Positions 1-64,000 of a DNA stretch of 64,000 nt are shown here, piece by piece. The stretch lies in contig NC_019684.1 of the NCBI RefSeq assembly GCF_000316645.1, forward strand, positions 6,571,031-6,635,030, in the 5' to 3' direction. Numbering within the stretch: the stretch's first letter is position 1; every line of letters starts with the position of its first letter. Source of the stretch: Nostoc sp. PCC 7524 (lineage in GTDB: Bacteria > Cyanobacteriota > Cyanobacteriia > Cyanobacteriales > Nostocaceae). The position numbers were made by a program, and so were the translations under genes. Under the pieces are notes generated by a model. The model did no database searches. It was not told the origin of the DNA and was given only the letters and a program-made list of their open reading frames with translations.

Positions 1-1
1 C

Positions 2-253
2 GAAAACTTAGGGATGACTTTAGTCATTTTTGGCATTGTCACTATTGCTTTAGCTGCCTGGCGATACAATCAAGTTTTTTGGCAAATTGAACGCAGCGAC
101 TATCAACCCAACCGTTGGGCTGTTTGGGTGATGACAGGGGTAGTAATCACTTTAGGCGTTCTGAGTATGCCTTTGCTACTGTTGAGAAATCATCTTGCCC
201 CTCGTCCATCTTCTCCCGTTGAGCCACAGTCTCGTAATTTTGACAGGCGTTGA
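2..253 (+). CDS. DUF202-like inner membrane protein, 3' part only
   Basis: The reading frame is open to the left edge of the window, so the gene begins outside it. The visible part has two hydrophobic segments (roughly the residues after the first Met, then again near VWVMTGVVITLGVLSMPLLL) joined by a loop with WRYNQVFWQIE. This two-helix C-terminal half with a conserved R-Y pair resembles the YidH/DUF202 family of small membrane proteins of unknown function. The polar tail is rich in Pro and Arg. The start codon cannot be decided here. Confidence 0.55.
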   Translation, partial: ENLGMTLVIFGIVTIALAAWRYNQVFWQIERSDYQPNRWAVWVMTGVVITLGVLSMPLLLLRNHLAPRPSSPVEPQSRNFDRR

Positions 254-341
254 TTTATCTTTCAACGCAGAGGGGCGCAGAGGTTTACGCAAAGTAACGC
301 AGAGATTTTGTTTGCTTGGTATTTTTACGAGTCATGATGCG

Positions 342-1412
342 TTAAGTCTCTACTACTTCTCGCAATAAAGAGGCTAACTTATCAGCACTATCGGGAACTG
401 CGATCGCTTTGGCATTCTCCGCCATTTTGGTTAACTCGTCTGGCGATCGCAATAAATTTAACACTTGTGTTTGTAATAACTCTGCTGTTAAGTCTGATTG
501 TTTAAAGCTTAAGGCTGCATCAGCTTTCGTAAATACTTCGGCATTGTACGATTGATGGTCTTCGGCTGCAAAGGGGTAAGGAATTAAAATTGCTGGCGTA
601 CCACATACCGCTAATTCTGTTAAGCTACCTGCACCAGAACGACTGATGGCTAAATTAGCGCGTTGCAGCAGTGCTGCCATATTGTCATAGAAAGGTAATT
701 CTATATACTGGGGATGCTGTAAACTCCCGACATCGGGATCGCTATTTCCTGTTAAATGTACGATATAAGCACCCGCATCAAACCAAGCTGGTGCGGATTG
801 GCGTACTAACTTGTTTACAGCCACTGCGCCTTGACTACCACCAAATACCACGATTAAGGGAACATTTTCGGGAATAGCTAAATCTAGTTCGGCACTACCT
901 GCATCTAGAAATTGGGAACGAACAGGAGTGCCTACGCAAACATTTTTAGCACGGGGTAAATACTTAGTAGCCACATCAAATCCCAAGGCGACTACAGTAC
1001 ACCAAGGGCCAAAAAAGCGCGTTACCTTACCGGGTAAAGCGTTGGATTCGTGGAAAACTACAGGTAACCCCAAAGAACGAGCCGCAATCACTGCTGGCCC
1101 CGCAATGTAACCCCCTGTGGTAAACACTCCTTGAAAGTTACCTTGTTTCAGCAGTTGCCGCACCTGGAAAATTGCACTAATGAGTTTACCTAATGTTAGT
1201 AAAGAAGCAATACCTAACCCTTGCTGAAACCCTTCAACTGCAATAGTATGCAAAGGATACTGTTGAGGGACAAGCTGAGTTTCTAGCCGATTGGGGACAC
1301 CTAGCCATTCAATCTCATATTCTGGTAGTTTCTGTGCCAATGCGATCGCCGGAAACAAGTGTCCACCAGTCCCACTGGCAGCTATAAGTAATTTTATGGG
1401 TGCGTTTGCCAT
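342..1412 (-). CDS. murG: MurG, lipid II-forming GlcNAc transferase
   Basis: The enzyme transfers GlcNAc from UDP-GlcNAc to undecaprenyl-diphospho-MurNAc-pentapeptide (lipid I to lipid II) on the cytoplasmic face of the membrane. The 356 residues match the usual MurG length and GT-B layout. Visible signatures are the glycine-rich GTGGH (14-18), HESNALPGK from residue 121, a second glycine loop GGSQGA (191-196), and the donor-site block SRSGAGSLTE (257-266) followed by IPYPFAAEDHQ. It stands alone here, without other mur or fts genes. The start ATG at 1412 gives a normal N-terminus. Confidence 0.95.
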   Translation of the reverse strand: MANAPIKLLIAASGTGGHLFPAIALAQKLPEYEIEWLGVPNRLETQLVPQQYPLHTIAVEGFQQGLGIASLLTLGKLISAIFQVRQLLKQGNFQGVFTTGGYIAGPAVIAARSLGLPVVFHESNALPGKVTRFFGPWCTVVALGFDVATKYLPRAKNVCVGTPVRSQFLDAGSAELDLAIPENVPLIVVFGGSQGAVAVNKLVRQSAPAWFDAGAYIVHLTGNSDPDVGSLQHPQYIELPFYDNMAALLQRANLAISRSGAGSLTELAVCGTPAILIPYPFAAEDHQSYNAEVFTKADAALSFKQSDLTAELLQTQVLNLLRSPDELTKMAENAKAIAVPDSADKLASLLREVVET

Positions 1413-1496
1413 TCAAACTCTACCGTTTAGCGCCTAGCTTAACTAAGATAAAACAATTTCCTGACCTTCTCTACTCCAATCAGTAAAGTCTTACCC

Positions 1497-2327
1497 ATGA
1501 TCAAGATTATCTTCTCGTTATTAAAACCCCAAAAACGTTTCTCCGCAAGCATCTGGCTGATTTTAAGTATTTTTTCATTTAGTTTAGTCAATACTGGAAA
1601 ACCTGCTCAAGCTGTGGAAATCGCTCAAAGCAGTAACGTCCAAAATGCCCCAAGCACCCTGAAAACTCTGTTAACACAAATGGATGCCGCAGCTAGTAAA
1701 GGTGATGTCAAAGGCGTGTTGCAATTTTACAGCCCTAATTTCACCCACGGGGATGGACTCACCCGCCAAACAATGGAAAAAGCATTAACAACATTCTGGA
1801 AACGCTACCCCCAAGTACGCTACAACACACAGCTACAATCTTGGAAAACAGAAGGTAATGCCATTATCGCTGAGACAGTAACTAACATTACTGGCTTACC
1901 CTCGGCAAATACTAATAACATAGCTATAAACTCAACCATTAGATCCCGCCAGCGCATCGTCGGAGGCAAAATCACACGTCAGGATATCCTATCAGAGCGC
2001 ACCTCAATGACATCTGGTAGCAAGCCACCCCAAATTGATATCAAATTACCGCAACAAGTGAGAGTTGGTCAGCAGTATAATTTTGATGCGATCGTGCAAG
2101 AACCCTTGGGTGATGATTTGCTGCTGGGAACTGCAATAGAAGAACCAATTAGAGCCACTAGATATCTCAATCCTGCGTCCATTGATTTAAAACCACTCTC
2201 CTCTGGTGGACTTTTCAAAGTGGGACGCGCCCCATCTACCCCTGGTAATCACTGGGTTTCTGCTGTAATTCTCCGGGGTGATGGGATGACTGTTGTAACT
2301 CAGCGTCTGCAAGTGGTGAGGAAGTAG
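1497..2327 (+). CDS. Secreted NTF2-like (SnoaL/DUF4440-type) protein
   Basis: 276 residues with an N-terminal basic-hydrophobic signal sequence ending near AQAVEIAQ. Residues about 55-165 look like an NTF2/SnoaL cone-shaped domain: a helix with DAAASKGDVKGVLQFYSP, then a stretch of alternating strands. The C-terminal ~100 residues are strand-rich and could be a beta-sandwich (KLPQQVRVGQQYNFDAIV). No catalytic residues can be assigned. It probably acts in the periplasm or on the cell surface, but its role is unknown. Its 3' end runs into purine-rich low-complexity DNA. Confidence 0.6.
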   Translation: MIKIIFSLLKPQKRFSASIWLILSIFSFSLVNTGKPAQAVEIAQSSNVQNAPSTLKTLLTQMDAAASKGDVKGVLQFYSPNFTHGDGLTRQTMEKALTTFWKRYPQVRYNTQLQSWKTEGNAIIAETVTNITGLPSANTNNIAINSTIRSRQRIVGGKITRQDILSERTSMTSGSKPPQIDIKLPQQVRVGQQYNFDAIVQEPLGDDLLLGTAIEEPIRATRYLNPASIDLKPLSSGGLFKVGRAPSTPGNHWVSAVILRGDGMTVVTQRLQVVRK

Positions 2328-2334
2328 AAGGATA

Positions 2335-2445
2335 AGGGTGGGGGAGATGGGGGAGATGGGGGAGCAGGGGAAGTAAATTCTTCCTTGTCTTTCCCAATCC
2401 CCAGTCCCCAGTCCCCAATCCCCAATCCCCAGTCCCTTAGACTAT
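2335..2445. repeat. Purine tract and CCCCART heptamer repeat (STRR1-type)
   Basis: A GGGGGAGAT-type tandem tract (about 2338-2370) is followed at about 2397-2437 by tandem CCCCAGT/CCCCAAT heptamers. The heptamer is the short tandemly repeated repetitive (STRR) sequence known from heterocystous cyanobacteria. Related tracts lie at about 34968-35024 and 47040-47085. Confidence 0.8.
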
Positions 2446-2457
2446 TAACTACCAAAA

Positions 2458-3228
2458 ATGATTTCTCTCAAAAATCAGATTGTTTTAATTACGGGTGCTA
2501 GTAGTGGTATCGGTGCTGCTTGCACCAAAATTTTTGCTGATGCGGGTGCAAAACTGATTTTAGCGGCACGGCGATTAGAAAAATTACAGCAGCTTGTAGA
2601 AACATTACCTGTAACCTCTGACCAGATTCATTTGGTACAGTTAGATGTGCGCGATCGCCTGGCTGTAGAATCTGCTATATCTAACCTACCTCCACTTTGG
2701 TCAAATATAGATATCCTGATTAATAATGCTGGCCTTAGTCGCGGTTTAGATAAGCTGCATGAAGGCGACTTCCAAGACTGGGAAGAAATGATTGATACTA
2801 ATATCAAGGGTTTGCTTTACCTCACCCGTTATATTGTGCCGGGGATGGTAAATCGTGGTCGTGGTCATGTAGTTAATATCGGGTCAATTGCTGGGCATCA
2901 AACTTATCCCGGTGGTAATGTCTACTGTTCTACCAAAGCAGCTGTCAAGGCAATTTCTGAAGGTTTAAAACAAGATTTGTTGGGGACTCCCATTCGTGTC
3001 ACTTCCGTTGATCCCGGTATGGTAGAAACAGAATTTAGCAATGTGCGTTTTCACGGTGACACGGAACGCGCCAAGAAAGTTTACCAGGGAGTTACGCCTC
3101 TAACACCCGATGATGTGGCGGATGTGGTCTTTTTTTGTACCACGCGATCGCCCCATGTCAATATTAATGAAGTCATCCTCATGCCAGTTGATCAAGCTAG
3201 CGCCACCCTAGTTCATCGGCAAATATAG
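2458..3228 (+). CDS. SDR-family NAD(P)-dependent oxidoreductase (YdfG-like)
   Basis: A classical short-chain dehydrogenase of 256 residues. It has the cofactor motif TGASSGIG (11-18), NNAG near residue 90, a catalytic Ser in NIGSIAG, and the YxxxK pair in YCSTKAAV. The ARR after the second strand suggests NADP(H). The closest recognisable subgroup is the YdfG/3-hydroxy acid dehydrogenase type, but substrate cannot be read from sequence. The next gene starts 4 bases after its stop, so the two are probably co-translated. Confidence 0.85.
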   Translation: MISLKNQIVLITGASSGIGAACTKIFADAGAKLILAARRLEKLQQLVETLPVTSDQIHLVQLDVRDRLAVESAISNLPPLWSNIDILINNAGLSRGLDKLHEGDFQDWEEMIDTNIKGLLYLTRYIVPGMVNRGRGHVVNIGSIAGHQTYPGGNVYCSTKAAVKAISEGLKQDLLGTPIRVTSVDPGMVETEFSNVRFHGDTERAKKVYQGVTPLTPDDVADVVFFCTTRSPHVNINEVILMPVDQASATLVHRQI

Positions 3229-3232
3229 AACC

Positions 3233-3433
3233 ATGACAAAGGTAAACTACGCTCTCATGAGTGATCAAGAGCTAAAGCAATATCGGCTCACCCATAAGGA
3301 TGATCAGGAAGCTTTTTATGCTTACATGGATCGAAGAAAATCTCGTCATCGGGGTGCTGCTATTAAGTTAGATGATCCCGCTTGGGAAGAGAAGATAATA
3401 GCTGCAATTCAGCAACAATTAGGCTCTAGTTAA
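3233..3433 (+). CDS. Small conserved cyanobacterial protein (DUF6887-like)
   Basis: 66 residues, charged and mostly helical. The N-terminal MSDQELKQYRLTHKDDQEAF block is followed by an acidic-aromatic C-terminal helix. It resembles short cyanobacterial proteins filed as DUF6887, but I cannot verify the family. It begins 4 bases after the SDR stop codon, which argues for a real, translationally coupled gene. Function unknown. Confidence 0.55.
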   Translation: MTKVNYALMSDQELKQYRLTHKDDQEAFYAYMDRRKSRHRGAAIKLDDPAWEEKIIAAIQQQLGSS

Positions 3434-3482
3434 TTGTGAATCGAGGAGGACTATATTTTACCAGTCCCCTCGATTAACTACG
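3430..3482. repeat. Palindromic dispersed repeat, copy 1
   Basis: AGTTAATTGTGAATCGAGG, GGACTA, TTTTACCAGTCCCCTC and ATTAACTA form an imperfect hairpin (GAGGAGGACT pairs with AGTCCCCTC). A second copy in the same orientation lies at 4224-4275, so the two copies frame the toxin-antitoxin pair. Confidence 0.75.
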
Positions 3483-3530
3483 AACACTGAGTTAACATTA
3501 GCCATGCCTTCATATATATCTGAAAACTTC

Positions 3531-3902
3531 TTAAATAGGCAATTTGCGAACGCGTACAGCATTATCTTCTATCGTAATTGCTGAACCATCAATCAACATC
3601 TGCTCTAAATTTGGTAAGACTTCCAGTAATCTACGCGATACAACATCAGGTTGAGCTGAACTTAGTCGTAGCGTAATTAAACTGGGTTGAATATAGCCAC
3701 CCAAAGCGACTAATGCTGAGAAGTCTAAATCTTGAGTCAGGATAATACGATTATGTATCCTAGCAAAATTGAGAATTTCTGTGTCAGATGCAGTGCGTGG
3801 AAGAAATTCAGTTACACGCAAAATATCATAACCCTCTCTTTGCAAAGCCATAACTGTAAGAGGGGAAATGTGAACATCTGCAATGAAACTAAGCACACTC
3901 AT
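3531..3902 (-). CDS. DUF5615 PIN-like toxin
   Basis: 123 residues with a compact PIN-like (Mut7-C/DUF5615) pattern: Asp9 in FIADVHIS, an acidic pair around D40/E42 in ASDTEILNFA, and ILTQDLDFSAL with D58 and D60. These acidic residues are the usual metal-binding set of the PIN nuclease fold. Its start codon overlaps the stop of the upstream DUF433 gene by 4 bases (ATGA), the typical antitoxin-toxin arrangement. By family analogy it is an RNase toxin; activity is inferred. Confidence 0.8.
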   Translation of the reverse strand: MSVLSFIADVHISPLTVMALQREGYDILRVTEFLPRTASDTEILNFARIHNRIILTQDLDFSALVALGGYIQPSLITLRLSSAQPDVVSRRLLEVLPNLEQMLIDGSAITIEDNAVRVRKLPI

Positions 3903-4129
3903 GCAGAACGAATATCAATTAGTTGATCAGAAACTACCCATGCAGCATAGTTGAGGGCTTGCTGAATATCTTCAGGTTCTAACTCTGGGTATGATGCAAC
4001 AATTTCTGGAATCGATAAATTACTGGCTAGAAGTTTAAGAACAAAACTCACAGTGATTCGCATCCCTCTAATTGTGGGTTGTCCCAAGCAGATATTTGGA
4101 TCGATAGTAATACGATCTAACTTTTCCAT
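3899..4129 (-). CDS. DUF433 antitoxin
   Basis: A 76-residue DUF433 protein with the family signature RITIDPNICLGQPTIRGMRI followed by an HTH-like helix pair (SIPEIVASYPELEPEDIQQAL). The frame extends upstream to 4198, but homology begins at the ATG whose first base is 4129, so that start is chosen. DUF433 proteins pair with DUF5615 PIN-like toxins, neutralising them and probably autoregulating the operon. The 4-base overlap with the toxin supports coupling. Confidence 0.8.
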   Translation of the reverse strand: MEKLDRITIDPNICLGQPTIRGMRITVSFVLKLLASNLSIPEIVASYPELEPEDIQQALNYAAWVVSDQLIDIRSA

Positions 4130-4223
4130 GAAACCAAAACTCTTAGCTACACACTGTATCGTTGATATTCTACCAATTATAGAACTGCGATCGCTCAAAT
4201 ACTCGTTTTATAGAGAAGTACAC

Positions 4224-4275
4224 AGTTAATTGTGAATCGAGGTGGACTATTTTACCAGTCCCCTCAATTAACTAT
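4224..4275. repeat. Palindromic dispersed repeat, copy 2
   Basis: Second copy of the repeat at 3430-3482, same orientation, with only a few substitutions and a 2-base length difference in the loop. Confidence 0.75.
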
Positions 4276-4283
4276 TTCAATTG

Positions 4284-6011
4284 TTAATATTTCCTCTCCT
4301 GTGGTTCAAACATAGTAATCGCTACTGGTCGATATTGAATATCAATTCCGGCGGGTGAATAGTAAGCCATTGTATGTTTGAGGAAGTTCGGATCATCTCG
4401 CTGGGGATAATCTTCTCGGAAATGTGCGCCCCGACTTTCTTGACGATTGAGGGCTGAGGCTAAGATAGTTTGTCCGACTACCATTAAACTTTTGAGTTCT
4501 AAAGCTTCAATTAGTTCTGTATTCCAACAACTACCTTTGTCATCCAAATATATTTGCGAATATTGCTGTTGCAATTGTGTGATTTTTTCCCACCCTTGAC
4601 TCATTAATTCTTCAGTGCGGAAAACACCACAGAACTGAGTCATATTATCTTGAAAATCTTGGCGAATCTGATTAATGCGGTATTTTCCTGGTTGTGCTAA
4701 CAAAGCTTGGATTTCTTGTTGGGCTTGTTGGATGTAACTTTGCTCATCTATAGAGGGTAACTTACGTTTTTGTACATATTGAGCGATCGCTGCCCCAGTC
4801 CGTTTACCATAAACTACGCATTCTAATAGAGAATTACTACCTAAACGGTTCGCCCCGTGAACAGAAACACAAGCCGTCTCACCAGCCGCAAAGAAACCTT
4901 CAACTAAACCATCGCCACTACTGCGAACTCTACCATCAATATTCACAGGGATACCACCCATACAATAGTGGATAGTAGGGCGGACTGGCATCGGTTGAGT
5001 CACAGCATCAACACCCACTAAGCGGTGGGCTTCTTCCCAACAAAAGGGAACCCGACTCATAATTTTTTCTTTGCCCATGTGGCGTAAATCCAGATAGACA
5101 AAGGGGCCGCCTGCACTCCCATCGGGATGAATCCCGCGCCCAGCCCGAATTTCGTAGGCGATCGCCCGTGAGGTAATATCACGGGGGGCTAGTTCCATGC
5201 GACTGGGTGCGTAGTTCGCCATAAAGCGATCGCCCTCAGAGTTGATTAAATACGCCCCTTCCCCTCGCACAGCTTCCGAAATCAGCACCCCTACCGGATA
5301 TAAACCAGTAGGATGGAACTGCACAAACTCCATATCTTCCAGGGGTAAACCTGCCAGTGCAGTCATCGCTAAACCATCACCGGTAGAAGCGTAATCATTG
5401 GATGTGGTGTTATAAACGCGACCATATCCCCCAGTGGCAAACATGACTGCCTTAGCCCTTAGCACCTCAATCTGCCCATCAAGCAAGCGGTACATGACCA
5501 AACCCTTGGCCTCATTCTCTTCCAAAATCAGGCGCATCACGTACCATTCTTGATATATCTGCACACCATAACGCCGCAAGTTATTTACTAATTCATGCAG
5601 AATGGCATGACCTGTTTTATCGGCGGCGTAGCAAGTCCGGTTATGAGAATGTCCACCAAAGGCCCGTTGTGCAATCCGTCCGTCAGGTAAACGGGAAAAC
5701 AACACGCCCATGTGTTCTAAATCAATCACTACATCCGGTGCTTCTTGGGCTAGAATTGCTACTGCATCTTGGTCTGCTAAATAATCAGATCCCTTAACAG
5801 TATCAAAAGCGTGAGCCTCCCAAGTATCAGTAGAATCCACATTTTTTAATGTAGCAGCGATACCACCTTGAGCAGCAACCGAGTGAGAACGAATCGGATG
5901 GGTTTTGGCAACTACCGCAACTTTTAAGCTGGGATCGGTGCGGGCAATTTCCACAGCCGCCCGACAACCCGCTAATCCACCCCCAACAATAATTACATCA
6001 TGTTCCAACAT
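4284..6011 (-). CDS. sdhA: Succinate dehydrogenase/fumarate reductase flavoprotein subunit
   Basis: 575 residues of the SdhA/FrdA/NadB superfamily. The N-terminal FAD-binding dinucleotide motif is [13 protein letters not shown], followed by the FAD-linking region [12 protein letters not shown]. The substrate and proton-relay block is [11 protein letters not shown], then [21 protein letters not shown] late [12 protein letters not shown] motif binds FAD. The length and C-terminal helical domain ([18 protein letters not shown]) fit SdhA better than L-aspartate oxidase. No iron-sulfur or membrane subunit gene is adjacent, which is normal in cyanobacteria where sdh genes are scattered. Confidence 0.9.
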
Positions 6012-6260
6012 AACTTAGCCCCCGACTGCAAAATACTGCTGTTCTATTGTAGAAAGGTCATTGGTGTGGCAGTTATAGCGTTTTTGACTTTGCTGCCATG
6101 CAGACGGCAGCCCACCCTGTTTTGGCTAAAGCTAAAATTCCCCCACCCGCTTGCGGGTAGGGGCTAGGGGTGGACTTTAAAGCCAAGTTGTCATCCCTTA
6201 AGCATTAACAATTATTGAAAATTCTCTACTCCCCATTTCCCACTCCCCACTCCCGGCTTT

Positions 6261-6578
6261 TCAGCTAGTTGCTTGTACAGGTTTTTGTTGGGAAACATTA
6301 CCAGGTATAGGTTCTGTCTTCGTGCCTGGTTCTACAACAATTAATTCAATATGATTTAACAATGTAGTGACAAATGCAAACAATAAGAAAGGTAGGGATA
6401 ACAAAACCACAAGACCTACTGTAGTTAAAGCATACACTGGTCGTCTGGCTCCCATCAGTGCTAAAGCTGAGGCCAAACTGACGACAATCGTGATTAACCA
6501 AACTATTATTTGACCGTAGATATCACCAAAAGTGAGGGTGCAGACGAACCGATAGTTTTGATTAGTATTTTTATTCAT
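6261..6578 (-). CDS. Small membrane protein, function unknown
   Basis: 105 residues with two or three hydrophobic helices (IIVWLITIVVSLASALALMG and VGLVVLLSLPFLLFAFVTTLL) and a polar, Pro/Thr-rich C-terminal tail. No family recognised. It is isolated between two noncoding stretches and followed by a CTCCCCA low-complexity tract. Coding status is supported by the coherent membrane topology and an ATG start. Confidence 0.6.
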   Translation of the reverse strand: MNKNTNQNYRFVCTLTFGDIYGQIIVWLITIVVSLASALALMGARRPVYALTTVGLVVLLSLPFLLFAFVTTLLNHIELIVVEPGTKTEPIPGNVSQQKPVQATS

Positions 6579-6946
6579 TACCCTTGCCTCAAGTTTATCC
6601 TATAGGTTCTACGTTAGAGCCATGTTTGGCTGGCAGACAATTTCTCAATATTTTTGCAAGCTTTGTAATATCACGTTACAATTGTGTCTTTTTGTTACCA
6701 AATGTAATTTCTAGATGATTTTTGTTCGAGCTAAAGCTATGTAGTCTAAATCACTAATGTAGTTTAATTCCAGAGGCGATCGCTCTCCAAAACCTATGCT
6801 CTGAAATAATAAATCCCTTCTGCCTAGCCTTGCGGCAACGCTTCCGCGAACTGCCCTCTGCCCTCTGCCTTTCTTTGATAATAAAATCCCCCTCTAATGG
6901 CAATAAAGGGGGATGATGGCTAAAGGGTCAAAGGAAATCAAAAATT
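6579..6946. other. Intergenic region downstream of psaB2
   Basis: Holds the psaB2 terminator (separate entry), a CTGCCCTCTGCC low-complexity run near 6850-6870 and GC-rich repeat debris (CCTTGCGGCAACGCTTCCGCG). No gene seen. Confidence 0.6.
6875..6914 (-). terminator. Rho-independent terminator of psaB2
   Basis: On the minus strand ATCCCCCT (6907-6914) pairs with AGGGGGAT (6886-6893) across a 13-base loop, followed by TTTTATTAT. It sits about 35 bases after the psaB2 stop. Confidence 0.75.
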
Positions 6947-9175
6947 TTATCCGAATTTACCGGCGGTTGCGGCTATGAGGAAGGCGGCATAGGTCAAGAC
7001 GTAACCAACGGTGAAGTGTGCTAGACCGACTAACCAACCTTGAACAATTGACATAGCCACGGGTTTATCTTTCCAACGTACCAAGTTGGCTAATGGTGTG
7101 CGTTCATGCGCCCAAACCAGGGTTTCGATTAACTCTTGCCAGTAACCACGCCAGCTAATCAAGAACATGAAACCAGTCGCCCAAACTAGGTGTCCAAAGA
7201 GGAACATCCACGCCCATACAGAGAGGTTACTTGTACCGTAGGGGTTATAGCCATTGATTAACTGTGCAGAGTTAGCCCAAAGGTAATCACGCAACCAACC
7301 CATCAAATATGTAGAGTTTTCATTGAACTGGGCTACATTACCCTGCCAAATACCTAAATGCTTCCAATGCCAATAAAATGTCACCCAACCCAAGAGGTTC
7401 AGCATCCAGAAAAAGGCGAGGAAGAAGGTTTGTTCCCAAGCGGAAGTTTGACAAGTACCACCCCGGCCTGGTCCATCACAGGGAAAGGTGAAGCCGAAGT
7501 CTTTTTTATCGGGCATTAATTTACTACCACGGGCATCTAATGCACCTTTCACACAAATTAGTGTAGTAGTATGCAGACCTAGGGCGATCGCATGGTGAAC
7601 TAAGAAATCACCAGGGCCAATAGTCAAGAACAGAGAGTTAGTACCAGCATTAATTGCATCTAACCAACCTGGTAGCCAAACATTGCCATGATTGGGATAG
7701 GCTGTAAAAGCAATACTATCTGGATTAGATAACAGAGTATCCATGCCATACAGCAGTTTACCGTGAGCAGCTTGGATAAATTGAGCAAACACAGGCTCAA
7801 TCAAAATCTGCTTCTCTGGTGTACCGAAGGCAACCACCACGTCGTTGTGAACGTATAACCCCAGTGTATGGAAACCTAGGAATAACGACACCCAACTTAA
7901 GTGAGAGATAATCGCCTCTTTATGCTGGAGGACGCGATCAAGGACATTCCCTCGGTTTTGTTCTGCGTCATAGTCCCTAACCCAGAAAATCCCCGCGTGG
8001 GCAAATGCCCCAATCATCAAGAACCCGGCAATATATTGATGGTGCGTATATAGCGCCGCTTGAGTGGTGTAGTCCTTAGCTATGAAGGCATAAGGCGGTA
8101 AGGAGTACATATGCTGCGCTACCAAGGAAGCTGCTGTTCCTAAAGCTGCCAGGTGAATACTTAACTGGAAATGCAGAGAGTTGTTATAGGTATCATAAAG
8201 CCCGTGGTGGGGCAGGTTGAACTGACCTTCAGTGCGGAGTCCAAAGAAATTTCTGGCGTTAAGCATTTCTTTGATACTGTGACCGATACCGAAGTTAGTG
8301 CGGTACATATGACCGGCGATAATGAAGATGACTGCGATCGCTAAATGGTGATGCGCCATATCAGTCAACCACAGAGATTCTGTCTGGGGATGGAAACCAC
8401 CCAAAAAAGTCAAAATCGCCGTTCCTGAACCTTGAGCAGTTCCGAATAGATGCCCTGGTGTATCTGGATTTTGAGCATACACGCCCCAATTACCCGTCCA
8501 GAAGGGTGTTAAACCAGCTGGATGAGGTAAAGTCGTCAGAAAATTATTCCAGCCAACATGAACCCCCCGTGATTCAGGAATTGCAACGTGGATTAAATGA
8601 CCAGCCCAAGCCAAAGAACTAACACCAAATAAACCTGCCAAGTGGTGATTTAAACGAGGTTCAGCACTCTTAAACCAAGTTAAACTCGGACGGAATTTGG
8701 GCTGTAGGTGTAACCAACCGGCAAACAGAAACAATGCCGCCAATAATAGCAGGAACACTGAACCAATGTACAAATCATTATTGGTTCGCATCCCAATGGT
8801 GTACCACCAATGATAGACACCAGAGTAAGCAATGTTAACTGGGTAGTTAGCACCGCCTTGGCTAAAAGCTTCTACAGCTGGTTTACCAAAATGAGGGTCC
8901 CAAATCGCATGGGCAATGGGACGAATATGTAAGGGATCTCTAATCCACTGTTCAAAGTTACCTTGCCAAGCGACGTGGAACAATAAGCTAGAAGCCCAAA
9001 GGAAAATGATAGCTACGTGACCGAAGTGAGTAGCAAAGATTTTCTGATATAAATTTTCCTCTGTCATCCCATCATGGCTTTCAAAGTCATTACCTTGAGC
9101 CATTGCATACCAAATACGCCGCGTAGTTGGATCTTGAGCAAGATCCTGGCTAAATTTAGGATATTTCGCTGCCAT
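6947..9175 (-). CDS. psaB2: Photosystem I P700 apoprotein A2, alternative form (PsaB2 type)
   Basis: 742 residues covering the whole PsaB fold of 11 membrane helices. The F_X [4Fe-4S] loop [10 protein letters not shown] is intact, and the P700 axial-ligand helix [20 protein letters not shown] is conserved. The protein ends in the typical AATAGKFG. Against remembered canonical PsaB, residues just after the F_X loop differ ([22 protein letters not shown] instead of CD(I/V)SAWD...), as do several loops ([11 protein letters not shown]). No psaA is adjacent, whereas normal psaB lies in a psaAB operon. This matches the alternative PsaB2 described in Nostoc punctiforme. Expression condition is not visible in the sequence; a heterocyst or stress role is inference. 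Confidence 0.9.
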
Positions 9176-9578
9176 GTATTTTAATCACATCCTTTTCAAA
9201 CACTCAACCAATTTGCTATTGCTCATGAGCTAGCACCTCTACGCGGAAGTCAAAAGTTAAAAGAATAAATAGTAGATTTATTTCCGCCGTGCTGTACTAG
9301 CAACCATTTGCGATTGAGTTACCACGTTTTGAATTTGCTTAATAGAGACGGTGACGTTTATAAGGCTTAGTTCAAGTAATTACATTTCTAGACACTGTGA
9401 TGTAATTCGTCTCTATAGAAGTAATAAACAAACTAATTACTACTACTTCCATCACACTATAGAGAGAGATTACGATTAATTTTATTTGTAGTCTTGTATA
9501 CGCTTAAAATCCAAAGGTTTAAACCAATACCAGTATCACTTCAACACATGAGATGCGTGACATTAATAAGGTTATATT
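9176..9578. promoter_or_regulatory. Leader/promoter region of psaB2 with nested inverted repeats
   Basis: ATAGAGACG (9342-9350) is complementary to CGTCTCTAT (9408-9416). Immediately inside, AATTACAT (9378-9385) is complementary to ATGTAATT (9400-9407). The region is otherwise AT-rich and has no convincing gene. The structure could be an RNA hairpin in a PsaX-like/psaB2 transcript or a dispersed repeat. Confidence 0.4.
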
Positions 9579-9797
9579 TTAGGGATTGATGAAACCGTAG
9601 TAAATGGCAGCAATGAAGAAAAAGGATGAGAAAAAAAGCATAAAAATGCTCCGCACCAAGAAGGAGAATACGTTTTTTTCTGTGATGTGTATTTTTTCAA
9701 AAATACTAGATTTTAAAGATTTTTTACTGTGGTCAACTTGATATTGACTGGAGGATATTTCCACCTCATCTATTATGGATTTATCTTGGGGTTTCAT
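9579..9797 (-). CDS. Single-helix protein resembling PsaX, N-terminally extended
   Basis: 72 residues: a polar, charged N-terminal half of about 43 residues and a C-terminal transmembrane helix ending in FIAAIYYGFINP. The helix aligns by eye with the small photosystem I subunit PsaX of Thermosynechococcus (remembered pattern R-T-F-W...N-F-L-V-A-A-Y-Y-F-G-I-L): Arg at the start, aromatic residues, then A-A-x-Y-Y and G near the end. PsaX is only about 30-40 residues, so the extension is unusual. It lies upstream of psaB2 on the same strand with a 403-base gap, which supports a photosystem link. The assignment is a hypothesis. Confidence 0.5.
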   Translation of the reverse strand: MKPQDKSIIDEVEISSSQYQVDHSKKSLKSSIFEKIHITEKNVFSFLVRSIFMLFFSSFFFIAAIYYGFINP

Positions 9798-10094
9798 AAA
9801 CTTTTGCTCACATTTATGTGGCTATCTTATTGTTATATTTCCCAAAATAAATTTTTGATTACATCATTCTTTAGGACTACCTTGGTTAAACTTTGACTTT
9901 TGCTCAGGGGTTACTCAGAGTAAAGTTATTATGTAATTGTGAACACAGATTGTTTTAGTTAATTATCAGCCTGTAAGATGTAGCCTCATGCACGCCGAAA
10001 ATTAATTTAAAAACCTTTCATTCGACAGAGGTTTAAGTTAATAGCAGCAATTACCGTGCAGATTAAGGAATTGTTAACTGAAATTAATTTATTT
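9798..10094. promoter_or_regulatory. Divergent promoter region between PsaX-like gene and ndhI2
   Basis: About 300 AT-rich bases separate two divergent genes. GTTAAACTTTGAC and TAAGTTATTATG-like strings could be promoter elements, but no specific operator was recognised. Confidence 0.35.
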
Positions 10095-10691
10095 ATGTTT
10101 AAATTTCTACAAGAAGTAAGTGATTACATCCAAAATTCATTTTTAGCAGGTAAATATATAGGGCAAGGACTATCGGTAACATTTGACCATATGAGCCGTC
10201 GTCCAATTACTGTCCAATATCCCTATGAAAAACTAATTCCCTCCGAGCGTTTCCGAGGGCGAATTCACTTTGAATTTGATAAGTGCATCTCTTGTGAAGT
10301 TTGTGTGCGTGTGTGTCCGATTAATTTGCCGGTAGTTGATTGGGAATTTGATCAAATCAACAAAAAGAAAAAACTTAATCACTACAGTATCGATTTTGGA
10401 GTCTGTATTTTCTGCGGTAACTGTGTGGAATACTGCCCAACCAACTGCATATCCTTCACTGAAGAATACGACATCTGCACATACGATCGCCACGAATTGA
10501 ACTACGACAATGTAGCGATGGGAAGATTACCTTATAAGGTAACGAATGATCCGATGGTCACACCACTGAGAGAATTAGTGTACTTGCCAAAGGGAGTATT
10601 TAACCCTCACGGAGTCCCTGATGATGCTCATCGATCTGGTAGATTACCATCTGAAATTTTAGAAAATGATTCAGACAATACTAATACCTAA
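10095..10691 (+). CDS. ndhI: NdhI-type 2[4Fe-4S] subunit of NDH-1, solitary second copy
   Basis: 198 residues from the ATG at 10095, which gives the standard NdhI N-terminus [12 protein letters not shown]; a GTG 13 codons upstream is less likely. The protein has [14 protein letters not shown], then two cysteine clusters, [12 protein letters not shown] and [12 protein letters not shown], which bind two [4Fe-4S] clusters, and the conserved [10 protein letters not shown] segment. In cyanobacteria ndhI normally lies in ndhAIGE; here it is alone, divergent from psaB2. The C-terminal tail (residues ~165-198) looks less conserved. It may supply an alternative NDH-1 or ferredoxin-docking subunit in the cell state that uses PsaB2. 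Confidence 0.88.
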
Positions 10692-10771
10692 TTATACAAA
10701 CATATGCAGTTCTTAGTAACTGAATTCAAAAAGTAGCCAAATATTGCCAATTCCAGAGAATATTTAAGCAG

Positions 10772-11368
10772 ATGAAATTACTAAAAGACAATTCTACTAA
10801 ACAGTTTACCAAACTGGTGGGTATAGTTGGAGCGAGTGTAGCGATCGCAGTTACTCTTTATCCCCAAATCAACCAGCCAGCAACAGCTAAAACAATCACT
10901 CAAAATCCGCCATCAGAGACTACTAACCCACAAAACCAGCTAAATCAAATTGATAAGTTATTTGTACTCGAAGCGACTCAAGCCGGAATTGCAGAAATCG
11001 AAATGGCAAAACTAGCATTACAAAAGTCTCAGAATAATAGCATTAGACAGTATGCCCAGCAGATGATCAAAGATCATACAGATGCTAATCAAGAATTAAC
11101 CCAGTTAGCCACCCAAAAAGGTATTACTCCCCCAACTAATACAAGTCCCAGATATCAAGCTATAATTGCCCAACTATCACAATTATCCGATGCCAATTTT
11201 GACCAAGCGTATAAAGACGAAGCTGGCATTAATGGACATATGGAAAATCTGATTATTCATAGCCGACAAATACAGCTAGGCCAAGACCAAGACTTGAAAG
11301 CCCTTGCAGCCAAAAACATCCGCCTCATAGATGCACACTTGCAAATGATTGATGCGCTATCAAAGTAG
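10772..11368 (+). CDS. Secreted DUF4142 ferritin-like protein
   Basis: 198 residues with an N-terminal signal sequence (LVGIVGASVAIAVTLYP) and a C-terminal DUF4142 four-helix domain starting at KLFVLEATQAGIAEIEMAKLALQKS. Typical helices include RQYAQQMIKDHTDANQELTQLA and the final HMENLIIHSRQI...DAHLQMID segment with repeated His/Glu. DUF4142 proteins are periplasmic and of uncertain function. It is followed by a strong bidirectional terminator. Confidence 0.75.
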   Translation: MKLLKDNSTKQFTKLVGIVGASVAIAVTLYPQINQPATAKTITQNPPSETTNPQNQLNQIDKLFVLEATQAGIAEIEMAKLALQKSQNNSIRQYAQQMIKDHTDANQELTQLATQKGITPPTNTSPRYQAIIAQLSQLSDANFDQAYKDEAGINGHMENLIIHSRQIQLGQDQDLKALAAKNIRLIDAHLQMIDALSK

Positions 11369-11424
11369 TATGAAGTATAGAACAGATAGGTTGTTATCTG
11401 TTATCGGTCATAAAAAGCCAAATT

Positions 11425-11450
11425 AACTCTCTTATATTCATAAGAGAGTT
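11425..11450. terminator. Bidirectional terminator hairpin
   Basis: AACTCTCTTAT (11425-11435) and ATAAGAGAGTT (11440-11450) pair perfectly around a 4-base loop, between two convergent genes ending at 11368 and 11479. Confidence 0.75.
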
Positions 11451-11478
11451 GAATTAGTTAATTCTGAGCAGCTAGTCC

Positions 11479-13224
11479 CTAGAATCGGAATGTAGTCCGA
11501 ACAACACCTGTATAGATGGTATCGTTATTACTGTTATGTTCTGGGTTAAATATGACAATTAACCCTGGTGTAATCGAGATATTACTATTAACTTGGTAGC
11601 GATACAGAGCTTCTAAATGGAAAGATGTATCTGTATCTTCACGCCGAGCAGTAGTAGGAGTTATAACAGCAGGGCCAAAGTCATTACTGCTAACTTTTGG
11701 TGGTTGTCCAAAAATTAACCCGCCCAAATTCCCCTTTTTACCCAAGTCGGGAAAAGCTAAAGTTACAGCCCAATTCCAAATGTCTGCTTGATCACCACGA
11801 TTCACATTTGTACCAGAACTAACCTCAGCGATCGCTTGAGTATATCCCACCCATCCAGAAAGAATAAATTGGGGATTGAAAATATAGCTAGTTTGTAAAC
11901 CGTAATGGTTGGCGGAAGTCGCAACCCCAGCACCAAAGGGAGTATTAGCAAAGGTACTACCATAAGCACCAGAAACCGTCACATCTCCAGCCCCACCACT
12001 CAGGTAAGAATGGGCATAGCTTAAACCCAGAGTAAAGTTTTTATTTGGTCGGAATTCTAACTGCGCCAATGCTCCATAACTACCATCAAATAAGCCTCTA
12101 CCAGGTGTAGGCTCATTGCCTCGTCTAGCAATATATCCCCCCGACAAGGTGACAGCATCACTCAACTTAAAAATAGCACTGATTCCTGAACCTATATTAC
12201 TCCCAGAACCAGTGTTACTGGCGCGATAAATGGGAGAGAAGCGACCAAACCGTGAAATTGCACCGGTGGGAGCTGATGCTAACAGAGGGTTAATCGTATT
12301 GAAGTTATCGTAAAACTCCCCACCAATGGCATCAATAATGACATTGAGTCTCTCACCTACAGGAAAGCGATAGAATAACTTACCTAACTGAACACTGTTA
12401 TCCAAGTTATTAGTTGAGTCCCACCCTAAGCGACTCATATTAGTGCCTGTAACTGGAGCATTAAAAGCTGTGGTGTTGGTAGCTTCTAGACGAGCAAACA
12501 AGCGGTCTTTGCCAGTAAAGCTAGAGACTAAATTTAAGCGGACGCGATCGCTAAAAATAGCATTATCTTGTAGATCCCTACCTGCGGCTCCATAGGCGTT
12601 AGCTCTAGCATTTTCTCGCGCAGTTCCCGCCGGTTGAGCATTAATAGTTCGCCATTGATCAGAGTTTAAAGCTCTATCTCCACCAAACACACTCCCCAGA
12701 GTCAAAATTACCTCTGCATTCAACTTGGTAGTGGCAGAAAATTGTTGACTTTCTAAGGTTGCGGTACGTCCTTCTAAAGCATCAACTCTTCCTCTGAGTT
12801 CTGTTAATCCTTCTGCGAACTCTTCTTGCAATCTTTGCAGGGTGGCTAAGTCTTCTTTAGTAACTAAATCCGCCGTGCTTGTCCCAATCAGTTCGTTAAT
12901 CCGATTCAAGCAAGCATTCAACCCAGCCGCAAACTCATAGCGAGTCATAGCGCGATTACCCCGGAAAGTGCTGTTGGGATATCCAGCGATACAACCATAA
13001 CGCTCAACTAACGATTGCAACGCTTGGAAAGCCCAATCTGTCGGTTGCACATCAGATAGTTGCGAAACAGATGTCATCTGACTCATCGATGAGTTATCAC
13101 CTACATCTTTTTGTGTTTTAACGTCTCCTGCTACCGGAGATGCTGATACAACTTGAGCCATGATCACATTCACTCCCAGCAGCATCGGAGCGACATACAA
13201 AGACTTCCATACCATGTTTGACAT
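11479..13224 (-). CDS. SLH-OprB family outer membrane porin
   Basis: 581 residues from the ATG ending at 13224 (a TTG-initiated frame would reach 13254 but runs into the operator palindrome). Order of parts: signal peptide; an SLH domain (VQPTDWAFQALQSLVERYG, then FRGNRAMTRYEFAAGLNACLNRI) that binds peptidoglycan-linked polymer; a coiled coil (residues ~115-165); and a long beta-barrel of the OprB/carbohydrate-selective porin type ending in aromatic Phe (TTFRF). Its promoter region carries the TACCAAC-CTA-GTTGGTA palindrome 25 bases before the start. This suggests it is regulated with the adjacent binding-protein, TonB and ModA genes, perhaps to admit oxyanions. Confidence 0.88.
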   Translation of the reverse strand: MSNMVWKSLYVAPMLLGVNVIMAQVVSASPVAGDVKTQKDVGDNSSMSQMTSVSQLSDVQPTDWAFQALQSLVERYGCIAGYPNSTFRGNRAMTRYEFAAGLNACLNRINELIGTSTADLVTKEDLATLQRLQEEFAEGLTELRGRVDALEGRTATLESQQFSATTKLNAEVILTLGSVFGGDRALNSDQWRTINAQPAGTARENARANAYGAAGRDLQDNAIFSDRVRLNLVSSFTGKDRLFARLEATNTTAFNAPVTGTNMSRLGWDSTNNLDNSVQLGKLFYRFPVGERLNVIIDAIGGEFYDNFNTINPLLASAPTGAISRFGRFSPIYRASNTGSGSNIGSGISAIFKLSDAVTLSGGYIARRGNEPTPGRGLFDGSYGALAQLEFRPNKNFTLGLSYAHSYLSGGAGDVTVSGAYGSTFANTPFGAGVATSANHYGLQTSYIFNPQFILSGWVGYTQAIAEVSSGTNVNRGDQADIWNWAVTLAFPDLGKKGNLGGLIFGQPPKVSSNDFGPAVITPTTARREDTDTSFHLEALYRYQVNSNISITPGLIVIFNPEHNSNNDTIYTGVVRTTFRF

Positions 13225-13248
13225 TTGCCTCACACCTGAACAACTTGT

Positions 13249-13265
13249 TACCAACCTAGTTGGTA
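13249..13265. promoter_or_regulatory. Operator-like palindrome 1 (TACCAAC-CTA-GTTGGTA)
   Basis: Perfect 7-3-7 inverted repeat 25 bases upstream of the porin start. It is one of five copies of TACCAA-N5-TTGGTA, all confined to 13.25-23.10 kb. Confidence 0.75.
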
Positions 13266-13388
13266 TAAAAATAAATTAATATACATTATTAGCTGTAAAA
13301 AGTAGTTTTTGCTACTAATTTACATAGAGAGATATTTTTGATGCGATCGCTCAATTGTTGCCATTCTCTGACTTAATGGATTGATTTA

Positions 13389-13405
13389 TACCAACCTAAT
13401 TGGTA
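13389..13405. promoter_or_regulatory. Operator-like palindrome 2 (TACCAA-CCTAA-TTGGTA)
   Basis: 6-5-6 inverted repeat in the divergent intergenic region, 135 bases before the binding-protein gene at 13540. Same motif as palindrome 1. Confidence 0.75.
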
Positions 13406-13539
13406 AAGTATTGAAGTCTATCAAATAACCTGTGTTCCTTCTCAGACAGGGCTTTAAATCTCAGATTAATTACTACTTGAGTGTTATTCACCAGAAAATC
13501 AAGCAGTAGTTATGAATATTGCGTGATCATATACCAACC

Positions 13540-14484
13540 ATGAAAAAGCAGTTTTGTGCCTTTTCATTGATAGCTTGTGCTGTCAATGTTACATTACCAA
13601 CCCCAGTATTTGCCGTTACTTTATATGGTGCTGGTAGTTTGCGAAATAGCCTCACGGAAGTAACACAAGCTTTTACAGCAGAGTATGGCATTCCTGTAAC
13701 TACATACTTTGGACCTTCAGGTTTGACGCGAGCCAAAATAGAAGATGAATTATCTAGCAATGTTAAAACCGCAGATGTCTTTGCCAGTGCTGATTTAGGA
13801 AATCCCCAACAACTATTTCAACAAGGGTTGAGTCATCCTGTCCAAAATTTCACTAGCAATCGTATGGTTGCTGTTGTCAAACCAGGGTTAGCTGGCGTGA
13901 CATCAAATAACCTCTTGGACTTCCTGCTTAATCCCAACATCAAAATAGGCACATCAACACCACTAGCTGATCCTTCTGGAGACTACGCCTGGCAGATATT
14001 CGAGAAAGCCGATGTGATTCAACCAGGTAGTTCTCAAATTCTCAAAGACAAAGCCTTGCAATTAGTAGGTGGGAATCCCTCTGCACCACCAGTCCCCACT
14101 GGAGAAAATAATCTCCTTTACTTCCTGAAAACAAATCCAACGGCAGATATTTTCTTAGCCTATTACACCAGTGGTAAAACTGCTCAAGAACTAGAAGCAG
14201 GCCAGGATTTACAAATAGTAGAGTTACCTGATTATTTAGCTACTAAAGCTGATTATGGTTTAACTATATTGAAAAATGCTAATCCCGACGGTGAGAAATT
14301 AGCTGCATATATTCTCTCACCAAAAGGGCAATCAATTCTAGCGAAGTATGGATTTAGTAGTCCTTCTACCTCTATTCCAGAACATCAGAGTGCGTATGGT
14401 ACTGTACTAGCTTTAAGTGTGGCTTTTGCCATTCATAAAAAGTTATCTGTTACTAAAAAATCAACGGTTACAAGCAAAGTTTAA
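13540..14484 (+). CDS. ModA/WtpA-like periplasmic oxyanion-binding protein with PEP-CTERM-like tail
   Basis: 314 residues from the ATG at 13540 (an in-frame TTG at 13519 is less likely). A signal peptide (FCAFSLIACAVNVTLPTPVFA) precedes an SBP_bac_11-type fold: VTLYGAGSLRNSLTEVTQAF with the oxyanion-contacting Ser, FGPSGLTRAKIE, ADVFASADL, and a distal GTSTPLADPSGDYAWQIFEKA block. This is the molybdate/tungstate-binding protein superfamily, but it is divergent from the ModA at 19689-20519. After the domain comes IPEHQSAYG, a hydrophobic stretch and a Lys-rich end, very like a PEP-CTERM exosortase signal with His in place of the second Pro. No permease or ATPase gene is adjacent. Confidence 0.8.
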   Translation: MKKQFCAFSLIACAVNVTLPTPVFAVTLYGAGSLRNSLTEVTQAFTAEYGIPVTTYFGPSGLTRAKIEDELSSNVKTADVFASADLGNPQQLFQQGLSHPVQNFTSNRMVAVVKPGLAGVTSNNLLDFLLNPNIKIGTSTPLADPSGDYAWQIFEKADVIQPGSSQILKDKALQLVGGNPSAPPVPTGENNLLYFLKTNPTADIFLAYYTSGKTAQELEAGQDLQIVELPDYLATKADYGLTILKNANPDGEKLAAYILSPKGQSILAKYGFSSPSTSIPEHQSAYGTVLALSVAFAIHKKLSVTKKSTVTSKV

Positions 14485-14528
14485 CCATAGCTTTTATAGA
14501 AAAACTATCAATCTCTCAAGGAGTAACT

Positions 14529-15329
14529 GTGAATCAAATTATTTGGCAAAATATCAACAAACTCAGCCTTTCTTTTATAGCAGGGCTAGCATCTAGTATT
14601 TTACTTGCTCATCCTACTCATGCTGCTACATTAGGTCAAAATTTAATTATTAATGGTGATGCAGAACAAGGATTAGGAGATCCAATAGGTGATGCAGTAG
14701 GTGCTGACATTCCTGTTATCCTTGGTTGGAATACCAGTGGTGATTTTAGTGTTATCAAATATGGAGCTACAGGTTTTAACTTTGTCAATGCCTTTGGTAA
14801 TTTAGTCAGTGTGACTTTACCTGCTGTTGGTGTTCCAGGCCCAAGCAATAGAGGTCAGAATCTCTTTTTTGGTGGTGCTAGTAGAGCCTCTTCTAGTGCT
14901 TCCCAAGATATGGATGTCAATAGTCTCGCTTCAGTGATTGACACAGGTAAAGCAGCCTTTGATTTGAGTGGTTGGTTAGGTGGATATGATGATGATGATG
15001 ATAGTGCAACACTTAATATTACTTTCCTTGATCAGACAAACCAATCTCTAGGAATCGCTAGTATTTCTGCGCCAAATGCAGCAGAGAGAAATAACGTTAC
15101 AGGTTTATTTCTGCGAGAAACTAATGGTTTTGTTCCTGTCGGGACACGTCAAATTAATGTAGTTCTGAATGCCAATCATGCAGGAGGTCGAGTCAATGAT
15201 TCCTATGCTGATAACCTCTCCTTAGTAATTACTCAAGTACCAGAACCAACAATCTCAGGTTTATCATTGCTGATTGCATCAGGTTTTATAGCTGGAAAAT
15301 TGCGGAGAACCCGCCGCCAATTTAATTAA
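14529..15329 (+). CDS. PEP-CTERM sorting-domain protein
   Basis: 266 residues. GTG at 14529 is chosen because AAGGAG lies about 8 bases upstream. The signal peptide (LSLSFIAGLASSILLAHPTHAA) is followed by a strand-rich domain starting NLIINGDAEQG, resembling secreted carbohydrate-binding-like or DUF642-like modules, with an Asp-rich loop (GGYDDDDDSA) that may bind Ca2+. The C-terminus VPEPTISGLSLLIASGFIAG followed by RRTRR is a classical PEP-CTERM exosortase signal. It lies between the binding-protein gene and the TonB-receptor gene on the same strand, so a surface role in the same uptake process is plausible but unproven. Confidence 0.8.
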   Translation: MNQIIWQNINKLSLSFIAGLASSILLAHPTHAATLGQNLIINGDAEQGLGDPIGDAVGADIPVILGWNTSGDFSVIKYGATGFNFVNAFGNLVSVTLPAVGVPGPSNRGQNLFFGGASRASSSASQDMDVNSLASVIDTGKAAFDLSGWLGGYDDDDDSATLNITFLDQTNQSLGIASISAPNAAERNNVTGLFLRETNGFVPVGTRQINVVLNANHAGGRVNDSYADNLSLVITQVPEPTISGLSLLIASGFIAGKLRRTRRQFN

Positions 15330-15346
15330 TTTTTGCAGTTGAATCT

Positions 15347-15404
15347 GTTCGTAGTAAGGACTTTAGTCCTGAATTACTAAGCACTAAAGTGCTTAGTACA
15401 AACT
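15347..15404. repeat. Dispersed palindromic repeat (two hairpins)
   Basis: AGGACT-TT-AGTCCT at 15357-15370 and a perfect 11-bp-arm palindrome TACTAAGCACT-AA-AGTGCTTAGTA at 15375-15398. Strings of this type recur in Nostoc genomes. It sits directly before the TonB receptor gene and could attenuate or terminate upstream transcription. Confidence 0.65.
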
Positions 15405-15425
15405 TTTTGTGTGTGAGGAATTGTT

Positions 15426-17900
15426 TTGAAGAAGTTTTCATTGTTTTGTTTAATTAGCAGTAGTGCATTATTTGTATTTCAAGAATCTGTAAAAGCACAG
15501 GCTCAGGTTACATCTACATCCCAAGTTTCTAATGTTGAAATTCCTCACGTTAATGAATTAGCTACAGTAGTTACTACTTCTACACCTTTATTAGCACAGG
15601 TGTTAAAGGTTACAGGAGTTAAAATTGACTCCACTACTACAGGAATTGAGCTTGTTTTAGAAACATCTACAGGCATTTTACCTGAGCCAATCACTACAAC
15701 TGAAAATAATACATTAATTATAGATATTCCTAATACAGTCTTAACCTTATCTGATGGTAACGAATTTCGCCGTGAAAATCCTGCGCCGGGAATTAAATTA
15801 GTTAGCATTACCCAAAATGATGCTAATAATATTCGAGTCAGCATCACAGGAGAAACATCTGTACCGACAGCACAAATTATTTCCAGTGACAATGGGTTGA
15901 TATTGAGCGTTATTCCTAGTGAAAATCAGCCGGATATAGAACTGACGGTTACAGGTAATCCCAATACAGCCACAGTTAACAAAACAGACACTCCATTACA
16001 AGATTTACCTTTCTCCGTACAAGTATTTCCACAACAGCTAATTCAAGACCAACGAGCCTTAAATGTTGGTGAAGCCGTGAGAAATATCAGTGGCTTTGCG
16101 CTATCAGGACGAGGGGGAGGACGCAATGAGTCTTCCTTGGTGACACGAGGATTCACGGCTGATCAGTTTCGGGATGGTTTCAGTGAAGGTAACAATGCTA
16201 ATCGAGTCTTTACAGAAGTCTCTAACTTAGAACGTATTGAAGTCTTGAAAGGCCCGACTGCAACTCTGTATGGTCAGTCTGAACCTGGGGGAATTGTGAA
16301 TTTGGTGACGAAAAGACCTCTGGCGAAACCATATTATCAGGCTGAATATATTGGTGGTAGTTTTGGTTTTAATCGGGGAAATTTGGATTTCACAGGGCCT
16401 TTGGATAGCAATCGTAATGCTAAATATCGCTTAAATCTCGCCTATGAAAATACTGATAGTTTCCGTGAAGGAGTTGAGACAGAACGCTTCTTTATTGCAC
16501 CGAAGTTGACCTTTAACCTCAGTTCTCAAACCACACTCAGCGTTTTTGGCGAATATCTCGAAGATAGCCGACCGGTAGATTTTGGTTTAGTTGCTGTTGG
16601 TAACAGCGTGGCTGATATTCCCATCAGTCGTTTTCTTGGCGATCCTACCCGCAAAAACGACGTTTATCAACGACGTGCTTACATTTTCTTAGACCACAAT
16701 TTTAGTGATAATTGGTCAATTAGTAGTGCTTTTCGTACTACATCCAGCGACCAAGATTTTTCTGCAATTTTCGGCAGAGGTAATGCTTTACAATTTAATA
16801 ATCAAGTATTACCCCTACAAGCGCAAAATAATGACCTGTCTTTTAATACCAATACTTGGCAAACAAATCTAGTTGGTAAATTTAATACAGGCTCAATTAA
16901 ACATACAGCCTTAATTGGCTTTGAGTGGGGTAATGAACGGAGAACAACAGTAGTAGAAAATGCCAACGCTGGCTCGATTAATATTTTTCGACCCGTTTAT
17001 AGATTTTCTGTAGGTCGTTTTAATACAATCAGAAACCAAGACGAAGAAACTAATTTATTTGGCATTTATTTACAAAATGAAATTGCCGTCACTGATAATT
17101 TAAAATTACTCTTAGGTGGACGTTTTGATACTGTTGATTTTGATTTGCAAGATAATCTGAATAATATAAAAAGTAGCACCTACAGCGATGCTTTTAGTCC
17201 ACGAATTGGCATTGTTTATCAACCAAGTAAACCAATTTCACTTTACGCCAATTTTAGCCGTTCTTTTGTCTCCCAATCTGGTAGTAGTTTTGATGGTACG
17301 CCATTTCAACCAGAGCGGGGAACTCAGTATGAAATAGGGGTAAAAGCTGACTGGTTTAGTGGTCGTCTTTCCTCAACTTTGGCATTTTACCAAATCACTA
17401 AAACTAATGTTTTAGTTACAGATCCCAATCGTCCTACCTTTTTTATTCAGACTGGTGAACAACGCAGTCGCGGTGTGGAATTGGATTTGGTGGGGGAAAT
17501 ATTACCAGGATGGAATGTAATTACATCTTACGCTTATACTGATGCCATCATTACTAATGATACGATATTTCCTGAAGGTAATCGCTTGGCGAATGTGCCG
17601 CGTAATGCTTTGAGTTTTTGGACAACTTATACAATTCCCCAAGGTGATTTACAGGGTTTAGGTTTTGGTACTGGAGTATTTTTTGCGGATGCTCGTTCAG
17701 GAGATTTAAATAATAGCTTTACTCTACCAAGTTATAGGCGTGTAGATGCTTCAATTTATTACAATTATCGAAATTTTCGAGCAGCTTTGAATATCAAAAA
17801 TCTGTTTGATACCCGTTATTTTGAATCTGCTCAAAGTAGAACCGCAATATTTCCTGGTGCGCCGTTGACTATTCTGGGGACAATTTCTTTACAGTTTTGA
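15426..17900 (+). CDS. TonB-dependent outer membrane receptor with AMIN domain
   Basis: 824 residues; start TTG at 15426 preceded by GAGGAA. Order: signal peptide (to KAQAQ); AMIN domain about residues 58-155 (VLKVTGVKIDSTTTGIELVL...LIIDIPNTVL), typical of cyanobacterial receptors; plug domain about 180-300 (DLPFSVQVFPQQLIQDQ, LERIEVLKGPTATLYGQSEPGGIVNLVTKRP); and a 22-strand barrel ending in GTISLQF. It looks like FhuA-type siderophore receptors, which take up ferric hydroxamates. The immediate neighbours are oxyanion-binding proteins and Mop rather than iron genes, so a metallophore or Mo/V chelate substrate is a real alternative. No tonB-exbBD in the window. Confidence 0.88.
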   Translation: MKKFSLFCLISSSALFVFQESVKAQAQVTSTSQVSNVEIPHVNELATVVTTSTPLLAQVLKVTGVKIDSTTTGIELVLETSTGILPEPITTTENNTLIIDIPNTVLTLSDGNEFRRENPAPGIKLVSITQNDANNIRVSITGETSVPTAQIISSDNGLILSVIPSENQPDIELTVTGNPNTATVNKTDTPLQDLPFSVQVFPQQLIQDQRALNVGEAVRNISGFALSGRGGGRNESSLVTRGFTADQFRDGFSEGNNANRVFTEVSNLERIEVLKGPTATLYGQSEPGGIVNLVTKRPLAKPYYQAEYIGGSFGFNRGNLDFTGPLDSNRNAKYRLNLAYENTDSFREGVETERFFIAPKLTFNLSSQTTLSVFGEYLEDSRPVDFGLVAVGNSVADIPISRFLGDPTRKNDVYQRRAYIFLDHNFSDNWSISSAFRTTSSDQDFSAIFGRGNALQFNNQVLPLQAQNNDLSFNTNTWQTNLVGKFNTGSIKHTALIGFEWGNERRTTVVENANAGSINIFRPVYRFSVGRFNTIRNQDEETNLFGIYLQNEIAVTDNLKLLLGGRFDTVDFDLQDNLNNIKSSTYSDAFSPRIGIVYQPSKPISLYANFSRSFVSQSGSSFDGTPFQPERGTQYEIGVKADWFSGRLSSTLAFYQITKTNVLVTDPNRPTFFIQTGEQRSRGVELDLVGEILPGWNVITSYAYTDAIITNDTIFPEGNRLANVPRNALSFWTTYTIPQGDLQGLGFGTGVFFADARSGDLNNSFTLPSYRRVDASIYYNYRNFRAALNIKNLFDTRYFESAQSRTAIFPGAPLTILGTISLQF

Positions 17901-17978
17901 TGATATTAGAAATTGAGAAACCTGAATAAAAAATTATTCAGGTTTCTTATATTTTAGCTAGAGCTAAGGATTAAGAAT

Positions 17979-18188
17979 CTAGTCAATAGCTAATATTACA
18001 TCGCTTGCTTTTATAACCGCATAAACTTCTTTACCTTCAGCTAGTTGAAGTTTATCTGCTGATGACTTGGTAATAATTGATGTTACCTCAACTCCAGGTG
18101 CGATTTCTAGTGTTACTTCTGTGTTAACGGAACCAGGAATAACTTTCTTTACTGTACCTTTGAGAGCATTACGTGCGCTAACTTCCAT
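17979..18188 (-). CDS. Mop-domain molybdate-binding protein (molbindin)
   Basis: 69 residues that form one TOBE/Mop domain: SARNALKGTVKKVIPGSVNTEVTL, followed by ITSIITKSSADKL-type residues (VTSIITKSSADKLQLAEGKEVYAVIKASDV). Molbindins bind molybdate or tungstate in oligomers and buffer intracellular oxyanion. The gene is convergent with the TonB receptor gene. A perfect TGATAA-CAA-TTATCA palindrome lies 37 bases upstream of its start. It strongly supports a Mo/W theme for the region. Confidence 0.9.
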   Translation of the reverse strand: MEVSARNALKGTVKKVIPGSVNTEVTLEIAPGVEVTSIITKSSADKLQLAEGKEVYAVIKASDVILAID

Positions 18189-18224
18189 ATTTTAAATTTT
18201 CCTATATTTTTTAACTATTATTGA

Positions 18225-18239
18225 TGATAACAATTATCA
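18225..18239. promoter_or_regulatory. Palindrome upstream of the Mop gene
   Basis: TGATAACAATTATCA, 6-3-6 perfect inverted repeat. It differs from the TACCAA motif and from the classical ModE box. The AT-rich GATAA-type sequence could be a Fur-like or other operator. Confidence 0.4.
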
Positions 18240-18382
18240 CCATAAAAATCTATTTCTTTAGATATGAATTCTGCATTTCTTTACTATTTCTTAAGACAGT
18301 AAAATACTAAACATAATTTTTTAGGAATAGTTAACATTCAGAAATCTGAATAATGAATTATTTCAGACTTCTGGGACGTTTG

Positions 18383-18952
18383 CTATGAATGAGAATTACG
18401 GCGTTTTTGCTTTGTCCACAATATCAAACCAGATCCGACAACGCCAGCGATCGCACCAAATAACAAGTGCATCATTAAAGGATATACATATCCATTGCCA
18501 AACACACCATAACCCCAAATCCCTGCAACGCTAATAACAATGCGCGTGAGAGGTTTAATCAGATGAACTAACCCAGCTATCACCGCCCAAAACCATACTT
18601 GTTTACGCCATTTTTTGAGCGCATAGGCTAGATCCAACAATTCCCCAACTACAAGTAAGAAGAACCAATCAAAAGGATCGTTTCTCACACCAAACAACCA
18701 CGAAAAACCAGCAGCACTTAACCCAGTAATCGAAGCCGCACCCAAGAAGGAAGTAGATAGCCTAGTAGCAACAAGTGGTGTTAGCCAAATCAGTCCGCGC
18801 CACCCTGGTAACTTTAAAGGTAAACGCAGATTTGCTTGCACTACAGCAATCAGCAACCCCAACCCTACCAAAGCCAAAATTTCCCACCATTTGACTTGGT
18901 GTACACCCTTAATATCTACGGATGATATCTTTGGGAGCCATTTCGTATTCAT
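18383..18952 (-). CDS. Membrane protein resembling an ECF transporter S component
   Basis: 189 residues with about five or six hydrophobic helices: WWEILALVGLGLLIAVVQANL, then a LPLKLPGWRGLIWLTPLVATRLS block, then small-residue helices (GAASITGLSAAGFSWLFG). Size, topology and the Pro/Gly-rich region after helix 1 recall substrate-binding S components of energy-coupling factor transporters. No EAA loop of a ModB permease is visible. Its start overlaps the end of the GIDDTD-protein gene by 44 bases, and both follow modA on the same strand, so it is likely the membrane part of an uptake system. The family assignment is by eye only. Confidence 0.5.
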   Translation of the reverse strand: MNTKWLPKISSVDIKGVHQVKWWEILALVGLGLLIAVVQANLRLPLKLPGWRGLIWLTPLVATRLSTSFLGAASITGLSAAGFSWLFGVRNDPFDWFFLLVVGELLDLAYALKKWRKQVWFWAVIAGLVHLIKPLTRIVISVAGIWGYGVFGNGYVYPLMMHLLFGAIAGVVGSGLILWTKQKRRNSHS

Positions 18953-19685
18953 AGTTTTCCTCTCCGGTTACTTGTAAATCTTCACTAGCCTTGACTACCA
19001 GCATCACGGCTTTTCCATCTATCAATACTGGACGAGGCCAAGGACTGGTTCTAATGGTGCTATTGTCAGGTATCTTAATTTTGCTATCGTCCGATATCTG
19101 TCCACCTGCTAAATCTTGAATGCAGTCAATACTGATGCTTTGATAAAGTTGACTGGCTGTATAAACGCCCGAAAGTTCATACAAACCAGGAAGCCAAATA
19201 AATCGCCCATCATTCTCAGTTTTTCGCAAACCCACCGCCGCTAAAGCCCCGATAATTCCTTGACGAGTCCCAGTTAAACCTTCTAAAAATAGTCCTGCTT
19301 GAACGGCTACGCAATATGCTTGTGACTGAGTAAGGACTGTTTCTTTGGCTTGTTTACTAAAAGCTTGAACTGTCAGATTCACCTGATCCCAATTCGCTAC
19401 ACATAAGCCTACATCTGATCCTGCCTCACTATATTTCATGAGGTATTCTCGGCAGAAGTCAGTCAGAAAAGTCAGCTTTTCTGGGGTAGTTTCTACCATG
19501 ATGCAGGCAGAACTATTATGTGAAGTATAGGGAATTTCGGGACTGAGAAAGAGTTGATGGCGACTGATACTAATGGTTTGAGCCAACTGTTGCTCAACAA
19601 TTTCCTTTCTCAGGTGTCGTGCTAAATGACCTGTAGCACCACTGGTGATATTGTCAGTATCATCTATACCAATGAGTAAACGCAT
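18909..19685 (-). CDS. 'GIDDTD' protein, TiaS N-terminal-like, in a modA operon
   Basis: 258 residues beginning MRLLIGIDDTDNITSGATGHLAR. The IGIDDTD plus T-G pattern is the hallmark of the N-terminal domain of archaeal TiaS (tRNA-Ile2 agmatidine synthase) and relatives. The later segment QAGLFLEGLTGTRQGIIGALAAVGLR also fits that superfamily. The zinc-ribbon and OB parts of full TiaS appear absent. The gene starts 3 bases after the modA stop and overlaps the next gene by 44 bases, so it belongs to a tight operon with a molybdate-binding protein and a membrane protein. Biochemical role here is unknown. Confidence 0.6.
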   Translation of the reverse strand: MRLLIGIDDTDNITSGATGHLARHLRKEIVEQQLAQTISISRHQLFLSPEIPYTSHNSSACIMVETTPEKLTFLTDFCREYLMKYSEAGSDVGLCVANWDQVNLTVQAFSKQAKETVLTQSQAYCVAVQAGLFLEGLTGTRQGIIGALAAVGLRKTENDGRFIWLPGLYELSGVYTASQLYQSISIDCIQDLAGGQISDDSKIKIPDNSTIRTSPWPRPVLIDGKAVMLVVKASEDLQVTGEENYEYEMAPKDIIRRY

Positions 19686-19688
19686 ATA

Positions 19689-20519
19689 CTATTGAAGTAC
19701 GCTGTAGCCGTGATTTTTGTAAAGAGGTTTTGCTTGTTCGCTGAAGAGAAACTGCACAAAGGACTTAGCAGCAGCTTGGTTTTTACTATTATTTAAAATC
19801 GCCACTGGATAAACGACTGGAGAGTGAGAGGCTTCAGGGGCGATCGCTAAAATCTTCACTTTATTTGATGCTCTCACAGTGGTATCATGAACAATCCCCA
19901 CATCAACGTTACCAGATTCCACAAAGTTGACGATTTCTAAAGCACTTCTGGTATAGACCAATTTAGGTTTAACTTGTTCTGTAATACCCAGATATTTAAA
20001 AACCTCCTCAGCATACACCCCTAGAGGTACACTACGAGGTTCACCGATGGCGATTCTTTTCACAGTCGGTTTTGTCAAATCTTGAAAGCTAGAAATACCC
20101 GTAGTATTTTTAGCGGTGATTAAAGCTATCCTACTTTTGATGAGATTTTTACGAGTTCCTGGTAACAACAATCCTTTTTGTTGCAACTCATTCATATTCT
20201 TGTTCGAGGCGGAGATAAAAATATCTATATTTGCGCCTTGTTCAATTTGTCGTTGCAAAACACCAGAGGCCGCAAAGTTGTAAGTAATATTAATATTCGG
20301 TTGCTGTTGTTGATAAGCTTTTTGAATATCCTCTAATACTGGTTTCAAACCTGCACCTGCTGATACTGTCAGAGTCACCGTATTAGGCTGTTGGGCAATA
20401 CTCGGAGCTAAATTTGGTACAAGCCCTGCTATCACTGTCAATGCTACAGTAACTACTACCAAGCTTAAGTATAAAAAACGACGACCTAGATAATTACTCA
20501 ATAATTTCATTTCAGACAT
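19689..20519 (-). CDS. modA: ModA, molybdate/tungstate ABC transporter binding protein
   Basis: 276 residues: signal peptide (LGRRFLYLSLVVVTVALTVIAGL) and a complete ModA domain: VTLTVSAGAGLKPVLEDIQ with the oxyanion Ser, NFAASGVLQRQIEQGANIDIFIS, RIALITA, AIGEPRSVPLGVYAEEVF, and SGNVDVGIVHDTTV. These are the usual oxyanion contacts and hinge motifs of ModA. No modB or modC follows; instead it is followed by the GIDDTD and ECF-S-like genes. Two operator palindromes (20693 and 20809) lie upstream in the divergent intergenic region. An alternative ATG three codons downstream (20510) is possible. Confidence 0.9.
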   Translation of the reverse strand: MSEMKLLSNYLGRRFLYLSLVVVTVALTVIAGLVPNLAPSIAQQPNTVTLTVSAGAGLKPVLEDIQKAYQQQQPNINITYNFAASGVLQRQIEQGANIDIFISASNKNMNELQQKGLLLPGTRKNLIKSRIALITAKNTTGISSFQDLTKPTVKRIAIGEPRSVPLGVYAEEVFKYLGITEQVKPKLVYTRSALEIVNFVESGNVDVGIVHDTTVRASNKVKILAIAPEASHSPVVYPVAILNNSKNQAAAKSFVQFLFSEQAKPLYKNHGYSVLQ

Positions 20520-20692
20520 CTAAAATTACCTACTCAGAAAATACCAAAAAAGTAGGTGTATAAATACATGAAAAACAATGTATTAGTAAATATTTTTGTT
20601 GTTCACATCATTGCTTGCGCCTAAAAGCTTTGTAAATAAAGAATTACAGCGAATAAAACAGTAAAAATGGAAATACCTTTTGTCATCATTTT

Positions 20693-20713
20693 TTTACCAA
20701 TTAGGTTGGTAAA
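20693..20713. promoter_or_regulatory. Operator-like palindrome 3 (TTTACCAA-TTAGG-TTGGTAAA)
   Basis: Perfect 8-5-8 inverted repeat, 174 bases upstream of the modA start. Confidence 0.8.
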
Positions 20714-20808
20714 GTTACATAGCCTGAGTCCTTATTCTGACAAATTGCTATCGAATTTCAAAAATCTGTAACAATAGTAACATTTTCATGAATTTAATTG
20801 CTATACCC

Positions 20809-20831
20809 TTTTACCAATAAAGTTGGTAAAA
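20809..20831. promoter_or_regulatory. Operator-like palindrome 4 (TTTTACCAA-TAAAG-TTGGTAAAA)
   Basis: Perfect 9-5-9 inverted repeat between modA and the rightward genes at 20973 and 21258. Confidence 0.8.
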
Positions 20832-20972
20832 ATCTCAGGTATTAGTATCCAGCTTGCGTTAGCCTGGCTTGAGATGAAATCAAAAGCCGCTACCTCCTCT
20901 CCTACTTGTGTGTTTGGCGCAGATGGACTATTTCCATCTGCCAATTTTCTTAAAAATGCAGAGATAAATAAT

Positions 20973-21239
20973 ATGAAAGAGCAATCTGATTTTCTCTCTA
21001 ATCTTTCTGACTTTCTCTATCCGCGCAGTTGTTATTACGGTCAGTTTAAACCAGAATACCTAGTATTCAACGCTAATCTTCAGGAGTTTGCCCAACGTGT
21101 GGGCTACATTAGCAGTCTGCAAACCAATGGTAAAATTTCTCCACAAGAAGCTTATGACCAAATCAAAACCCTGTGGAAACAATTGAAACGTGCGAAGAAG
21201 GAACTTGAAGCTACTTCAATCAATTTACAGAGTTTCTAA
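20973..21239 (+). CDS. Small DUF7219-like protein
   Basis: 88 residues from the ATG at 20973: MKEQSDFLSNLSDFLYP, then YYGQFKPEYLVFNANLQEFAQRVGYI and a helical Lys-rich C-terminus. I recognise this as a short protein common in heterocystous cyanobacteria and, I believe, filed as DUF7219, often found near nitrogen-fixation genes; this is from memory. It is followed by a 2OG oxygenase 18 bases later, so the two likely form an operon controlled by palindrome 4. Confidence 0.65.
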   Translation: MKEQSDFLSNLSDFLYPRSCYYGQFKPEYLVFNANLQEFAQRVGYISSLQTNGKISPQEAYDQIKTLWKQLKRAKKELEATSINLQSF

Positions 21240-21257
21240 ACCGAAAAAAGTATAAGT

Positions 21258-21941
21258 ATGCTCCAGTTAGATGCTATTCGTCAGACATCCATGCAGGAAG
21301 TTCCGTATCACTGGGCTGTGATTGAAAATCTATTGTCTCAAGAAGCTAGTTTGGAACTAGCAGCTAGCTTCCCCCAAGAAAATTTTCGCTTATCGGCTGG
21401 GGAAGGATACGGTTATCTCTGGGGCGAGATGTTGGCTAGTAGTGATGATATGGCTTTAATGTACAACTTTGGTGAACTCTGGCGAGAACGCATTGCTGAG
21501 GGAAGATTATCATCAGACTTGCATCACCTCAGTCACAATTGGCAGCAACTTATACAAGTATTATGGCAACCCCAATACCGTCAAGCACTAACACAGATGT
21601 CTGGAATCGAACTCAAAGACTGTGCAATGGTAATTGGCTTTCGTCGCTACAATGGGGGACATTTACACCGTCCACATACAGATGAACCATCCAAAGCTTT
21701 AACACATCTAGTCTTTTTTAATGAGCAATGGCCTATAGAGTGGGGTGGTTGTTTACGCATTCTTAAGGATGAACAACCTGAATCGGTGTATCAAGATATT
21801 CCCCCACTGAACAAATTGTCAGCAGTGATTGTGCGCTCCGATAATTCTTGGCATATGGTAACACCAGTGACATCCTCAGTATCACAGCCTAGGCTAGTTC
21901 TCAGGATTGCTTTTTTCCGTCATCCCAGTATTGGCTTCTAG
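21258..21941 (+). CDS. 2-oxoglutarate/Fe(II)-dependent dioxygenase
   Basis: 227 residues of the prolyl-hydroxylase-like 2OG-Fe(II) oxygenase superfamily. The iron triad is visible as H140-T-D142 in HRPHTDEPSK and the distal H199 in NSWHMVTPV. R212/R216 (PRLVLRIAF) is positioned to bind the 2OG carboxylate. The domain spans roughly 20-225. The substrate is unknown. It sits 18 bases after the DUF7219-like gene and ends directly against the stop codon of a convergent gene. Confidence 0.85.
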   Translation: MLQLDAIRQTSMQEVPYHWAVIENLLSQEASLELAASFPQENFRLSAGEGYGYLWGEMLASSDDMALMYNFGELWRERIAEGRLSSDLHHLSHNWQQLIQVLWQPQYRQALTQMSGIELKDCAMVIGFRRYNGGHLHRPHTDEPSKALTHLVFFNEQWPIEWGGCLRILKDEQPESVYQDIPPLNKLSAVIVRSDNSWHMVTPVTSSVSQPRLVLRIAFFRHPSIGF

Positions 21942-22316
21942 TCAGCTATTGAGTGCGTCGTTGTCTAGCCCAATTTCATCAATCTCAATTACCCAAGTGA
22001 CACCCAAATTAACTGGCGGAGTAACATTAATACTTGCTGCATTAGCAAATCGTTTTAACTTTTGAGTCAAATAGGGAATAGTTGTCATAATGTTCTGATA
22101 ACTTTCTATCTCAGGACAAATCATCACTAATACGAGAGTGCCACTTTGAATTTTGAAGTACCAATGACAACTTGCTAACAAAATTCGCGTTATGCGGTTA
22201 CAAGCTAGGAAGAATCTTTGTTTAATAGCTTCTTCAAGTTGTCTGAATAGTATTTCACTCAAGAGTGTAGTTTGATTTGAAGGCAAATCATCAGGATGAA
22301 TATCAGGCTGATTCAT
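21942..22316 (-). CDS. Hypothetical protein, 124 aa
   Basis: A soluble protein with alternating helix and strand content. FLACNRITRILLASCHWYFKI and LVLVMICPEIESYQNIM are the most ordered-looking stretches, and the C-terminus is acidic. No family recognised. Its stop is immediately adjacent to the stop of the convergent oxygenase gene. It might form a unit with the interrupted gene upstream (22455-22829), from which it is separated by the ancestral C-terminus of that gene. Confidence 0.55.
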   Translation of the reverse strand: MNQPDIHPDDLPSNQTTLLSEILFRQLEEAIKQRFFLACNRITRILLASCHWYFKIQSGTLVLVMICPEIESYQNIMTTIPYLTQKLKRFANAASINVTPPVNLGVTWVIEIDEIGLDNDALNS

Positions 22317-22454
22317 AAGAATAGAGAGTAGTGAATGGGGACTAGGGAAGAATGTCTATGGACTATTGACTAATAATCCAAAACAACTCTAACCATAAAT
22401 TCGGATAGTTTTGCTTCATCTGTGACATGGGATCTCGCAACAAATTTGTTGCAT

Positions 22455-22829
22455 TTAGGGACTTCCAGAAAATAAATTATCCAATTTACGAGAGAGAATA
22501 TTTTGATTTTTCCCCTGCTCCCTGCCCCCTGCCCCCCTGCTCACCACAGCGATTGTATATTTTTTTAGTTGGAAGTCCCTTAAACAGACAACCTCAACAA
22601 GCCCCAAGTATTCTGCTACTTCTTTGAGCAAATTTTTTTCCGCGATCGCAGCTGCCATTAATTGTTCAGGACAGTAAATTCCTACATATCTGGCATTGGG
22701 AAGAGACCCTTTTTTGAGTTGAGGAGTAATCACCTTGACATAACAGTGACGTATTACTTCCCAGACGCGGGGGTGAGTATGCTCAATAATTACATTAAAT
22801 TGTTGGGCTAAATCTTCTTCAGTAATCAT
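22455..22829 (-). pseudogene. Hypothetical gene with C-terminus replaced by a miniature insertion
   Basis: From the ATG at 22829 (preferred over a frame reaching 22889), about 83 residues read MITEEDLAQQFNVII...EYLGLVEVVCL. The remaining ~41 residues come from a 122-bp element at 22458-22579. Removing the element and one copy of its TTA target duplication restores an open frame that continues NATNLLRDPMSQMKQNYPNL and about 10 more residues to a TAG at 22363-22365, giving about 113 aa. The present product is therefore a chimera with a foreign tail. The family is unknown; it lies next to a TACCAA operator (23074) that may control it. Confidence 0.75.
22458..22579. mobile_element. 122-bp MITE with GGGACTTCCA inverted termini
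   Basis: Left end GGGACTTCCA (22458-22467), right end TGGAAGTCCC (22570-22579), flanked by TTA on both sides (22455-22457 and 22580-22582), consistent with a 3-bp target duplication. It carries no ORF and contains a CCCCTGC low-complexity run. Similar GGGACTTCCA-bounded sequences are, from memory, frequent in Nostoc. Confidence 0.8.
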
Positions 22830-23375
22830 TATTGACTCCAATAAATATAAAGCTAAAAACAGTTCTGTTCTCTGATTTCTGCACATCAAGACAGATACTT
22901 AACTATGCACAAATAGAGGTGCGGCGTATTCAGATGAATGAAATCATGATTGGCAATCAAAACGAAATTTACCCACCTGTCCACATGGGTTGGTATTTTG
23001 CTCAGGGCTAGATTGCTTGTCTATCAAGCATGAAAACCGAAAGTGAGTGAATAAAACTGTATCAATCGTATCATTTTACCAATTTAGTTGGTAAAAATCA
23101 TAAATAAATTTAGTCCTCTCTTGATTTCTTGTAATACGCCACACGAATAATCAAGGCTTCAAACCCTTATCAGAAGATGATTTTCATAAATTACTCAAAA
23201 ATTTCTAAAACTTTTCTTCCTTGGCGCAAGTAAATTAGCAAGCTGTATGTTATGCTTGACGTATAGGGAATCAAAAAAGCAAAAGTATGAGGTAAATTCC
23301 AGCCCTTTACTGTTGCCTTAGCACAGACAAGTAAATCCGCCACGGCTTTGTGTAAATGTAGCAAGAAATCAGCTA
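22830..23375. promoter_or_regulatory. Intergenic region with operator 5
   Basis: Divergent region of about 545 bases between the interrupted gene and the XRE regulator. It includes the palindrome at 23074-23096 and a weaker imperfect repeat ACCCA...TGGGTTGGTA around 22971-22994. No gene seen. Confidence 0.5.
23074..23096. promoter_or_regulatory. Operator-like palindrome 5 (TTTTACCAA-TTTAG-TTGGTAAAA)
   Basis: Perfect 9-5-9 inverted repeat between the interrupted gene (leftward) and the XRE-regulator gene (rightward), 280 bases before the latter. It may be autoregulatory. Confidence 0.8.
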
Positions 23376-24509
23376 ATGAAGCAGGATAGCGGCCTCCTTA
23401 ATAACTTGAAATCAATCAGAACGCGCTTAGGGATGAGCCAGCAAGATTTGGCAAACATCGCTGGTGTGACTCGTCAGACAATTAGTGGTGTAGAGTCGGG
23501 ACAATATGCTCCCTCAGTGGCGATCGCACTTCGCATAGCTAAGGCTCTTGGTTGTCAAGTTGAGGATCTATTCTGGCTAGATCAAGACTTACCGGAAATC
23601 GAAGCCATACTTACAAAACCTGTACCCACTAATCAATCTCTGCGCCTGAGTTTGGCAAGGGTAGGGGGACAATGGATAGCTTATCCCTTATTGGGTAAAG
23701 ATGCCTTTCGTCAAGATATGATTCCGGCAGATGCGGAGGGTATAAGCCAAACAGGTAGCGGTAAAGTGCAGGTGAGGCTGTTAGATGATAACTTGGCAGC
23801 ACTGCATAACACAGTGGTGATTGCTGGTTGTGCGCCTGTAATTGCTCTGTGGGCAAGAGCTACCGAACGCTGGCATCCACAACTGCGAGTGCATTTTACC
23901 TTTGCCAACAGCATAGATGCGTTGCAGAGTCTATGCAGAGGTGAAGCACACATTGCCGGGATGCACTTGTATGATCCCAAAACTGGGGAGCATAACGTGC
24001 CGTTTGCCCGTGAAATCTTGGCAGGAAGAGAAGCTGTGTTAATTACTCTGGGCTTATGGGAAGAAGGGCTGTTAGTCCCATCCGGTAATCCCAAGGGTTT
24101 CAAAACACTCAGCGATGTAGTAGAAGCACAAGCAACCATTGTCAATCGCGAAGTTGGTGCTGGTAGTCGAATGCTCTTAGAACAACAACTGCGACAAGAA
24201 AACATACCGTTTGAAGCAGTCAAAGGATTTGAGCAGATTGCCACTAGCCATCAAGATGTTGCCCAAGCTGTCGCACTAGGGTTTGTGGATGCAGGTATTA
24301 GTACAGCATCCGTTGCTGCTACCTTTGGCTTGGGTTTTGTACCTCTGCATCAATCAAGATACGATTTAGTAATTCTCAAGGAATATTTAGAAGAAGCACC
24401 TATACAACAGTTGTTGAGTACATTAGGTCATCGCCTGGTTCACTCACAACTAGAAGTTCTCGGTGGCTATGACATTACGAAAATTGGGGAAGTTGTAGCA
24501 ACTGTTTAG
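23376..24509 (+). CDS. XRE-family regulator with molybdate-like periplasmic-binding sensor domain
   Basis: 377 residues. An N-terminal Cro/C1-type HTH spans about 6-68 (IRTRLGMSQQDLANIAGVTRQTISGVESG). After a linker of ~60 residues, a PBP_like domain (ModA/TupA relative, about 105-370) includes VVIAGCAPVIALWA, INREVGAGSRMLLEQQL-type (IVNREVGAGSRML) and FVDAGISTASVAATFGLGFVPL. This architecture is known from oxyanion-responsive regulators. It precedes nifH2 on the same strand by 316 bases. From memory, Anabaena variabilis has VnfR repressors that silence V-nitrogenase genes when Mo is present; whether this is one of them was not checked. It is the best candidate to bind the TACCAA palindromes. 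Confidence 0.8.
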   Translation: MKQDSGLLNNLKSIRTRLGMSQQDLANIAGVTRQTISGVESGQYAPSVAIALRIAKALGCQVEDLFWLDQDLPEIEAILTKPVPTNQSLRLSLARVGGQWIAYPLLGKDAFRQDMIPADAEGISQTGSGKVQVRLLDDNLAALHNTVVIAGCAPVIALWARATERWHPQLRVHFTFANSIDALQSLCRGEAHIAGMHLYDPKTGEHNVPFAREILAGREAVLITLGLWEEGLLVPSGNPKGFKTLSDVVEAQATIVNREVGAGSRMLLEQQLRQENIPFEAVKGFEQIATSHQDVAQAVALGFVDAGISTASVAATFGLGFVPLHQSRYDLVILKEYLEEAPIQQLLSTLGHRLVHSQLEVLGGYDITKIGEVVATV

Positions 24510-25800
<1,291 letters not shown>

Positions 25801-26202
25801 ATTTAATGTTGGCTACTAGCTACTAAATCTAGATAAGCAGAGGGTAGGTTATTCCTACCCCCCTATCTACAAGCATTCATCAAAATATGGAGGTACTCTA
25901 TAGCTGAAATGAAGTTTTGGGTTTTTAACTTTACCGTCTTTTCCGCCATTTTTTCATTGTTTGAATACCGAATTAGTACCTTATTTTAGCTTTCTTCTCT
26001 GCTAAGTTGGTTATTTAATTTTCAGCAAATGGGAAACAAAATTTTCCCATTGCTGTTTTTTACTATAACAATAATTTGGGTGATTTAATCTACCCAATAA
26101 TTTATTAACCTCTTATTTTTCCTGCTAAATTTGTCATATATGTTTGAATCCTCAAATAGCCTTCTTGACTAATAAAATTTGGATAAATCGAGTAGCAATC
26201 TG
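25801..26202. other. Intergenic region after nifH with two hairpins
   Basis: GGGTAGG-TTATT-CCTACCC at 25842-25860 is a compact stem without a T tract. A second hairpin at 26024-26060 is the likely terminator (separate entry). The rest is AT-rich without a gene. Confidence 0.55.
26024..26060 (+). terminator. Rho-independent terminator
   Basis: AGCAAATGGGAAA pairs with TTTTCCCATTGCT (one unpaired base), followed by GTTTTTTAC. It ends rightward transcription from nifH. Confidence 0.65.
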
Positions 26203-27954
26203 TCATTGATGCAAGATGTTTATCCCTAACGTAAATTCATCAAATTTAATCACTTCAGAATCAGGTTTACGGGTATCAAAACGATAGCTGCTAACAGTAC
26301 CTGTGCCAGTATCAAAAATACTAAAAACTGTAATATCATTGCTGGCAATATAAGGCATTGGCTTTCCATCTTCTCCCACCAAAGGATTAATAGTTGGTAA
26401 AACAGGTTCTAAACCATTAGGATCACCAACTGCGGTGTAATCTTCATGATAGCCAACTGGCACTTCCCGCTTTTTACCATTCCAAGCAGCACCATAAGAA
26501 TTACCAACATTGGATGTTTCTAAAAAGTGCATCCCACTGTCACTAATAAAGTGATTCCATAAATGGGAATGACCAAAAAATACCAGTTGCACCTTAGCAG
26601 CTTCTAGTAAAGGCATAACATCACGAATAATATAATCTGAGTGCTTAGGATACTCATAACGCACAGCTTTAATTTTTCCTTCAGCATCGCTTTCTATTAT
26701 TTGAACAGGCTCTGTGTAAGCAGGTACGATATTATCACCTAGCGTATGGGGGGGATGATGAAACATCACAATTTTGTATTTTGCTTGCTGAAATTCTGGG
26801 CTATTAAGTTCTGTTTCTAACCAATTATATTGCTGGCTACCTTTAGCAATGGGTTCATAAATTATCTGCCCATAACCCCAATTTTCGGGATAATTTAAAT
26901 CCTGCTCTACTTCTTGATATCTACCCTTATATGGTGCATCTAATTTAGCAGTCCGCCACATATTAGTAACGTAGAGTACCACTAAACGCACATCTCCAAA
27001 ACTGACTGCATAATATCTTTTACCACCCTCTTTACTTTGAGGTAAAGTAAAAATTTCTTCGTAGGTCAGTGTATTAAAAGAATTATCTATTAAAGATTTA
27101 CCGCTATAAAGTCTTTGGGCAACAGCACGGGGAATCGTATCATTGAATTCATCATCTAAACTGCCCGTTCTGCCCAACCTACCCATTACTTCATGATTAC
27201 CAATGCAAGTAAATAACGGTGCGTGTTGAATGATTTGCCCACCAGTGTAAGTGATTTTCTGGTCGTTATCATTCATTTCATAGTGGGCGCGACCTTGTAA
27301 ACCTGGAAATAAAGCATTCCCCCGATGATCATCAAACCATTCTGAGGCGCGATCAGGAACATTAACTAAATCACCAGCAAACCAAACTGCATCCACTTGT
27401 CCCACAGTTTCTACAACTTTTTGTAGGTTAGCAGCTGTCATTGGCTTAAGTTGATGATCGGAAGTCAGGAGAATTTTTTGCGGTGTACCTGATGGGGGAT
27501 TGGGTGCAAGGGTAAAAATCTCGCTGCTAACACTTTCACCATTCTCTCTCACACTTGTCACCAGATAATTAACCCGTACACCAGGGGTTAATCCTGTCAC
27601 CTCTGCTTCATGTCGCCAGATATGACGTTCTACTGGTTGTTGATAAACTTGGCCGGTTTGGGTTTGCTTTCCTACTCTAGAATTTTGGTCTTCCCGTGTG
27701 CGGCTGAGTTTGCTAGTGCTAGCTTTTGCAGTTTGTTGTAAATTTTCACCGTAGTTGACTGTATGCTGATTACCAGCAAATTCAGTAAACCAAACTACCC
27801 GCACTGAGTTCGCAGTTGGTAATTGCAAAAATGGGTCTGTCAGCAGTTGGGGTGCTGAGGTCATAATTGTTTGCCCAAATGAATGCACACTTATCAGATT
27901 AAGGCATAGGGAAAACAGAATGACATACATGAGCGGTTTTGTGCGTAAAAGCAT
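26203..27954 (-). CDS. Secreted purple acid phosphatase-like metallophosphoesterase
   Basis: 583 residues with a signal peptide (YVILFSLCLNLISVHSFGQ). An N-terminal fibronectin-III-like purple acid phosphatase domain (about 35-155, including AEVTGLTPGVRVNYLV) precedes the calcineurin-like catalytic domain with AGDLV, GNHEV, MFHHPPH and FFGHSHLW, the metal-ligand motifs of the family. It probably releases phosphate from organic esters in the periplasm or outside the cell. No pho-box-like repeat was recognised in the region upstream (27955 onward). It is unrelated in sequence to its neighbours. Confidence 0.85.
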   Translation of the reverse strand: MLLRTKPLMYVILFSLCLNLISVHSFGQTIMTSAPQLLTDPFLQLPTANSVRVVWFTEFAGNQHTVNYGENLQQTAKASTSKLSRTREDQNSRVGKQTQTGQVYQQPVERHIWRHEAEVTGLTPGVRVNYLVTSVRENGESVSSEIFTLAPNPPSGTPQKILLTSDHQLKPMTAANLQKVVETVGQVDAVWFAGDLVNVPDRASEWFDDHRGNALFPGLQGRAHYEMNDNDQKITYTGGQIIQHAPLFTCIGNHEVMGRLGRTGSLDDEFNDTIPRAVAQRLYSGKSLIDNSFNTLTYEEIFTLPQSKEGGKRYYAVSFGDVRLVVLYVTNMWRTAKLDAPYKGRYQEVEQDLNYPENWGYGQIIYEPIAKGSQQYNWLETELNSPEFQQAKYKIVMFHHPPHTLGDNIVPAYTEPVQIIESDAEGKIKAVRYEYPKHSDYIIRDVMPLLEAAKVQLVFFGHSHLWNHFISDSGMHFLETSNVGNSYGAAWNGKKREVPVGYHEDYTAVGDPNGLEPVLPTINPLVGEDGKPMPYIASNDITVFSIFDTGTGTVSSYRFDTRKPDSEVIKFDEFTLGINILHQ

Positions 27955-28024
27955 AGTTTTGCCGCTAGTAAAGCTGTAATAGTTATTTTAGGGAATGCCA
28001 AACAGTAAAGTATCCGAAATTAAT

Positions 28025-28112
28025 AGACCTCTCGGAAAATGAATGTAGAGACGTTCTATAGAACGTCTCTACAAGGGTTTCAAACCACGCACATTTAATT
28101 ACCGGAGATGTC
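28025..28112. repeat. MITE-like repeat with a perfect 30-bp palindrome
   Basis: The core palindrome TGTAGAGACGTTCTA-TAGAACGTCTCTACA (28044-28073) is bounded by imperfect inverted ends AGACCTCTCGG and CCGGAGATGTCT. It is the kind of small palindromic repeat common in Nostoc. Confidence 0.65.
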
Positions 28113-28134
28113 TACTACTTCTCTTAATATACAA

Positions 28135-28192
28135 GGGTGCGTCAGTGTGAGAAAACTAACCATATCAAGAGAATATTCATACTGACGCACCC
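28135..28192. repeat. 58-bp repeat with GGGTGCGTCAGT inverted ends
   Basis: GGGTGCGTCAGT (28135-28146) is complementary to ACTGACGCACCC (28181-28192). A relative with GGGTGCTTCA...TGACGCACCC lies at about 45349-45408, and a shorter one at 50642-50672. Confidence 0.65.
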
Positions 28193-28273
28193 CGCACCTA
28201 TTTTTTCACGCCAATATTAAAAATCCTGGTACGTCTGCTATGATTATCCAAAAAATCGTAAAAAAGATTACAT

Positions 28274-28618
28274 ATGGGTAATGAAGACTTTCTCATTGAT
28301 GAGCCAACTATCATTGTAGAATTCGCTCCTAGTCCGGGGATGAGGTCAGTTAGCGTAACTCCAGCAGATATTGCTAAAGAATCGGCGAAAGCATTAGATA
28401 AAGCCATGCTGACTATCCGGCAAATGGCACAAAAAACAATGGACACAATCGATACATTAGCTAACAAGCCATCGGAAGTGGAACTAGAATTTGGCATCAA
28501 GTTAAATACCGAAGCAGGTGCAATTATTGCCAAAACTTCGGGAGAAGCCAGCCTCAAGGTGAAGTTACTCTGGGAGCGTAAAGATTCCAATAATGAGCCA
28601 GATTCAAAATCTGCGTAA
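28274..28618 (+). CDS. Trypco1-type (CU044_2847 family) protein
   Basis: 114 residues. The pattern is a short strand (IIVEFAP), a helical segment (ADIAKESAKALDKAMLTIRQMAQKT), then P-S-E-V-E-L-E-F-G and a strand pair ending in ASLKVKLLWER. This is the layout of trypsin-co-occurring domain 1 (Trypco1) proteins. Its 3' end overlaps the trypsin-NTPase gene by 26 bases, exactly the neighbour predicted for this family in NTPase-dependent conflict systems. It probably acts as an adaptor for the protease; mechanism not established. Confidence 0.75.
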   Translation: MGNEDFLIDEPTIIVEFAPSPGMRSVSVTPADIAKESAKALDKAMLTIRQMAQKTMDTIDTLANKPSEVELEFGIKLNTEAGAIIAKTSGEASLKVKLLWERKDSNNEPDSKSA

Positions 28619-31568
28619 CTTTACCGTGCAGATTCGTGGTGTCAATAATGTAATTGTTGGCACCGGTTTTGTAGTTTCCCATACAGGACAGATTGTTACC
28701 TGTTGTCATGTGGTGCGGGATGCAGGGGGACAAGTCGCTGAGGGAGTAGAAATCAATGTCTACTTCCCGAAAGCGAGAAACCCAGAACAGAAAGCGCACA
28801 CAGCCACAGTTACAGCCTGTTTTGTAGACCATGATGATGATGTCGTTGTGTTGCAACTGGACACGACTACATTACCAGATGGCATAGAACCAGCAATTTT
28901 GGGGATGGCTGAAGGTTCTGCCGGTCATAAATTCAGGAGTTATGGCTATCGCCGTTTAGACCCATACCAAGGATTGTGGGCAGACGGTGATATATTAGGC
29001 TTTGTTGAAGCACCGGAGGATCGCATTTTGCATAGCGATCCTGTAATGTTGAGTAGCCAGCATATCGACAGTGGTATGAGTGGTTCAGCCGTTCTGGATA
29101 TTGAACGTAATTTAGTAGTAGGTGTGATTGCGGAAACTTGGGACTCTGGAGCAAGTGAAAAAGACCGAGACACCAGTTTTGCTGTTGATTGTCGAGTCCT
29201 CACTTTTGATCCCATGTGCCTACCATTAGCAGATGCACCACCTACACACCCAAATATAATGAACTCAAACCCTACAGGAGTGCCACCAGTGTCTCAACCG
29301 GGGAGAGTCCTGAACCTGAATAATGCACCAGCACCTCTACAAGAATGGGTAGGTAGGGTAGATTTTCTCAATACACTCAATCAGGACTGGGTTGATCCCC
29401 ATTGCTCAATCGTGGGACTCATCGGTTTTGGTGGCGAAGGTAAAAGTTCCCTCACCCGTCGCTGGCTGGAAAATTTGCTGCAAGATTCATCACTACCGCA
29501 ACCTACTGGTGTGTTTTGGTGGGGTTTTTATGAAAAAGCTAGTGTGGATGAATTTTTTGAGGCGGCGCTAAGGTTTCTCAATGACAAAATTGATCCCCGT
29601 GTATTGACCTCAACTACTATTAAAGTCCAAGTGATATTGGCAATGCTCAACAGTGGGCGATATCTCTTCATCTTGGATGGGTTGGAAGTGCTGCAACAGC
29701 AAGAGGGAGATGATTACGGCGAGTTAACTAGCATAGACTTGCGGGAGTTTTTGCGCGAGTTTGCGGCTGGGAAACATGAATCATTTTGTTTAATTAACAG
29801 CCGTGCGCCACTGGTAGACTTGATTGATTTCACCACTTACACCCATCGAGATGTCGAACAGCTAACTGTCGATGAAGGTAGACAATTACTGAAAAAATTG
29901 GGAGTCAAGGGTACAGATGCTCAGTTAAACCGAGTGGTGCAGCAGTGGGATGGTTACGCTTTGGTTTTGAGTCTGTTGGGGTCTTATCTGGTAGATAATT
30001 ACGGCGGCGAGATTGAACATATCGTCGAAATTCCAGCACCAACGGCTGATGAACCTCGATATGAGCGAGTGCGGCGAGTATTGCGACGCTATGACGAAAA
30101 CCTCACAGCAGTAGAACAAAAATTAATGCGGGGGTTGAGTGCGTTTCGTCTACCAGTACCAGAGTCAGCATTACAGCAGGTATTTCCACAGTTTGGGGCT
30201 GGTTTGTCCACTTCCACCCCATCAGAACATACACCGTCATTAAATAGCGACTCCTTGCTGACAATAGTGCAGCGATTGGTCAACTATCGGATTTTGCGAC
30301 ACAATCAGCAAGAACATTACTACACCATTCATCCCCTCATCCGCGCTCACTATTTGGAAATACTGCACAATGATCTTCAGGAAGCAGAGTTAGTTCATCA
30401 AATAATTGCAGATTATTATCTTGACTCGGCTGGCGAGACATCAGAGAACCCAACCTTGGATGATTTAGCACCATTAATTGAAGCTGTGCATCACCTCTGC
30501 CAAGCGGGGAATTATGAGCAGGCACATAGTATCTACTGGAAGCGCATTTACCAGGGCGATCGCCGTGTACTTATCCATAAACTCGGAGCCTGCGAAACCA
30601 ACTTAACCCTCATGCAGGACTTTTTCCCCAACGGCGACACATCCCAAGAACCACAGGTGAGTAATTCTGATAATAAATGTTTTATCCTCAACGAAGTAGG
30701 TTTGTGTTTGATGAGCCTGGGACGTATGGAGGAAGCACCAACTTTCTATGAGCGTTCCATTGCGATCGCTCTTAGCATGGAAGACTGGAAAAACGCCAGC
30801 ATCGGCTACCGAAATCTAGCAGAGCTATATGCTTATCTCGGCAAACTCACAGCCAGTGCTGATGCTGCAAGGGAAGCATTGAGCCTTGCTCGTCGTGCTG
30901 AAAGTAAGATAGGTGAAACGAATTCATTGACTCGTCAAGGGCGGGCTGCCTACTTGCAGGGTGATGTTGAAACAGCAGGTACAGTCTTTCAGCAGGCAGA
31001 GGTATTGGAACGGGAAATTGACTCCAGTGAGCTTTATCTATACAGCTTGCGGGGTATTCAGCACGCTGATTACTTGCGGCGAGTAGGAAGTAGAGGCTAT
31101 GCACGGCAGGTAACAGAGGCAAACCTAAAGATTTGTCAACGCAATAACTGGGTTAATAGTATCAGCAGATGTCATCGTGTTTTAGGCGACCTAGATGCAG
31201 ATGCTGGGCAACACGAAAATGCTCGCGAACATTATAACGAAGCCCTCAAAATTGCCCGTAGTATTTCTCAACGCCCCGTCCTGATTGAAGCACTATTAGC
31301 ACGGGGGCGTTGGGCGGCGCGTCAGGGTGAAGTTGCGGCAGCGCGTAGTGATTTAGAAGAAGCTCTGAATTATGCCTGTGCTGGTGGTTATCGCATCCAC
31401 GAAGCCGATACTCGCATCGCCTTGGCGTGGATGCACCTAGCAAACCACAATTACCCAGCAGCAAAAGCAGAGGCACAAAAAGCACAATTGATGAGTGATG
31501 TAATGGGCTATTATTGGGGTCGAGTTGATGCCGATGAAGTCTTGCAAGCTTTAGAACAGAATTCCTGA
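28593..31568 (+). CDS. Trypsin-like protease/STAND NTPase/TPR conflict protein
   Basis: 991 residues in three parts. Residues 1-210 form a trypsin-like protease with H39 (VTCCHVVRDAG), D83 (DDDVVVLQLD) and S163 (DSGMSGSAVL), so the triad is intact. From about 250 there is a STAND NTPase with P-loop GFGGEGKSS (~279) and Walker B YLFILDGLEV, followed by a winged-helix segment (YRILRHNQQEHYYTIHPLIRAHYLE). The last ~350 residues are TPR-like helical repeats. Such fusions are described as effector-NTPase-sensor conflict systems that may cut a target protein when the TPR region senses a trigger, for example phage. Translationally coupled to the Trypco1 gene. Confidence 0.88.
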   Translation: MSQIQNLRNFTVQIRGVNNVIVGTGFVVSHTGQIVTCCHVVRDAGGQVAEGVEINVYFPKARNPEQKAHTATVTACFVDHDDDVVVLQLDTTTLPDGIEPAILGMAEGSAGHKFRSYGYRRLDPYQGLWADGDILGFVEAPEDRILHSDPVMLSSQHIDSGMSGSAVLDIERNLVVGVIAETWDSGASEKDRDTSFAVDCRVLTFDPMCLPLADAPPTHPNIMNSNPTGVPPVSQPGRVLNLNNAPAPLQEWVGRVDFLNTLNQDWVDPHCSIVGLIGFGGEGKSSLTRRWLENLLQDSSLPQPTGVFWWGFYEKASVDEFFEAALRFLNDKIDPRVLTSTTIKVQVILAMLNSGRYLFILDGLEVLQQQEGDDYGELTSIDLREFLREFAAGKHESFCLINSRAPLVDLIDFTTYTHRDVEQLTVDEGRQLLKKLGVKGTDAQLNRVVQQWDGYALVLSLLGSYLVDNYGGEIEHIVEIPAPTADEPRYERVRRVLRRYDENLTAVEQKLMRGLSAFRLPVPESALQQVFPQFGAGLSTSTPSEHTPSLNSDSLLTIVQRLVNYRILRHNQQEHYYTIHPLIRAHYLEILHNDLQEAELVHQIIADYYLDSAGETSENPTLDDLAPLIEAVHHLCQAGNYEQAHSIYWKRIYQGDRRVLIHKLGACETNLTLMQDFFPNGDTSQEPQVSNSDNKCFILNEVGLCLMSLGRMEEAPTFYERSIAIALSMEDWKNASIGYRNLAELYAYLGKLTASADAAREALSLARRAESKIGETNSLTRQGRAAYLQGDVETAGTVFQQAEVLEREIDSSELYLYSLRGIQHADYLRRVGSRGYARQVTEANLKICQRNNWVNSISRCHRVLGDLDADAGQHENAREHYNEALKIARSISQRPVLIEALLARGRWAARQGEVAAARSDLEEALNYACAGGYRIHEADTRIALAWMHLANHNYPAAKAEAQKAQLMSDVMGYYWGRVDADEVLQALEQNS

Positions 31569-31600
31569 AGTTTATGTTCTTGATTAAGTCTCATAGTTAG

Positions 31601-31875
31601 TCGTCCGTGAGTATTAAAGGCTCGCTCACGAGTATCAAAGACTCATCCGCGAATATCTGAGATTTGCTCACGAGTATTAAAGACTCATCCACGAGTATCA
31701 AAGACTCATCCGCGAATATCTGAGACTCGCTCACGAATATCAAAGGCTCATCCGCGAGTATCAAAGACTCGCCCACGAGTATTAAAGACTCATCCGCGAA
31801 TATCTGAGACTCGCCCACGAGTATCAAAACCTCGCTCACGAGTATTAAAGACTCGCCCACGAATATCAAAAACTC
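31601..31875. repeat. 21-bp minisatellite, about 13 units
   Basis: Tandem degenerate units of the form (G)A(G/A)TATCAAAGACTC(A/G)(T/C)CC(A/G)C. On the minus strand the unit is exactly seven codons and leaves an open frame at 31597-31893 (98 codons) of repeated SLILVGE / SQIFADE heptads. No ribosome binding site is evident, so it is treated as a repeat, not a gene. Confidence 0.75.
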
Positions 31876-31980
31876 CTCATCCTCTCTGCACACCAGTTGC
31901 TACAAGTCGGCGGAGCCGCCCACCGCACTGGCTCGCCTTTGCGTGAGGCAAAAAAAGATTTATGCAAGAAGTCTAATAAG

Positions 31981-32150
31981 TCTGATCACCTGATCCCCTA
32001 TTCTTTTGATCCCCCCTAACCCCCCTTAAAAAAGGGTGGAACTGGAATCAAAGTCTCCCTTTTGAAGGGGAGCCACTGCGTTGGGCGGGTTTCCCGACTT
32101 GTAGCAAGTGGCGTAGATTTAGGGGGATCAGATTTGTGTGTACACCGTAG
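31981..32150. repeat. MITE-like element, copy A
   Basis: Begins TCTGATCACCTGATCC and ends GATCAGATTTGTGTGTACACCGTAG, with an internal GAGCCACTGCGTTGGGCGGG block. It shares ends and core with the element at 40558-40918. Confidence 0.7.
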
Positions 32151-32335
32151 CCTGCAAGGAGAGGGGTTTGGGGAAAGATTCATCGCATTCAAGTTTTGCT
32201 GAACACAGACACACCCAGAAGATAATAGCGATCGCCTTAATACTCAGCAGCCGAAAATCTCGGAATTTGGGAAAATAATAGATTAAGTTGAGTATCACAA
32301 AACTCACTTGATTTCCTCATTTCCTCTAGGAAAAT

Positions 32336-35300
32336 ATGACTCATCCTTTCCTGAAACGCTTGCATAGTCCGGAACGTCCGGTTATCGTCTTCGACGGTGC
32401 AATGGGAACAAACTTACAAACCCAAAACCTCACGGCTGAGGATTTCGGCGGTGTGCAGTATGAAGGTTGTAACGAATACTTAGTCCACACCAAACCTGAA
32501 GCCGTCGCTAAGGTTCACCGCGACTTTCTCGCCGTGGGTGCAGATGTCATTGAAACTGATACTTTCGGTGCTACGTCGATTGTACTGGCAGAATATGACT
32601 TAGCAGACCAGACTTACTACCTCAATAAAACCGCCGCCGAATTAGCTAAAAGTGTCGCTGCGGAATTTTCCACCCCAGAGAAACCCCGATTTGTAGCGGG
32701 TTCTATCGGCCCCACAACTAAACTACCAACTCTGGGACACATCGATTTTGATACCATGCAAGCGGCTTTTGCTGAACAAGCAGAAGCACTGATTGATGGT
32801 GGAGTTGATTTATTTATCGTTGAAACTTGCCAAGATGTGCTGCAAATCAAAGCGGCGTTGAATGGGATTGAAGAAGTCTTTGCTAAAAAAGGGGAACGTA
32901 TACCCCTCATGGTGTCGGTGACAATGGAAAGCATGGGGACAATGCTGGTAGGTTCAGAAATCAGCGCCGTCCTGACAATTTTAGAACCTTTCCCAATTGA
33001 TATTCTGGGGTTGAACTGTGCTACTGGCCCCGACTTGATGAAACCACACATCAAATATTTATCTGAACATTCGCCGTTTGTGGTTTCTTGTATTCCGAAC
33101 GCGGGTTTACCAGAAAACGTTGGTGGTCAAGCACACTACCGCCTGACACCTGTAGAATTACGCATGGCGTTGATGCACTTTGTTGAAGATTTGGGTGTCC
33201 AAGTGATTGGGGGTTGCTGTGGGACACGTCCAGAACACATTCAACAATTGGCACAAATCACCAAAGAACTCAAGCCAAAAGTTAGACAGCCAAGTTTAGA
33301 ACCTGCGGCTGCATCAATTTATTCGACTCAACCCTACGACCAAGATAATTCTTTCTTGATTGTGGGTGAACGCCTGAACGCCAGTGGTTCCAAAAAGTGC
33401 CGCGATTTGCTGAATGCAGAAGATTGGGACGGACTGGTATCAATGGCGAGGGCGCAAGTTAAAGAAGGCGCACATATTCTAGATGTTAACGTCGATTATG
33501 TGGGACGCGATGGCGTGCGGGATATGCACGAGTTGGTTTCCCGCCTGGTGAATAATGTCACCTTACCCTTAATGCTGGACTCCACCGAATGGGAAAAAAT
33601 GGAGGCGGGTTTAAAGGTGGCTGGTGGTAAGTGTCTGTTGAACTCCACCAACTACGAAGATGGCGAACCGCGTTTCTTAAAGGTGCTGGAATTAGCTAAG
33701 AAGTACGGCGCGGGTGTGGTCATTGGCACAATTGACGAGGAAGGCATGGCGCGGACAGCAGATAAAAAGTTTCAAATTGCCCAGCGTGCTTACCGTCAAG
33801 CTGTAGAATATGGTATTTCTGCCCATGAGATATTCTTTGATACTCTGGCATTACCCATTTCTACGGGGATTGAAGAAGACCGAGAAAACGGCAAAGCGAC
33901 TATAGAAGCTATTCGTCGCATTCGTCAAGAATTACCAGGGTGTCACGTTATTTTGGGTGTATCGAATATATCCTTCGGTTTAAACCCAGCTTCACGTATT
34001 GTACTTAATTCCATGTTCTTGCATGAGGCGATGTCAGCTGGCATGGATGGAGCGATCGTCAGTGCTAGCAAGATTTTACCACTGTCTAAGATAGAACCAC
34101 AGCATCAAGAAGTTTGTCGCCAATTAATTTATGATGAGCGCAAATTCGAGGGTGATGTCTGCGTTTACGACCCCTTAGCAGAATTAACTAAATTATTTGA
34201 GGGTGTCAAAGCCAAACGCAACACAGGTATTGATGAAAACCTACCCATCGAAGAACGCCTGAAACGCCATATCATCGACGGTGAACGCATCGGCTTAGAA
34301 GCACAATTAGCCAAAGCCTTAGAACAATATCCCCCACTGGAAATTATCAACACTTTCCTCCTAGACGGGATGAAAGTAGTGGGTGAGTTATTCGGTTCAG
34401 GACAGATGCAATTACCGTTCGTTTTGCAGTCAGCCGAAACAATGAAAGCTGCTGTAGCCTACCTTGAACCCTTCATGGAAAAATCCGAGGCGGGAAATAA
34501 TGCCAAGGGGACAGTAATTATTGCCACCGTTAAGGGTGATGTTCACGACATCGGTAAAAACCTAGTAGATATCATCTTGTCTAACAACGGTTACAAAGTG
34601 ATTAACTTAGGTATTAAACAGCCAGTAGAAAACATCATCGAAGCCTACAACCAATACAAAGCCGATTGTATCGCCATGAGTGGCTTATTGGTGAAATCCA
34701 CCGCCTTCATGAAAGAGAACTTGCAGGTATTCAACGAAAAAGGCATTACTGTACCCGTAATTTTAGGTGGTGCAGCCTTAACTCCCAAGTTTGTCCATGA
34801 AGATTGTCAAAACACCTACAAAGGTAAGGTAGTTTACGGCAAAGATGCTTTCTCAGACTTGCATTTCATGGATAAATTAATGCCTGCAAAAGCATCTAGT
34901 AATTGGGATGACTTACAAGGATTCCTAAACGAACTCAAAACGGAAGCACCGGAAAACACCAATCAAAAATCCCCACTCCCCACCCCCCGCTCCCCACTCC
35001 CCACTCCCCACTCCCCACTCCCTCCAGACACCCGACGTTCCGAAGCCATAGCGGTAGATATTGAACGTCCCACGCCGCCATTCTGGGGAAGTAAACTATT
35101 ACAGCCTAGTGATATTCCCATTGAGGAAATATTCTGGCATTTAGATTTACAAGCCTTAATTGCTGGACAGTGGCAATTCCGCAAACCCAAGGAACAATCT
35201 AGGGAAGAATATCAGGCTTTCTTAAACGAGAAAGTGTATCCCATTTTAGAAACTTGGAAGCAGCGCATCATCGATGAGAATCTGTTGCATCCCCAGGTAA

Positions 35301-35872
35301 TTTACGGGTACTTCCCTTGTCAATCCGAAGGAAATACCCTGTATATCTATGAAAGCAACAGCCCAAACGCGAAAGAGGTGGCTAAATTTGAGTTTCCCCG
35401 CCAAAAGTCCTCAAAAAGGCTGTGCATTGCAGATTTCTTTGCGCCGAAGGATTCGGGAATCATTGATGTTTTCCCTATGCAAGCGGTGACTGTGGGTGAA
35501 ATTGCTACGGAGTACGCCCAAAAATTATTTGCAGATAATCAATACACTGATTATCTGTATTTTCACGGTGTAGCGGTGCAAGTAGCAGAAGCCTTAGCTG
35601 AATGGACACACGCGAGAATTCGCCATGAATTAGGGTTTGCTGCTGAAGAACCGGATAATATTCGGGATATATTAGCACAGCGTTATCGTGGTTCACGGTA
35701 TAGTTTTGGCTATCCGGCTTGTCCCAATATCCAAGACCAGTACAAGCAGCTGGAGTTGTTGCAGACTGACAGAATTAACTTATATATGGATGAAAGTGAG
35801 CAACTTTATCCTGAACAGTCTACAACGGCGATTATTACCTATCACCCAGTAGCGAAATACTTCACCGCGTAA
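32336..35872 (+). CDS. metH: Cobalamin-dependent methionine synthase
   Basis: 1178 residues with all four MetH modules. The homocysteine-binding barrel spans 1-~315, with zinc ligands Cys228 (GLNCATG) and Cys293/294 ([10 protein letters not shown]). The methyl-THF pterin domain spans ~335-600 ([16 protein letters not shown]). The cobalamin domain has His737 in [12 protein letters not shown]. The C-terminal AdoMet-activation domain (from ~920) has [11 protein letters not shown]. Oddly, the linker between the cobalamin and activation domains (residues ~878-896) is encoded by CCCCACT heptamer repeats, read in frame as SPLPTPH-like heptads. It lies between two conflict-NTPase loci. The enzyme makes methionine from homocysteine. 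Confidence 0.95.
34968..35024. repeat. CCCCACT/CCCCGCT heptamer repeat inside metH
   Basis: About eight near-perfect heptamers. Three heptamers equal seven codons, so the array stays in frame and encodes a Pro/Ser/Thr-rich linker. Confidence 0.85.
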
Positions 35873-35880
35873 CCCTATCC

Positions 35881-35920
35881 TCTCCTTCTCACATATGTGA
35901 GGAGGAGAAATTTATTTTTT
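35881..35920 (+). terminator. metH terminator
   Basis: TCTCCTTCTCACAT pairs with ATGTGAGGAGGAGA (one mismatch), followed by AATTTATTTTTTGG, 8 bases after the metH stop. Confidence 0.7.
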
Positions 35921-36057
35921 GGTGTTCCCCATAAATCTTGCACCTGCCTGATGTCCGCTCAGTAAGTAATCAAGCAAATATTGAGACGCACCAGAAATCT
36001 GAAAATCTAGTGTGTAGCATATAACTATGTAATCCTACCTGTGGGGGAGATATAGTT

Positions 36058-39000
36058 GTGCCAGTGATTGTAATTCGGGAAGAACGGCAAACAGACACCG
36101 AATTTGAAGCAATACTCAAATTTGATAGTGGGGAATACCGAGTGACAATTACTGATCCCTTCACTCCGCAGGAAGAAAAACATTTAGAGTGGTATTTTGA
36201 AGACTGGATCATCTTTCCCTTTGGTGATACTGCTATTGCAGAGAAAACAGCAGCCAGTGTCAAAACCTACGGTGAACGGTTATTTAAACAAGTATTCCAG
36301 ACAGATATTAACGCTTACAGCATTTATTGCCAACTCCGCAGCAACTTAAGTCAAGTACAGATTGAAATTATTGGTAACAACCCAGAATTTCAAGCCCTGC
36401 ACTGGGAAGCATTGCATGATCCAGAATGGACTCGTCCTTTGGCGGTAGAGTGTGTAATGCTGCGGAAAAGTGTTAAACCTGCACCAGTGTCAGCAAATGT
36501 GCAGATATCGCCCGTGATTAATTTGCTGGTAGTGGTAGCGCGTCCAGATGAAGAAAAAGACGTGGCTTATCGCACCATCTCACGTCCTTTGCTGGAGTTG
36601 ATAGAAAATAGCCATTTGCGGGTGAATGTGGAATTGCTACGCCCAGGTACTTATGAAGCTTTATCTCAGCATTTGGAAGAGAAAGGGGCGGGGTTCTATC
36701 ACGTTATTCATTTGGATATGCACGGCGCATTGATGACTTATGAACAAGTGGATAACCCCAGTAAGCGGAATCGCTATATTTACAAGGGGCGTTACGGACG
36801 GGGTGATTTGCAGCCGTTTGAGGGCGTGAAGGCGTTTTTGGCTTTTGAGGGAGAAACTCAGGGTAAGGTTGATTTAGTCGAGGCGGGAGAGTTGGCGGCG
36901 TTGCTGACAGGTAAGGGAATTCCTGTTTGTATGCTCAATGCTTGTCAGTCGGGAAAACAGGTGAAAAATTCTCTTCCCGCAGGTGAGGCGGAAGCGAAAG
37001 AAAATGAGGCGACGAAAGGGGAAGGGTTACGAGAGACTAGCTTGGGTAGTCGGTTGATGACGGCTGGGATGCAGATGGTGGTGGCAATGGGGTATTCTGT
37101 CACTGTTTCGGCGGCGACTTTGTTAATGGAACAGATTTATCGTCATTTGTTTAATAATAAACCCATCACTGAGGCGATTCGTTTGGGAAGGCGAGAACTA
37201 TTTAATAATAAGGAACGTAAAGCTTATCACAACAAGTTTATTAGCTTAGAAGATTGGTTATTGCCTGTAGTTTATTATTCTCAAGTGGTGAATTTTAATT
37301 TACGGCAGTTTACACCGGAAGAAGAAGAGAAATATTGGGAAGTTGTCGGGAGTCAGTACAGATTTATCTTGCCAGAATATGGATTTATTGGGCGAGATTT
37401 AGAAATTCTCAAAATTGAGAAGGCATTATTAAAACATAATATTTTATTGTTGCAGGGAATGGGAGGAACAGGTAAAACTACTCTGTTAAATTATCTGCGG
37501 GCATGGTGGCAAAAAACGCATTTTGTTCGGGATGTATTTTATTTTGGGTATGACGAAAGGGCGTGGACTTTAGAACAAATCTTGCATGAAATTGGCAATT
37601 TGGTCTATAACCGCTTTGAACAGGCGAAGTTTCAGGCGATGAATCAACCGGCGCAGGTGCAGAAATTATCAGCAACATTGCGGACTGAAAACTATGCTTT
37701 GATTTTGGATAATTTGGAGTCAGTAACGGGACAGCAATTAGCAATTCAAAATACATTACCAGAGGCAGAGCGCAATCAAATTAGGGATTTTTTGGGGCTA
37801 TTAGTTGGTGGAGCAACGCGGGTGGTGTTGGGTTCTCGCAGTCGTGAGGAATGGTTGCAAAAAGCAACTTTTAGAAACAATGTTTATGAATTGCAAGGGT
37901 TAGATAGAGAAGCGCGGACAGAGTTGGCGGAGAAGATTTTAGAACGGAATGTACCCGCCCATCGTCTTGCTGCTATTCCTCAAGATACAGACTTTCAGAA
38001 GTTGATGAAACTGTTAGCTGGGTATCCCTTAGCTATGGAAGTGGTGCTGGCAAATTTGCGTCATCAGTCACCCCAGAAAATTTTAGAGGCTTTGCAAGGC
38101 GGGGATGTAGATTTAGATGCTAAGAGTGATGATAAAACTAAGAGTATTTTAAAATGTGTGGAATATTCCCACAGTAATCTGTCACCTGAAGCACAGAAGT
38201 TACTGTTGTGTTTAGCTCCTTTTAGTGGGTTTATTGACCGTACTGATATCCCTAATTATGCCAAGAAACTGCAAGAGTTAGAAGCTTTTCAGGATTATAA
38301 TTTTGCTAAATTTGATGAGGCAATACAAGAGGCAATAAACTGGGGTTTATTATCGCCAATGGATGAGGAAAATAGGTTATTAACAATTCAGCCGATTTTT
38401 CCTTACTTTTTGCAGAGTAAGTTAGATGTAGTTGAGTCATCAACCCGTGAAGGCTTACGAGAAGGGTTTAAAAATCACTATATTGGTTTGTCACGTTCTT
38501 ATCAGCAGTTGATGAATTTTAAAAATGCTGAAGAACGGCAATTGGGTATATTTTTCTGTAGGCTGGAATATGAAAACCTTTATAAGGCGTTGCAAATTTG
38601 TTTAGAAAAACAAGAAACTATTGGTATATTTTTCTGTTTAGATAAATACTTTGAGCTAATTAATGATATTCAAAGTAACCTAAAGTTGGCAGAACAAGTT
38701 GATCAAGCTATAGATAAATATCCATCAGAATTTTTACAAACTGAAAATGGACAGGACATAGCTATTGCTAATGATTCACTAGCTCAGTGTTATTTGAAAA
38801 CGAATCAATATCAAAAAGCAGAGCAACTATACCAAAAACAATTAGAAATATTAGACAAACTTACAAATTTAGAGTTAAGAAGTAAGAAACTATTTATTGC
38901 TAGCACCTACCACCAGTTGGGAATTGTAGCCCAAGAATTACGCCAATGGGAACAAGCCAAAACCTATGATCAACAAGCTTTAGATATCTTTATTGAATAT

Positions 39001-39510
39001 GGCGATCGCTATAGCCAAGCTACCACCTACCACCAGTTGGGAAGAGTAGCCCAACAATTACGCCAATGGGAACAAGCCAAATCCTATTATCAACAAGCTT
39101 TAGATATCAAAATTGAATATGGCGATCGCTATAGCCAAGCTCGCAGTTACCACAACTTGGGAAGAGTAGCCGAAGAATTACGCCAATGGGAACAAGCCAA
39201 ATCCTATTATCAACAAGCTTTAGATATCTTGATTGAATATGGCGATCGCTATAGCCAAGCTACCACCTACTACCAACTTGGTAGGGTTGCAGAGGAATTG
39301 GGAGAAATAGCACAAGCAACAGCCTATTATCTGCAAGATTTACAGATTACGTTTGAGTTTAATGACGAGCATGGTTTAAGTATTTCGGTGAGGAATTTTG
39401 TCCGGTTTTATCAAGCTACTCAAGATGAGAGTCTGTTACAAGGGGCAGCTAATGTTTTTGGGGTGACGGTGGAAGAAGTCAGGGGGATGATTGAGAGGGC
39501 GTTGGAATAA
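36058..39510 (+). CDS. CHAT protease/NB-ARC NTPase/TPR conflict protein
   Basis: 1150 residues from GTG at 36058, preceded by GGGGGAGA. The CHAT (caspase-like) domain covers about 90-420, with His222 (HLDMHGALM; a second His at 218) and Cys296 in MLNACQSGK. The NB-ARC NTPase follows, with P-loop GMGGTGKTT (~467-475) and Walker B ALILDNLE. A winged-helix and linker lead to TPR repeats from about residue 900. Three 120-bp units at about 38901-39260 are almost identical at DNA level. The protein fits the STAND conflict model in which TPR sensing activates a peptidase. No transposase neighbour is visible. Confidence 0.88.
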   Translation: MPVIVIREERQTDTEFEAILKFDSGEYRVTITDPFTPQEEKHLEWYFEDWIIFPFGDTAIAEKTAASVKTYGERLFKQVFQTDINAYSIYCQLRSNLSQVQIEIIGNNPEFQALHWEALHDPEWTRPLAVECVMLRKSVKPAPVSANVQISPVINLLVVVARPDEEKDVAYRTISRPLLELIENSHLRVNVELLRPGTYEALSQHLEEKGAGFYHVIHLDMHGALMTYEQVDNPSKRNRYIYKGRYGRGDLQPFEGVKAFLAFEGETQGKVDLVEAGELAALLTGKGIPVCMLNACQSGKQVKNSLPAGEAEAKENEATKGEGLRETSLGSRLMTAGMQMVVAMGYSVTVSAATLLMEQIYRHLFNNKPITEAIRLGRRELFNNKERKAYHNKFISLEDWLLPVVYYSQVVNFNLRQFTPEEEEKYWEVVGSQYRFILPEYGFIGRDLEILKIEKALLKHNILLLQGMGGTGKTTLLNYLRAWWQKTHFVRDVFYFGYDERAWTLEQILHEIGNLVYNRFEQAKFQAMNQPAQVQKLSATLRTENYALILDNLESVTGQQLAIQNTLPEAERNQIRDFLGLLVGGATRVVLGSRSREEWLQKATFRNNVYELQGLDREARTELAEKILERNVPAHRLAAIPQDTDFQKLMKLLAGYPLAMEVVLANLRHQSPQKILEALQGGDVDLDAKSDDKTKSILKCVEYSHSNLSPEAQKLLLCLAPFSGFIDRTDIPNYAKKLQELEAFQDYNFAKFDEAIQEAINWGLLSPMDEENRLLTIQPIFPYFLQSKLDVVESSTREGLREGFKNHYIGLSRSYQQLMNFKNAEERQLGIFFCRLEYENLYKALQICLEKQETIGIFFCLDKYFELINDIQSNLKLAEQVDQAIDKYPSEFLQTENGQDIAIANDSLAQCYLKTNQYQKAEQLYQKQLEILDKLTNLELRSKKLFIASTYHQLGIVAQELRQWEQAKTYDQQALDIFIEYGDRYSQATTYHQLGRVAQQLRQWEQAKSYYQQALDIKIEYGDRYSQARSYHNLGRVAEELRQWEQAKSYYQQALDILIEYGDRYSQATTYYQLGRVAEELGEIAQATAYYLQDLQITFEFNDEHGLSISVRNFVRFYQATQDESLLQGAANVFGVTVEEVRGMIERALE
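38901..39270. repeat. Three near-identical 120-bp TPR-coding repeats
   Basis: Units begin near 38901, 39021 and 39141 and share CGCCAATGGGAACAAGCCAA, CAACAAGCTTTAGATATC and GGCGATCGCTATAGCCAAGC at exact 120-bp spacing. They encode 40-residue TPR pairs. A fourth, diverged unit follows. Confidence 0.9.
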
Positions 39511-39598
39511 GAACTCTCTAACCCTCTCCCTGCAAGTGAGGAGGTTATGAATATTGCTTTTAATCCATTGCGTTAGCGGAGCGGGGCGGGAGCATCGT

Positions 39599-39629
39599 TG
39601 CGAATTGCGAATTGCGAATTGCGAATTGT
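39599..39629. repeat. GCGAATTG octamer repeat
   Basis: About four tandem GCGAATTG units between the CHAT gene and the convergent membrane-protein gene. Confidence 0.8.
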
Positions 39630-39630
39630 T

Positions 39631-40086
39631 TTAGTTGGCTGGTGGTAAAGTTCCAGAGTTGTCTGTAGGTGGTTCGGTGTAGTCGCAAAAGATGTTTAAC
39701 CCGACTTTGAGGATATACAAAACAATCACAGTAGCGATCGCAGGATCAAGGGGTAATCCATTTGATGTTGCTAAACCCACTAGGGAAACTATTAACCCTG
39801 TTAACAAGGGTGAACTACCTGGATTTCTTGAGTATTCTTTAATCTGTCCACGAAAACCATCATCGTCACACAGTTCTTTACGCAGTGCTTTTAGTGTTAC
39901 TTGCCATAGAGATTTACCCTCTGGCATAATCACTATCCCATTTTTCTCAATCCATAAATCCTCAAAAGCATTTGCTACTCTGCCATTATGTTTTTCTAAA
40001 TGCTCTAAGGCGTGCTGGGCTGGTGCATTATTCTGCAATAATTCCCTTGCAGTGTTGATTTCGTCAATAGTTAGTTGTATTTCCAT
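39631..40086 (-). CDS. Membrane-anchored helical protein next to the CHAT system
   Basis: 151 residues from the ATG at 40086 (the frame stays open to 40212, but the added part is repeat-derived). A soluble N-terminal helical part (EIQLTIDEINTARELLQNN...KSLWQVTLKALRKELCDDDGF) is followed by one or two membrane helices (LLTGLIVSLVGLATSNG and TVIVLYILKVGLNIF). The opposite strand also has a shadow frame. Family not recognised with confidence; proteins of this style often sit beside NTPase conflict genes, so it may be an accessory or pore-forming partner. It is convergent with the CHAT gene. Confidence 0.6.
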   Translation of the reverse strand: MEIQLTIDEINTARELLQNNAPAQHALEHLEKHNGRVANAFEDLWIEKNGIVIMPEGKSLWQVTLKALRKELCDDDGFRGQIKEYSRNPGSSPLLTGLIVSLVGLATSNGLPLDPAIATVIVLYILKVGLNIFCDYTEPPTDNSGTLPPAN

Positions 40087-40212
40087 AGTTAATAAGTAAG
40101 TCGGTGGGAAAAAACAGAACTGAGTTAAGAAAGGTAAACAAAGCCATAACCCTCTTCCCTTCTGCCTCCTGCCTCCTGCCTCCTGCCTTGCCATAGCGAT
40201 AATTTTTAACAC

Positions 40213-40952
40213 TGAGCTACTTATCAGTTTAAGCCTCTATTCCCCATAAGTGCCTAAAATCACAGCTAAACGCTTTTCAAACATCCTCTCACGTCTTCTG
40301 CGATGTAAATAAGCAAAAACTGATCAAGAAAGAGAATAACTTAGGGATTGCTGAGGGCGATCGCTTGTGTTAAAGCTACAATATCAGCCTTCGTCATCAA
40401 AATTGTAAGTTAGAGAAATCCTTAACTTTTTTATCGCGACTTTTATTTGTCTTTAATGTGGAAGTAGGAATATCAATATTAGACCTTTTGCAGGAATTCT
40501 AAAAACCCCCTCAACCCCTGATAAACAAGGGAAATATTTAGTTTCCTCCCCGTGAACCTACAGCGTACACACAAATCTGATCACCTGATCCTGCATTGTT
40601 TTGATCCCCCCTAGCCTGAATGGAAAAATAGAATCAAACGCGATGTGCAACTTATTTTTGAAACCCCTCTCCAAACCTCTCCCCTGCAAGGAGGAGCCAC
40701 TGCGTTGCGCGGGTTTCCCGCGTTGTAGCAAGTGGCGTTAGAGGCTTTGATTCTTGCTCCCCTTCCCACTCCTTCGGAGAAGCAAGCTATGTAGGGAAGG
40801 GGTTGGGGGTTAGGTTTGAGAGAAAATTGCACACAGCGTAATCAAAGTCTTTTTAAAGGAAATTTAGGGGAATCAGACGACATTTTGCATCGTGTATGGG
40901 GATGTGTGTACACCGTAGTCTGTTAAACATTTCCTCAAAGGAAGGCAAAGCT
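40213..40952. other. Repeat-rich noncoding stretch
   Basis: Contains low-complexity CTGCCTC runs at its left edge and the MITE-like element at 40558-40918. No gene supported. Confidence 0.55.
40558..40918. repeat. MITE-like element, copy B (about 360 bp)
   Basis: Terminal inverted repeats CTACAGCGTACACACA (left) and TGTGTGTACACCGTAG (right) match at 14 of 16 positions. The internal GAGCCACTGCGTTGCGCGGG and TTGTAGCAAGTGGCGT blocks are shared with copy A at 31981-32150. No transposase. Confidence 0.75.
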
Positions 40953-41138
40953 ATGCAACTTACTTACCGCGCTGCTAGTTATGAACGCAACTCTACAGAA
41001 GTGAAACCAGCTGCTAGTTTACGTATTGGTTGCTATCGAGGTGCAAAAATTAACTTTTATCTGCCTACAGCAACATCTCAGGCTAAATCTCCTGTGCAAC
41101 TAAAATATCGTGGTGCAACTTATACTACTTGGCGATAA
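40953..41138 (+). CDS. DUF4278 protein
   Basis: 61 residues from the ATG at 40953, with an AAAGGAAGG ribosome site upstream. It has the family's repeated Y-R-G/Y-R-A motif at both ends (MQLTYRAASYER and VQLKYRGATYTTWR) around a basic central strand. DUF4278 proteins are short, cyanobacterial and of unknown function. An upstream extension would come from the MITE-like element and is rejected. Confidence 0.8.
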   Translation: MQLTYRAASYERNSTEVKPAASLRIGCYRGAKINFYLPTATSQAKSPVQLKYRGATYTTWR

Positions 41139-41794
41139 ATTTGGCTGAAGGCGATCGCTACTATTTTCTCAACCAAAAACACATTTAGTAGGAGCGTAAA
41201 ATTCGGCACTCCTACTATTATTTTAAACATCAATTTATAAAGTATTAGGTAATAAAATGCACACATTAGCACCTATAAAACTAGCATATGATTTCTTTTT
41301 GCTAGGATTAAACCTTTATACAAATCTGATATTAGTGATAATTATGACCACCTTTCAATAGCAATAATTATTACATTTTTTTCAATTTTTGAATTTACTT
41401 CAGAAATCCCTATCACAAAATAAGTAATCAATCAATCTCAAATTTAAAAACCATACCTAGATATATACAGCTTAGGGTGGAATAATTTTTTTGCTATCTA
41501 GAGTTTATTATTCCTTGTCACGTTAAATAATTCAGGAGAGTATTATCTCAAGCATCATCGAGCAGTTTTTTAACCTATTAACTGCTGTAAATTGAAGTAT
41601 CAAAAAACAACTTAAAACTGTATCAGCCGTACTGTAGTAGCAGTATCAATAACTCAGAATGACCTAGGGAAGATTAATTCAAAATTCTCAACGATCAATT
41701 CTGAATTATTGCCTATAGCTCGAAATTTAACTCATGAGATTTAAGTACGCACTATTCCGGAATTAATTAATTTTTTCTGTCAAAGGAATTATGG
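41139..41794. other. Long AT-rich intergenic region
   Basis: Contains the hairpin TAGTAGGAG (41186-41194)...CTCCTACTA (41209-41217), which likely ends DUF4278 transcription. The remaining ~570 bases are AT-rich without a supported gene; promoter elements for the next gene are probably near 41740-41780. Confidence 0.5.
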
Positions 41795-42418
41795 GTGATA
41801 GTGATATCAAATACGATGAATGATATTGTCCTGCTGATGACGGGCGTATTAGCAACAACGCAACCACCTCCGTCTATTTTGCCCAAACAGCCTGTAATTC
41901 AGCTTGACAATGGCGTGAACGGGTCTACACAAATTCAGTCAGATCAGTTAGTGTCATCTGCAAACATCACGCCACCTGAATTTATAGAGCAACATGAAAG
42001 TTCCCCAACTATTAAATTAGCTTTCAAACCCGAAAATCAAAAAACTCTGATAGAAAAAACACATCTTATTAAAGATGATTATAGCGTAGATGAGTTTAAC
42101 AATTTTCAGGCTGTTAAGGTAAAATTTACTAATGAAGCGCGTTTTTTAACTGCACAAATTCGCGAAGATGTTGTTATTGCCAGAAGATTTGCTAGACCTA
42201 CTAGAAGTCTACCAAATTTACGTTTTGGTAACTCAGGTACATCTGTCAGAGTCTTACAACGGTTGTTAGTGGCTAATGGTTATGCCATTAGAATAGATGG
42301 GGTTTATGGAGCATTGACAGAAAGTGCCGTTAAAGCTTTTCAAGTACAGCGAAATCTTAAGGTAGACGGTATCGTAGGCCCAAATACTTGGTCCTCGCTG
42401 ACGAGATCCTCACGATAA
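41795..42418 (+). CDS. Peptidoglycan-binding (PG_binding_1) protein
   Basis: 207 residues. The C-terminal ~65 residues form a PG_binding_1 domain (LRFGNSGTSVRVLQRLLVANGY...VDGIVGPNTWSSL), which anchors proteins to peptidoglycan. The N-terminal part is polar and of low complexity with a short hydrophobic start. GTG at 41795 is favoured because AAAGGAA lies about 7 bases upstream. The same ribosome site also faces an ATG at 41791 in another frame that opens a 10-codon ORF ending at 41823. An ATG at 41816 is an alternative start. Confidence 0.75.
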   Translation: MIVISNTMNDIVLLMTGVLATTQPPPSILPKQPVIQLDNGVNGSTQIQSDQLVSSANITPPEFIEQHESSPTIKLAFKPENQKTLIEKTHLIKDDYSVDEFNNFQAVKVKFTNEARFLTAQIREDVVIARRFARPTRSLPNLRFGNSGTSVRVLQRLLVANGYAIRIDGVYGALTESAVKAFQVQRNLKVDGIVGPNTWSSLTRSSR

Positions 42419-42504
42419 GGGTATGGGGTATTGGAGGCAGAAGAGGAATTGGGGCAGGGGGTAAGGTATTTATCCCTGCTCCCCTGCTTCTTCCCAACCC
42501 AGTC

Positions 42505-44925
42505 CTACCGATACTGATGCTGTTCTAGAAGTTGTTGCGCTCTGGGTTTATAAATTAAATAGAATAAAGCCTCAAGGTAGCGTAGCAAGTCTTCACGGTT
42601 CTCCTTAGAAATAAAGTTCCAGAAGCCATAAATCCGTGCTAAAGATAACAGCTTAGTTGTGTGAATCTTCCATGTATATGTACTAAATACACGGTTAATT
42701 GCTTGCTGAGAAACTGTTTCCCAATATTGGGGATTTTGTTGACATTTAATGACAAATTCGAGAATTTTCTGGGCTGTTTCTTCTAAATCAGTGGGGTTAA
42801 TGTAAAAGCCATTGATCTTATCTTGAATAATTTCTAATGGCCCACCAAATTGAGTAGCAAAGGTTGGTAAACCGGAAATCATAGCTTCGAGAATTGTCAA
42901 ACCAAAGGCTTCAAATAAGGCTGGTTGGACAAAGATACCTTGATGGTCTGCTATCACCCGATAAATTTCTCCAGAATCGGTTTTTGATAACCGCACACCT
43001 AACCAGCGAATTTTGCCATGTAGATTGTACTCATCAATGATGTGGTAAAGTTTGACGATTTCATCGCGTTCTTCGTTATCGTCTGATTCTTCAACACGCA
43101 ACTTACCTGCAACTAAAATTAAGTTGCAATGTTCTTGCAAGTCTTTACTGCGACCAAAGCATTCAGCTAAACCAGTGAGGTTTTTAATCCGGTCGAGACG
43201 CGCCATTGAGAATATTGGACGCTTACTAGGATCATCAAGTTTACCGAAGATTTGACTAGGATCTTCTAAAGTAAACAACATTTCGGCAATGCGATCGCGA
43301 TCGCTCTCTACACGGTCTTCAGTCCGAGTGTAGGGAAAATAAGCATTTTCATTCACTCCAGGCGGTACAACGTTAAACTTGGGACTAAATAATTCAATTC
43401 CGTTCACTACATGGTACAACTCTGGCATGGAGAAGCATTTGTAGGATTCGTACTGTCCAATACTATCCGGTGTGCCGACAATTTCTTGGTAGGTGCTGCT
43501 GATGATAAAGTTAGCTGCATTCATGGCAATCAAATCAGCAGTGAATTGCAAGGAGAAATGATATTTATCGTCTAAATCTTGCCAGTAGAGGTTACTAAAT
43601 AAGTATTTGGATTTTTCCAAAGCGTGGGCGATGTTGCACTGGGTAATTTTCATCCGTCGCGCCAACAAGAACGCTACCAAGTTGCCATCGGTATAGTTAC
43701 CCACAATTAAATCTGGTCTCCCTTGGAATTCCGCCAGCAGTTCCCTTTCTGCATCAATGGCGAAGGTTTCTAGATAAGGCCAAAACTCAAACCGGGAAAT
43801 CCAGTTTTGGGTCATGTTGGGGTTAAAATCCCGCAGAGGTACGCGCAAAATCCAGGCGTTTTCTGTACCGTGGACTTTTTCTAGCCGTTGGTTGCACAGA
43901 GTACCATCACTGTTGGGAATCAGACGAGTTAAAATAATTACTTTCGGCTGGACGTTTAACCCTTCTAAACCAGCTAGGATGGCATCTTCTTGCAGTTGCT
44001 TTTCTAAATTCTTGGCTTGGTCAAGCACATACACCACCTGACCACCAGTATCAGGACGACCTAAGACACCCTCTTGTCCAAACCAACCATGTGCTGACAC
44101 CAGGATGATTCTAAAAATCATCGGGATGCGAGAAATGAAGGCTTCTAGGGTTTGGGGGTCAGGAGAGTCGATAAGTTCATCAAGAATATTTAAGGTTTCC
44201 TGGACACGTCCGGCTGTGTTACCCCAACCCGGTTCAAAACCCATCATTTGCAATTGCAAGCGGAATTGCTCGTAAGGTTCATCACTAGGTCTTTGGCTGA
44301 CTACAGCTAAGGCTTTCTTGACTTGTTGGGAAAGCTGTTCCTGCGATTGAATATATTGGTTAATCAGCAGTTGCACACCGTTGTATTGGTGTAGGCGCAA
44401 GAAATTAAATAAGCTTTCCAGCCATTGTTTTGGGTCTTGAAACAGTTTACTAGATAGATAACGGTTGAGAAACTGCACACCCTTACCAATGTTTTTTGGG
44501 TCACGGATGACTGGGGAATAATCGTAAAAGGGGCCAAAATCGAGTTCTAGCAGATCACCTTCTTGGGGGTGGAATTTATTGACGAAGCGATCGCGCAGAT
44601 CCAACAGTTCCTGTACAGTCATCGATTCCACATCTAAATCTGCTGTCAGTAGGTAAATTTCTTGACCAGCAATCTTGGAGCGAATAATGAAACAAGTATT
44701 TGAGTCTTCTTGAATAATTTCCTGAGTATAGTAAATGAGTTTACCTAAACGAGAATAAGCATAAAATGTGTCTGGTTTTTCGGATTTAGAGCAATATTCA
44801 CGATACTCATGCAATATGTCATTACGCAACAAATATTTCTGCTCTTTGTGACGTAATTGACTGACAAAGTTACGCAAATCACTTCTTTCTTCGCTATCCA
44901 AGATTGCTTGAATCAATTCTGACAT
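42505..44925 (-). CDS. susA: Sucrose synthase
   Basis: 806 residues, the usual length for sucrose synthase. The N-terminal regulatory half (~1-270) is followed by the GT-B catalytic core: VSAHGWFGQEGVLGRPDTGGQVVYVLDQ at ~276 and the donor-site E-x7-E in FEAFGLTILEAM. In heterocystous cyanobacteria it cleaves sucrose to NDP-glucose and fructose and links carbon flow from vegetative cells to nitrogen-fixing cells. No sucrose-phosphate synthase neighbour. Its 5' region carries a hairpin and a palindrome (separate entries). Confidence 0.95.
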   Translation of the reverse strand: MSELIQAILDSEERSDLRNFVSQLRHKEQKYLLRNDILHEYREYCSKSEKPDTFYAYSRLGKLIYYTQEIIQEDSNTCFIIRSKIAGQEIYLLTADLDVESMTVQELLDLRDRFVNKFHPQEGDLLELDFGPFYDYSPVIRDPKNIGKGVQFLNRYLSSKLFQDPKQWLESLFNFLRLHQYNGVQLLINQYIQSQEQLSQQVKKALAVVSQRPSDEPYEQFRLQLQMMGFEPGWGNTAGRVQETLNILDELIDSPDPQTLEAFISRIPMIFRIILVSAHGWFGQEGVLGRPDTGGQVVYVLDQAKNLEKQLQEDAILAGLEGLNVQPKVIILTRLIPNSDGTLCNQRLEKVHGTENAWILRVPLRDFNPNMTQNWISRFEFWPYLETFAIDAERELLAEFQGRPDLIVGNYTDGNLVAFLLARRMKITQCNIAHALEKSKYLFSNLYWQDLDDKYHFSLQFTADLIAMNAANFIISSTYQEIVGTPDSIGQYESYKCFSMPELYHVVNGIELFSPKFNVVPPGVNENAYFPYTRTEDRVESDRDRIAEMLFTLEDPSQIFGKLDDPSKRPIFSMARLDRIKNLTGLAECFGRSKDLQEHCNLILVAGKLRVEESDDNEERDEIVKLYHIIDEYNLHGKIRWLGVRLSKTDSGEIYRVIADHQGIFVQPALFEAFGLTILEAMISGLPTFATQFGGPLEIIQDKINGFYINPTDLEETAQKILEFVIKCQQNPQYWETVSQQAINRVFSTYTWKIHTTKLLSLARIYGFWNFISKENREDLLRYLEALFYLIYKPRAQQLLEQHQYR

Positions 44926-45450
44926 AGTAACCCCTAAATAATGATTTTGCTTCTAGGGTAGCGTAAGCTGAAAACCTAGAATTTAAACACGTATAAACGC
45001 GAAAAAACACAGATCAATATAAATACCTGTGTTTTTATAAGCTTGATCAATTCGTGTTCTTACTTACTTAGAATAACGATGAGTATGTATTATCGGCTCT
45101 AACTAAAGACAGACTACTTTTTATACTATTGATATAAATGTAGCAAATATTTGCTTATACTTATGTTTATTTTTTATACAAAGAATATAAAATAAGTCTC
45201 TTAAATAATGAGTAACCAACACCAGAAAAACAATATAGCTGTAGACAAGGCGATTAGGACATGACTAAAAGCTCAAACTCATTCATGACATGGATTTTAC
45301 TATTGCAAGAGTGCCTATTGCCTATTGCCTTCTGCTATAAATGATAGGGTGCTTCAAAGATACAAATGCTCATTCTATTAACCAATAACTTTGTCTGACG
45401 CACCCTAAGATTTATGAGCTTTTCCATTTGTGGGGTGATTCAGAGGAATA
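44926..45450. promoter_or_regulatory. susA upstream region with hairpin and palindrome
   Basis: AAAAACACAG (45003-45012) and CTGTGTTTTT (45027-45036) form a 10-bp stem. On the susA strand it ends in TTTTTT, like an intrinsic terminator or attenuator, about 75-110 bases before the start codon. AGCAAATATTTGCT (45142-45155) is a perfect 14-bp palindrome. A repeat with GGGTGCTTCA...TGACGCACCC ends lies at about 45349-45408. I found no GTA-N8-TAC NtcA site. Confidence 0.45.
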
Positions 45451-46914
45451 TTAACAACGTTTTAACTGTGTTAATAACACTACCATTTCATCAATAGCTT
45501 GCCGCAAGACACTGGCAGGTTGTTCTGATTGATTCACCATAATACTGAAAGCCAAAGGCTCATATTCAGGTGCATTCATATAACCCGAAAGAGAAACTGC
45601 ACCCCTGAGTGTGCCTGTTTTTGCTTGTACAATTCCCTCAGCCGGAGTGTTACGAAAGCGATTACTTAAAGTCCCACTTTTTCCGGCTACAGGTAAAGAT
45701 GCACGATATACATTTGCGCCTGGTGTTTTTGCTATTCCCTGCAAAGTTTGTACCAACGCTTCTGGGGTAATTAAATTCCGCCGTGATAAACCGGAACCAT
45801 CTGCCAACTGATAGGATGTGGGATCAACCCCCAATTTTGTTAAATTTGTCTTGATGGCTTCTAAGCCAAGAGCCTCAGAACTTTTATTTTGTAATGTTGG
45901 CGATCGCACAGCTAAAGCTCTCAACAGAGATTCTGCAAAAATATTGTTACTATTTTGATTAGTTTCTCTGAGTAATTCTGATAAAGGTGGCGACTGCACA
46001 GATGCTAATTCCTGTTGATTATTGCCAAGACGAGCTACTAAAGTCTGTCCTAAAGTAATTTTTTCTGTGGCTAAAGCTGTACGGAAACGTCTTAAAAAGT
46101 AATAATCAGGATCAACTACAGGTAAATCTACTAAATAAGGTGTGGAATTGGCTGCTAATTGTCCCTCAATTTGCAGTATCTTGCCGGTTAAATCACGGCT
46201 AACATTAATATAGTTTGGTTGATTTTCGGCAACTGTCACTGACCGATTAACTACTAACCATTGTCGTCTTTCGTTATCATCATTCCATACTAACTGCGGA
46301 GTTTTACCAAGTGTTTGGGGGATGAGCTTCAATCCAAAAACATTTTGATTGACAATAAAACTATTAACTGGCGCACCATAATCTGACTGTACATCTTCCC
46401 ATTGCCAAGTCGAGTTAACAATATCTCCTTGAACATAACTATTATCAGCAATTAACTGTTGAATTTGAGTAATACCCTGCTGTTTTAGCTGTTGGGCGAG
46501 TGCTTGTAATTGAGTATCACTGAGGCTGGGATCTCCCCTACCAACAACACTAAAAACACCATTGCCATTTTGATAAATAGAGGTACGAAAGCGAAAGTCT
46601 GCACCTAGTTGTAGTAATGCCGCAGCTGTAGTTAGTAACTTGGTATTAGAAGCAGGAATAAAATACTTCTGGGCATCCCGACTATAGAGATTTTGTACAG
46701 ATGACAGAGGTTTAACTAAAACTCCCCAGCGTACTCGATTAAAGATGGGGCGATTAATGATAGCATCGATGGCTGTCCCCAATTGGGCAGGACAAATTGA
46801 TTGTGTGCTAGTTGATGCTGGGGTTGGAGTTTGTGCTTGAACAACTTGTTGGTTAACACTGACTTGAACACCAACAAATAACAGCATTAACCCAAAAGTA
46901 ACTTTTTTGGACAT
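45451..46914 (-). CDS. dacB: PBP4-type D-alanyl-D-alanine carboxypeptidase/endopeptidase (S13)
   Basis: 487 residues from the ATG at 46914; the longer frame to 47070 runs through repeat DNA. Signal peptide (FGLMLLFVGVQVSVNQQVVQA), then the acyl-enzyme motif SNTK in FIPASNTKLLTTA, the SxN motif in NSNNIFAESLL, and KTG in VQAKTGTLRGAVSLSG. This order and spacing (large insertion between SxxK and SxN) identify class C PBP4/DacB. It trims or cleaves peptidoglycan cross-links in the periplasm. It lies downstream of and on the same strand as the cell-wall amidase gene. Confidence 0.9.
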   Translation of the reverse strand: MSKKVTFGLMLLFVGVQVSVNQQVVQAQTPTPASTSTQSICPAQLGTAIDAIINRPIFNRVRWGVLVKPLSSVQNLYSRDAQKYFIPASNTKLLTTAAALLQLGADFRFRTSIYQNGNGVFSVVGRGDPSLSDTQLQALAQQLKQQGITQIQQLIADNSYVQGDIVNSTWQWEDVQSDYGAPVNSFIVNQNVFGLKLIPQTLGKTPQLVWNDDNERRQWLVVNRSVTVAENQPNYINVSRDLTGKILQIEGQLAANSTPYLVDLPVVDPDYYFLRRFRTALATEKITLGQTLVARLGNNQQELASVQSPPLSELLRETNQNSNNIFAESLLRALAVRSPTLQNKSSEALGLEAIKTNLTKLGVDPTSYQLADGSGLSRRNLITPEALVQTLQGIAKTPGANVYRASLPVAGKSGTLSNRFRNTPAEGIVQAKTGTLRGAVSLSGYMNAPEYEPLAFSIMVNQSEQPASVLRQAIDEMVVLLTQLKRC

Positions 46915-46939
46915 GACTAGAGTGATGAAAACTACTTGA

Positions 46940-47085
46940 TGATGATGATGATGATAACTTGGGATTGAGCATTGAACATTGGAGATAATTTCTCCCTTAT
47001 CTCCCACCCTGCGGGAAGCTGACGCTACATCTCCCCCATCTCCCCCATCTCCCCAGCCCCCAGTCCCCAATCCCCAGTCCCCAAT
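46940..47085. repeat. Low-complexity tracts (GATGATGAT and CCCCAGT/CTCCCCCAT)
   Basis: A GATGATGATGATGAT run (46940-46955) and CTCCCCCATCTCCC plus CCCCAGTCCCCAA tracts (47028-47085), STRR-like, between dacB and the amidase gene. Confidence 0.7.
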
Positions 47086-47087
47086 TC

Positions 47088-48455
47088 CTAAACCCTATTA
47101 GCATTAAAGAATCCTGCTGAATCATACAGCCGTTTGATCATTGCTATAATTTTCGTACCATAATCTAAATCGGCTGACCAACGTCCTGACAGTTGTTCTA
47201 GTAAGGGAGCAACACCACGGGTAACAAAACGAAACCTGGGATCGACAACTTCATTCACTAGAGGTTCTAGGCTGGCGTAGGCTTTGAGGTGTTGAATATG
47301 CGCCCTAACTCCAATTCTGGCACTAGGAAAGGAAGCTGCCTCTGCACCACCGCCAATAGAACCTAAACCCGCAAAGTTATTTTGCTGGGGTTTAATATCA
47401 CCACCAAAGCGCAAAAATCCCGTTTCTAAGCACATTTGGCAGAAAGCGATATCATAGTTCACTCCTTCCATAGTGGCTTCTTCTCGATAGAGTTTTGGTA
47501 AGTCGGGAAACTGATTGAGGGCATTTTCATTGTTGTTTCTCAGAAATAGTTGTAACTCTACTTCCGAAGTATTACCATTTGACATAATGCGGTCAAATTG
47601 ACCAGGGCAAACTATCAAATTGGAGCGCAATATGACAGTGCGAGTTGCTGCATCCCAGCCCACCGCAACATTAAAGTCTCGTAATTCAATAGCTTTGATA
47701 TATACCACTTTGCGATAGGTAATCCGATTGACATTGGGTGCTTTTGACAAGTCAATCCGCAGACGATCTACTAAATCAATGGGAATGTAGGCATTACCGT
47801 TAACTAAAATGCCTTGCTCTGCATAATTTTGTCCGTTGATGTTGATGTTGATGGGTGGATAATTGGGATCTTGCGGAGTTCCAGGGGTGGGATCAATAAC
47901 TCGGCTCCAAGATGCTAATCCATCAGCAATACCCAAAGCAAAATCTCGGCGACGATTTTGCAGCAATGCTCGATCCTCTGGATTGCTAATAAACCCGACT
48001 TGTAATAACAGAGAAGGAATTACCACCTGCCGACAAAATGCTAAACTCCCCAACCCACTATCTGTGTCTGGTTTAACTCCCCGATTTGGTAGTTGAGGCA
48101 CACGGCGTAATAGTCCCACTAACAGCAATTCACCATTACTTTTACGCTCATTATTACTGGCAATGTAATAGACACTAGCTCCCCGTACAGTAGGACTACT
48201 AGCAGCATCTGCATGAGTTTCTAGGGCAACATCACCACGACGAACACGGGAATTGATCCAGGCAATAGTACCCGCAGCACTCAAATCATCAGGAACTGCT
48301 AATACTTCAAAACTCCGCGATCGCAGTTCTGTTACAATCAAATCTCGCAGTAAAATCATTTCTCTAGCTTCTGTTGTACCACCAGCTATAGAACCTGGAT
48401 CAATACCCCCTGCTTCTCGGCCTCCGTGGGCTGCTGAAATAAAAATACGCCCCAT
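47088..48455 (-). CDS. N-acetylmuramoyl-L-alanine amidase with C-terminal glucosaminidase-like domain
   Basis: 455 residues. Residues 1-~190 are an Amidase_3 zinc amidase: ISAAHGGREAGGIDPG (first ligand His), E31 in the AREMIL helix, and HADAA with a late glutamate in LLLQVGFISNPED. A middle segment (VNGNAYIPIDLVDRLRIDL) resembles a copper-amine-oxidase-N-like or substrate-binding insert. The C-terminal ~130 residues (MEGVNYDIAFCQMCLETGFLRFGG...NNFAGLG) look like a glucosaminidase of the endo-beta-N-acetylglucosaminidase family. No signal peptide is evident. It would cut both stem-peptide and glycan bonds of peptidoglycan. Confidence 0.85.
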   Translation of the reverse strand: MGRIFISAAHGGREAGGIDPGSIAGGTTEAREMILLRDLIVTELRSRSFEVLAVPDDLSAAGTIAWINSRVRRGDVALETHADAASSPTVRGASVYYIASNNERKSNGELLLVGLLRRVPQLPNRGVKPDTDSGLGSLAFCRQVVIPSLLLQVGFISNPEDRALLQNRRRDFALGIADGLASWSRVIDPTPGTPQDPNYPPINININGQNYAEQGILVNGNAYIPIDLVDRLRIDLSKAPNVNRITYRKVVYIKAIELRDFNVAVGWDAATRTVILRSNLIVCPGQFDRIMSNGNTSEVELQLFLRNNNENALNQFPDLPKLYREEATMEGVNYDIAFCQMCLETGFLRFGGDIKPQQNNFAGLGSIGGGAEAASFPSARIGVRAHIQHLKAYASLEPLVNEVVDPRFRFVTRGVAPLLEQLSGRWSADLDYGTKIIAMIKRLYDSAGFFNANRV

Positions 48456-48555
48456 TTACCGTATTTCCTCTTAAATAAAATTAAGCGTAAGCAATTCTAT
48501 ACAATATTCTTCGTCTAGCAACAACAATATAATATCCATCAGGAGCGATTTATAG

Positions 48556-48707
48556 AAGGCAGGGAGCAGGAGATGAGGGAGATGTAGCGTCAGTTTCTCT
48601 TACGATGGCGTAAGCCTCTACCCGTAGGGTGGGAGATGAGGGAGATGAGGGAGATGAGGGAGTAAATAATGACTATTGCCTATTGCCTAATAACTATTGC
48701 CTAAATT
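48556..48707. repeat. GGGAGATGA and TTGCCTA tandem repeats
   Basis: GGGAGATGAGGGAGATGA tandem units, a GGCGTAAGCCTCTACCCGTAGGG block and CCTATTGCCTATTGCCTAA heptamers directly before dnaG. TTGCCTA-type repeats also occur at about 45312-45335 and 62610-62636. Confidence 0.75.
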
Positions 48708-50621
48708 ATGTCAATTCCACGCCTGCACCCAGACACAATTGAAGAAGTTAAACATCGCGCTGATATTGTGGATGTCGTATCAGAATACGTGGTTTTACGC
48801 AAGCGCGGTAAGGATTTTGTGGGCTTGTGTCCTTTTCATGACGAGAAAAGTCCCAGTTTTACTGTCAGCCAAACTAAGCAAATGTATTATTGCTTCGGCT
48901 GTCAAGCTGGGGGGAATGCGATAAAGTTTTTGATGGATTTGGGTAAGCAATCTTTTTCTGAGGTGGTGTTAGATTTAGCACGACGTTACCAAGTCCCTGT
49001 CAAAACTCTAGAACCAGAACAACGCCAAGAGTTACAGCGTCAATTGTCTTTGCGGGAACAATTATATGAAGTTCTGGCTTCCGCCGCCCAGTTTTATCAA
49101 CACGCCCTGCGCCAATCTCAAGGACAACGGGCTATGCTATATTTACGCAGCGATCGCCTGCTGAATGAAGCTACAATCCAGCAGTTTGGTTTGGGTTATG
49201 CCCCTCCAGGTTGGGAAACTCTCCACCGCTATCTGGTAGAAGATAAGCACTACCCGGTGCAGTTGGTGGAAAAAGCGGGATTAATTAAACCCCGTAAGGA
49301 AGGAAGCGGTTATTATGATGTCTTCCGCGATCGCTTGATGATTCCTATTCGTGATGTACAAGGACGGGTGATTGGGTTTGGTGGTAGGACTCTCACCGAT
49401 GAACAGCCCAAGTATTTAAATTCACCGGAAACAGAATTATTTAATAAAGGTAAAACTTTATTTGCCCTGGATCAAGCTAAAACTGGGATTTCCCAACTCG
49501 ATCAGGCGGTGGTAGTAGAGGGATATTTTGATGCGATCGCTCTCCACGCTGCGGGTATTAATAATGCTGTCGCTTCCCTCGGTACAGCCTTGAGTTTGGA
49601 ACAAGTCAGGTTGATGTTGCGTTACACCGACTCCAAACAATTGGTACTTAACTTTGACGCTGATAAAGCTGGGACTAACGCCGCAGAAAGGGCAATTGGG
49701 GAAATTGCTGATTTAGCTTATAAAGGTGAAGTTAAACTCAAAATTATTAATATTCCAGACGGCAAAGATGCTGATGAGTTTTTACGTTCTCATGGTCGAG
49801 AAGATTATGAACAACTATTAGCAAATGCCCCTCTGTGGATAGATTGGCAGATCCAGCAAATTATCAAAGACCGCAACTTAAAACAAGCTACAGATTTTCA
49901 ACAAGTCACACAGCAAATTGTCAAATTACTCAAAAATATAGTTAATAGTGACACCCGCAATTATTACGTTTCCTATTGTGCAGAAATCCTCAGCTTAGGC
50001 GATACCAGACTCATACCCTTAAGAGTCGAAAATCTCTTAACTCAAATCGCTCCATCAAAAACTACATATTCTCAACCTGTAGCCTTAAAGAAAACGGGGA
50101 ATGCCGTCAAACTTTCCCCACTCCCTACTACAGAACGAAGCCTTCTGGAACAAGCAGAAGCTTTACTACTGCGAATTTATCTACATTGTTGTGAACAGCG
50201 TCAAGCTATTATTTCAGAATTAGAAGAACGAGATTTAGAATTTAGTCTTTCTCACCATCGATTTTTGTGGGGACAGATTTTAGAGTTAACAGGCGAACAG
50301 ATTAATATAATTTCTAGTTTGCAAGATAGATATTTAGAACTAGCTGAAGATATCGGTTTAATTTCTCATTTATTTCATTTGAATGAGAAAGCTAAGAAAG
50401 AAATTATGCGTACTCCCCAAGTTGTGCAAGCTGCGATCGCTTGTATGGAACGAGTGTTGAGAGAAAAGCGTTATCGTCACTTTTTGGAACTGTGGCAAGA
50501 AACTGATCCAGAAGCCGAACCAGAAAAATGGCAGTCATATTATCAAGCATTCTATGCTGAAAAGTTGAAGCTTCAAGAACTAGATCGTCAGCGACAATTT
50601 TCAATTACAGAATTGCTTTGA
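48708..50621 (+). CDS. dnaG: DNA primase DnaG
   Basis: 637 residues. An N-terminal CHC2 zinc finger (CPFHDEKSPSF...YYCFGCQAGG) is followed by the catalytic primase region with TOPRIM motifs VVVEGYFDAIAL and LVLNFDADKAGTNAA, and a C-terminal DnaB-interacting helical domain (~450-637). It makes RNA primers at replication forks. No rpoD or rpsU neighbour, as usual in cyanobacteria. An out-of-frame overlapping frame is a shadow. The start ATG at 48708 gives MSIPRLHPDTIEEVK. Confidence 0.95.
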   Translation: MSIPRLHPDTIEEVKHRADIVDVVSEYVVLRKRGKDFVGLCPFHDEKSPSFTVSQTKQMYYCFGCQAGGNAIKFLMDLGKQSFSEVVLDLARRYQVPVKTLEPEQRQELQRQLSLREQLYEVLASAAQFYQHALRQSQGQRAMLYLRSDRLLNEATIQQFGLGYAPPGWETLHRYLVEDKHYPVQLVEKAGLIKPRKEGSGYYDVFRDRLMIPIRDVQGRVIGFGGRTLTDEQPKYLNSPETELFNKGKTLFALDQAKTGISQLDQAVVVEGYFDAIALHAAGINNAVASLGTALSLEQVRLMLRYTDSKQLVLNFDADKAGTNAAERAIGEIADLAYKGEVKLKIINIPDGKDADEFLRSHGREDYEQLLANAPLWIDWQIQQIIKDRNLKQATDFQQVTQQIVKLLKNIVNSDTRNYYVSYCAEILSLGDTRLIPLRVENLLTQIAPSKTTYSQPVALKKTGNAVKLSPLPTTERSLLEQAEALLLRIYLHCCEQRQAIISELEERDLEFSLSHHRFLWGQILELTGEQINIISSLQDRYLELAEDIGLISHLFHLNEKAKKEIMRTPQVVQAAIACMERVLREKRYRHFLELWQETDPEAEPEKWQSYYQAFYAEKLKLQELDRQRQFSITELL

Positions 50622-50641
50622 AGAAGACAAAAGGCAGAAGT

Positions 50642-50672
50642 AGGGTGTGTCAAGGCTTTAGCTTGACGCATC
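50642..50672. repeat. GTCAAG...CTTGAC hairpin repeat
   Basis: GTGTGTCAAGGCTTTAGCTTGACGCA: a short inverted repeat after dnaG, related to the GTGCGTCA family at 28135-28192. Confidence 0.55.
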
Positions 50673-50829
50673 ATGTTATATCGTATCCGCGTAAATCCGA
50701 GTTTAAAATGTTACCTTTTCCAAAATTTTTAGAGTGCCGCTACCCCAATCACGTAGCAATCAGGTTAGGATCTTGTCACAGTTACTTTTTAATTTGAGAA
50801 GTCCTATTTCAGAATTTTCTGGCTAAAAT

Positions 50830-50843
50830 AGTATATCTGTTCT
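50830..50843 (+). promoter_or_regulatory. LexA-like SOS box before recA
   Basis: AGTATATCTGTTCT matches the cyanobacterial LexA consensus recalled as RGTACNNNDGTWCB at every position except one (T for C at position 5), 53 bases before the recA start. Confidence 0.5.
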
Positions 50844-50896
50844 AGTAAAACTCCCAACCCCACACTTCTTAAATCCATATACTTATAGAGGCACGA

Positions 50897-51973
50897 ATGG
50901 CTATCAATACCGATACTTCCGGCAAGCAAAAGGCGCTGAATATGGTACTCAACCAGATTGAGCGCAGCTTCGGTAAAGGAGCAATCATGCGCCTGGGAGA
51001 TGCTACCCGGATGCGGGTAGAAACAATTTCCACTGGGGCGCTGACTTTGGATTTGGCGTTGGGTGGCGGTTTACCCAAGGGACGGGTAATTGAGATTTAT
51101 GGGCCGGAAAGTTCCGGTAAGACGACTGTAGCACTTCATGCGATCGCGGAAGTGCAGAAAGAAGGTGGTATTGCTGCCTTTGTGGATGCAGAACACGCCC
51201 TTGACCCCACTTACGCAGGCGCTTTAGGCGTAGATATAGAAAACTTGCTGGTTTCCCAACCCGATACCGGCGAATCAGCTTTGGAAATTGTGGATCAGTT
51301 AGTGCGTTCCGCCGCCGTTGATATTGTCGTGATTGACTCCGTTGCCGCGTTAGTTCCCCGTGCTGAAATCGAAGGGGATATGGGTGATGCTCACGTTGGT
51401 CTGCAAGCGAGACTGATGAGCCAAGCTCTACGTAAAATTACTGGTAATATTGGTAAATCTGGTTGTACAGTTATCTTTATTAACCAGCTACGGCAAAAAA
51501 TTGGTGTCACCTACGGTAGCCCAGAAACCACCACTGGCGGTAATGCGTTGAAGTTCTATGCTTCAGTGCGCTTAGATATTCGTCGGATTCAAACCTTGAA
51601 AAAGGGTTCTGATGAATTCGGCAACCGAGTTAAAGTCAAAGTTGCGAAAAATAAAGTTGCACCACCTTTTAGAATCGCAGAATTCGACATCATTTTTGGT
51701 AAAGGTGTTTCTACTTTAGGTTGTCTAGTAGACTTGGCAGAAGAAACTGGTATTCTGATCCGTAAAGGAGCTTGGTACAGTTACAACGGTGATAACATTT
51801 CCCAAGGGCGAGATAATGCCATTAAGTACCTAGAAGAAAAGCCAGAATTTACCGAACAAATCAAGCAATTGGTACGGGAAAAATTAGATAAGGGAGCAGT
51901 TGTTTCTGCGAACTCCGTATCTAAGGCTAATGAAGAAGATGAAGATGAAGAGTTGGATGAAGAAGAAGAATAG
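50897..51973 (+). CDS. recA: RecA recombinase
   Basis: 358 residues. Walker [10 protein letters not shown] (~68-76), Walker [10 protein letters not shown], the L1/L2 DNA-binding loops ([31 protein letters not shown]), and the FIG-type C-terminal region. The very acidic C-terminal tail ([14 protein letters not shown]) is typical. It promotes strand exchange and LexA self-cleavage in the DNA-damage response. A LexA-like box lies upstream. It is followed by a HIP1 site and a hairpin-like GATTACTTCCATCGGAGGTAATC stem that may terminate it. Confidence 0.97.
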
Positions 51974-52045
51974 TATTTAATTTGATGGTGCAGTTATGTT
52001 TCAGGCGATCGCACCACCAAAATAGAATTATTATGTACTATAAAA

Positions 52046-52070
52046 GATTACTTCCATCGGAGGTAATCTT
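52046..52070 (+). terminator. recA terminator
   Basis: GATTACTTCCATCGGAGGTAATC stem (GATTACCTCCGATGGAAGTAATC on the opposite strand) followed by TTTTAATTTTT, about 75 bases after the recA stop. Confidence 0.7.
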
Positions 52071-52119
52071 TTAATTTTTGACAACAAGACGCAGCATTCC
52101 CCAGTCTTTAATCCCCATT

Positions 52120-52692
52120 TCAACTAGACTTTTTACCGTTGTTGACAATCTGAGCCAGCATATATCCTGTGGAATCTAGTAATTGATCCAGCAAAAAACC
52201 AATGCTCCCTATGTAAATTATTGCTTCAAAAATGTCACTAACATTGACAGATTTATAACCATTCCAAGCCAGCGCACCCAATCCTTTCTCACCGAGCAAC
52301 ATTTCTGTAGTAATCACTGTAAACCATGCTACCCAAACACCAACTTTCAGAGCATGAAATAGATGAAAAATTGCTACTTTAAAGTTGTTATCTTGTCTGC
52401 GGAAATGTTGCATACCAATGGCGATGTTAATGATAATTGTCCAGAGAGTAGCGACAAAAATCACACTCACAACTGCTGATTCTTTTTCTTGCAAGATAAT
52501 CAACAGGATGGGTAACAATGCTACAGGAGGAATGCTATTTGGTATTTGAACTATTCGTCTAAAAATTTGATAAATTGCGGCATTTATCCCAATCAAATAT
52601 CCCAAAAAACAACCTAAAACAGCAGCAGGAATGTAACCTACAAATAATTTTTGTAGGCTATACAAAACATCTAAAAATATACTTCTTTCCAT
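52120..52692 (-). CDS. Truncated ABC transporter permease (NrtB/SsuC-like), orphan
   Basis: 190 residues; family members are typically about 250-280. Several membrane helices and the permease body are present (GYIPAAVLGCFLGYLIG, IPPVALLPILLIIL, EMLLGEKGLGALAWNGYKS). The N-terminal helix region is missing. Just upstream, in the same frame, about 27 codons read a hydrophobic stretch (TIIFSVYHFFVLAAVFF) ending in TGA two codons before the ATG, so the gene may have lost its 5' part through a nonsense mutation. No ATPase or binding protein nearby. Substrate by family: nitrate, bicarbonate or sulfonate; not decidable. Confidence 0.65.
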   Translation of the reverse strand: MERSIFLDVLYSLQKLFVGYIPAAVLGCFLGYLIGINAAIYQIFRRIVQIPNSIPPVALLPILLIILQEKESAVVSVIFVATLWTIIINIAIGMQHFRRQDNNFKVAIFHLFHALKVGVWVAWFTVITTEMLLGEKGLGALAWNGYKSVNVSDIFEAIIYIGSIGFLLDQLLDSTGYMLAQIVNNGKKSS

Positions 52693-53149
52693 GCCTCAGT
52701 TCAATTTGGAACGTCTGAAAAATACTGCGGCAAGCACAAAAAAATGATAAACAGAAAAAATTATGGTGTGACGCTCTGGTTAATTACACTTTATCAGAAT
52801 ATGTATATTTTATATAAAAATTAAAGAAATATTTCCATATTGAGATTTTCGATAGTTTACTAATTAATCAGTAGTAAACCATCAAGAAAATTGCTGTCAA
52901 ATTACATACCATTTTGAGATTTGATTTCTAGGAAATTAACCGTAGAGTAGGCAATGAAGACGACGTAAAATTACAGCAGATTCGATGTTTATGAAGTACA
53001 GCAACTAATTGAAAAAAGTAATGAGTAATAAGTAAATTTCTTACTCATTACTCATTACTCATTACTCATGATGTACCTCACTTACTTCAAAAGTGCTGTA
53101 ATACTAGAGGTAATTTTCAGCATTGCCTACCTGACCAGAAATGCAATAA
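52693..53149. other. AT-rich gap with ATTACTC repeats
   Basis: GTAATGAGTAATAAG and CTTACTCATTACTCATTACT (53019-53070) form a hairpin of tandem ATTACTC heptamers (STRR-like). Apart from a possible permease remnant near 52696-52780 (minus strand), no gene is seen. Confidence 0.55.
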
Positions 53150-53752
53150 TTATTTTCCCAAATTGCGCTTCATTTGTTCTAACTCGTCTTCAGTTTCCCA
53201 GCGACGAAACTTTTCTTCCAAGTCATCCAACCCGCTTGTATAACTGCTAGTGGGAGTCCACCAGCCGTTGGTTTCTAAGCGTTGCTGGGCTTGGGCTTTA
53301 GCGCGCGTTGTCTGCGCTTGTGCTGCCTTGGTTTGGACTTCTTGTCGCCGCACTTGTATTTTATGCAGGAGTTCTTGGGATTGTTTGATGCGTTCCTTTA
53401 AGCCTTGCATATGTCCCCAAAGCTGATTCCCTTCACGCAGTAAGGCTGCTTCTCTGTCTTGGGCTGCCGCCGCTAAATCCTGTCTACCAGCGTTTTGGGC
53501 TTTCTGCACACGGATATGCCAACGCTGAATTTCTTGAGCAGTAGAGAGAATATCTTCTTGCGATCGCTTCTCTTGCAACTGTAAATCTGCAATTAATTTT
53601 AATGTATCTTCCTCTTGCTGCCGCAGCTGTTCTAACAGCGCCTCTAATTCCAAATGCGGATTATTACGCAAGAATTCCTCTAAACGGTTTTCCAGAAACC
53701 GACTAAAATCATCAAATAAGCCCACTGTCAGAACTCCAGAGGTTAGATACAT
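53150..53752 (-). CDS. Coiled-coil protein (TIGR04376-like)
   Basis: 200 residues from the ATG at 53752, which gives the expected MYLTSGVLTVGLFDDFSRFLE start; an upstream Met at 53791 is in-frame but less likely. The rest is almost entirely helical and Gln/Glu-rich (EALLEQLRQQEEDTLKLIADLQLQEKRSQEDIL), a long coiled coil recalling PspA-like fold fragments. The C-terminal tail is acidic (LDDLEEKFRRWETEDELEQM). It matches, from memory, the cyanobacterial family TIGR04376; its function is unknown. Confidence 0.7.
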   Translation of the reverse strand: MYLTSGVLTVGLFDDFSRFLENRLEEFLRNNPHLELEALLEQLRQQEEDTLKLIADLQLQEKRSQEDILSTAQEIQRWHIRVQKAQNAGRQDLAAAAQDREAALLREGNQLWGHMQGLKERIKQSQELLHKIQVRRQEVQTKAAQAQTTRAKAQAQQRLETNGWWTPTSSYTSGLDDLEEKFRRWETEDELEQMKRNLGK

Positions 53753-53803
53753 TACTACTTTATTGTAGTAATTATCATCGTAGGCGAACACCAGGTTAGA
53801 AAA

Positions 53804-53938
53804 TTAAATATTTGATTTTTGCCAATCAACAGTTTGGGTAAACCACAGAGTAGGTAAAATAGGTTCTGGTGCTACCATTCCATCTATAGGTGAACCCGAT
53901 TCAGAAGTTCCAGATTTACAGACTTTAGCTGATTTCAT
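53804..53938 (-). CDS. Possible small protein, 44 aa
   Basis: ORF MKSAKVCKSGTSESGSPIDG...PTLWFTQTVDW, with AAAGGA about 6 bases before the ATG. The N-terminal half is polar and Ser/Gly-rich; the C-terminus is aromatic (LWFTQTVDWQ). No family known. It lies downstream of the 50-aa gene at 54071 on the same strand, beyond a terminator-like hairpin. Coding status is uncertain; the good ribosome site is the main support. Confidence 0.35.
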   Translation of the reverse strand: MKSAKVCKSGTSESGSPIDGMVAPEPILPTLWFTQTVDWQKSNI

Positions 53939-53982
53939 AATCCTTTAGTAGCATTAACCAGTGTCAAGAATTTGAAAAATAA

Positions 53983-54028
53983 AACCACAGACAAACATAG
54001 ATAGTTTATCTATAGTTTGTCTGTGGTT
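53983..54028 (-). terminator. Strong terminator hairpin after the 50-aa gene
   Basis: AACCACAGACAAAC (53983-53996) pairs perfectly with GTTTGTCTGTGGTT (54015-54028), extended by inner TAGATA/TATCTA. On the minus strand it is followed by TTATTTTTC. Confidence 0.75.
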
Positions 54029-54070
54029 GGATTATATGACTATCGTGCAGTTGACTCATTGCACTATTAT

Positions 54071-54223
54071 TTACCAAATCTCAGCTGTACCCTTTTTATA
54101 AGGTTCCCCGCTAAAAGGTTGCACGCCAATTATAGGATAAGCGTCATCGGTAGGGCCAAAGATCCGCATTACGGCTTCAGAAATATACTGAGTGATGCTA
54201 GCAAGCATTTTAGTAATAGCCAT
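54071..54223 (-). CDS. Small conserved-looking protein, 50 aa
   Basis: MAITKMLASITQYISEAVMR, then IFGPTDDAYPIIGVQPFSG and EPYKKGTAEIW. It starts at an ATG ending at 54223 with AAAAAGGAG about 10 bases upstream, and its own terminator follows at 53983-54028. An amphipathic N-terminal helix followed by a P-x-D-D-x-Y-P-x-x-G-V-Q-P-F motif recalls short heterocystous-cyanobacterial proteins of unknown role. The overlapping rightward frame in the other strand (54017-54295) lacks such support. Confidence 0.65.
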   Translation of the reverse strand: MAITKMLASITQYISEAVMRIFGPTDDAYPIIGVQPFSGEPYKKGTAEIW

Positions 54224-54586
54224 AATCTTAGACTCCTTTTTGAGTCAATTTATCTTGGTTTCTATACTCTAATTCTGATAAGTTGTTCCGGCTGAGTTTC
54301 TCAATATATTGACAATATACGCAATGGTTTTTCAGATAGCTTTGCAATACTTAAACTTATTTACCAATTATTACTTTCTATATCTATTTTAATTCAAAAT
54401 CACAATTAACTGAATGTGTTTCAGTTTTGTAAGATGGGCAATGCTGAAAATTCGTGCAAGCCTCGATTTTTAATTTGTTGATATATGAAACAGCCAAGGC
54501 GTTAGTTGAAAAAGCAAGAGAGAAACTGGGTAGGGATGAGTCGAGAAGCAGGGGATATGGGGGAGGGAGTTTGATGATTAACAACC

Positions 54587-55180
54587 TTACTGTAAAAACA
54601 ATTCTCGAATCCCGGTGCTACCAATCTCTACAGCCAGTGCGGCTAACAGAAAACCTAAAAGCTGAGTCACAATTACCCCACCCTCAGCACCAATCAAACT
54701 ATCAATCTTGTTTGCCAAGCGCAAAATCAACCAAGTCACAAACATCGCGCCTACAACCCCCACAACTACAGCCAGATGGGGACTCTGGGATTTGGACATT
54801 AACAACATGACTGTCGTGATTGTACCTGGCCCTGCTAGCAATGGCAAAGCTAAAGGTGTAATCGAGACATCCCGTCCTTGTTCGGTAATTGGTGTATTCA
54901 ATTCTCCCCGCAGCATTTGCAAGGCGATTAACAGCAATAAAAGACCGCCAGCTACTCGCAACGAACCCATGCTAATTTCTAAATAGGTCAAAATATATTG
55001 ACCAGTAAAGGCAAATATTAGCAGAACTGCGATCGCTACAATAATCGCCTTATCAATTACTTTATTTCTATCTTCTGGTTCCATACCCTGAGTTAAAGCT
55101 AAAACCACTGGTATATTACCTATGGCATCTGCTAGGACAAACACCGCAATAAAAGTTTGAATGAGAACAGAAGTATCCAC
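54587..55180 (-). CDS. MarC/UPF0056 family membrane protein
   Basis: 197 residues, six membrane helices. Characteristic MarC strings are FIAVFVLADAIGNIPVVLALTQGM (N-terminal helix with D-x-x-G-N-I-P), GSLRVAGGLLLLLIALQML, and PLALPLLAGPGTITTVMLLM in the second half, reflecting the internal duplication of the family. MarC proteins are integral membrane proteins of unknown transport role. No mar operon neighbours. Confidence 0.9.
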   Translation of the reverse strand: MDTSVLIQTFIAVFVLADAIGNIPVVLALTQGMEPEDRNKVIDKAIIVAIAVLLIFAFTGQYILTYLEISMGSLRVAGGLLLLLIALQMLRGELNTPITEQGRDVSITPLALPLLAGPGTITTVMLLMSKSQSPHLAVVVGVVGAMFVTWLILRLANKIDSLIGAEGGVIVTQLLGFLLAALAVEIGSTGIRELFLQ

Positions 55181-55235
55181 AATAACACCAGTTAATCAAG
55201 GTTTGATTACAAGCTAACCTGAATGTAACCTGAGT

Positions 55236-55312
55236 TCGGCTGGTTGGTGTTAGCGGTAGCGAGGCGTTTAGCCGGTGCTGTTAGCGGTAGTGGGGCGTTG
55301 AGCAACGTGTTG
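55236..55312. repeat. GTTAGCGGTAGCG-type dispersed repeat
   Basis: Two copies of GTTAGCGGTAGNGNGGCGTT(T/G)AG, about 35 bp apart, upstream of the nitrilase gene. Characteristic Nostoc repeat string. Confidence 0.6.
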
Positions 55313-55448
55313 GGGACTTTCAGAAAAAAACGGGCAACACAACAACATCCCCCCTCATCCTCTTGTCCCCTTGTCCTCTTTGTCAGATATTGAAGTAACG
55401 GTATATTTGAGTATCTATCTCACACAACTACACTGTTTCTTTAAGTCT

Positions 55449-56264
55449 ATGAAGTCTTATTTAGCCGCCGCTATTCAAATGACCAGCGTACCTGATTTAC
55501 AAAAGAATTTGGTACAAGCAGAGGAATTAATTGATCTGGCTGTGCGCCGAGGTGCGGAATTGGTGGGTTTGCCAGAAAATTTCTCGTTTATGGGGGAGGA
55601 AAACGATAAACTAGCACAAGCAGAAGCGATCGCTCGTGAAAGTGAAATCTTTATTAAAAAGATGGCGCAACGCTTCCAAATTACGCTTTTAGGTGGGAGC
55701 TTTCCAGTTCCCGTAGGCGATACAGGTAAAGTATATAACACAACAATTCTTGTTGATCCCAGTGGGCAAGAACTCGCCCGCTACAATAAAGTACATCTGT
55801 TTGATGTGAATGTGCCTGACGGTAATACCTACCGCGAATCTAGTACAGTTGTAGCCGGTCAGCAATTACCCCCCGTCCATTTTTCAGACACTTTAGGCAA
55901 TATCGGGGTGTCTATCTGTTATGATGTCCGCTTCCCCGAACTCTATCGCCATCTGTCCCAAAAAGAAGTGGATGTCATATTTGTGCCTGCTGCGTTCACC
56001 GCTTTTACAGGTAAAGACCACTGGCAAGTTTTGCTACAAGCCAGAGCCATTGAAAATACTGCCTACGTAATTGCACCAGCACAAACAGGTAATAATTATG
56101 GTCGCCGTCTCACCCACGGACACGCAGTCGTCATTGACCCTTGGGGGACAATTTTAGCTGATGCTGGTGACAAACCCGGAATAGCGATCGCAGAAATTAA
56201 TCCCTCACGCCTAGAACAAGTCCGCCGACAAATGCCTTCGTTACAGCATCGGGTGTTTAGTTAA
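55449..56264 (+). CDS. Nitrilase-family amidase (Nit1/Nit2-like)
   Basis: 271 residues from the ATG at 55449; an upstream TTG/GTG frame (55371) is less likely. The catalytic triad of the carbon-nitrogen hydrolase fold is visible: Glu in GLPENFSFM (~42), Lys in RYNKVHLFDV (~116), Cys in GVSICYDVRFPELYR (~157). Closest recognisable branch is Nit1/Nit2 (deaminated glutathione or omega-amidase), to judge from CYDVRFPELYR and the length. It likely repairs or degrades amide metabolites in the cytoplasm. Confidence 0.85.
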   Translation: MKSYLAAAIQMTSVPDLQKNLVQAEELIDLAVRRGAELVGLPENFSFMGEENDKLAQAEAIARESEIFIKKMAQRFQITLLGGSFPVPVGDTGKVYNTTILVDPSGQELARYNKVHLFDVNVPDGNTYRESSTVVAGQQLPPVHFSDTLGNIGVSICYDVRFPELYRHLSQKEVDVIFVPAAFTAFTGKDHWQVLLQARAIENTAYVIAPAQTGNNYGRRLTHGHAVVIDPWGTILADAGDKPGIAIAEINPSRLEQVRRQMPSLQHRVFS

Positions 56265-56330
56265 GGTAGGGGACAGAGGAAGCAGGGGGCAGAGGAGATT
56301 TTACCCCAATGCCCCATTCCCAATGCCCAA

Positions 56331-56930
56331 TTAAGATTCTCCCGACTCAGCACTAGGCTTTTGTGGTGTAATCCCATGAAGTTTAATAAAACTATCAAAG
56401 GAATACCAAGCTAAGACGTACCAGGGAATAATCTCAAACTGTAAACCTTTAATTATTAACTGTCTTACAGCCAAAAAACTCAGTCCCAAGGGAAAAAGAA
56501 AGCGGATATCAACAACTCCATCCGTCGCTTGTTTGACTCGTTTATTCAAATCTATCACTGCACTGGCTACAGTCGTTGCCGCTTCGGTATTACCCTCTGT
56601 AGTTTCTGCAAAAATTATCCCCAAATCTCGTAGTGTTGCTAGCACATCTTCTAAGCTGGCATCTGTACCATCATGCTTAATGACAATACTGCCATGATGA
56701 ATATTAGTCCGTACTTTCTGCACAGTAGATTTAGCTTCCAGTGCATGAGCAATGTGTTGCATGATGTCTGGTTGGCGGTGAGATTGGGCAATTCTCAACC
56801 GTAGTCTACCTGGGGTATCACTAACAATTTTTGTAGATATAGATATTGGTTTGGATGGTGTTTTAAAGTTAATTTTCTGTTTTAATTTGGGCATTGTAGT
56901 CAGACTACCGTAATTATTTGTCAACATCAA
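56331..56930 (-). CDS. HMA2-like domain protein
   Basis: 199 residues. After a polar N-terminus, an HMA2-like domain (~32-105) has the signature SDTPGRLRLRIAQSHRQPD and an SIVIKHD end, without any CxxC. A helical part follows with two likely membrane segments (FLFPLGLSFLAVRQLII and IPWYVLAWYSFDSFI). It is the last gene of a same-strand cluster (61930 to 56331) of proteins carrying this domain. Translation may start at the internal Met before PKLKQ (M13). The function is unknown; a partner role for the P-type ATPase is inferred. Confidence 0.75.
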   Translation of the reverse strand: MMLTNNYGSLTTMPKLKQKINFKTPSKPISISTKIVSDTPGRLRLRIAQSHRQPDIMQHIAHALEAKSTVQKVRTNIHHGSIVIKHDGTDASLEDVLATLRDLGIIFAETTEGNTEAATTVASAVIDLNKRVKQATDGVVDIRFLFPLGLSFLAVRQLIIKGLQFEIIPWYVLAWYSFDSFIKLHGITPQKPSAESGES

Positions 56931-57215
56931 ACCATCCTCCGAATTTAATGTTTTTATTTGGTTTTTAATTAATTTCCAATTTGTAATTCAAAACTATAGA
57001 CAACTGAGATTTTTTAAACTTAGATAAATCAATATTTCTTGTTTTTCTCTAATACACAAAATTAGCTGTATCAGTCCACTAGGATATTAAACTTAGAGAT
57101 GGGTAAGCAACCCATCTCAATTAATTCCCAAAGCATAAGTAATCAGATTGGACAAGGTGAGTAATTGATCATGGAAAAGCAACCAATGAACAATTACTGA
57201 TCACCCGTTACCAAT

Positions 57216-57524
57216 TTACACACCATTATCAGAAACAGTATCAATGCTAGTGCTAGCAGCTTCAAAAACTGGTGTTTCTTTAGCTTCTGCTAGTTCAGCC
57301 TTAGCTTCTGCAACGATATCTTCCCAAGTTTCACCTAGTTCAGCAAAAGCGCCTTTGCTCTTTTCGTAGGCAACGATACCACCTTTGATGATTGACTTGG
57401 CTATGGGTTTACCAATTCCCGCTACTACAGGTAGGAGAACGGGAGCTAGAAGTACAGCTCCAATCCCAGCGATTAAACCAGGAGCGCCGGCTTCTTCAAC
57501 AAAGTCAGTAATTTTAGGGGCCAT
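57216..57524 (-). CDS. DUF5132 protein
   Basis: 102 residues with a Gly/Ala/Pro-rich hydrophobic hairpin (PGLIAGIGAVLLAPVLLPVVAGIGKPIAKSIIKGG) and an amphipathic, acidic C-terminus (AELGETWEDIVAEAKAELAEAK). This layout is that of DUF5132, a family found next to HMA2-domain and P-type ATPase genes. Its ATG at 57524 has AATTCCTCCGG-type complementary ribosome site upstream. It probably forms a membrane peptide subunit; role unknown. Confidence 0.75.
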   Translation of the reverse strand: MAPKITDFVEEAGAPGLIAGIGAVLLAPVLLPVVAGIGKPIAKSIIKGGIVAYEKSKGAFAELGETWEDIVAEAKAELAEAKETPVFEAASTSIDTVSDNGV

Positions 57525-57604
57525 AATTAATTCCTCCGGAAATGTGAATTTGAAAACTTGTAAGTATTAAAGCTTTCTAGCCTAATATGCCTAGATTTGC
57601 TACC

Positions 57605-59917
57605 TCATCTCCCTGATGGTAGAGCTGTTTTCATTGAATGTTTGATGATTGGGCGTAAGCCGTTGACTCCAGCCACGATGGTAGAGCCATTGTTGACTAC
57701 GGTTGCTGCTAAGGGGTTCAATCCAAACAATACTGCTACCATTAATGCTGCCAAGTTAGGAATAGCAACAATACTGGTGTTTTGTCGAATTAAACTCTTG
57801 GCTTGACGGGCGATCGCGATCGCCTCCAATAATCCATGCAAGTCATTCTGCATTAACACCACGTCTGCTGTTTCGCGGGCGATTTCGGAACCGTGGGCAA
57901 AGGATACGGAGACATCGGCGTAGGCTAAAGCTGGGGAGTCGTTGATCCCATCTCCCACAAAGGCCACTGTTTTACCTTGTTCGTGCAGTTGACGTACTAC
58001 CGTGGCTTTCTGCTCTGGAAAAGCTTCTGCGTGAGTATTGGCTGGCGCAATCCCCAATTCAGTTGCTACAGCTTGCGCTGTTCGCTTGTTATCCCCAGTC
58101 AGCATATGCACCTCCACACCGTCTACCGTCATGAGTTGGGAGATGACTTCCCGGCTCTCTGGGCGGAGAACATCACTATACTTTATTCTACCTTGAAGTT
58201 GCCCATTACTGGCTACATAAATTACCGAGGTAGCTTTAGAGCCGTTGCCGTTGAGCGCGTCCATGTTAATCTCTTGCTGGCGCAAAAATCTTTCACTCCC
58301 TACATAGACAGTCTCGCCATCAATCTCGGCTTTGACACCTAAACCCAGTTGATAATCCCACTTGCTCCGGCTGGGAATGGCGACTTTTTGGGTTTGGGCA
58401 TAGCGAATTACAGCTTCGGCTACTGGATGTGTCAGACGCTGTTCGGCGGCGGCAGCTATGGCTAAGATGCGATCGCTAGATATTTCTGGGTTAAAACTTT
58501 CAACCGCAATTACCGATACTTCTCCTTGGGTGAGTGTGCCTGTTTTATCAAATACGACTGTATCAACTGCCGCTAGTTGTTCTAGGGCGCGACCGCTACG
58601 GATGAGAACACCTTGGCGGGCGGCATAGCTGAGTGCTGCTAAAACAGTTGTCGGGACGGAAACTCTAATGCCGGTAGCAAAATCCAGGGTTAAAACACTA
58701 GCAGCCCTTGCGGGGTTCCGCGTCAGTGCAAATACGCCTGCCCCTAGTAACAAAGTTGGCAACACAGCTTTCTCAGCAAATTTGATGGCGTAGTTTTCCA
58801 TCCGGGTATCATGGACAGGAGCTTCCTGCATTAACTTGATACTCTGTCCGGCGCGGGTGTCGTTACCTACCCGTTCCACGAGGATGTAAACTCGGCCTTC
58901 CCTTACCAGAGTGGAGGCAAATACAGACTGTCCCTTGGTTTTCAAAATCGGCACAGATTCACCTGTCAGTTTTTGTTCATCTAGGAGTGCCTTACCTTTG
59001 ATGATGCTGCCATCTACGGGGATTTGTTCGCCAGGGTAAACGATGACTGTATCCCCTGGATGTACTTGTTGGATGGGAATTTGCACCTTCTCACCATCGC
59101 GTTCTACCCAGACAAACTGGCCTAGGGAGTTCAATAAATCTAGGGTTTGCATTTTGGAGGAACGAGCCGTGCGATCGCGGATATTCTCCCCAATCTCAAT
59201 TAAACTTAACATCAACGCCGGGGTGAGAAACTGACCTTGGACTGTGGTGATAGCGATCGCCATAAAGTCTAAAAAGTCGATAGTCAGTTTGCGTTGTGCA
59301 ACAATCCCAATAAACGCTCTCTGCACTACGGGTAAAGTGGCCAGAGCAATAGTTCCTGCCGTCAAGATGGGGGGGATAGTTACGCCCAAAGGCCCACCCA
59401 GCAATGCTAAACCAGTGGCTAAAACCGAAAGTTGCAATCCCGGCCAAGATTGTTCTTCCTCATCTTCTGATTTAGCTAATGTCTGCTTGGTGTTGAGTGG
59501 TAAGATGCCAGGATCACTAGCAGCGACAATCAGACAACTGAGGCGCGATCGCATTTTGGCATCTTTAATTGCACTCACTTTGTAGGTGACAACTAAAGAG
59601 GCCGCAGCCGGCTTAATTCTGACATTTGTAATCAGGGTATCAGCTTCTAGTAAAGCTAAAAGACGCTGGGCATAATCAGCATCGTAGCGTAACCGAGGCA
59701 CACGCCACCGCAACCTGCCCGGTACTGCATGGACAATACTATGCGTCACTGGAAGAATCTGCTTTGCAGAAGTAGTTGCAGTAACTTTGCCATGCTGTTT
59801 TTCGGCTGTCTGATAGGCAGAGATGGAAGTTACAGACACTTCCTCATGTTGTACCTCTACGACTTCTAAAGATTGAGGAGGAAGGGGTGACGCGAGTTGA
59901 ACGGTTGTTTTTGCCAT
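57605..59917 (-). CDS. P1B-like P-type ATPase without CPC motif, HMA2 N-terminus
   Basis: 770 residues. Order: polar N-terminus; HMA2-like domain (~55-135; HSIVHAVPGRLRWRVPRLRYD); membrane helices; actuator TGES (LTGESVP); phosphorylation site DKTGTLTQGE (~456); HP motif (QRLTHPVAEAV); and hinge GDGINDSPALAYAD (~655). The transmembrane metal-selectivity position reads TLDFATGIRVSVPTT where P1B pumps have CPC/CPx-type residues, and the N-terminal domain lacks CxxC. The ion is therefore not an obvious Cu/Zn/Cd; Mn or another hard ion is possible. Operon with the other HMA2 proteins and DUF5132. Confidence 0.88.
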   Translation of the reverse strand: MAKTTVQLASPLPPQSLEVVEVQHEEVSVTSISAYQTAEKQHGKVTATTSAKQILPVTHSIVHAVPGRLRWRVPRLRYDADYAQRLLALLEADTLITNVRIKPAAASLVVTYKVSAIKDAKMRSRLSCLIVAASDPGILPLNTKQTLAKSEDEEEQSWPGLQLSVLATGLALLGGPLGVTIPPILTAGTIALATLPVVQRAFIGIVAQRKLTIDFLDFMAIAITTVQGQFLTPALMLSLIEIGENIRDRTARSSKMQTLDLLNSLGQFVWVERDGEKVQIPIQQVHPGDTVIVYPGEQIPVDGSIIKGKALLDEQKLTGESVPILKTKGQSVFASTLVREGRVYILVERVGNDTRAGQSIKLMQEAPVHDTRMENYAIKFAEKAVLPTLLLGAGVFALTRNPARAASVLTLDFATGIRVSVPTTVLAALSYAARQGVLIRSGRALEQLAAVDTVVFDKTGTLTQGEVSVIAVESFNPEISSDRILAIAAAAEQRLTHPVAEAVIRYAQTQKVAIPSRSKWDYQLGLGVKAEIDGETVYVGSERFLRQQEINMDALNGNGSKATSVIYVASNGQLQGRIKYSDVLRPESREVISQLMTVDGVEVHMLTGDNKRTAQAVATELGIAPANTHAEAFPEQKATVVRQLHEQGKTVAFVGDGINDSPALAYADVSVSFAHGSEIARETADVVLMQNDLHGLLEAIAIARQAKSLIRQNTSIVAIPNLAALMVAVLFGLNPLAATVVNNGSTIVAGVNGLRPIIKHSMKTALPSGR

Positions 59918-60077
59918 TGATGAATCCCTGAAACGGTGAATAAACTTGTGTTTGCAGTAGTCTCTTCAGTAAAAAAAGAAAATAAGTACCCCTAGGCAAG
60001 ATATCTTTGCCATTGAACTTTCAGCACTATCCCCCATCTGAAGAGATGAGATAACTGAATGCAGATTTATGATTTTG

Positions 60078-60749
60078 TTAATTGTGGTTAGCGTTAGCAG
60101 TGATCCCCGCCGATTGAATTAGATCCTGTAGATGGGTAACTGCGGCTGTAAACACACTTTGCATTTGTTGGTGGGAACTTCGGAACATTGTCGGTTGATA
60201 GGTAATGACAACTGATGCTGCATCTCGATTAACTCGTTCACTTTTCACTACTGGATCTGCTTGTAATACAGCCTCTAAACGTTGGACGTATGCTGGATCT
60301 GAGGCGATTTGCGGCACATGAAACCGCACTCGTCCGGGGATCGCATGAACGATGTTACAGGCGACTGTTGCAGGTTCTTCAGTTGTTTGTGGGTTAATGC
60401 TAGGCTGAGGCGGAGAGGATGCAATCTCTGGTTTTACTTGTGCGTGATCAGCTGCTTGCAGTAAATTAGCCAGATGCGATCGCATCTCAAAATCTGACAT
60501 TAATCCTAGCTTGTAGGTAATGACTACTGATCCCGTATCTCGATTAGCTTTCTGACTGATGATCTCCTTTTCCTGGGCTAGCAACTTGCAAAGTCGTTGC
60601 AGGTATGTGGGATCTTCACTAATCCTTGGTACACAGAATGTCACCTGCCCTGGTAGGGCGTAAGTAATGCTGTAAGCTACTTGTGTCGGATGTGTGAGTT
60701 TTTCGCGTCTCGGTCGCGGAACAGAGTCTGATGATGCAGAATCTTCCAT
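60078..60749 (-). CDS. Tandem HMA2-domain protein
   Basis: 223 residues with two copies of the same domain: one at about 24-100 (AYSITYALPGQVTFCVPRISEDPTYLQRL) and one at about 128-205 (ACNIVHAIPGRVRFHVPQIASDPAYVQRLE). Each ends with a SVVITYK/Q strand. Neither carries CxxC. The gene lies 160 bases upstream of the P-type ATPase gene and about 35 bases after the preceding HMA2 gene. It could be a soluble ligand-delivery or sensing partner; inferred from context only. Confidence 0.8.
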   Translation of the reverse strand: MEDSASSDSVPRPRREKLTHPTQVAYSITYALPGQVTFCVPRISEDPTYLQRLCKLLAQEKEIISQKANRDTGSVVITYKLGLMSDFEMRSHLANLLQAADHAQVKPEIASSPPQPSINPQTTEEPATVACNIVHAIPGRVRFHVPQIASDPAYVQRLEAVLQADPVVKSERVNRDAASVVITYQPTMFRSSHQQMQSVFTAAVTHLQDLIQSAGITANANHN

Positions 60750-60784
60750 CTTGATTCCTCCAGTATTCCTGAGTTGGCAAATAT

Positions 60785-61930
60785 TTACAGTGGCAAGTTC
60801 GCCATAAAAGCTAGAGAATAAGACAGTGCAGCAGGCTTCATCTCAGCCCACCAACTGGAGATATATACAGTATTGTTGCCTTCAGATTCAGATATTTTTG
60901 CTTCTGTTAGCTCAGTTATTTGATTCACTATTTCTGGTGCAGATGTCGATACTGTGGTTGGTGGTGTTGGCTGTGGTGTTGGACTGACGGGAACTGTAGG
61001 GGTAGTTGTTGTCAAGGCTGATTCCATCAGACTCACCCAATGGCATACAGCTATTTCTGCCCTTGGGTTGTAGGTAATGGCAACTGAGGCGGCATCACAA
61101 TTGATTCGCACGTTGTTTACTAGAGTATCGGTTTGCAACAACCTTTCTAGCCGCTTTGCATAGGCGCGATCGCTAGCTATGAGTGGTAGATTAAACCGAA
61201 TTCTTCCAGGTATCTGATGTACAACACTATAGGTCACTTTGGCTGACCACTTTGTTGTCTCGCTATTTTTATTAACAATAGGAGTTTGATTTTCTGCGTG
61301 TGCAGATTTATCATCTGCATCTGCACTTTTACCGCTTACTGATCCAGAAATGCGTGGTTTGATATAATCTATCACCCGTCGGGTAGCATCGGCGGTAATC
61401 ATATAGACGGGAATTGACGCTAGACCGCTAATTCCTAATCTGCCTGTGACTGCTAACCCAGTCATCAAGGGAATAAAAGATATTGTTTGCTCTTTCCAAA
61501 ACTCAACAGATTTCCAAGGAGCGAAGGGATCTGATAGCGGCGAATTTGGGGAGGTTTGAATATTTAATTTTTGTAACACACCCAACATCTGCGACAGTGA
61601 CAGTTGCTGCTCATCAAAGCTAACTATCATACTGCCTGCTTGCTCATTTGTTACAACTTCTTTTACACCAGGACACTGCCGTAAGTATTGGGTGATCCTC
61701 TGGAAGTTGGAGCTAAAACTACCGTCAGTCGCTTTAATACGTATGCGCCCATTGGTTGCGTGTACAACTTGCATACCCGTAGCAGAGAGTTCTAATTGTG
61801 GCTGTATCACTACTCTACTGCTATTTGTATTCACTTTTATTTCATCGCTGTGACGCTGAGTAAAGGTTAAGTCAGAAAACCTTGGTAGATGAGGACTTAA
61901 CCCTTCGCGACTAATAATAGTTTGTGCCAT
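60785..61930 (-). CDS. HMA2-domain membrane protein
   Basis: 381 residues. An N-terminal HMA-like domain (~48-130; MQVVHATNGRIRIKATDG) is followed by a hydrophobic segment (ISFIPLMTGLAVTGRLGISG), a second HMA2 domain (~228-305; TYSVVHQIPGRIRFNLPLIASDRAYAKRLE) and a Thr/Pro-rich linker before a short hydrophobic C-terminus. No CxxC anywhere. First gene of the cluster that continues through 60078, 57605, 57216 and 56331. Confidence 0.78.
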   Translation of the reverse strand: MAQTIISREGLSPHLPRFSDLTFTQRHSDEIKVNTNSSRVVIQPQLELSATGMQVVHATNGRIRIKATDGSFSSNFQRITQYLRQCPGVKEVVTNEQAGSMIVSFDEQQLSLSQMLGVLQKLNIQTSPNSPLSDPFAPWKSVEFWKEQTISFIPLMTGLAVTGRLGISGLASIPVYMITADATRRVIDYIKPRISGSVSGKSADADDKSAHAENQTPIVNKNSETTKWSAKVTYSVVHQIPGRIRFNLPLIASDRAYAKRLERLLQTDTLVNNVRINCDAASVAITYNPRAEIAVCHWVSLMESALTTTTPTVPVSPTPQPTPPTTVSTSAPEIVNQITELTEAKISESEGNNTVYISSWWAEMKPAALSYSLAFMANLPL

Positions 61931-62024
61931 TTATTTCGATAGCTACACCCGACTTGAGGTTAACAATAGGTTAAGTATACATCGAAAAAACTTGTTAGGT
62001 ATCATTCTTAAGAAGAATTTTTGT

Positions 62025-62558
62025 TTATGTAGTTTGGGATACAATTTTTTGGTATTCCTGCTCAGTGATCATGTCGGAAGGATTTTCTATACGGTCTATG
62101 AAGAGTACACCATTTAAATGATCAAATTCGTGTTGAAATATACGAGCCACAAAATCAGTTAGCTCTTGCTGTTGTAACTGACCATGACGGTTAGTGTATT
62201 CAACTGCGATCGCTTGATACCTGGGAACCAATCCCCTCATCCCAGGAACACTGAGACAACCTTCCCAACCTTTGACAACCTCTTTTGAGTGAGCCACTAT
62301 CTTAGGGTTGATCATCGCCGTTGGTTTCATTTCTGGAGCGTTGGGATACCTAGGATTGGGACGAGAAGCCACAATAAATAGACGATAAGACTGTGCCACT
62401 TGTGGTGCAGCAATTCCCACACCGTTAGCTTGCATAGCAGTGGCGATTAAATCATCAATGAGTTGTTGAAAAGCTGGAGCATGAATATCTTCCACCACAG
62501 CAGCTTGGTGGCGTAGTGTAGGATTGCCTACGTGAATAATGGGTAATGATGCTGTCAT
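62025..62558 (-). CDS. def: Peptide deformylase
   Basis: 177 residues with the three family motifs: GVGIAAPQV (motif 1), EGCLSVPG (motif 2, metal-ligand Cys) and QHEFDHLNG (motif 3, two His ligands and catalytic Glu). It removes the N-formyl group from nascent proteins. It is isolated from fmt here. Upstream and downstream DNA is repeat-like (TTGCCTA and CAGAGGAG tracts). Confidence 0.95.
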   Translation of the reverse strand: MTASLPIIHVGNPTLRHQAAVVEDIHAPAFQQLIDDLIATAMQANGVGIAAPQVAQSYRLFIVASRPNPRYPNAPEMKPTAMINPKIVAHSKEVVKGWEGCLSVPGMRGLVPRYQAIAVEYTNRHGQLQQQELTDFVARIFQHEFDHLNGVLFIDRIENPSDMITEQEYQKIVSQTT

Positions 62559-62638
62559 GTGTGAAACTTGGGGATTGGGGAGCAGGGGAGCAGAGGAGCA
62601 GAGGAGAATAACTATTGCCTATTGCCTACTGCCTAATA

Positions 62639-63925
62639 TCACCCTTCCCTCTGCACTGGTAAAGGCGCAGGGCGGACTGCCAGTTGGGTGATTTGTCCAT
62701 TGCGTTCTATTTCAACGGATAGAGGGCTACCTATTTGGCTATCTTCTACTAGCTTTTGTACTTGTTCTACTGTGGTGACTGGTTGATTATTGATTCTTTG
62801 AATTACGTCTCCAGTTCTGAGTCCGGCAACGGCTGCGGGAGAGCGAGGTACAATGCTCACTAATAAGACACCTTTCTCGGCTGTAATATTGACGCGATCG
62901 CCAAATCTTTGATTAATTCTTTCTTTAATTTCTGGCGTGAGTGTCACCATTTGAATCCCCAAATAAGGATGATCAACTCTACCTTTAGCAATCAATTCTT
63001 GAGCAATTTTCTGCACAGTATTAATCGGAATAGCAAATCCTAAACCTTGTGCGCCTCGAATAATCGCTGTATTCATCCCAATTACCTGACCATTGGCATT
63101 TAATAAGGGTCCGCCAGAGTTACCAGGGTTAATCGCCGCATCTGTTTGGATATAGTCAACGCGCTTATCACTAGCACCAATATCACTACCAGAACGACCT
63201 GTGGCGCTCAGAATTCCAGAAGTTACAGTATTATTTAAACCCAGGGGATTACCAATAGCAATTACTGCTTCTCCAGGTTGTAAACTGTCAGAGTTGCCTA
63301 AAGAGATAGTTGGCAAATTATTAGCATCAATTTCAATCACAGCTACATCTGTCACCGGGTCTTCACCCAGCACTGTCCCATCATAGGTTCTGCCATCTTT
63401 GAGGGTGACTGTCACCTGATCGGCACCATCTACTACGTGAGAATTTGTCAAAATCTGACCAGAAGAATTAATAATAAATCCTGAACCGCTACCTCTTTCC
63501 ACCCTTTGTCTAGGTTGTGGAACAGCATCACCAAAAAAGCGCCGGAAAAAGGGATCGTTAAATTCACTCGGTACACGGGAAGTCACAGTTCTAGCAGAAT
63601 CAATCCGCACCACAGCCCCGCCCACCCTCTGCACTACTCGTACAACAAAATTGGGATCTCCAGATGCGGCAATAATTGGTGGGGGTGCAACTAGGGGATT
63701 GGTATCATTTGCCGTTTGGGCTGTCGTCTGAGACTGGACTTCATTGGTTTGTGTTTGTAAATTCTTAGTGGGTAAAACAGCGCAACCACCCAAGAACAGC
63801 AAACCTACCCCACTCAGGAACATCAAAGATTTTGCCGACAATTCGGCAAGATTTGTACCTTTGTGCCTTCTGCCTTTCTTCTGATCAATATTTTTTAATT
63901 TACTGCTGTACTGTGTCGTCTTCAT
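62639..63925 (-). CDS. HhoA/DegP-like serine protease with PDZ domain
   Basis: 428 residues. The N-terminus has a hydrophobic helix ending in [10 protein letters not shown], which contains a lipobox-like L-G-G-C. The trypsin-like domain has H in TNSHVVDG, D in [10 protein letters not shown] and S in [11 protein letters not shown]. One PDZ domain (~320-415; [23 protein letters not shown]) follows. Cyanobacterial relatives (HhoA/HhoB/HtrA) degrade damaged proteins in the periplasm and thylakoid lumen. Which of the three it is was not resolved. Confidence 0.9.
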
Positions 63926-64000
63926 GTGTCTTTGCTTCTCCGTGTTGGTCAGGTGGTGCTAGGATATTGCCTACCGGGTGTGTCCCAAGATGATTACAAC

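Follow-up and report, generated by a model that had tools for sequence, protein, structure and literature searches.

Which regulator reads a palindrome that stands five times among metal-supply genes of Nostoc sp. PCC 7524, and which genes does the palindrome connect? We analyzed a stretch of 64 kb (the window), for which a preliminary description had counted five copies of TACCAA-N5-TTGGTA and none elsewhere. An exact pattern scan of the 64 kb bore this out, with copies at 13249-13265, 13389-13405, 20695-20711, 20812-20828, and 23077-23093. The longer arms described for the last three were also found: 8 bp in copy 3 (20693..20713) and 9 bp in copies 4 (20809..20831) and 5 (23074..23096). Simulating 64 kb 40 times with a first-order Markov model produced no exact palindrome, and with up to 2 mismatches the window holds 14 matches, versus a mean of 4.03 in 100 dinucleotide shuffles (standard deviation, 2.21; maximum, 11). 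The spacing is strict. Among the 27 perfect 6-N5-6 palindromes in the window, TACCAA accounts for five and each other half-site for one, and the TACCAA and TTGGTA half-sites meet only 3 times in total at all spacers from 0 to 29 other than 5. The consensus drawn from 103 distinct copies is TTTTACCAA-[T/C][T/A][A/T][A/T][A/G]-TTGGTAAAA.

Copy 1 lies some 25 bp ahead of the probable start codon (ATG, 13224) of a minus-strand SLH-domain OprB porin (11479..13254), which domain search assigned to the NCBIfam "iron uptake porin." All copies had been called intergenic. This holds when likely start codons are used and fails if the porin is given its longest mechanical frame, whose TTG at 13254 begins inside copy 1; the ATG is the likelier start. 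Copy 2 is upstream of a plus-strand ModA-like periplasmic binding protein (SBP2; 13519..14484, starting at TTG 13519 or ATG 13540), which matches Pfam SBP_bac_11 and scores 623 bits against NCBIfam NF002920 (cutoff, 470). Downstream of SBP2 is a TonB-dependent siderophore-type receptor (15426..17900, plus strand), presumably cotranscribed with it. Paired sites 138 to 140 bp apart also precede the SLH porin/SBP2 genes in two other genomes, G211 and G206. Further along, domain search found a minus-strand Mop/molbindin-like protein of 69 amino acids with a single TOBE domain (17979..18188), whose homologues have the palindrome upstream at some other loci.

Copies 3 and 4 both fall inside the divergent gap between modA and a DUF7219 gene. 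The minus-strand modA (19689..20519), one of two ModA matches in this genome, scores 195 bits against TIGR01256 (cutoff, 62.5); the 17-bp core of copy 3 is 176 bp upstream of it, and a weak copy with 2 mismatches (20542..20558), a possible second operator, is 23 bp upstream of its start. Copy 4 precedes a plus-strand pair encoding the DUF7219 protein (20823..21239; likely ATG, 20973) and a 2OG-Fe(II) oxygenase-like protein found by domain search (21258..21941). Copy 5 had been described as standing before the XRE-PBP gene (23376..24509, plus strand), which encodes a VnfR2-like protein with HTH_3 and PBP_like domains. The position is correct, the 17-bp core beginning 299 bp before the ATG, but the copy also adjoins the divergent minus-strand gene p22455 (22455..22889; no Pfam family over the cutoff) and so does not stand before XRE-PBP alone. 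Directly downstream of XRE-PBP, a profile match identifies a VnfH/NifH2-like nitrogenase reductase (24826..25800, plus strand).

We then asked whether the palindrome keeps this company elsewhere. The whole genome contains 7 exact copies, versus 1 for a reversed-pattern control (65 versus 26 with at most 1 mismatch). Five are in the window, one is within a coding frame, and one is before the second modA, outside the window, which stands back-to-back with a minus-strand gene for a 149-amino-acid candidate regulator that we call the RHH-TOBE protein (G000:C2:2986346-2986792). Six of the seven are in gaps adjoining ModA-type, TOBE, porin, or VnfR2/VnfH-linked genes. A site with 2 mismatches lies 93 bp before modBC in the same genome, and 7 of 12 same-genus modBC genes have a site within 300 bp if up to 2 mismatches are allowed (exact in 1 of 12). 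At 80 VnfR-relative loci, a few of which overlap, there are 59 exact sites versus 0 to 4 at each other spacer from 0 to 13, and these sites recur beside vnfR2, Mop, modA, SLH porin, and RHH-TOBE paralogues. The genome scan that the preliminary description had named, and the scan of related Nostocales, which returned the same gene classes, favor its claim of a regulon with one site common to several genes: the palindrome is rare, keeps consistent gene company, and recurs in the order. The five copies probably mark a set of metal-supply genes under joint control.

The position of the palindrome at the RHH-TOBE gene points to its reader. In 22 of 30 family loci, an exact palindrome starts at -22 from the RHH-TOBE start. 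Among 54 loci (these 30, 23 from a phylum search, and genome G210), an exact copy occupies -22 to -33 in 30, and 34 have one within 1 mismatch and 38 within 2; the other 16 have no site at that tolerance, and in 5 of them even the closest sequence within 150 bp has 4 mismatches and is away from the start. In four loci belonging to other families of the order (48% identity), it is exact at -23 or -24, and one from another order has it at -22 with 1 mismatch. A modA homologue is present within the fetched stretch at only 28 of the 54 loci, and several modA-free stretches keep the exact site (e.g., L203, L208-L210, L215, L217, and L222). Within the genus, 12 of 13 RHH-TOBE loci are exact and that of G210 has 1 mismatch, VnfR being present or not. 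Five of six same-genus genomes without an XRE-PBP/VnfR match (E ≤ 1e-60) have the exact site between modA and RHH-TOBE, and the sixth has it before the RHH-TOBE gene with 1 mismatch. We consider it probable, judging from sequence, that the palindrome is the RHH-TOBE operator and that the window genes belong to a molybdate-responsive regulon of this protein.

The preliminary description had instead proposed XRE-PBP as the binder, which would then repress the set when molybdate is present. A 17-bp dyad also fits a dimer of the Cro/C1 type, site numbers are highest in genomes that have both regulators, and 33 of 41 VnfR2-like upstream regions carry the site with at most 1 mismatch at a near-constant distance, mostly -271 to -350. 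The gene holds the position of VnfR2 in Anabaena variabilis, directly upstream of vnfH/nifH; VnfR2 is a published Mo-dependent repressor there, and in vitro the DNA upstream of ava4025 is bound by VnfR1 (both as given in PMC4284476). However, VnfR-free genomes of the genus keep the site at modA/RHH-TOBE, and in distant lineages the site tracks the RHH-TOBE start. In G211, an A. variabilis-like genome whose loci L181 and L182 we used as counterparts of the VnfR targets, the 1 kb preceding each of the ava4025-like gene, vnfR1, and vnfR2 holds no site, even with 2 mismatches allowed. At VnfR loci, the palindrome follows p22455, being present in 29 of 29 loci with that gene and 9 of 74 without it. 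Where RHH-TOBE was classed as missing, the site is absent from all 16 VnfR genes sampled (one per genome, covering 16 of the 17 such genomes with VnfR; G213, whose position was unlisted, was left out), but this counts little because VnfR type is a confounder: these VnfR are 62 to 74% identical, and VnfR of this type usually lack the site even in genomes with RHH-TOBE. When dyads were enumerated upstream of 63 other VnfR genes, none stood out clearly as an operator of VnfR itself. The VnfR-free genomes, the absence in G211, and the tracking of p22455 led us to reject VnfR2 as sole binder, and we regard its control of the set through the palindrome as very unlikely. The VnfR2-like locus would lie inside the regulon, its protein not being the likely reader.

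Could both proteins read one word, RHH-TOBE everywhere and VnfR2 also where it is present, so that control of Mo transport and of vnf genes converges? Several window sites are near VnfR2, and exact sites number 5.82 per genome where VnfR is present versus 3.60 where it is absent (P = 2e-7). Yet targets in linked p22455/vnfR2, Mop, and porin loci may account for the surplus in VnfR-positive genomes, and the G211 counterparts of published VnfR targets are without the site. Such convergence is unlikely. Site counts do not by themselves prove an RHH-TOBE binder either: in VnfR-absent genomes, there are 3.60 exact sites per RHH-positive genome versus 3.11 per RHH-negative genome (P = 0.42). In this comparison of 205 of 208 genomes (3 unlisted negatives were left out), a match needed E ≤ 1e-40 for RHH-TOBE to count as present, as it did in 170 genomes, and 15 weaker matches were pooled with 20 listed negatives. 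Because these counts are weak without VnfR, our argument for the binder relies on the position of the site.

The palindrome might also act as an RNA hairpin near start codons or be read by a third, unlinked protein. It stands a few bases before the RHH-TOBE start codon, and changes in both arms at one locus (TACTAA-N5-TTAGTA, L263) would fit a hairpin as well. However, the 5-bp spacer is strict, whereas variation would be expected in the loop of an RNA; the palindrome serves both strands, at positions between -22 and about -300; no Rfam family reached the gathering threshold in 11000-26000 of the window; and one regulator gene accompanies the palindrome at most loci. We hold these explanations to be very unlikely.

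What kind of protein is RHH-TOBE? By sequence comparison, its C-terminal part belongs to the molybdate-binding TOBE/Mop family: one TOBE stretch (residues 84-144) scores 53.5 bits, over the curated cutoff, and aligns with solved molybdate-binding ModG (1h9j; 4.4e-25) and MopII (1gug; 3.3e-11), and weakly with the ModE structures 1h9r and 1o7l (E about 0.8 to 1). When 37 members were scanned against Pfam with a limit of E = 10, all 37 had TOBE, and no winged-helix family was among the 23 families listed. The N-terminal part may be ribbon-helix-helix (RHH)-like, although this is uncertain. Aligned with one Pfam-positive RHH_1 protein of the genus, it scores 80, whereas the highest score among 2000 shuffles is 52; hhalign gave E = 1.1e-5 (probability, 82). 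Two further RHH_1 proteins matched poorly, their scores being reached by 33 and 562 shuffles out of 2000; Pfam gave RHH only below its cutoff, no RHH_1 match at E ≤ 1e-5 was found in its own genome, and solved structures gave no useful match.

For the mechanism, we infer binding, the ligand, the sign of regulation, and the responding side of each divergent gap. Cytoplasmic molybdate (or tungstate) would be bound by the TOBE part, and the protein would then sit on the two half-sites 11 bp apart. It would thereby repress its own gene and the adjacent modA, and likewise the window modA, the ModA-like protein, the SLH porin, the DUF7219/oxygenase pair, and the p22455/vnfR2-vnfH region. A point against this is that the palindrome at vnfR2 is more than 100 bp before a conserved promoter-like block, a long distance for simple repression of vnfR2. 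Low Mo would release the whole set together, providing outer-membrane, periplasmic, and alternative nitrogenase-reductase functions simultaneously. A broader proposal, to which we give slightly less than even chances, is that in heterocyst-forming cyanobacteria an RHH/TOBE class of molybdate sensor, so far without a name, runs one regulon from the outer membrane (SLH porin and perhaps the TonB receptor) through at least two ModA-type proteins to vnfR2-vnfH, above the VnfR switch between Mo- and V-nitrogenase. Mo supply helps set the cyanobacterial choice between these nitrogenases, and the probable reader would be a small molybdate-sensing candidate beside the main molybdate transporter gene, overlooked so far.

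The available text of PMC4284476, a review, gives as Mo-dependent cyanobacterial regulators VnfR1/VnfR2, repressors of ava4025-vnfDGKEN in A. variabilis (Pratte et al. 2013, cited there), and a presumed "modE homolog." Like VnfR2, the window XRE-PBP combines HTH and PBP-like parts directly upstream of vnfH, and G211, which is laid out like A. variabilis, has vnfG and two genes of this HTH plus PBP-like kind (other vnf labels were assigned by eye). Unlike the VnfR system, the palindrome is absent at the G211 counterparts of VnfR targets and present in VnfR-less genomes, and the window's genome has no AnfG/VnfG match. In A. variabilis, Mo and W repress a Mo-transport gene, an effect ascribed to a "modE homolog just upstream of modA." PMC4284476 cites Zahalak et al. 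2004 for this; the text available presumes the regulatory role of the homolog and names no operator or regulon for it. This homolog is probably the RHH-TOBE gene, because RHH-TOBE is directly upstream of modA in G211, and the Mo/W repression fits. It would thus gain a concrete gene, an unusual domain makeup, and an exact candidate operator, with a candidate target list that takes in outer-membrane proteins. The accessible parts of PMC4284476, PMC6645180, PMC3627308, PMC6147048, and PMC4148955 describe neither this operator nor an RHH-TOBE regulator, and we do not claim novelty for the operator; no RHH-TOBE/Mop fusion appeared among the results listed for literature searches on RHH regulators.

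ModE of the E. coli type resembles the proposed RHH-TOBE role as a one-component, molybdate-responsive mod repressor with a TOBE/Mop ligand domain. ModE family members have two TOBE/Mop domains. RHH-TOBE differs in its one TOBE stretch, its putatively RHH-like rather than winged-helix N terminus (ModE_N was not among the families listed for the 37 members scanned), and its proposed TACCAA-N5-TTGGTA operator. With the RHH regulators MetJ, Arc, CopG, and NikR it would share the N-terminal strand-helix-helix sequence. Arc has half-sites one helical turn apart, comparable to the palindrome, and NikR likewise couples RHH to a metal-sensing domain; unlike in these regulators, the ligand domain of RHH-TOBE is TOBE/Mop.

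The palindrome TACCAA-N5-TTGGTA is a real, conserved putative operator of a molybdenum-supply regulon, judged from sequence comparison. We confirmed the five exact copies where the preliminary description had placed them, between 13249 and 23096, and the window holds no sixth. At up to two mismatches there were 14 matches against 4.03 expected, a number reached by none of 100 shuffles, and the exact palindrome was absent from all 40 first-order Markov simulations. At spacers 0 to 29 other than 5, the half-sites occurred three times in total. The whole genome (6.72 Mb) had 7 exact palindromes versus 1 for a reversed control pattern, and 65 versus 26 at up to one mismatch. Of the two exact copies outside the window, one immediately precedes a second modA gene, in the gap to a divergently oriented TOBE protein gene; the other falls within a coding frame. 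Because exact copies are so few, the many copies beside unrelated genes that the preliminary description held to speak against a regulon were not found at the exact level.

Within the window's genus, the chromosomal modA palindrome was exact in 12 of 13 genomes, its neighbors being modA on one side and, on the other, a divergently oriented gene of ~149 codons. The product, which we call RHH-TOBE (gene at G000:C2:2986346-2986792, minus strand), combines a ribbon-helix-helix-like N-terminus with a TOBE domain (53.5 bits) that aligns with the solved molybdate-binding proteins ModG (4.4e-25) and MopII (3.3e-11). Source labels for its homologues, among 120 of 967 matches listed, were "TOBE domain-containing," "molybdopterin-binding," and "transporter." Across 37 homologues that we selected from those 120, 31 of the first 43 residues were invariant. 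The N-terminus scored 80 against one same-genus protein assigned to RHH_1 by Pfam (maximum of 2000 shuffles, 52; hhalign E 1.1e-5), and two further RHH_1 proteins were poor matches, their scores being equalled by 33 and 562 of 2000 shuffles. Sub-threshold Pfam matches among the 37 members included TraY (10), RHH_1 (8), and NikA-like (4), which we take to be RHH-fold families, and also unrelated families such as zf-CRD (27). We detected the gene in 185 of the 208 genomes of the family (E <= 1e-15) and in 31 of the 292 from the phylum (E <= 1e-20).

The palindrome also keeps its position at this gene. It was exact and started at -22 from the RHH-TOBE start codon in 22 of the 30 family loci fetched. 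When these were joined by 23 loci from a phylum-wide search and one from genome G210, the site at -22 to -33 was exact in 30/54, within one mismatch in 34/54, and within two in 38/54; at the same place there were three mismatches in 8/54 and four in 3/54, and in the remaining 5/54 the best match (four mismatches) was elsewhere in the 150 bp. A modA homologue lay within the fetched stretch in 28 of the 54. Exact palindromes at -23 or -24 were also present in four loci belonging to other families of the order (L271-L274, 48% identity), and a locus of another order (L270, 56% identity) had the site at -22 with one mismatch. In genus g18 (L262-L267) the site has diverged to TACTAA/TACTCA-N5-TTAGTA and related forms that are partly symmetric; residue 5 of RHH-TOBE there changes from E to D, which is also seen in lineages with the TACCAA site.

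The preliminary description favored as binder the XRE-PBP protein (23376-24509, plus strand; HTH_3 and PBP_like domains), whose gene has a nitrogenase reductase gene directly downstream. According to PMC4284476, A. variabilis has VnfR2 (ava4055) in the equivalent place, and ava4025-vnfDGKEN is repressed there in a Mo-dependent manner by two proteins, VnfR2 and VnfR1, the latter of which binds upstream of the promoter of ava4025. In the same source, repression of a transport gene by Mo or W is ascribed to a presumed "modE homolog" encoded upstream of modA. In the window's genome we found a single VnfR, a further 34% match covering the HTH part only, and no match to vnfG; the vnfR2-like and vnfH/nifH2-like genes at 23376-25800 are an orphan part of the V-nitrogenase system. 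VnfR was present in 112 of 208 family genomes (E <= 1e-60), among them all 34 with vnfG above the cut-off.

The 80 loci of VnfR relatives (1.39 Mb, a few overlapping) held 59 exact palindromes; every other spacer from 0 through 13 gave 0 to 4 copies, and the reversed control gave none. Three observations argue against the XRE-PBP protein as the binder. First, the exact modA palindrome was kept in 5 of 6 same-genus genomes without VnfR. Second, we examined G211, a genome with an A. variabilis-like layout (vnfG labelled by Pfam, other vnf genes by eye), and saw no site at up to two mismatches in the 1 kb preceding the ava4025-like gene, vnfR1, or vnfR2. Third, across 103 VnfR upstream regions the site (up to one mismatch) tracked p22455, the gene divergent from vnfR2 (22455-22889, minus strand): 29/29 with p22455 versus 9/74 without it. 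In genomes classed as lacking RHH-TOBE, none of 16 VnfR genes had a site (up to two mismatches, roughly 1 kb upstream), a result confounded by VnfR type because these proteins are 62 to 74% identical and upstream regions below 75.5% identity mostly lack the site whatever the genome (present in 5/62). RHH-TOBE, acting as a one-component regulator, is the most likely reader of the putative operator, ahead of the XRE-PBP protein.

Less favorable to this reading, the window palindrome at vnfR2 is ~130 bp upstream of a conserved promoter-like block, and the block is kept in loci that lack the palindrome; therefore, p22455 may be the target in this gap. Between palindrome and vnfR2, the window (23211-23375) and 42 VnfR2-like leaders share the blocks GCAAG-AAA, TATAGGGAATC, and TAAATCCGC-CACGGCTTT, which are retained without the palindrome and could be a promoter, a VnfR operator, or a leader RNA. 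Between vnfR1 and vnfH of G211 are two apparent partial duplicates, a 235-aa frame with a VnfD-like start (L182:8754-9461) and a TOBE/RHH-TOBE-like fragment (L182:9929-10126).

For the 59 exact sites we tallied the genes whose start lay no more than 700 bp away, a count that is enriched for VnfR and its neighbors, since the loci were selected by VnfR, and in which one site may serve both sides of a gap. It gave vnfR at 25 sites, p22455 at 20, Mop at 7, ModA at 5, the SLH porin, p21942, and RHH-TOBE paralogues at 4 each, a 2OG oxygenase at 3, and DUF7219 and the ModA-like binding protein SBP2 (13519-14484, plus strand) at 1 each. In one such locus modBC lies ~106 bp downstream of an exact site; in the window's genus modBC had an exact site in 1/12 and one with up to two mismatches in 7/12. 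Two further genomes, G211 and G206, also have the pair of sites ~139 bp apart ahead of the SLH porin and SBP2. A protein family of ~300 to 390 aa, whose genes lie 2 to 9 kb away from VnfR relatives, is preceded by an exact palindrome at a distance of ~90 to 390 bp in L013, L016, L019, L020, L022, L025, L030, L035, L037, L045, L066, and L075; both tested members matched HSDR_N (type I restriction R N-terminus), and the others were judged by their first residues. After SBP2 the window has a TonB siderophore-type receptor gene (15426-17900), which could point to chelated Mo uptake; no homologue was labelled next to SBP2 in G207, G206, or G211. Downstream of the window modA (18383-19685) are a TiaS/methanogenesis-marker-11-like protein and a membrane protein with a sub-threshold ABC_cobalt match only.

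Site counts per genome did not favor RHH-TOBE as the binder. Mean exact sites per genome were 5.82 with both RHH-TOBE and VnfR (n = 95), 3.60 with RHH-TOBE only (n = 75), 1.82 with VnfR only (n = 17), and 3.11 with neither (n = 18). With VnfR absent, RHH-TOBE had no significant effect (p = 0.42). With RHH-TOBE present, VnfR had a significant one (p = 2e-7). We read the higher count in genomes with both as additional targets in VnfR-linked loci; less probably, both proteins bind the palindrome. By domain content RHH-TOBE is not ModE, but we propose that it would work like ModE.
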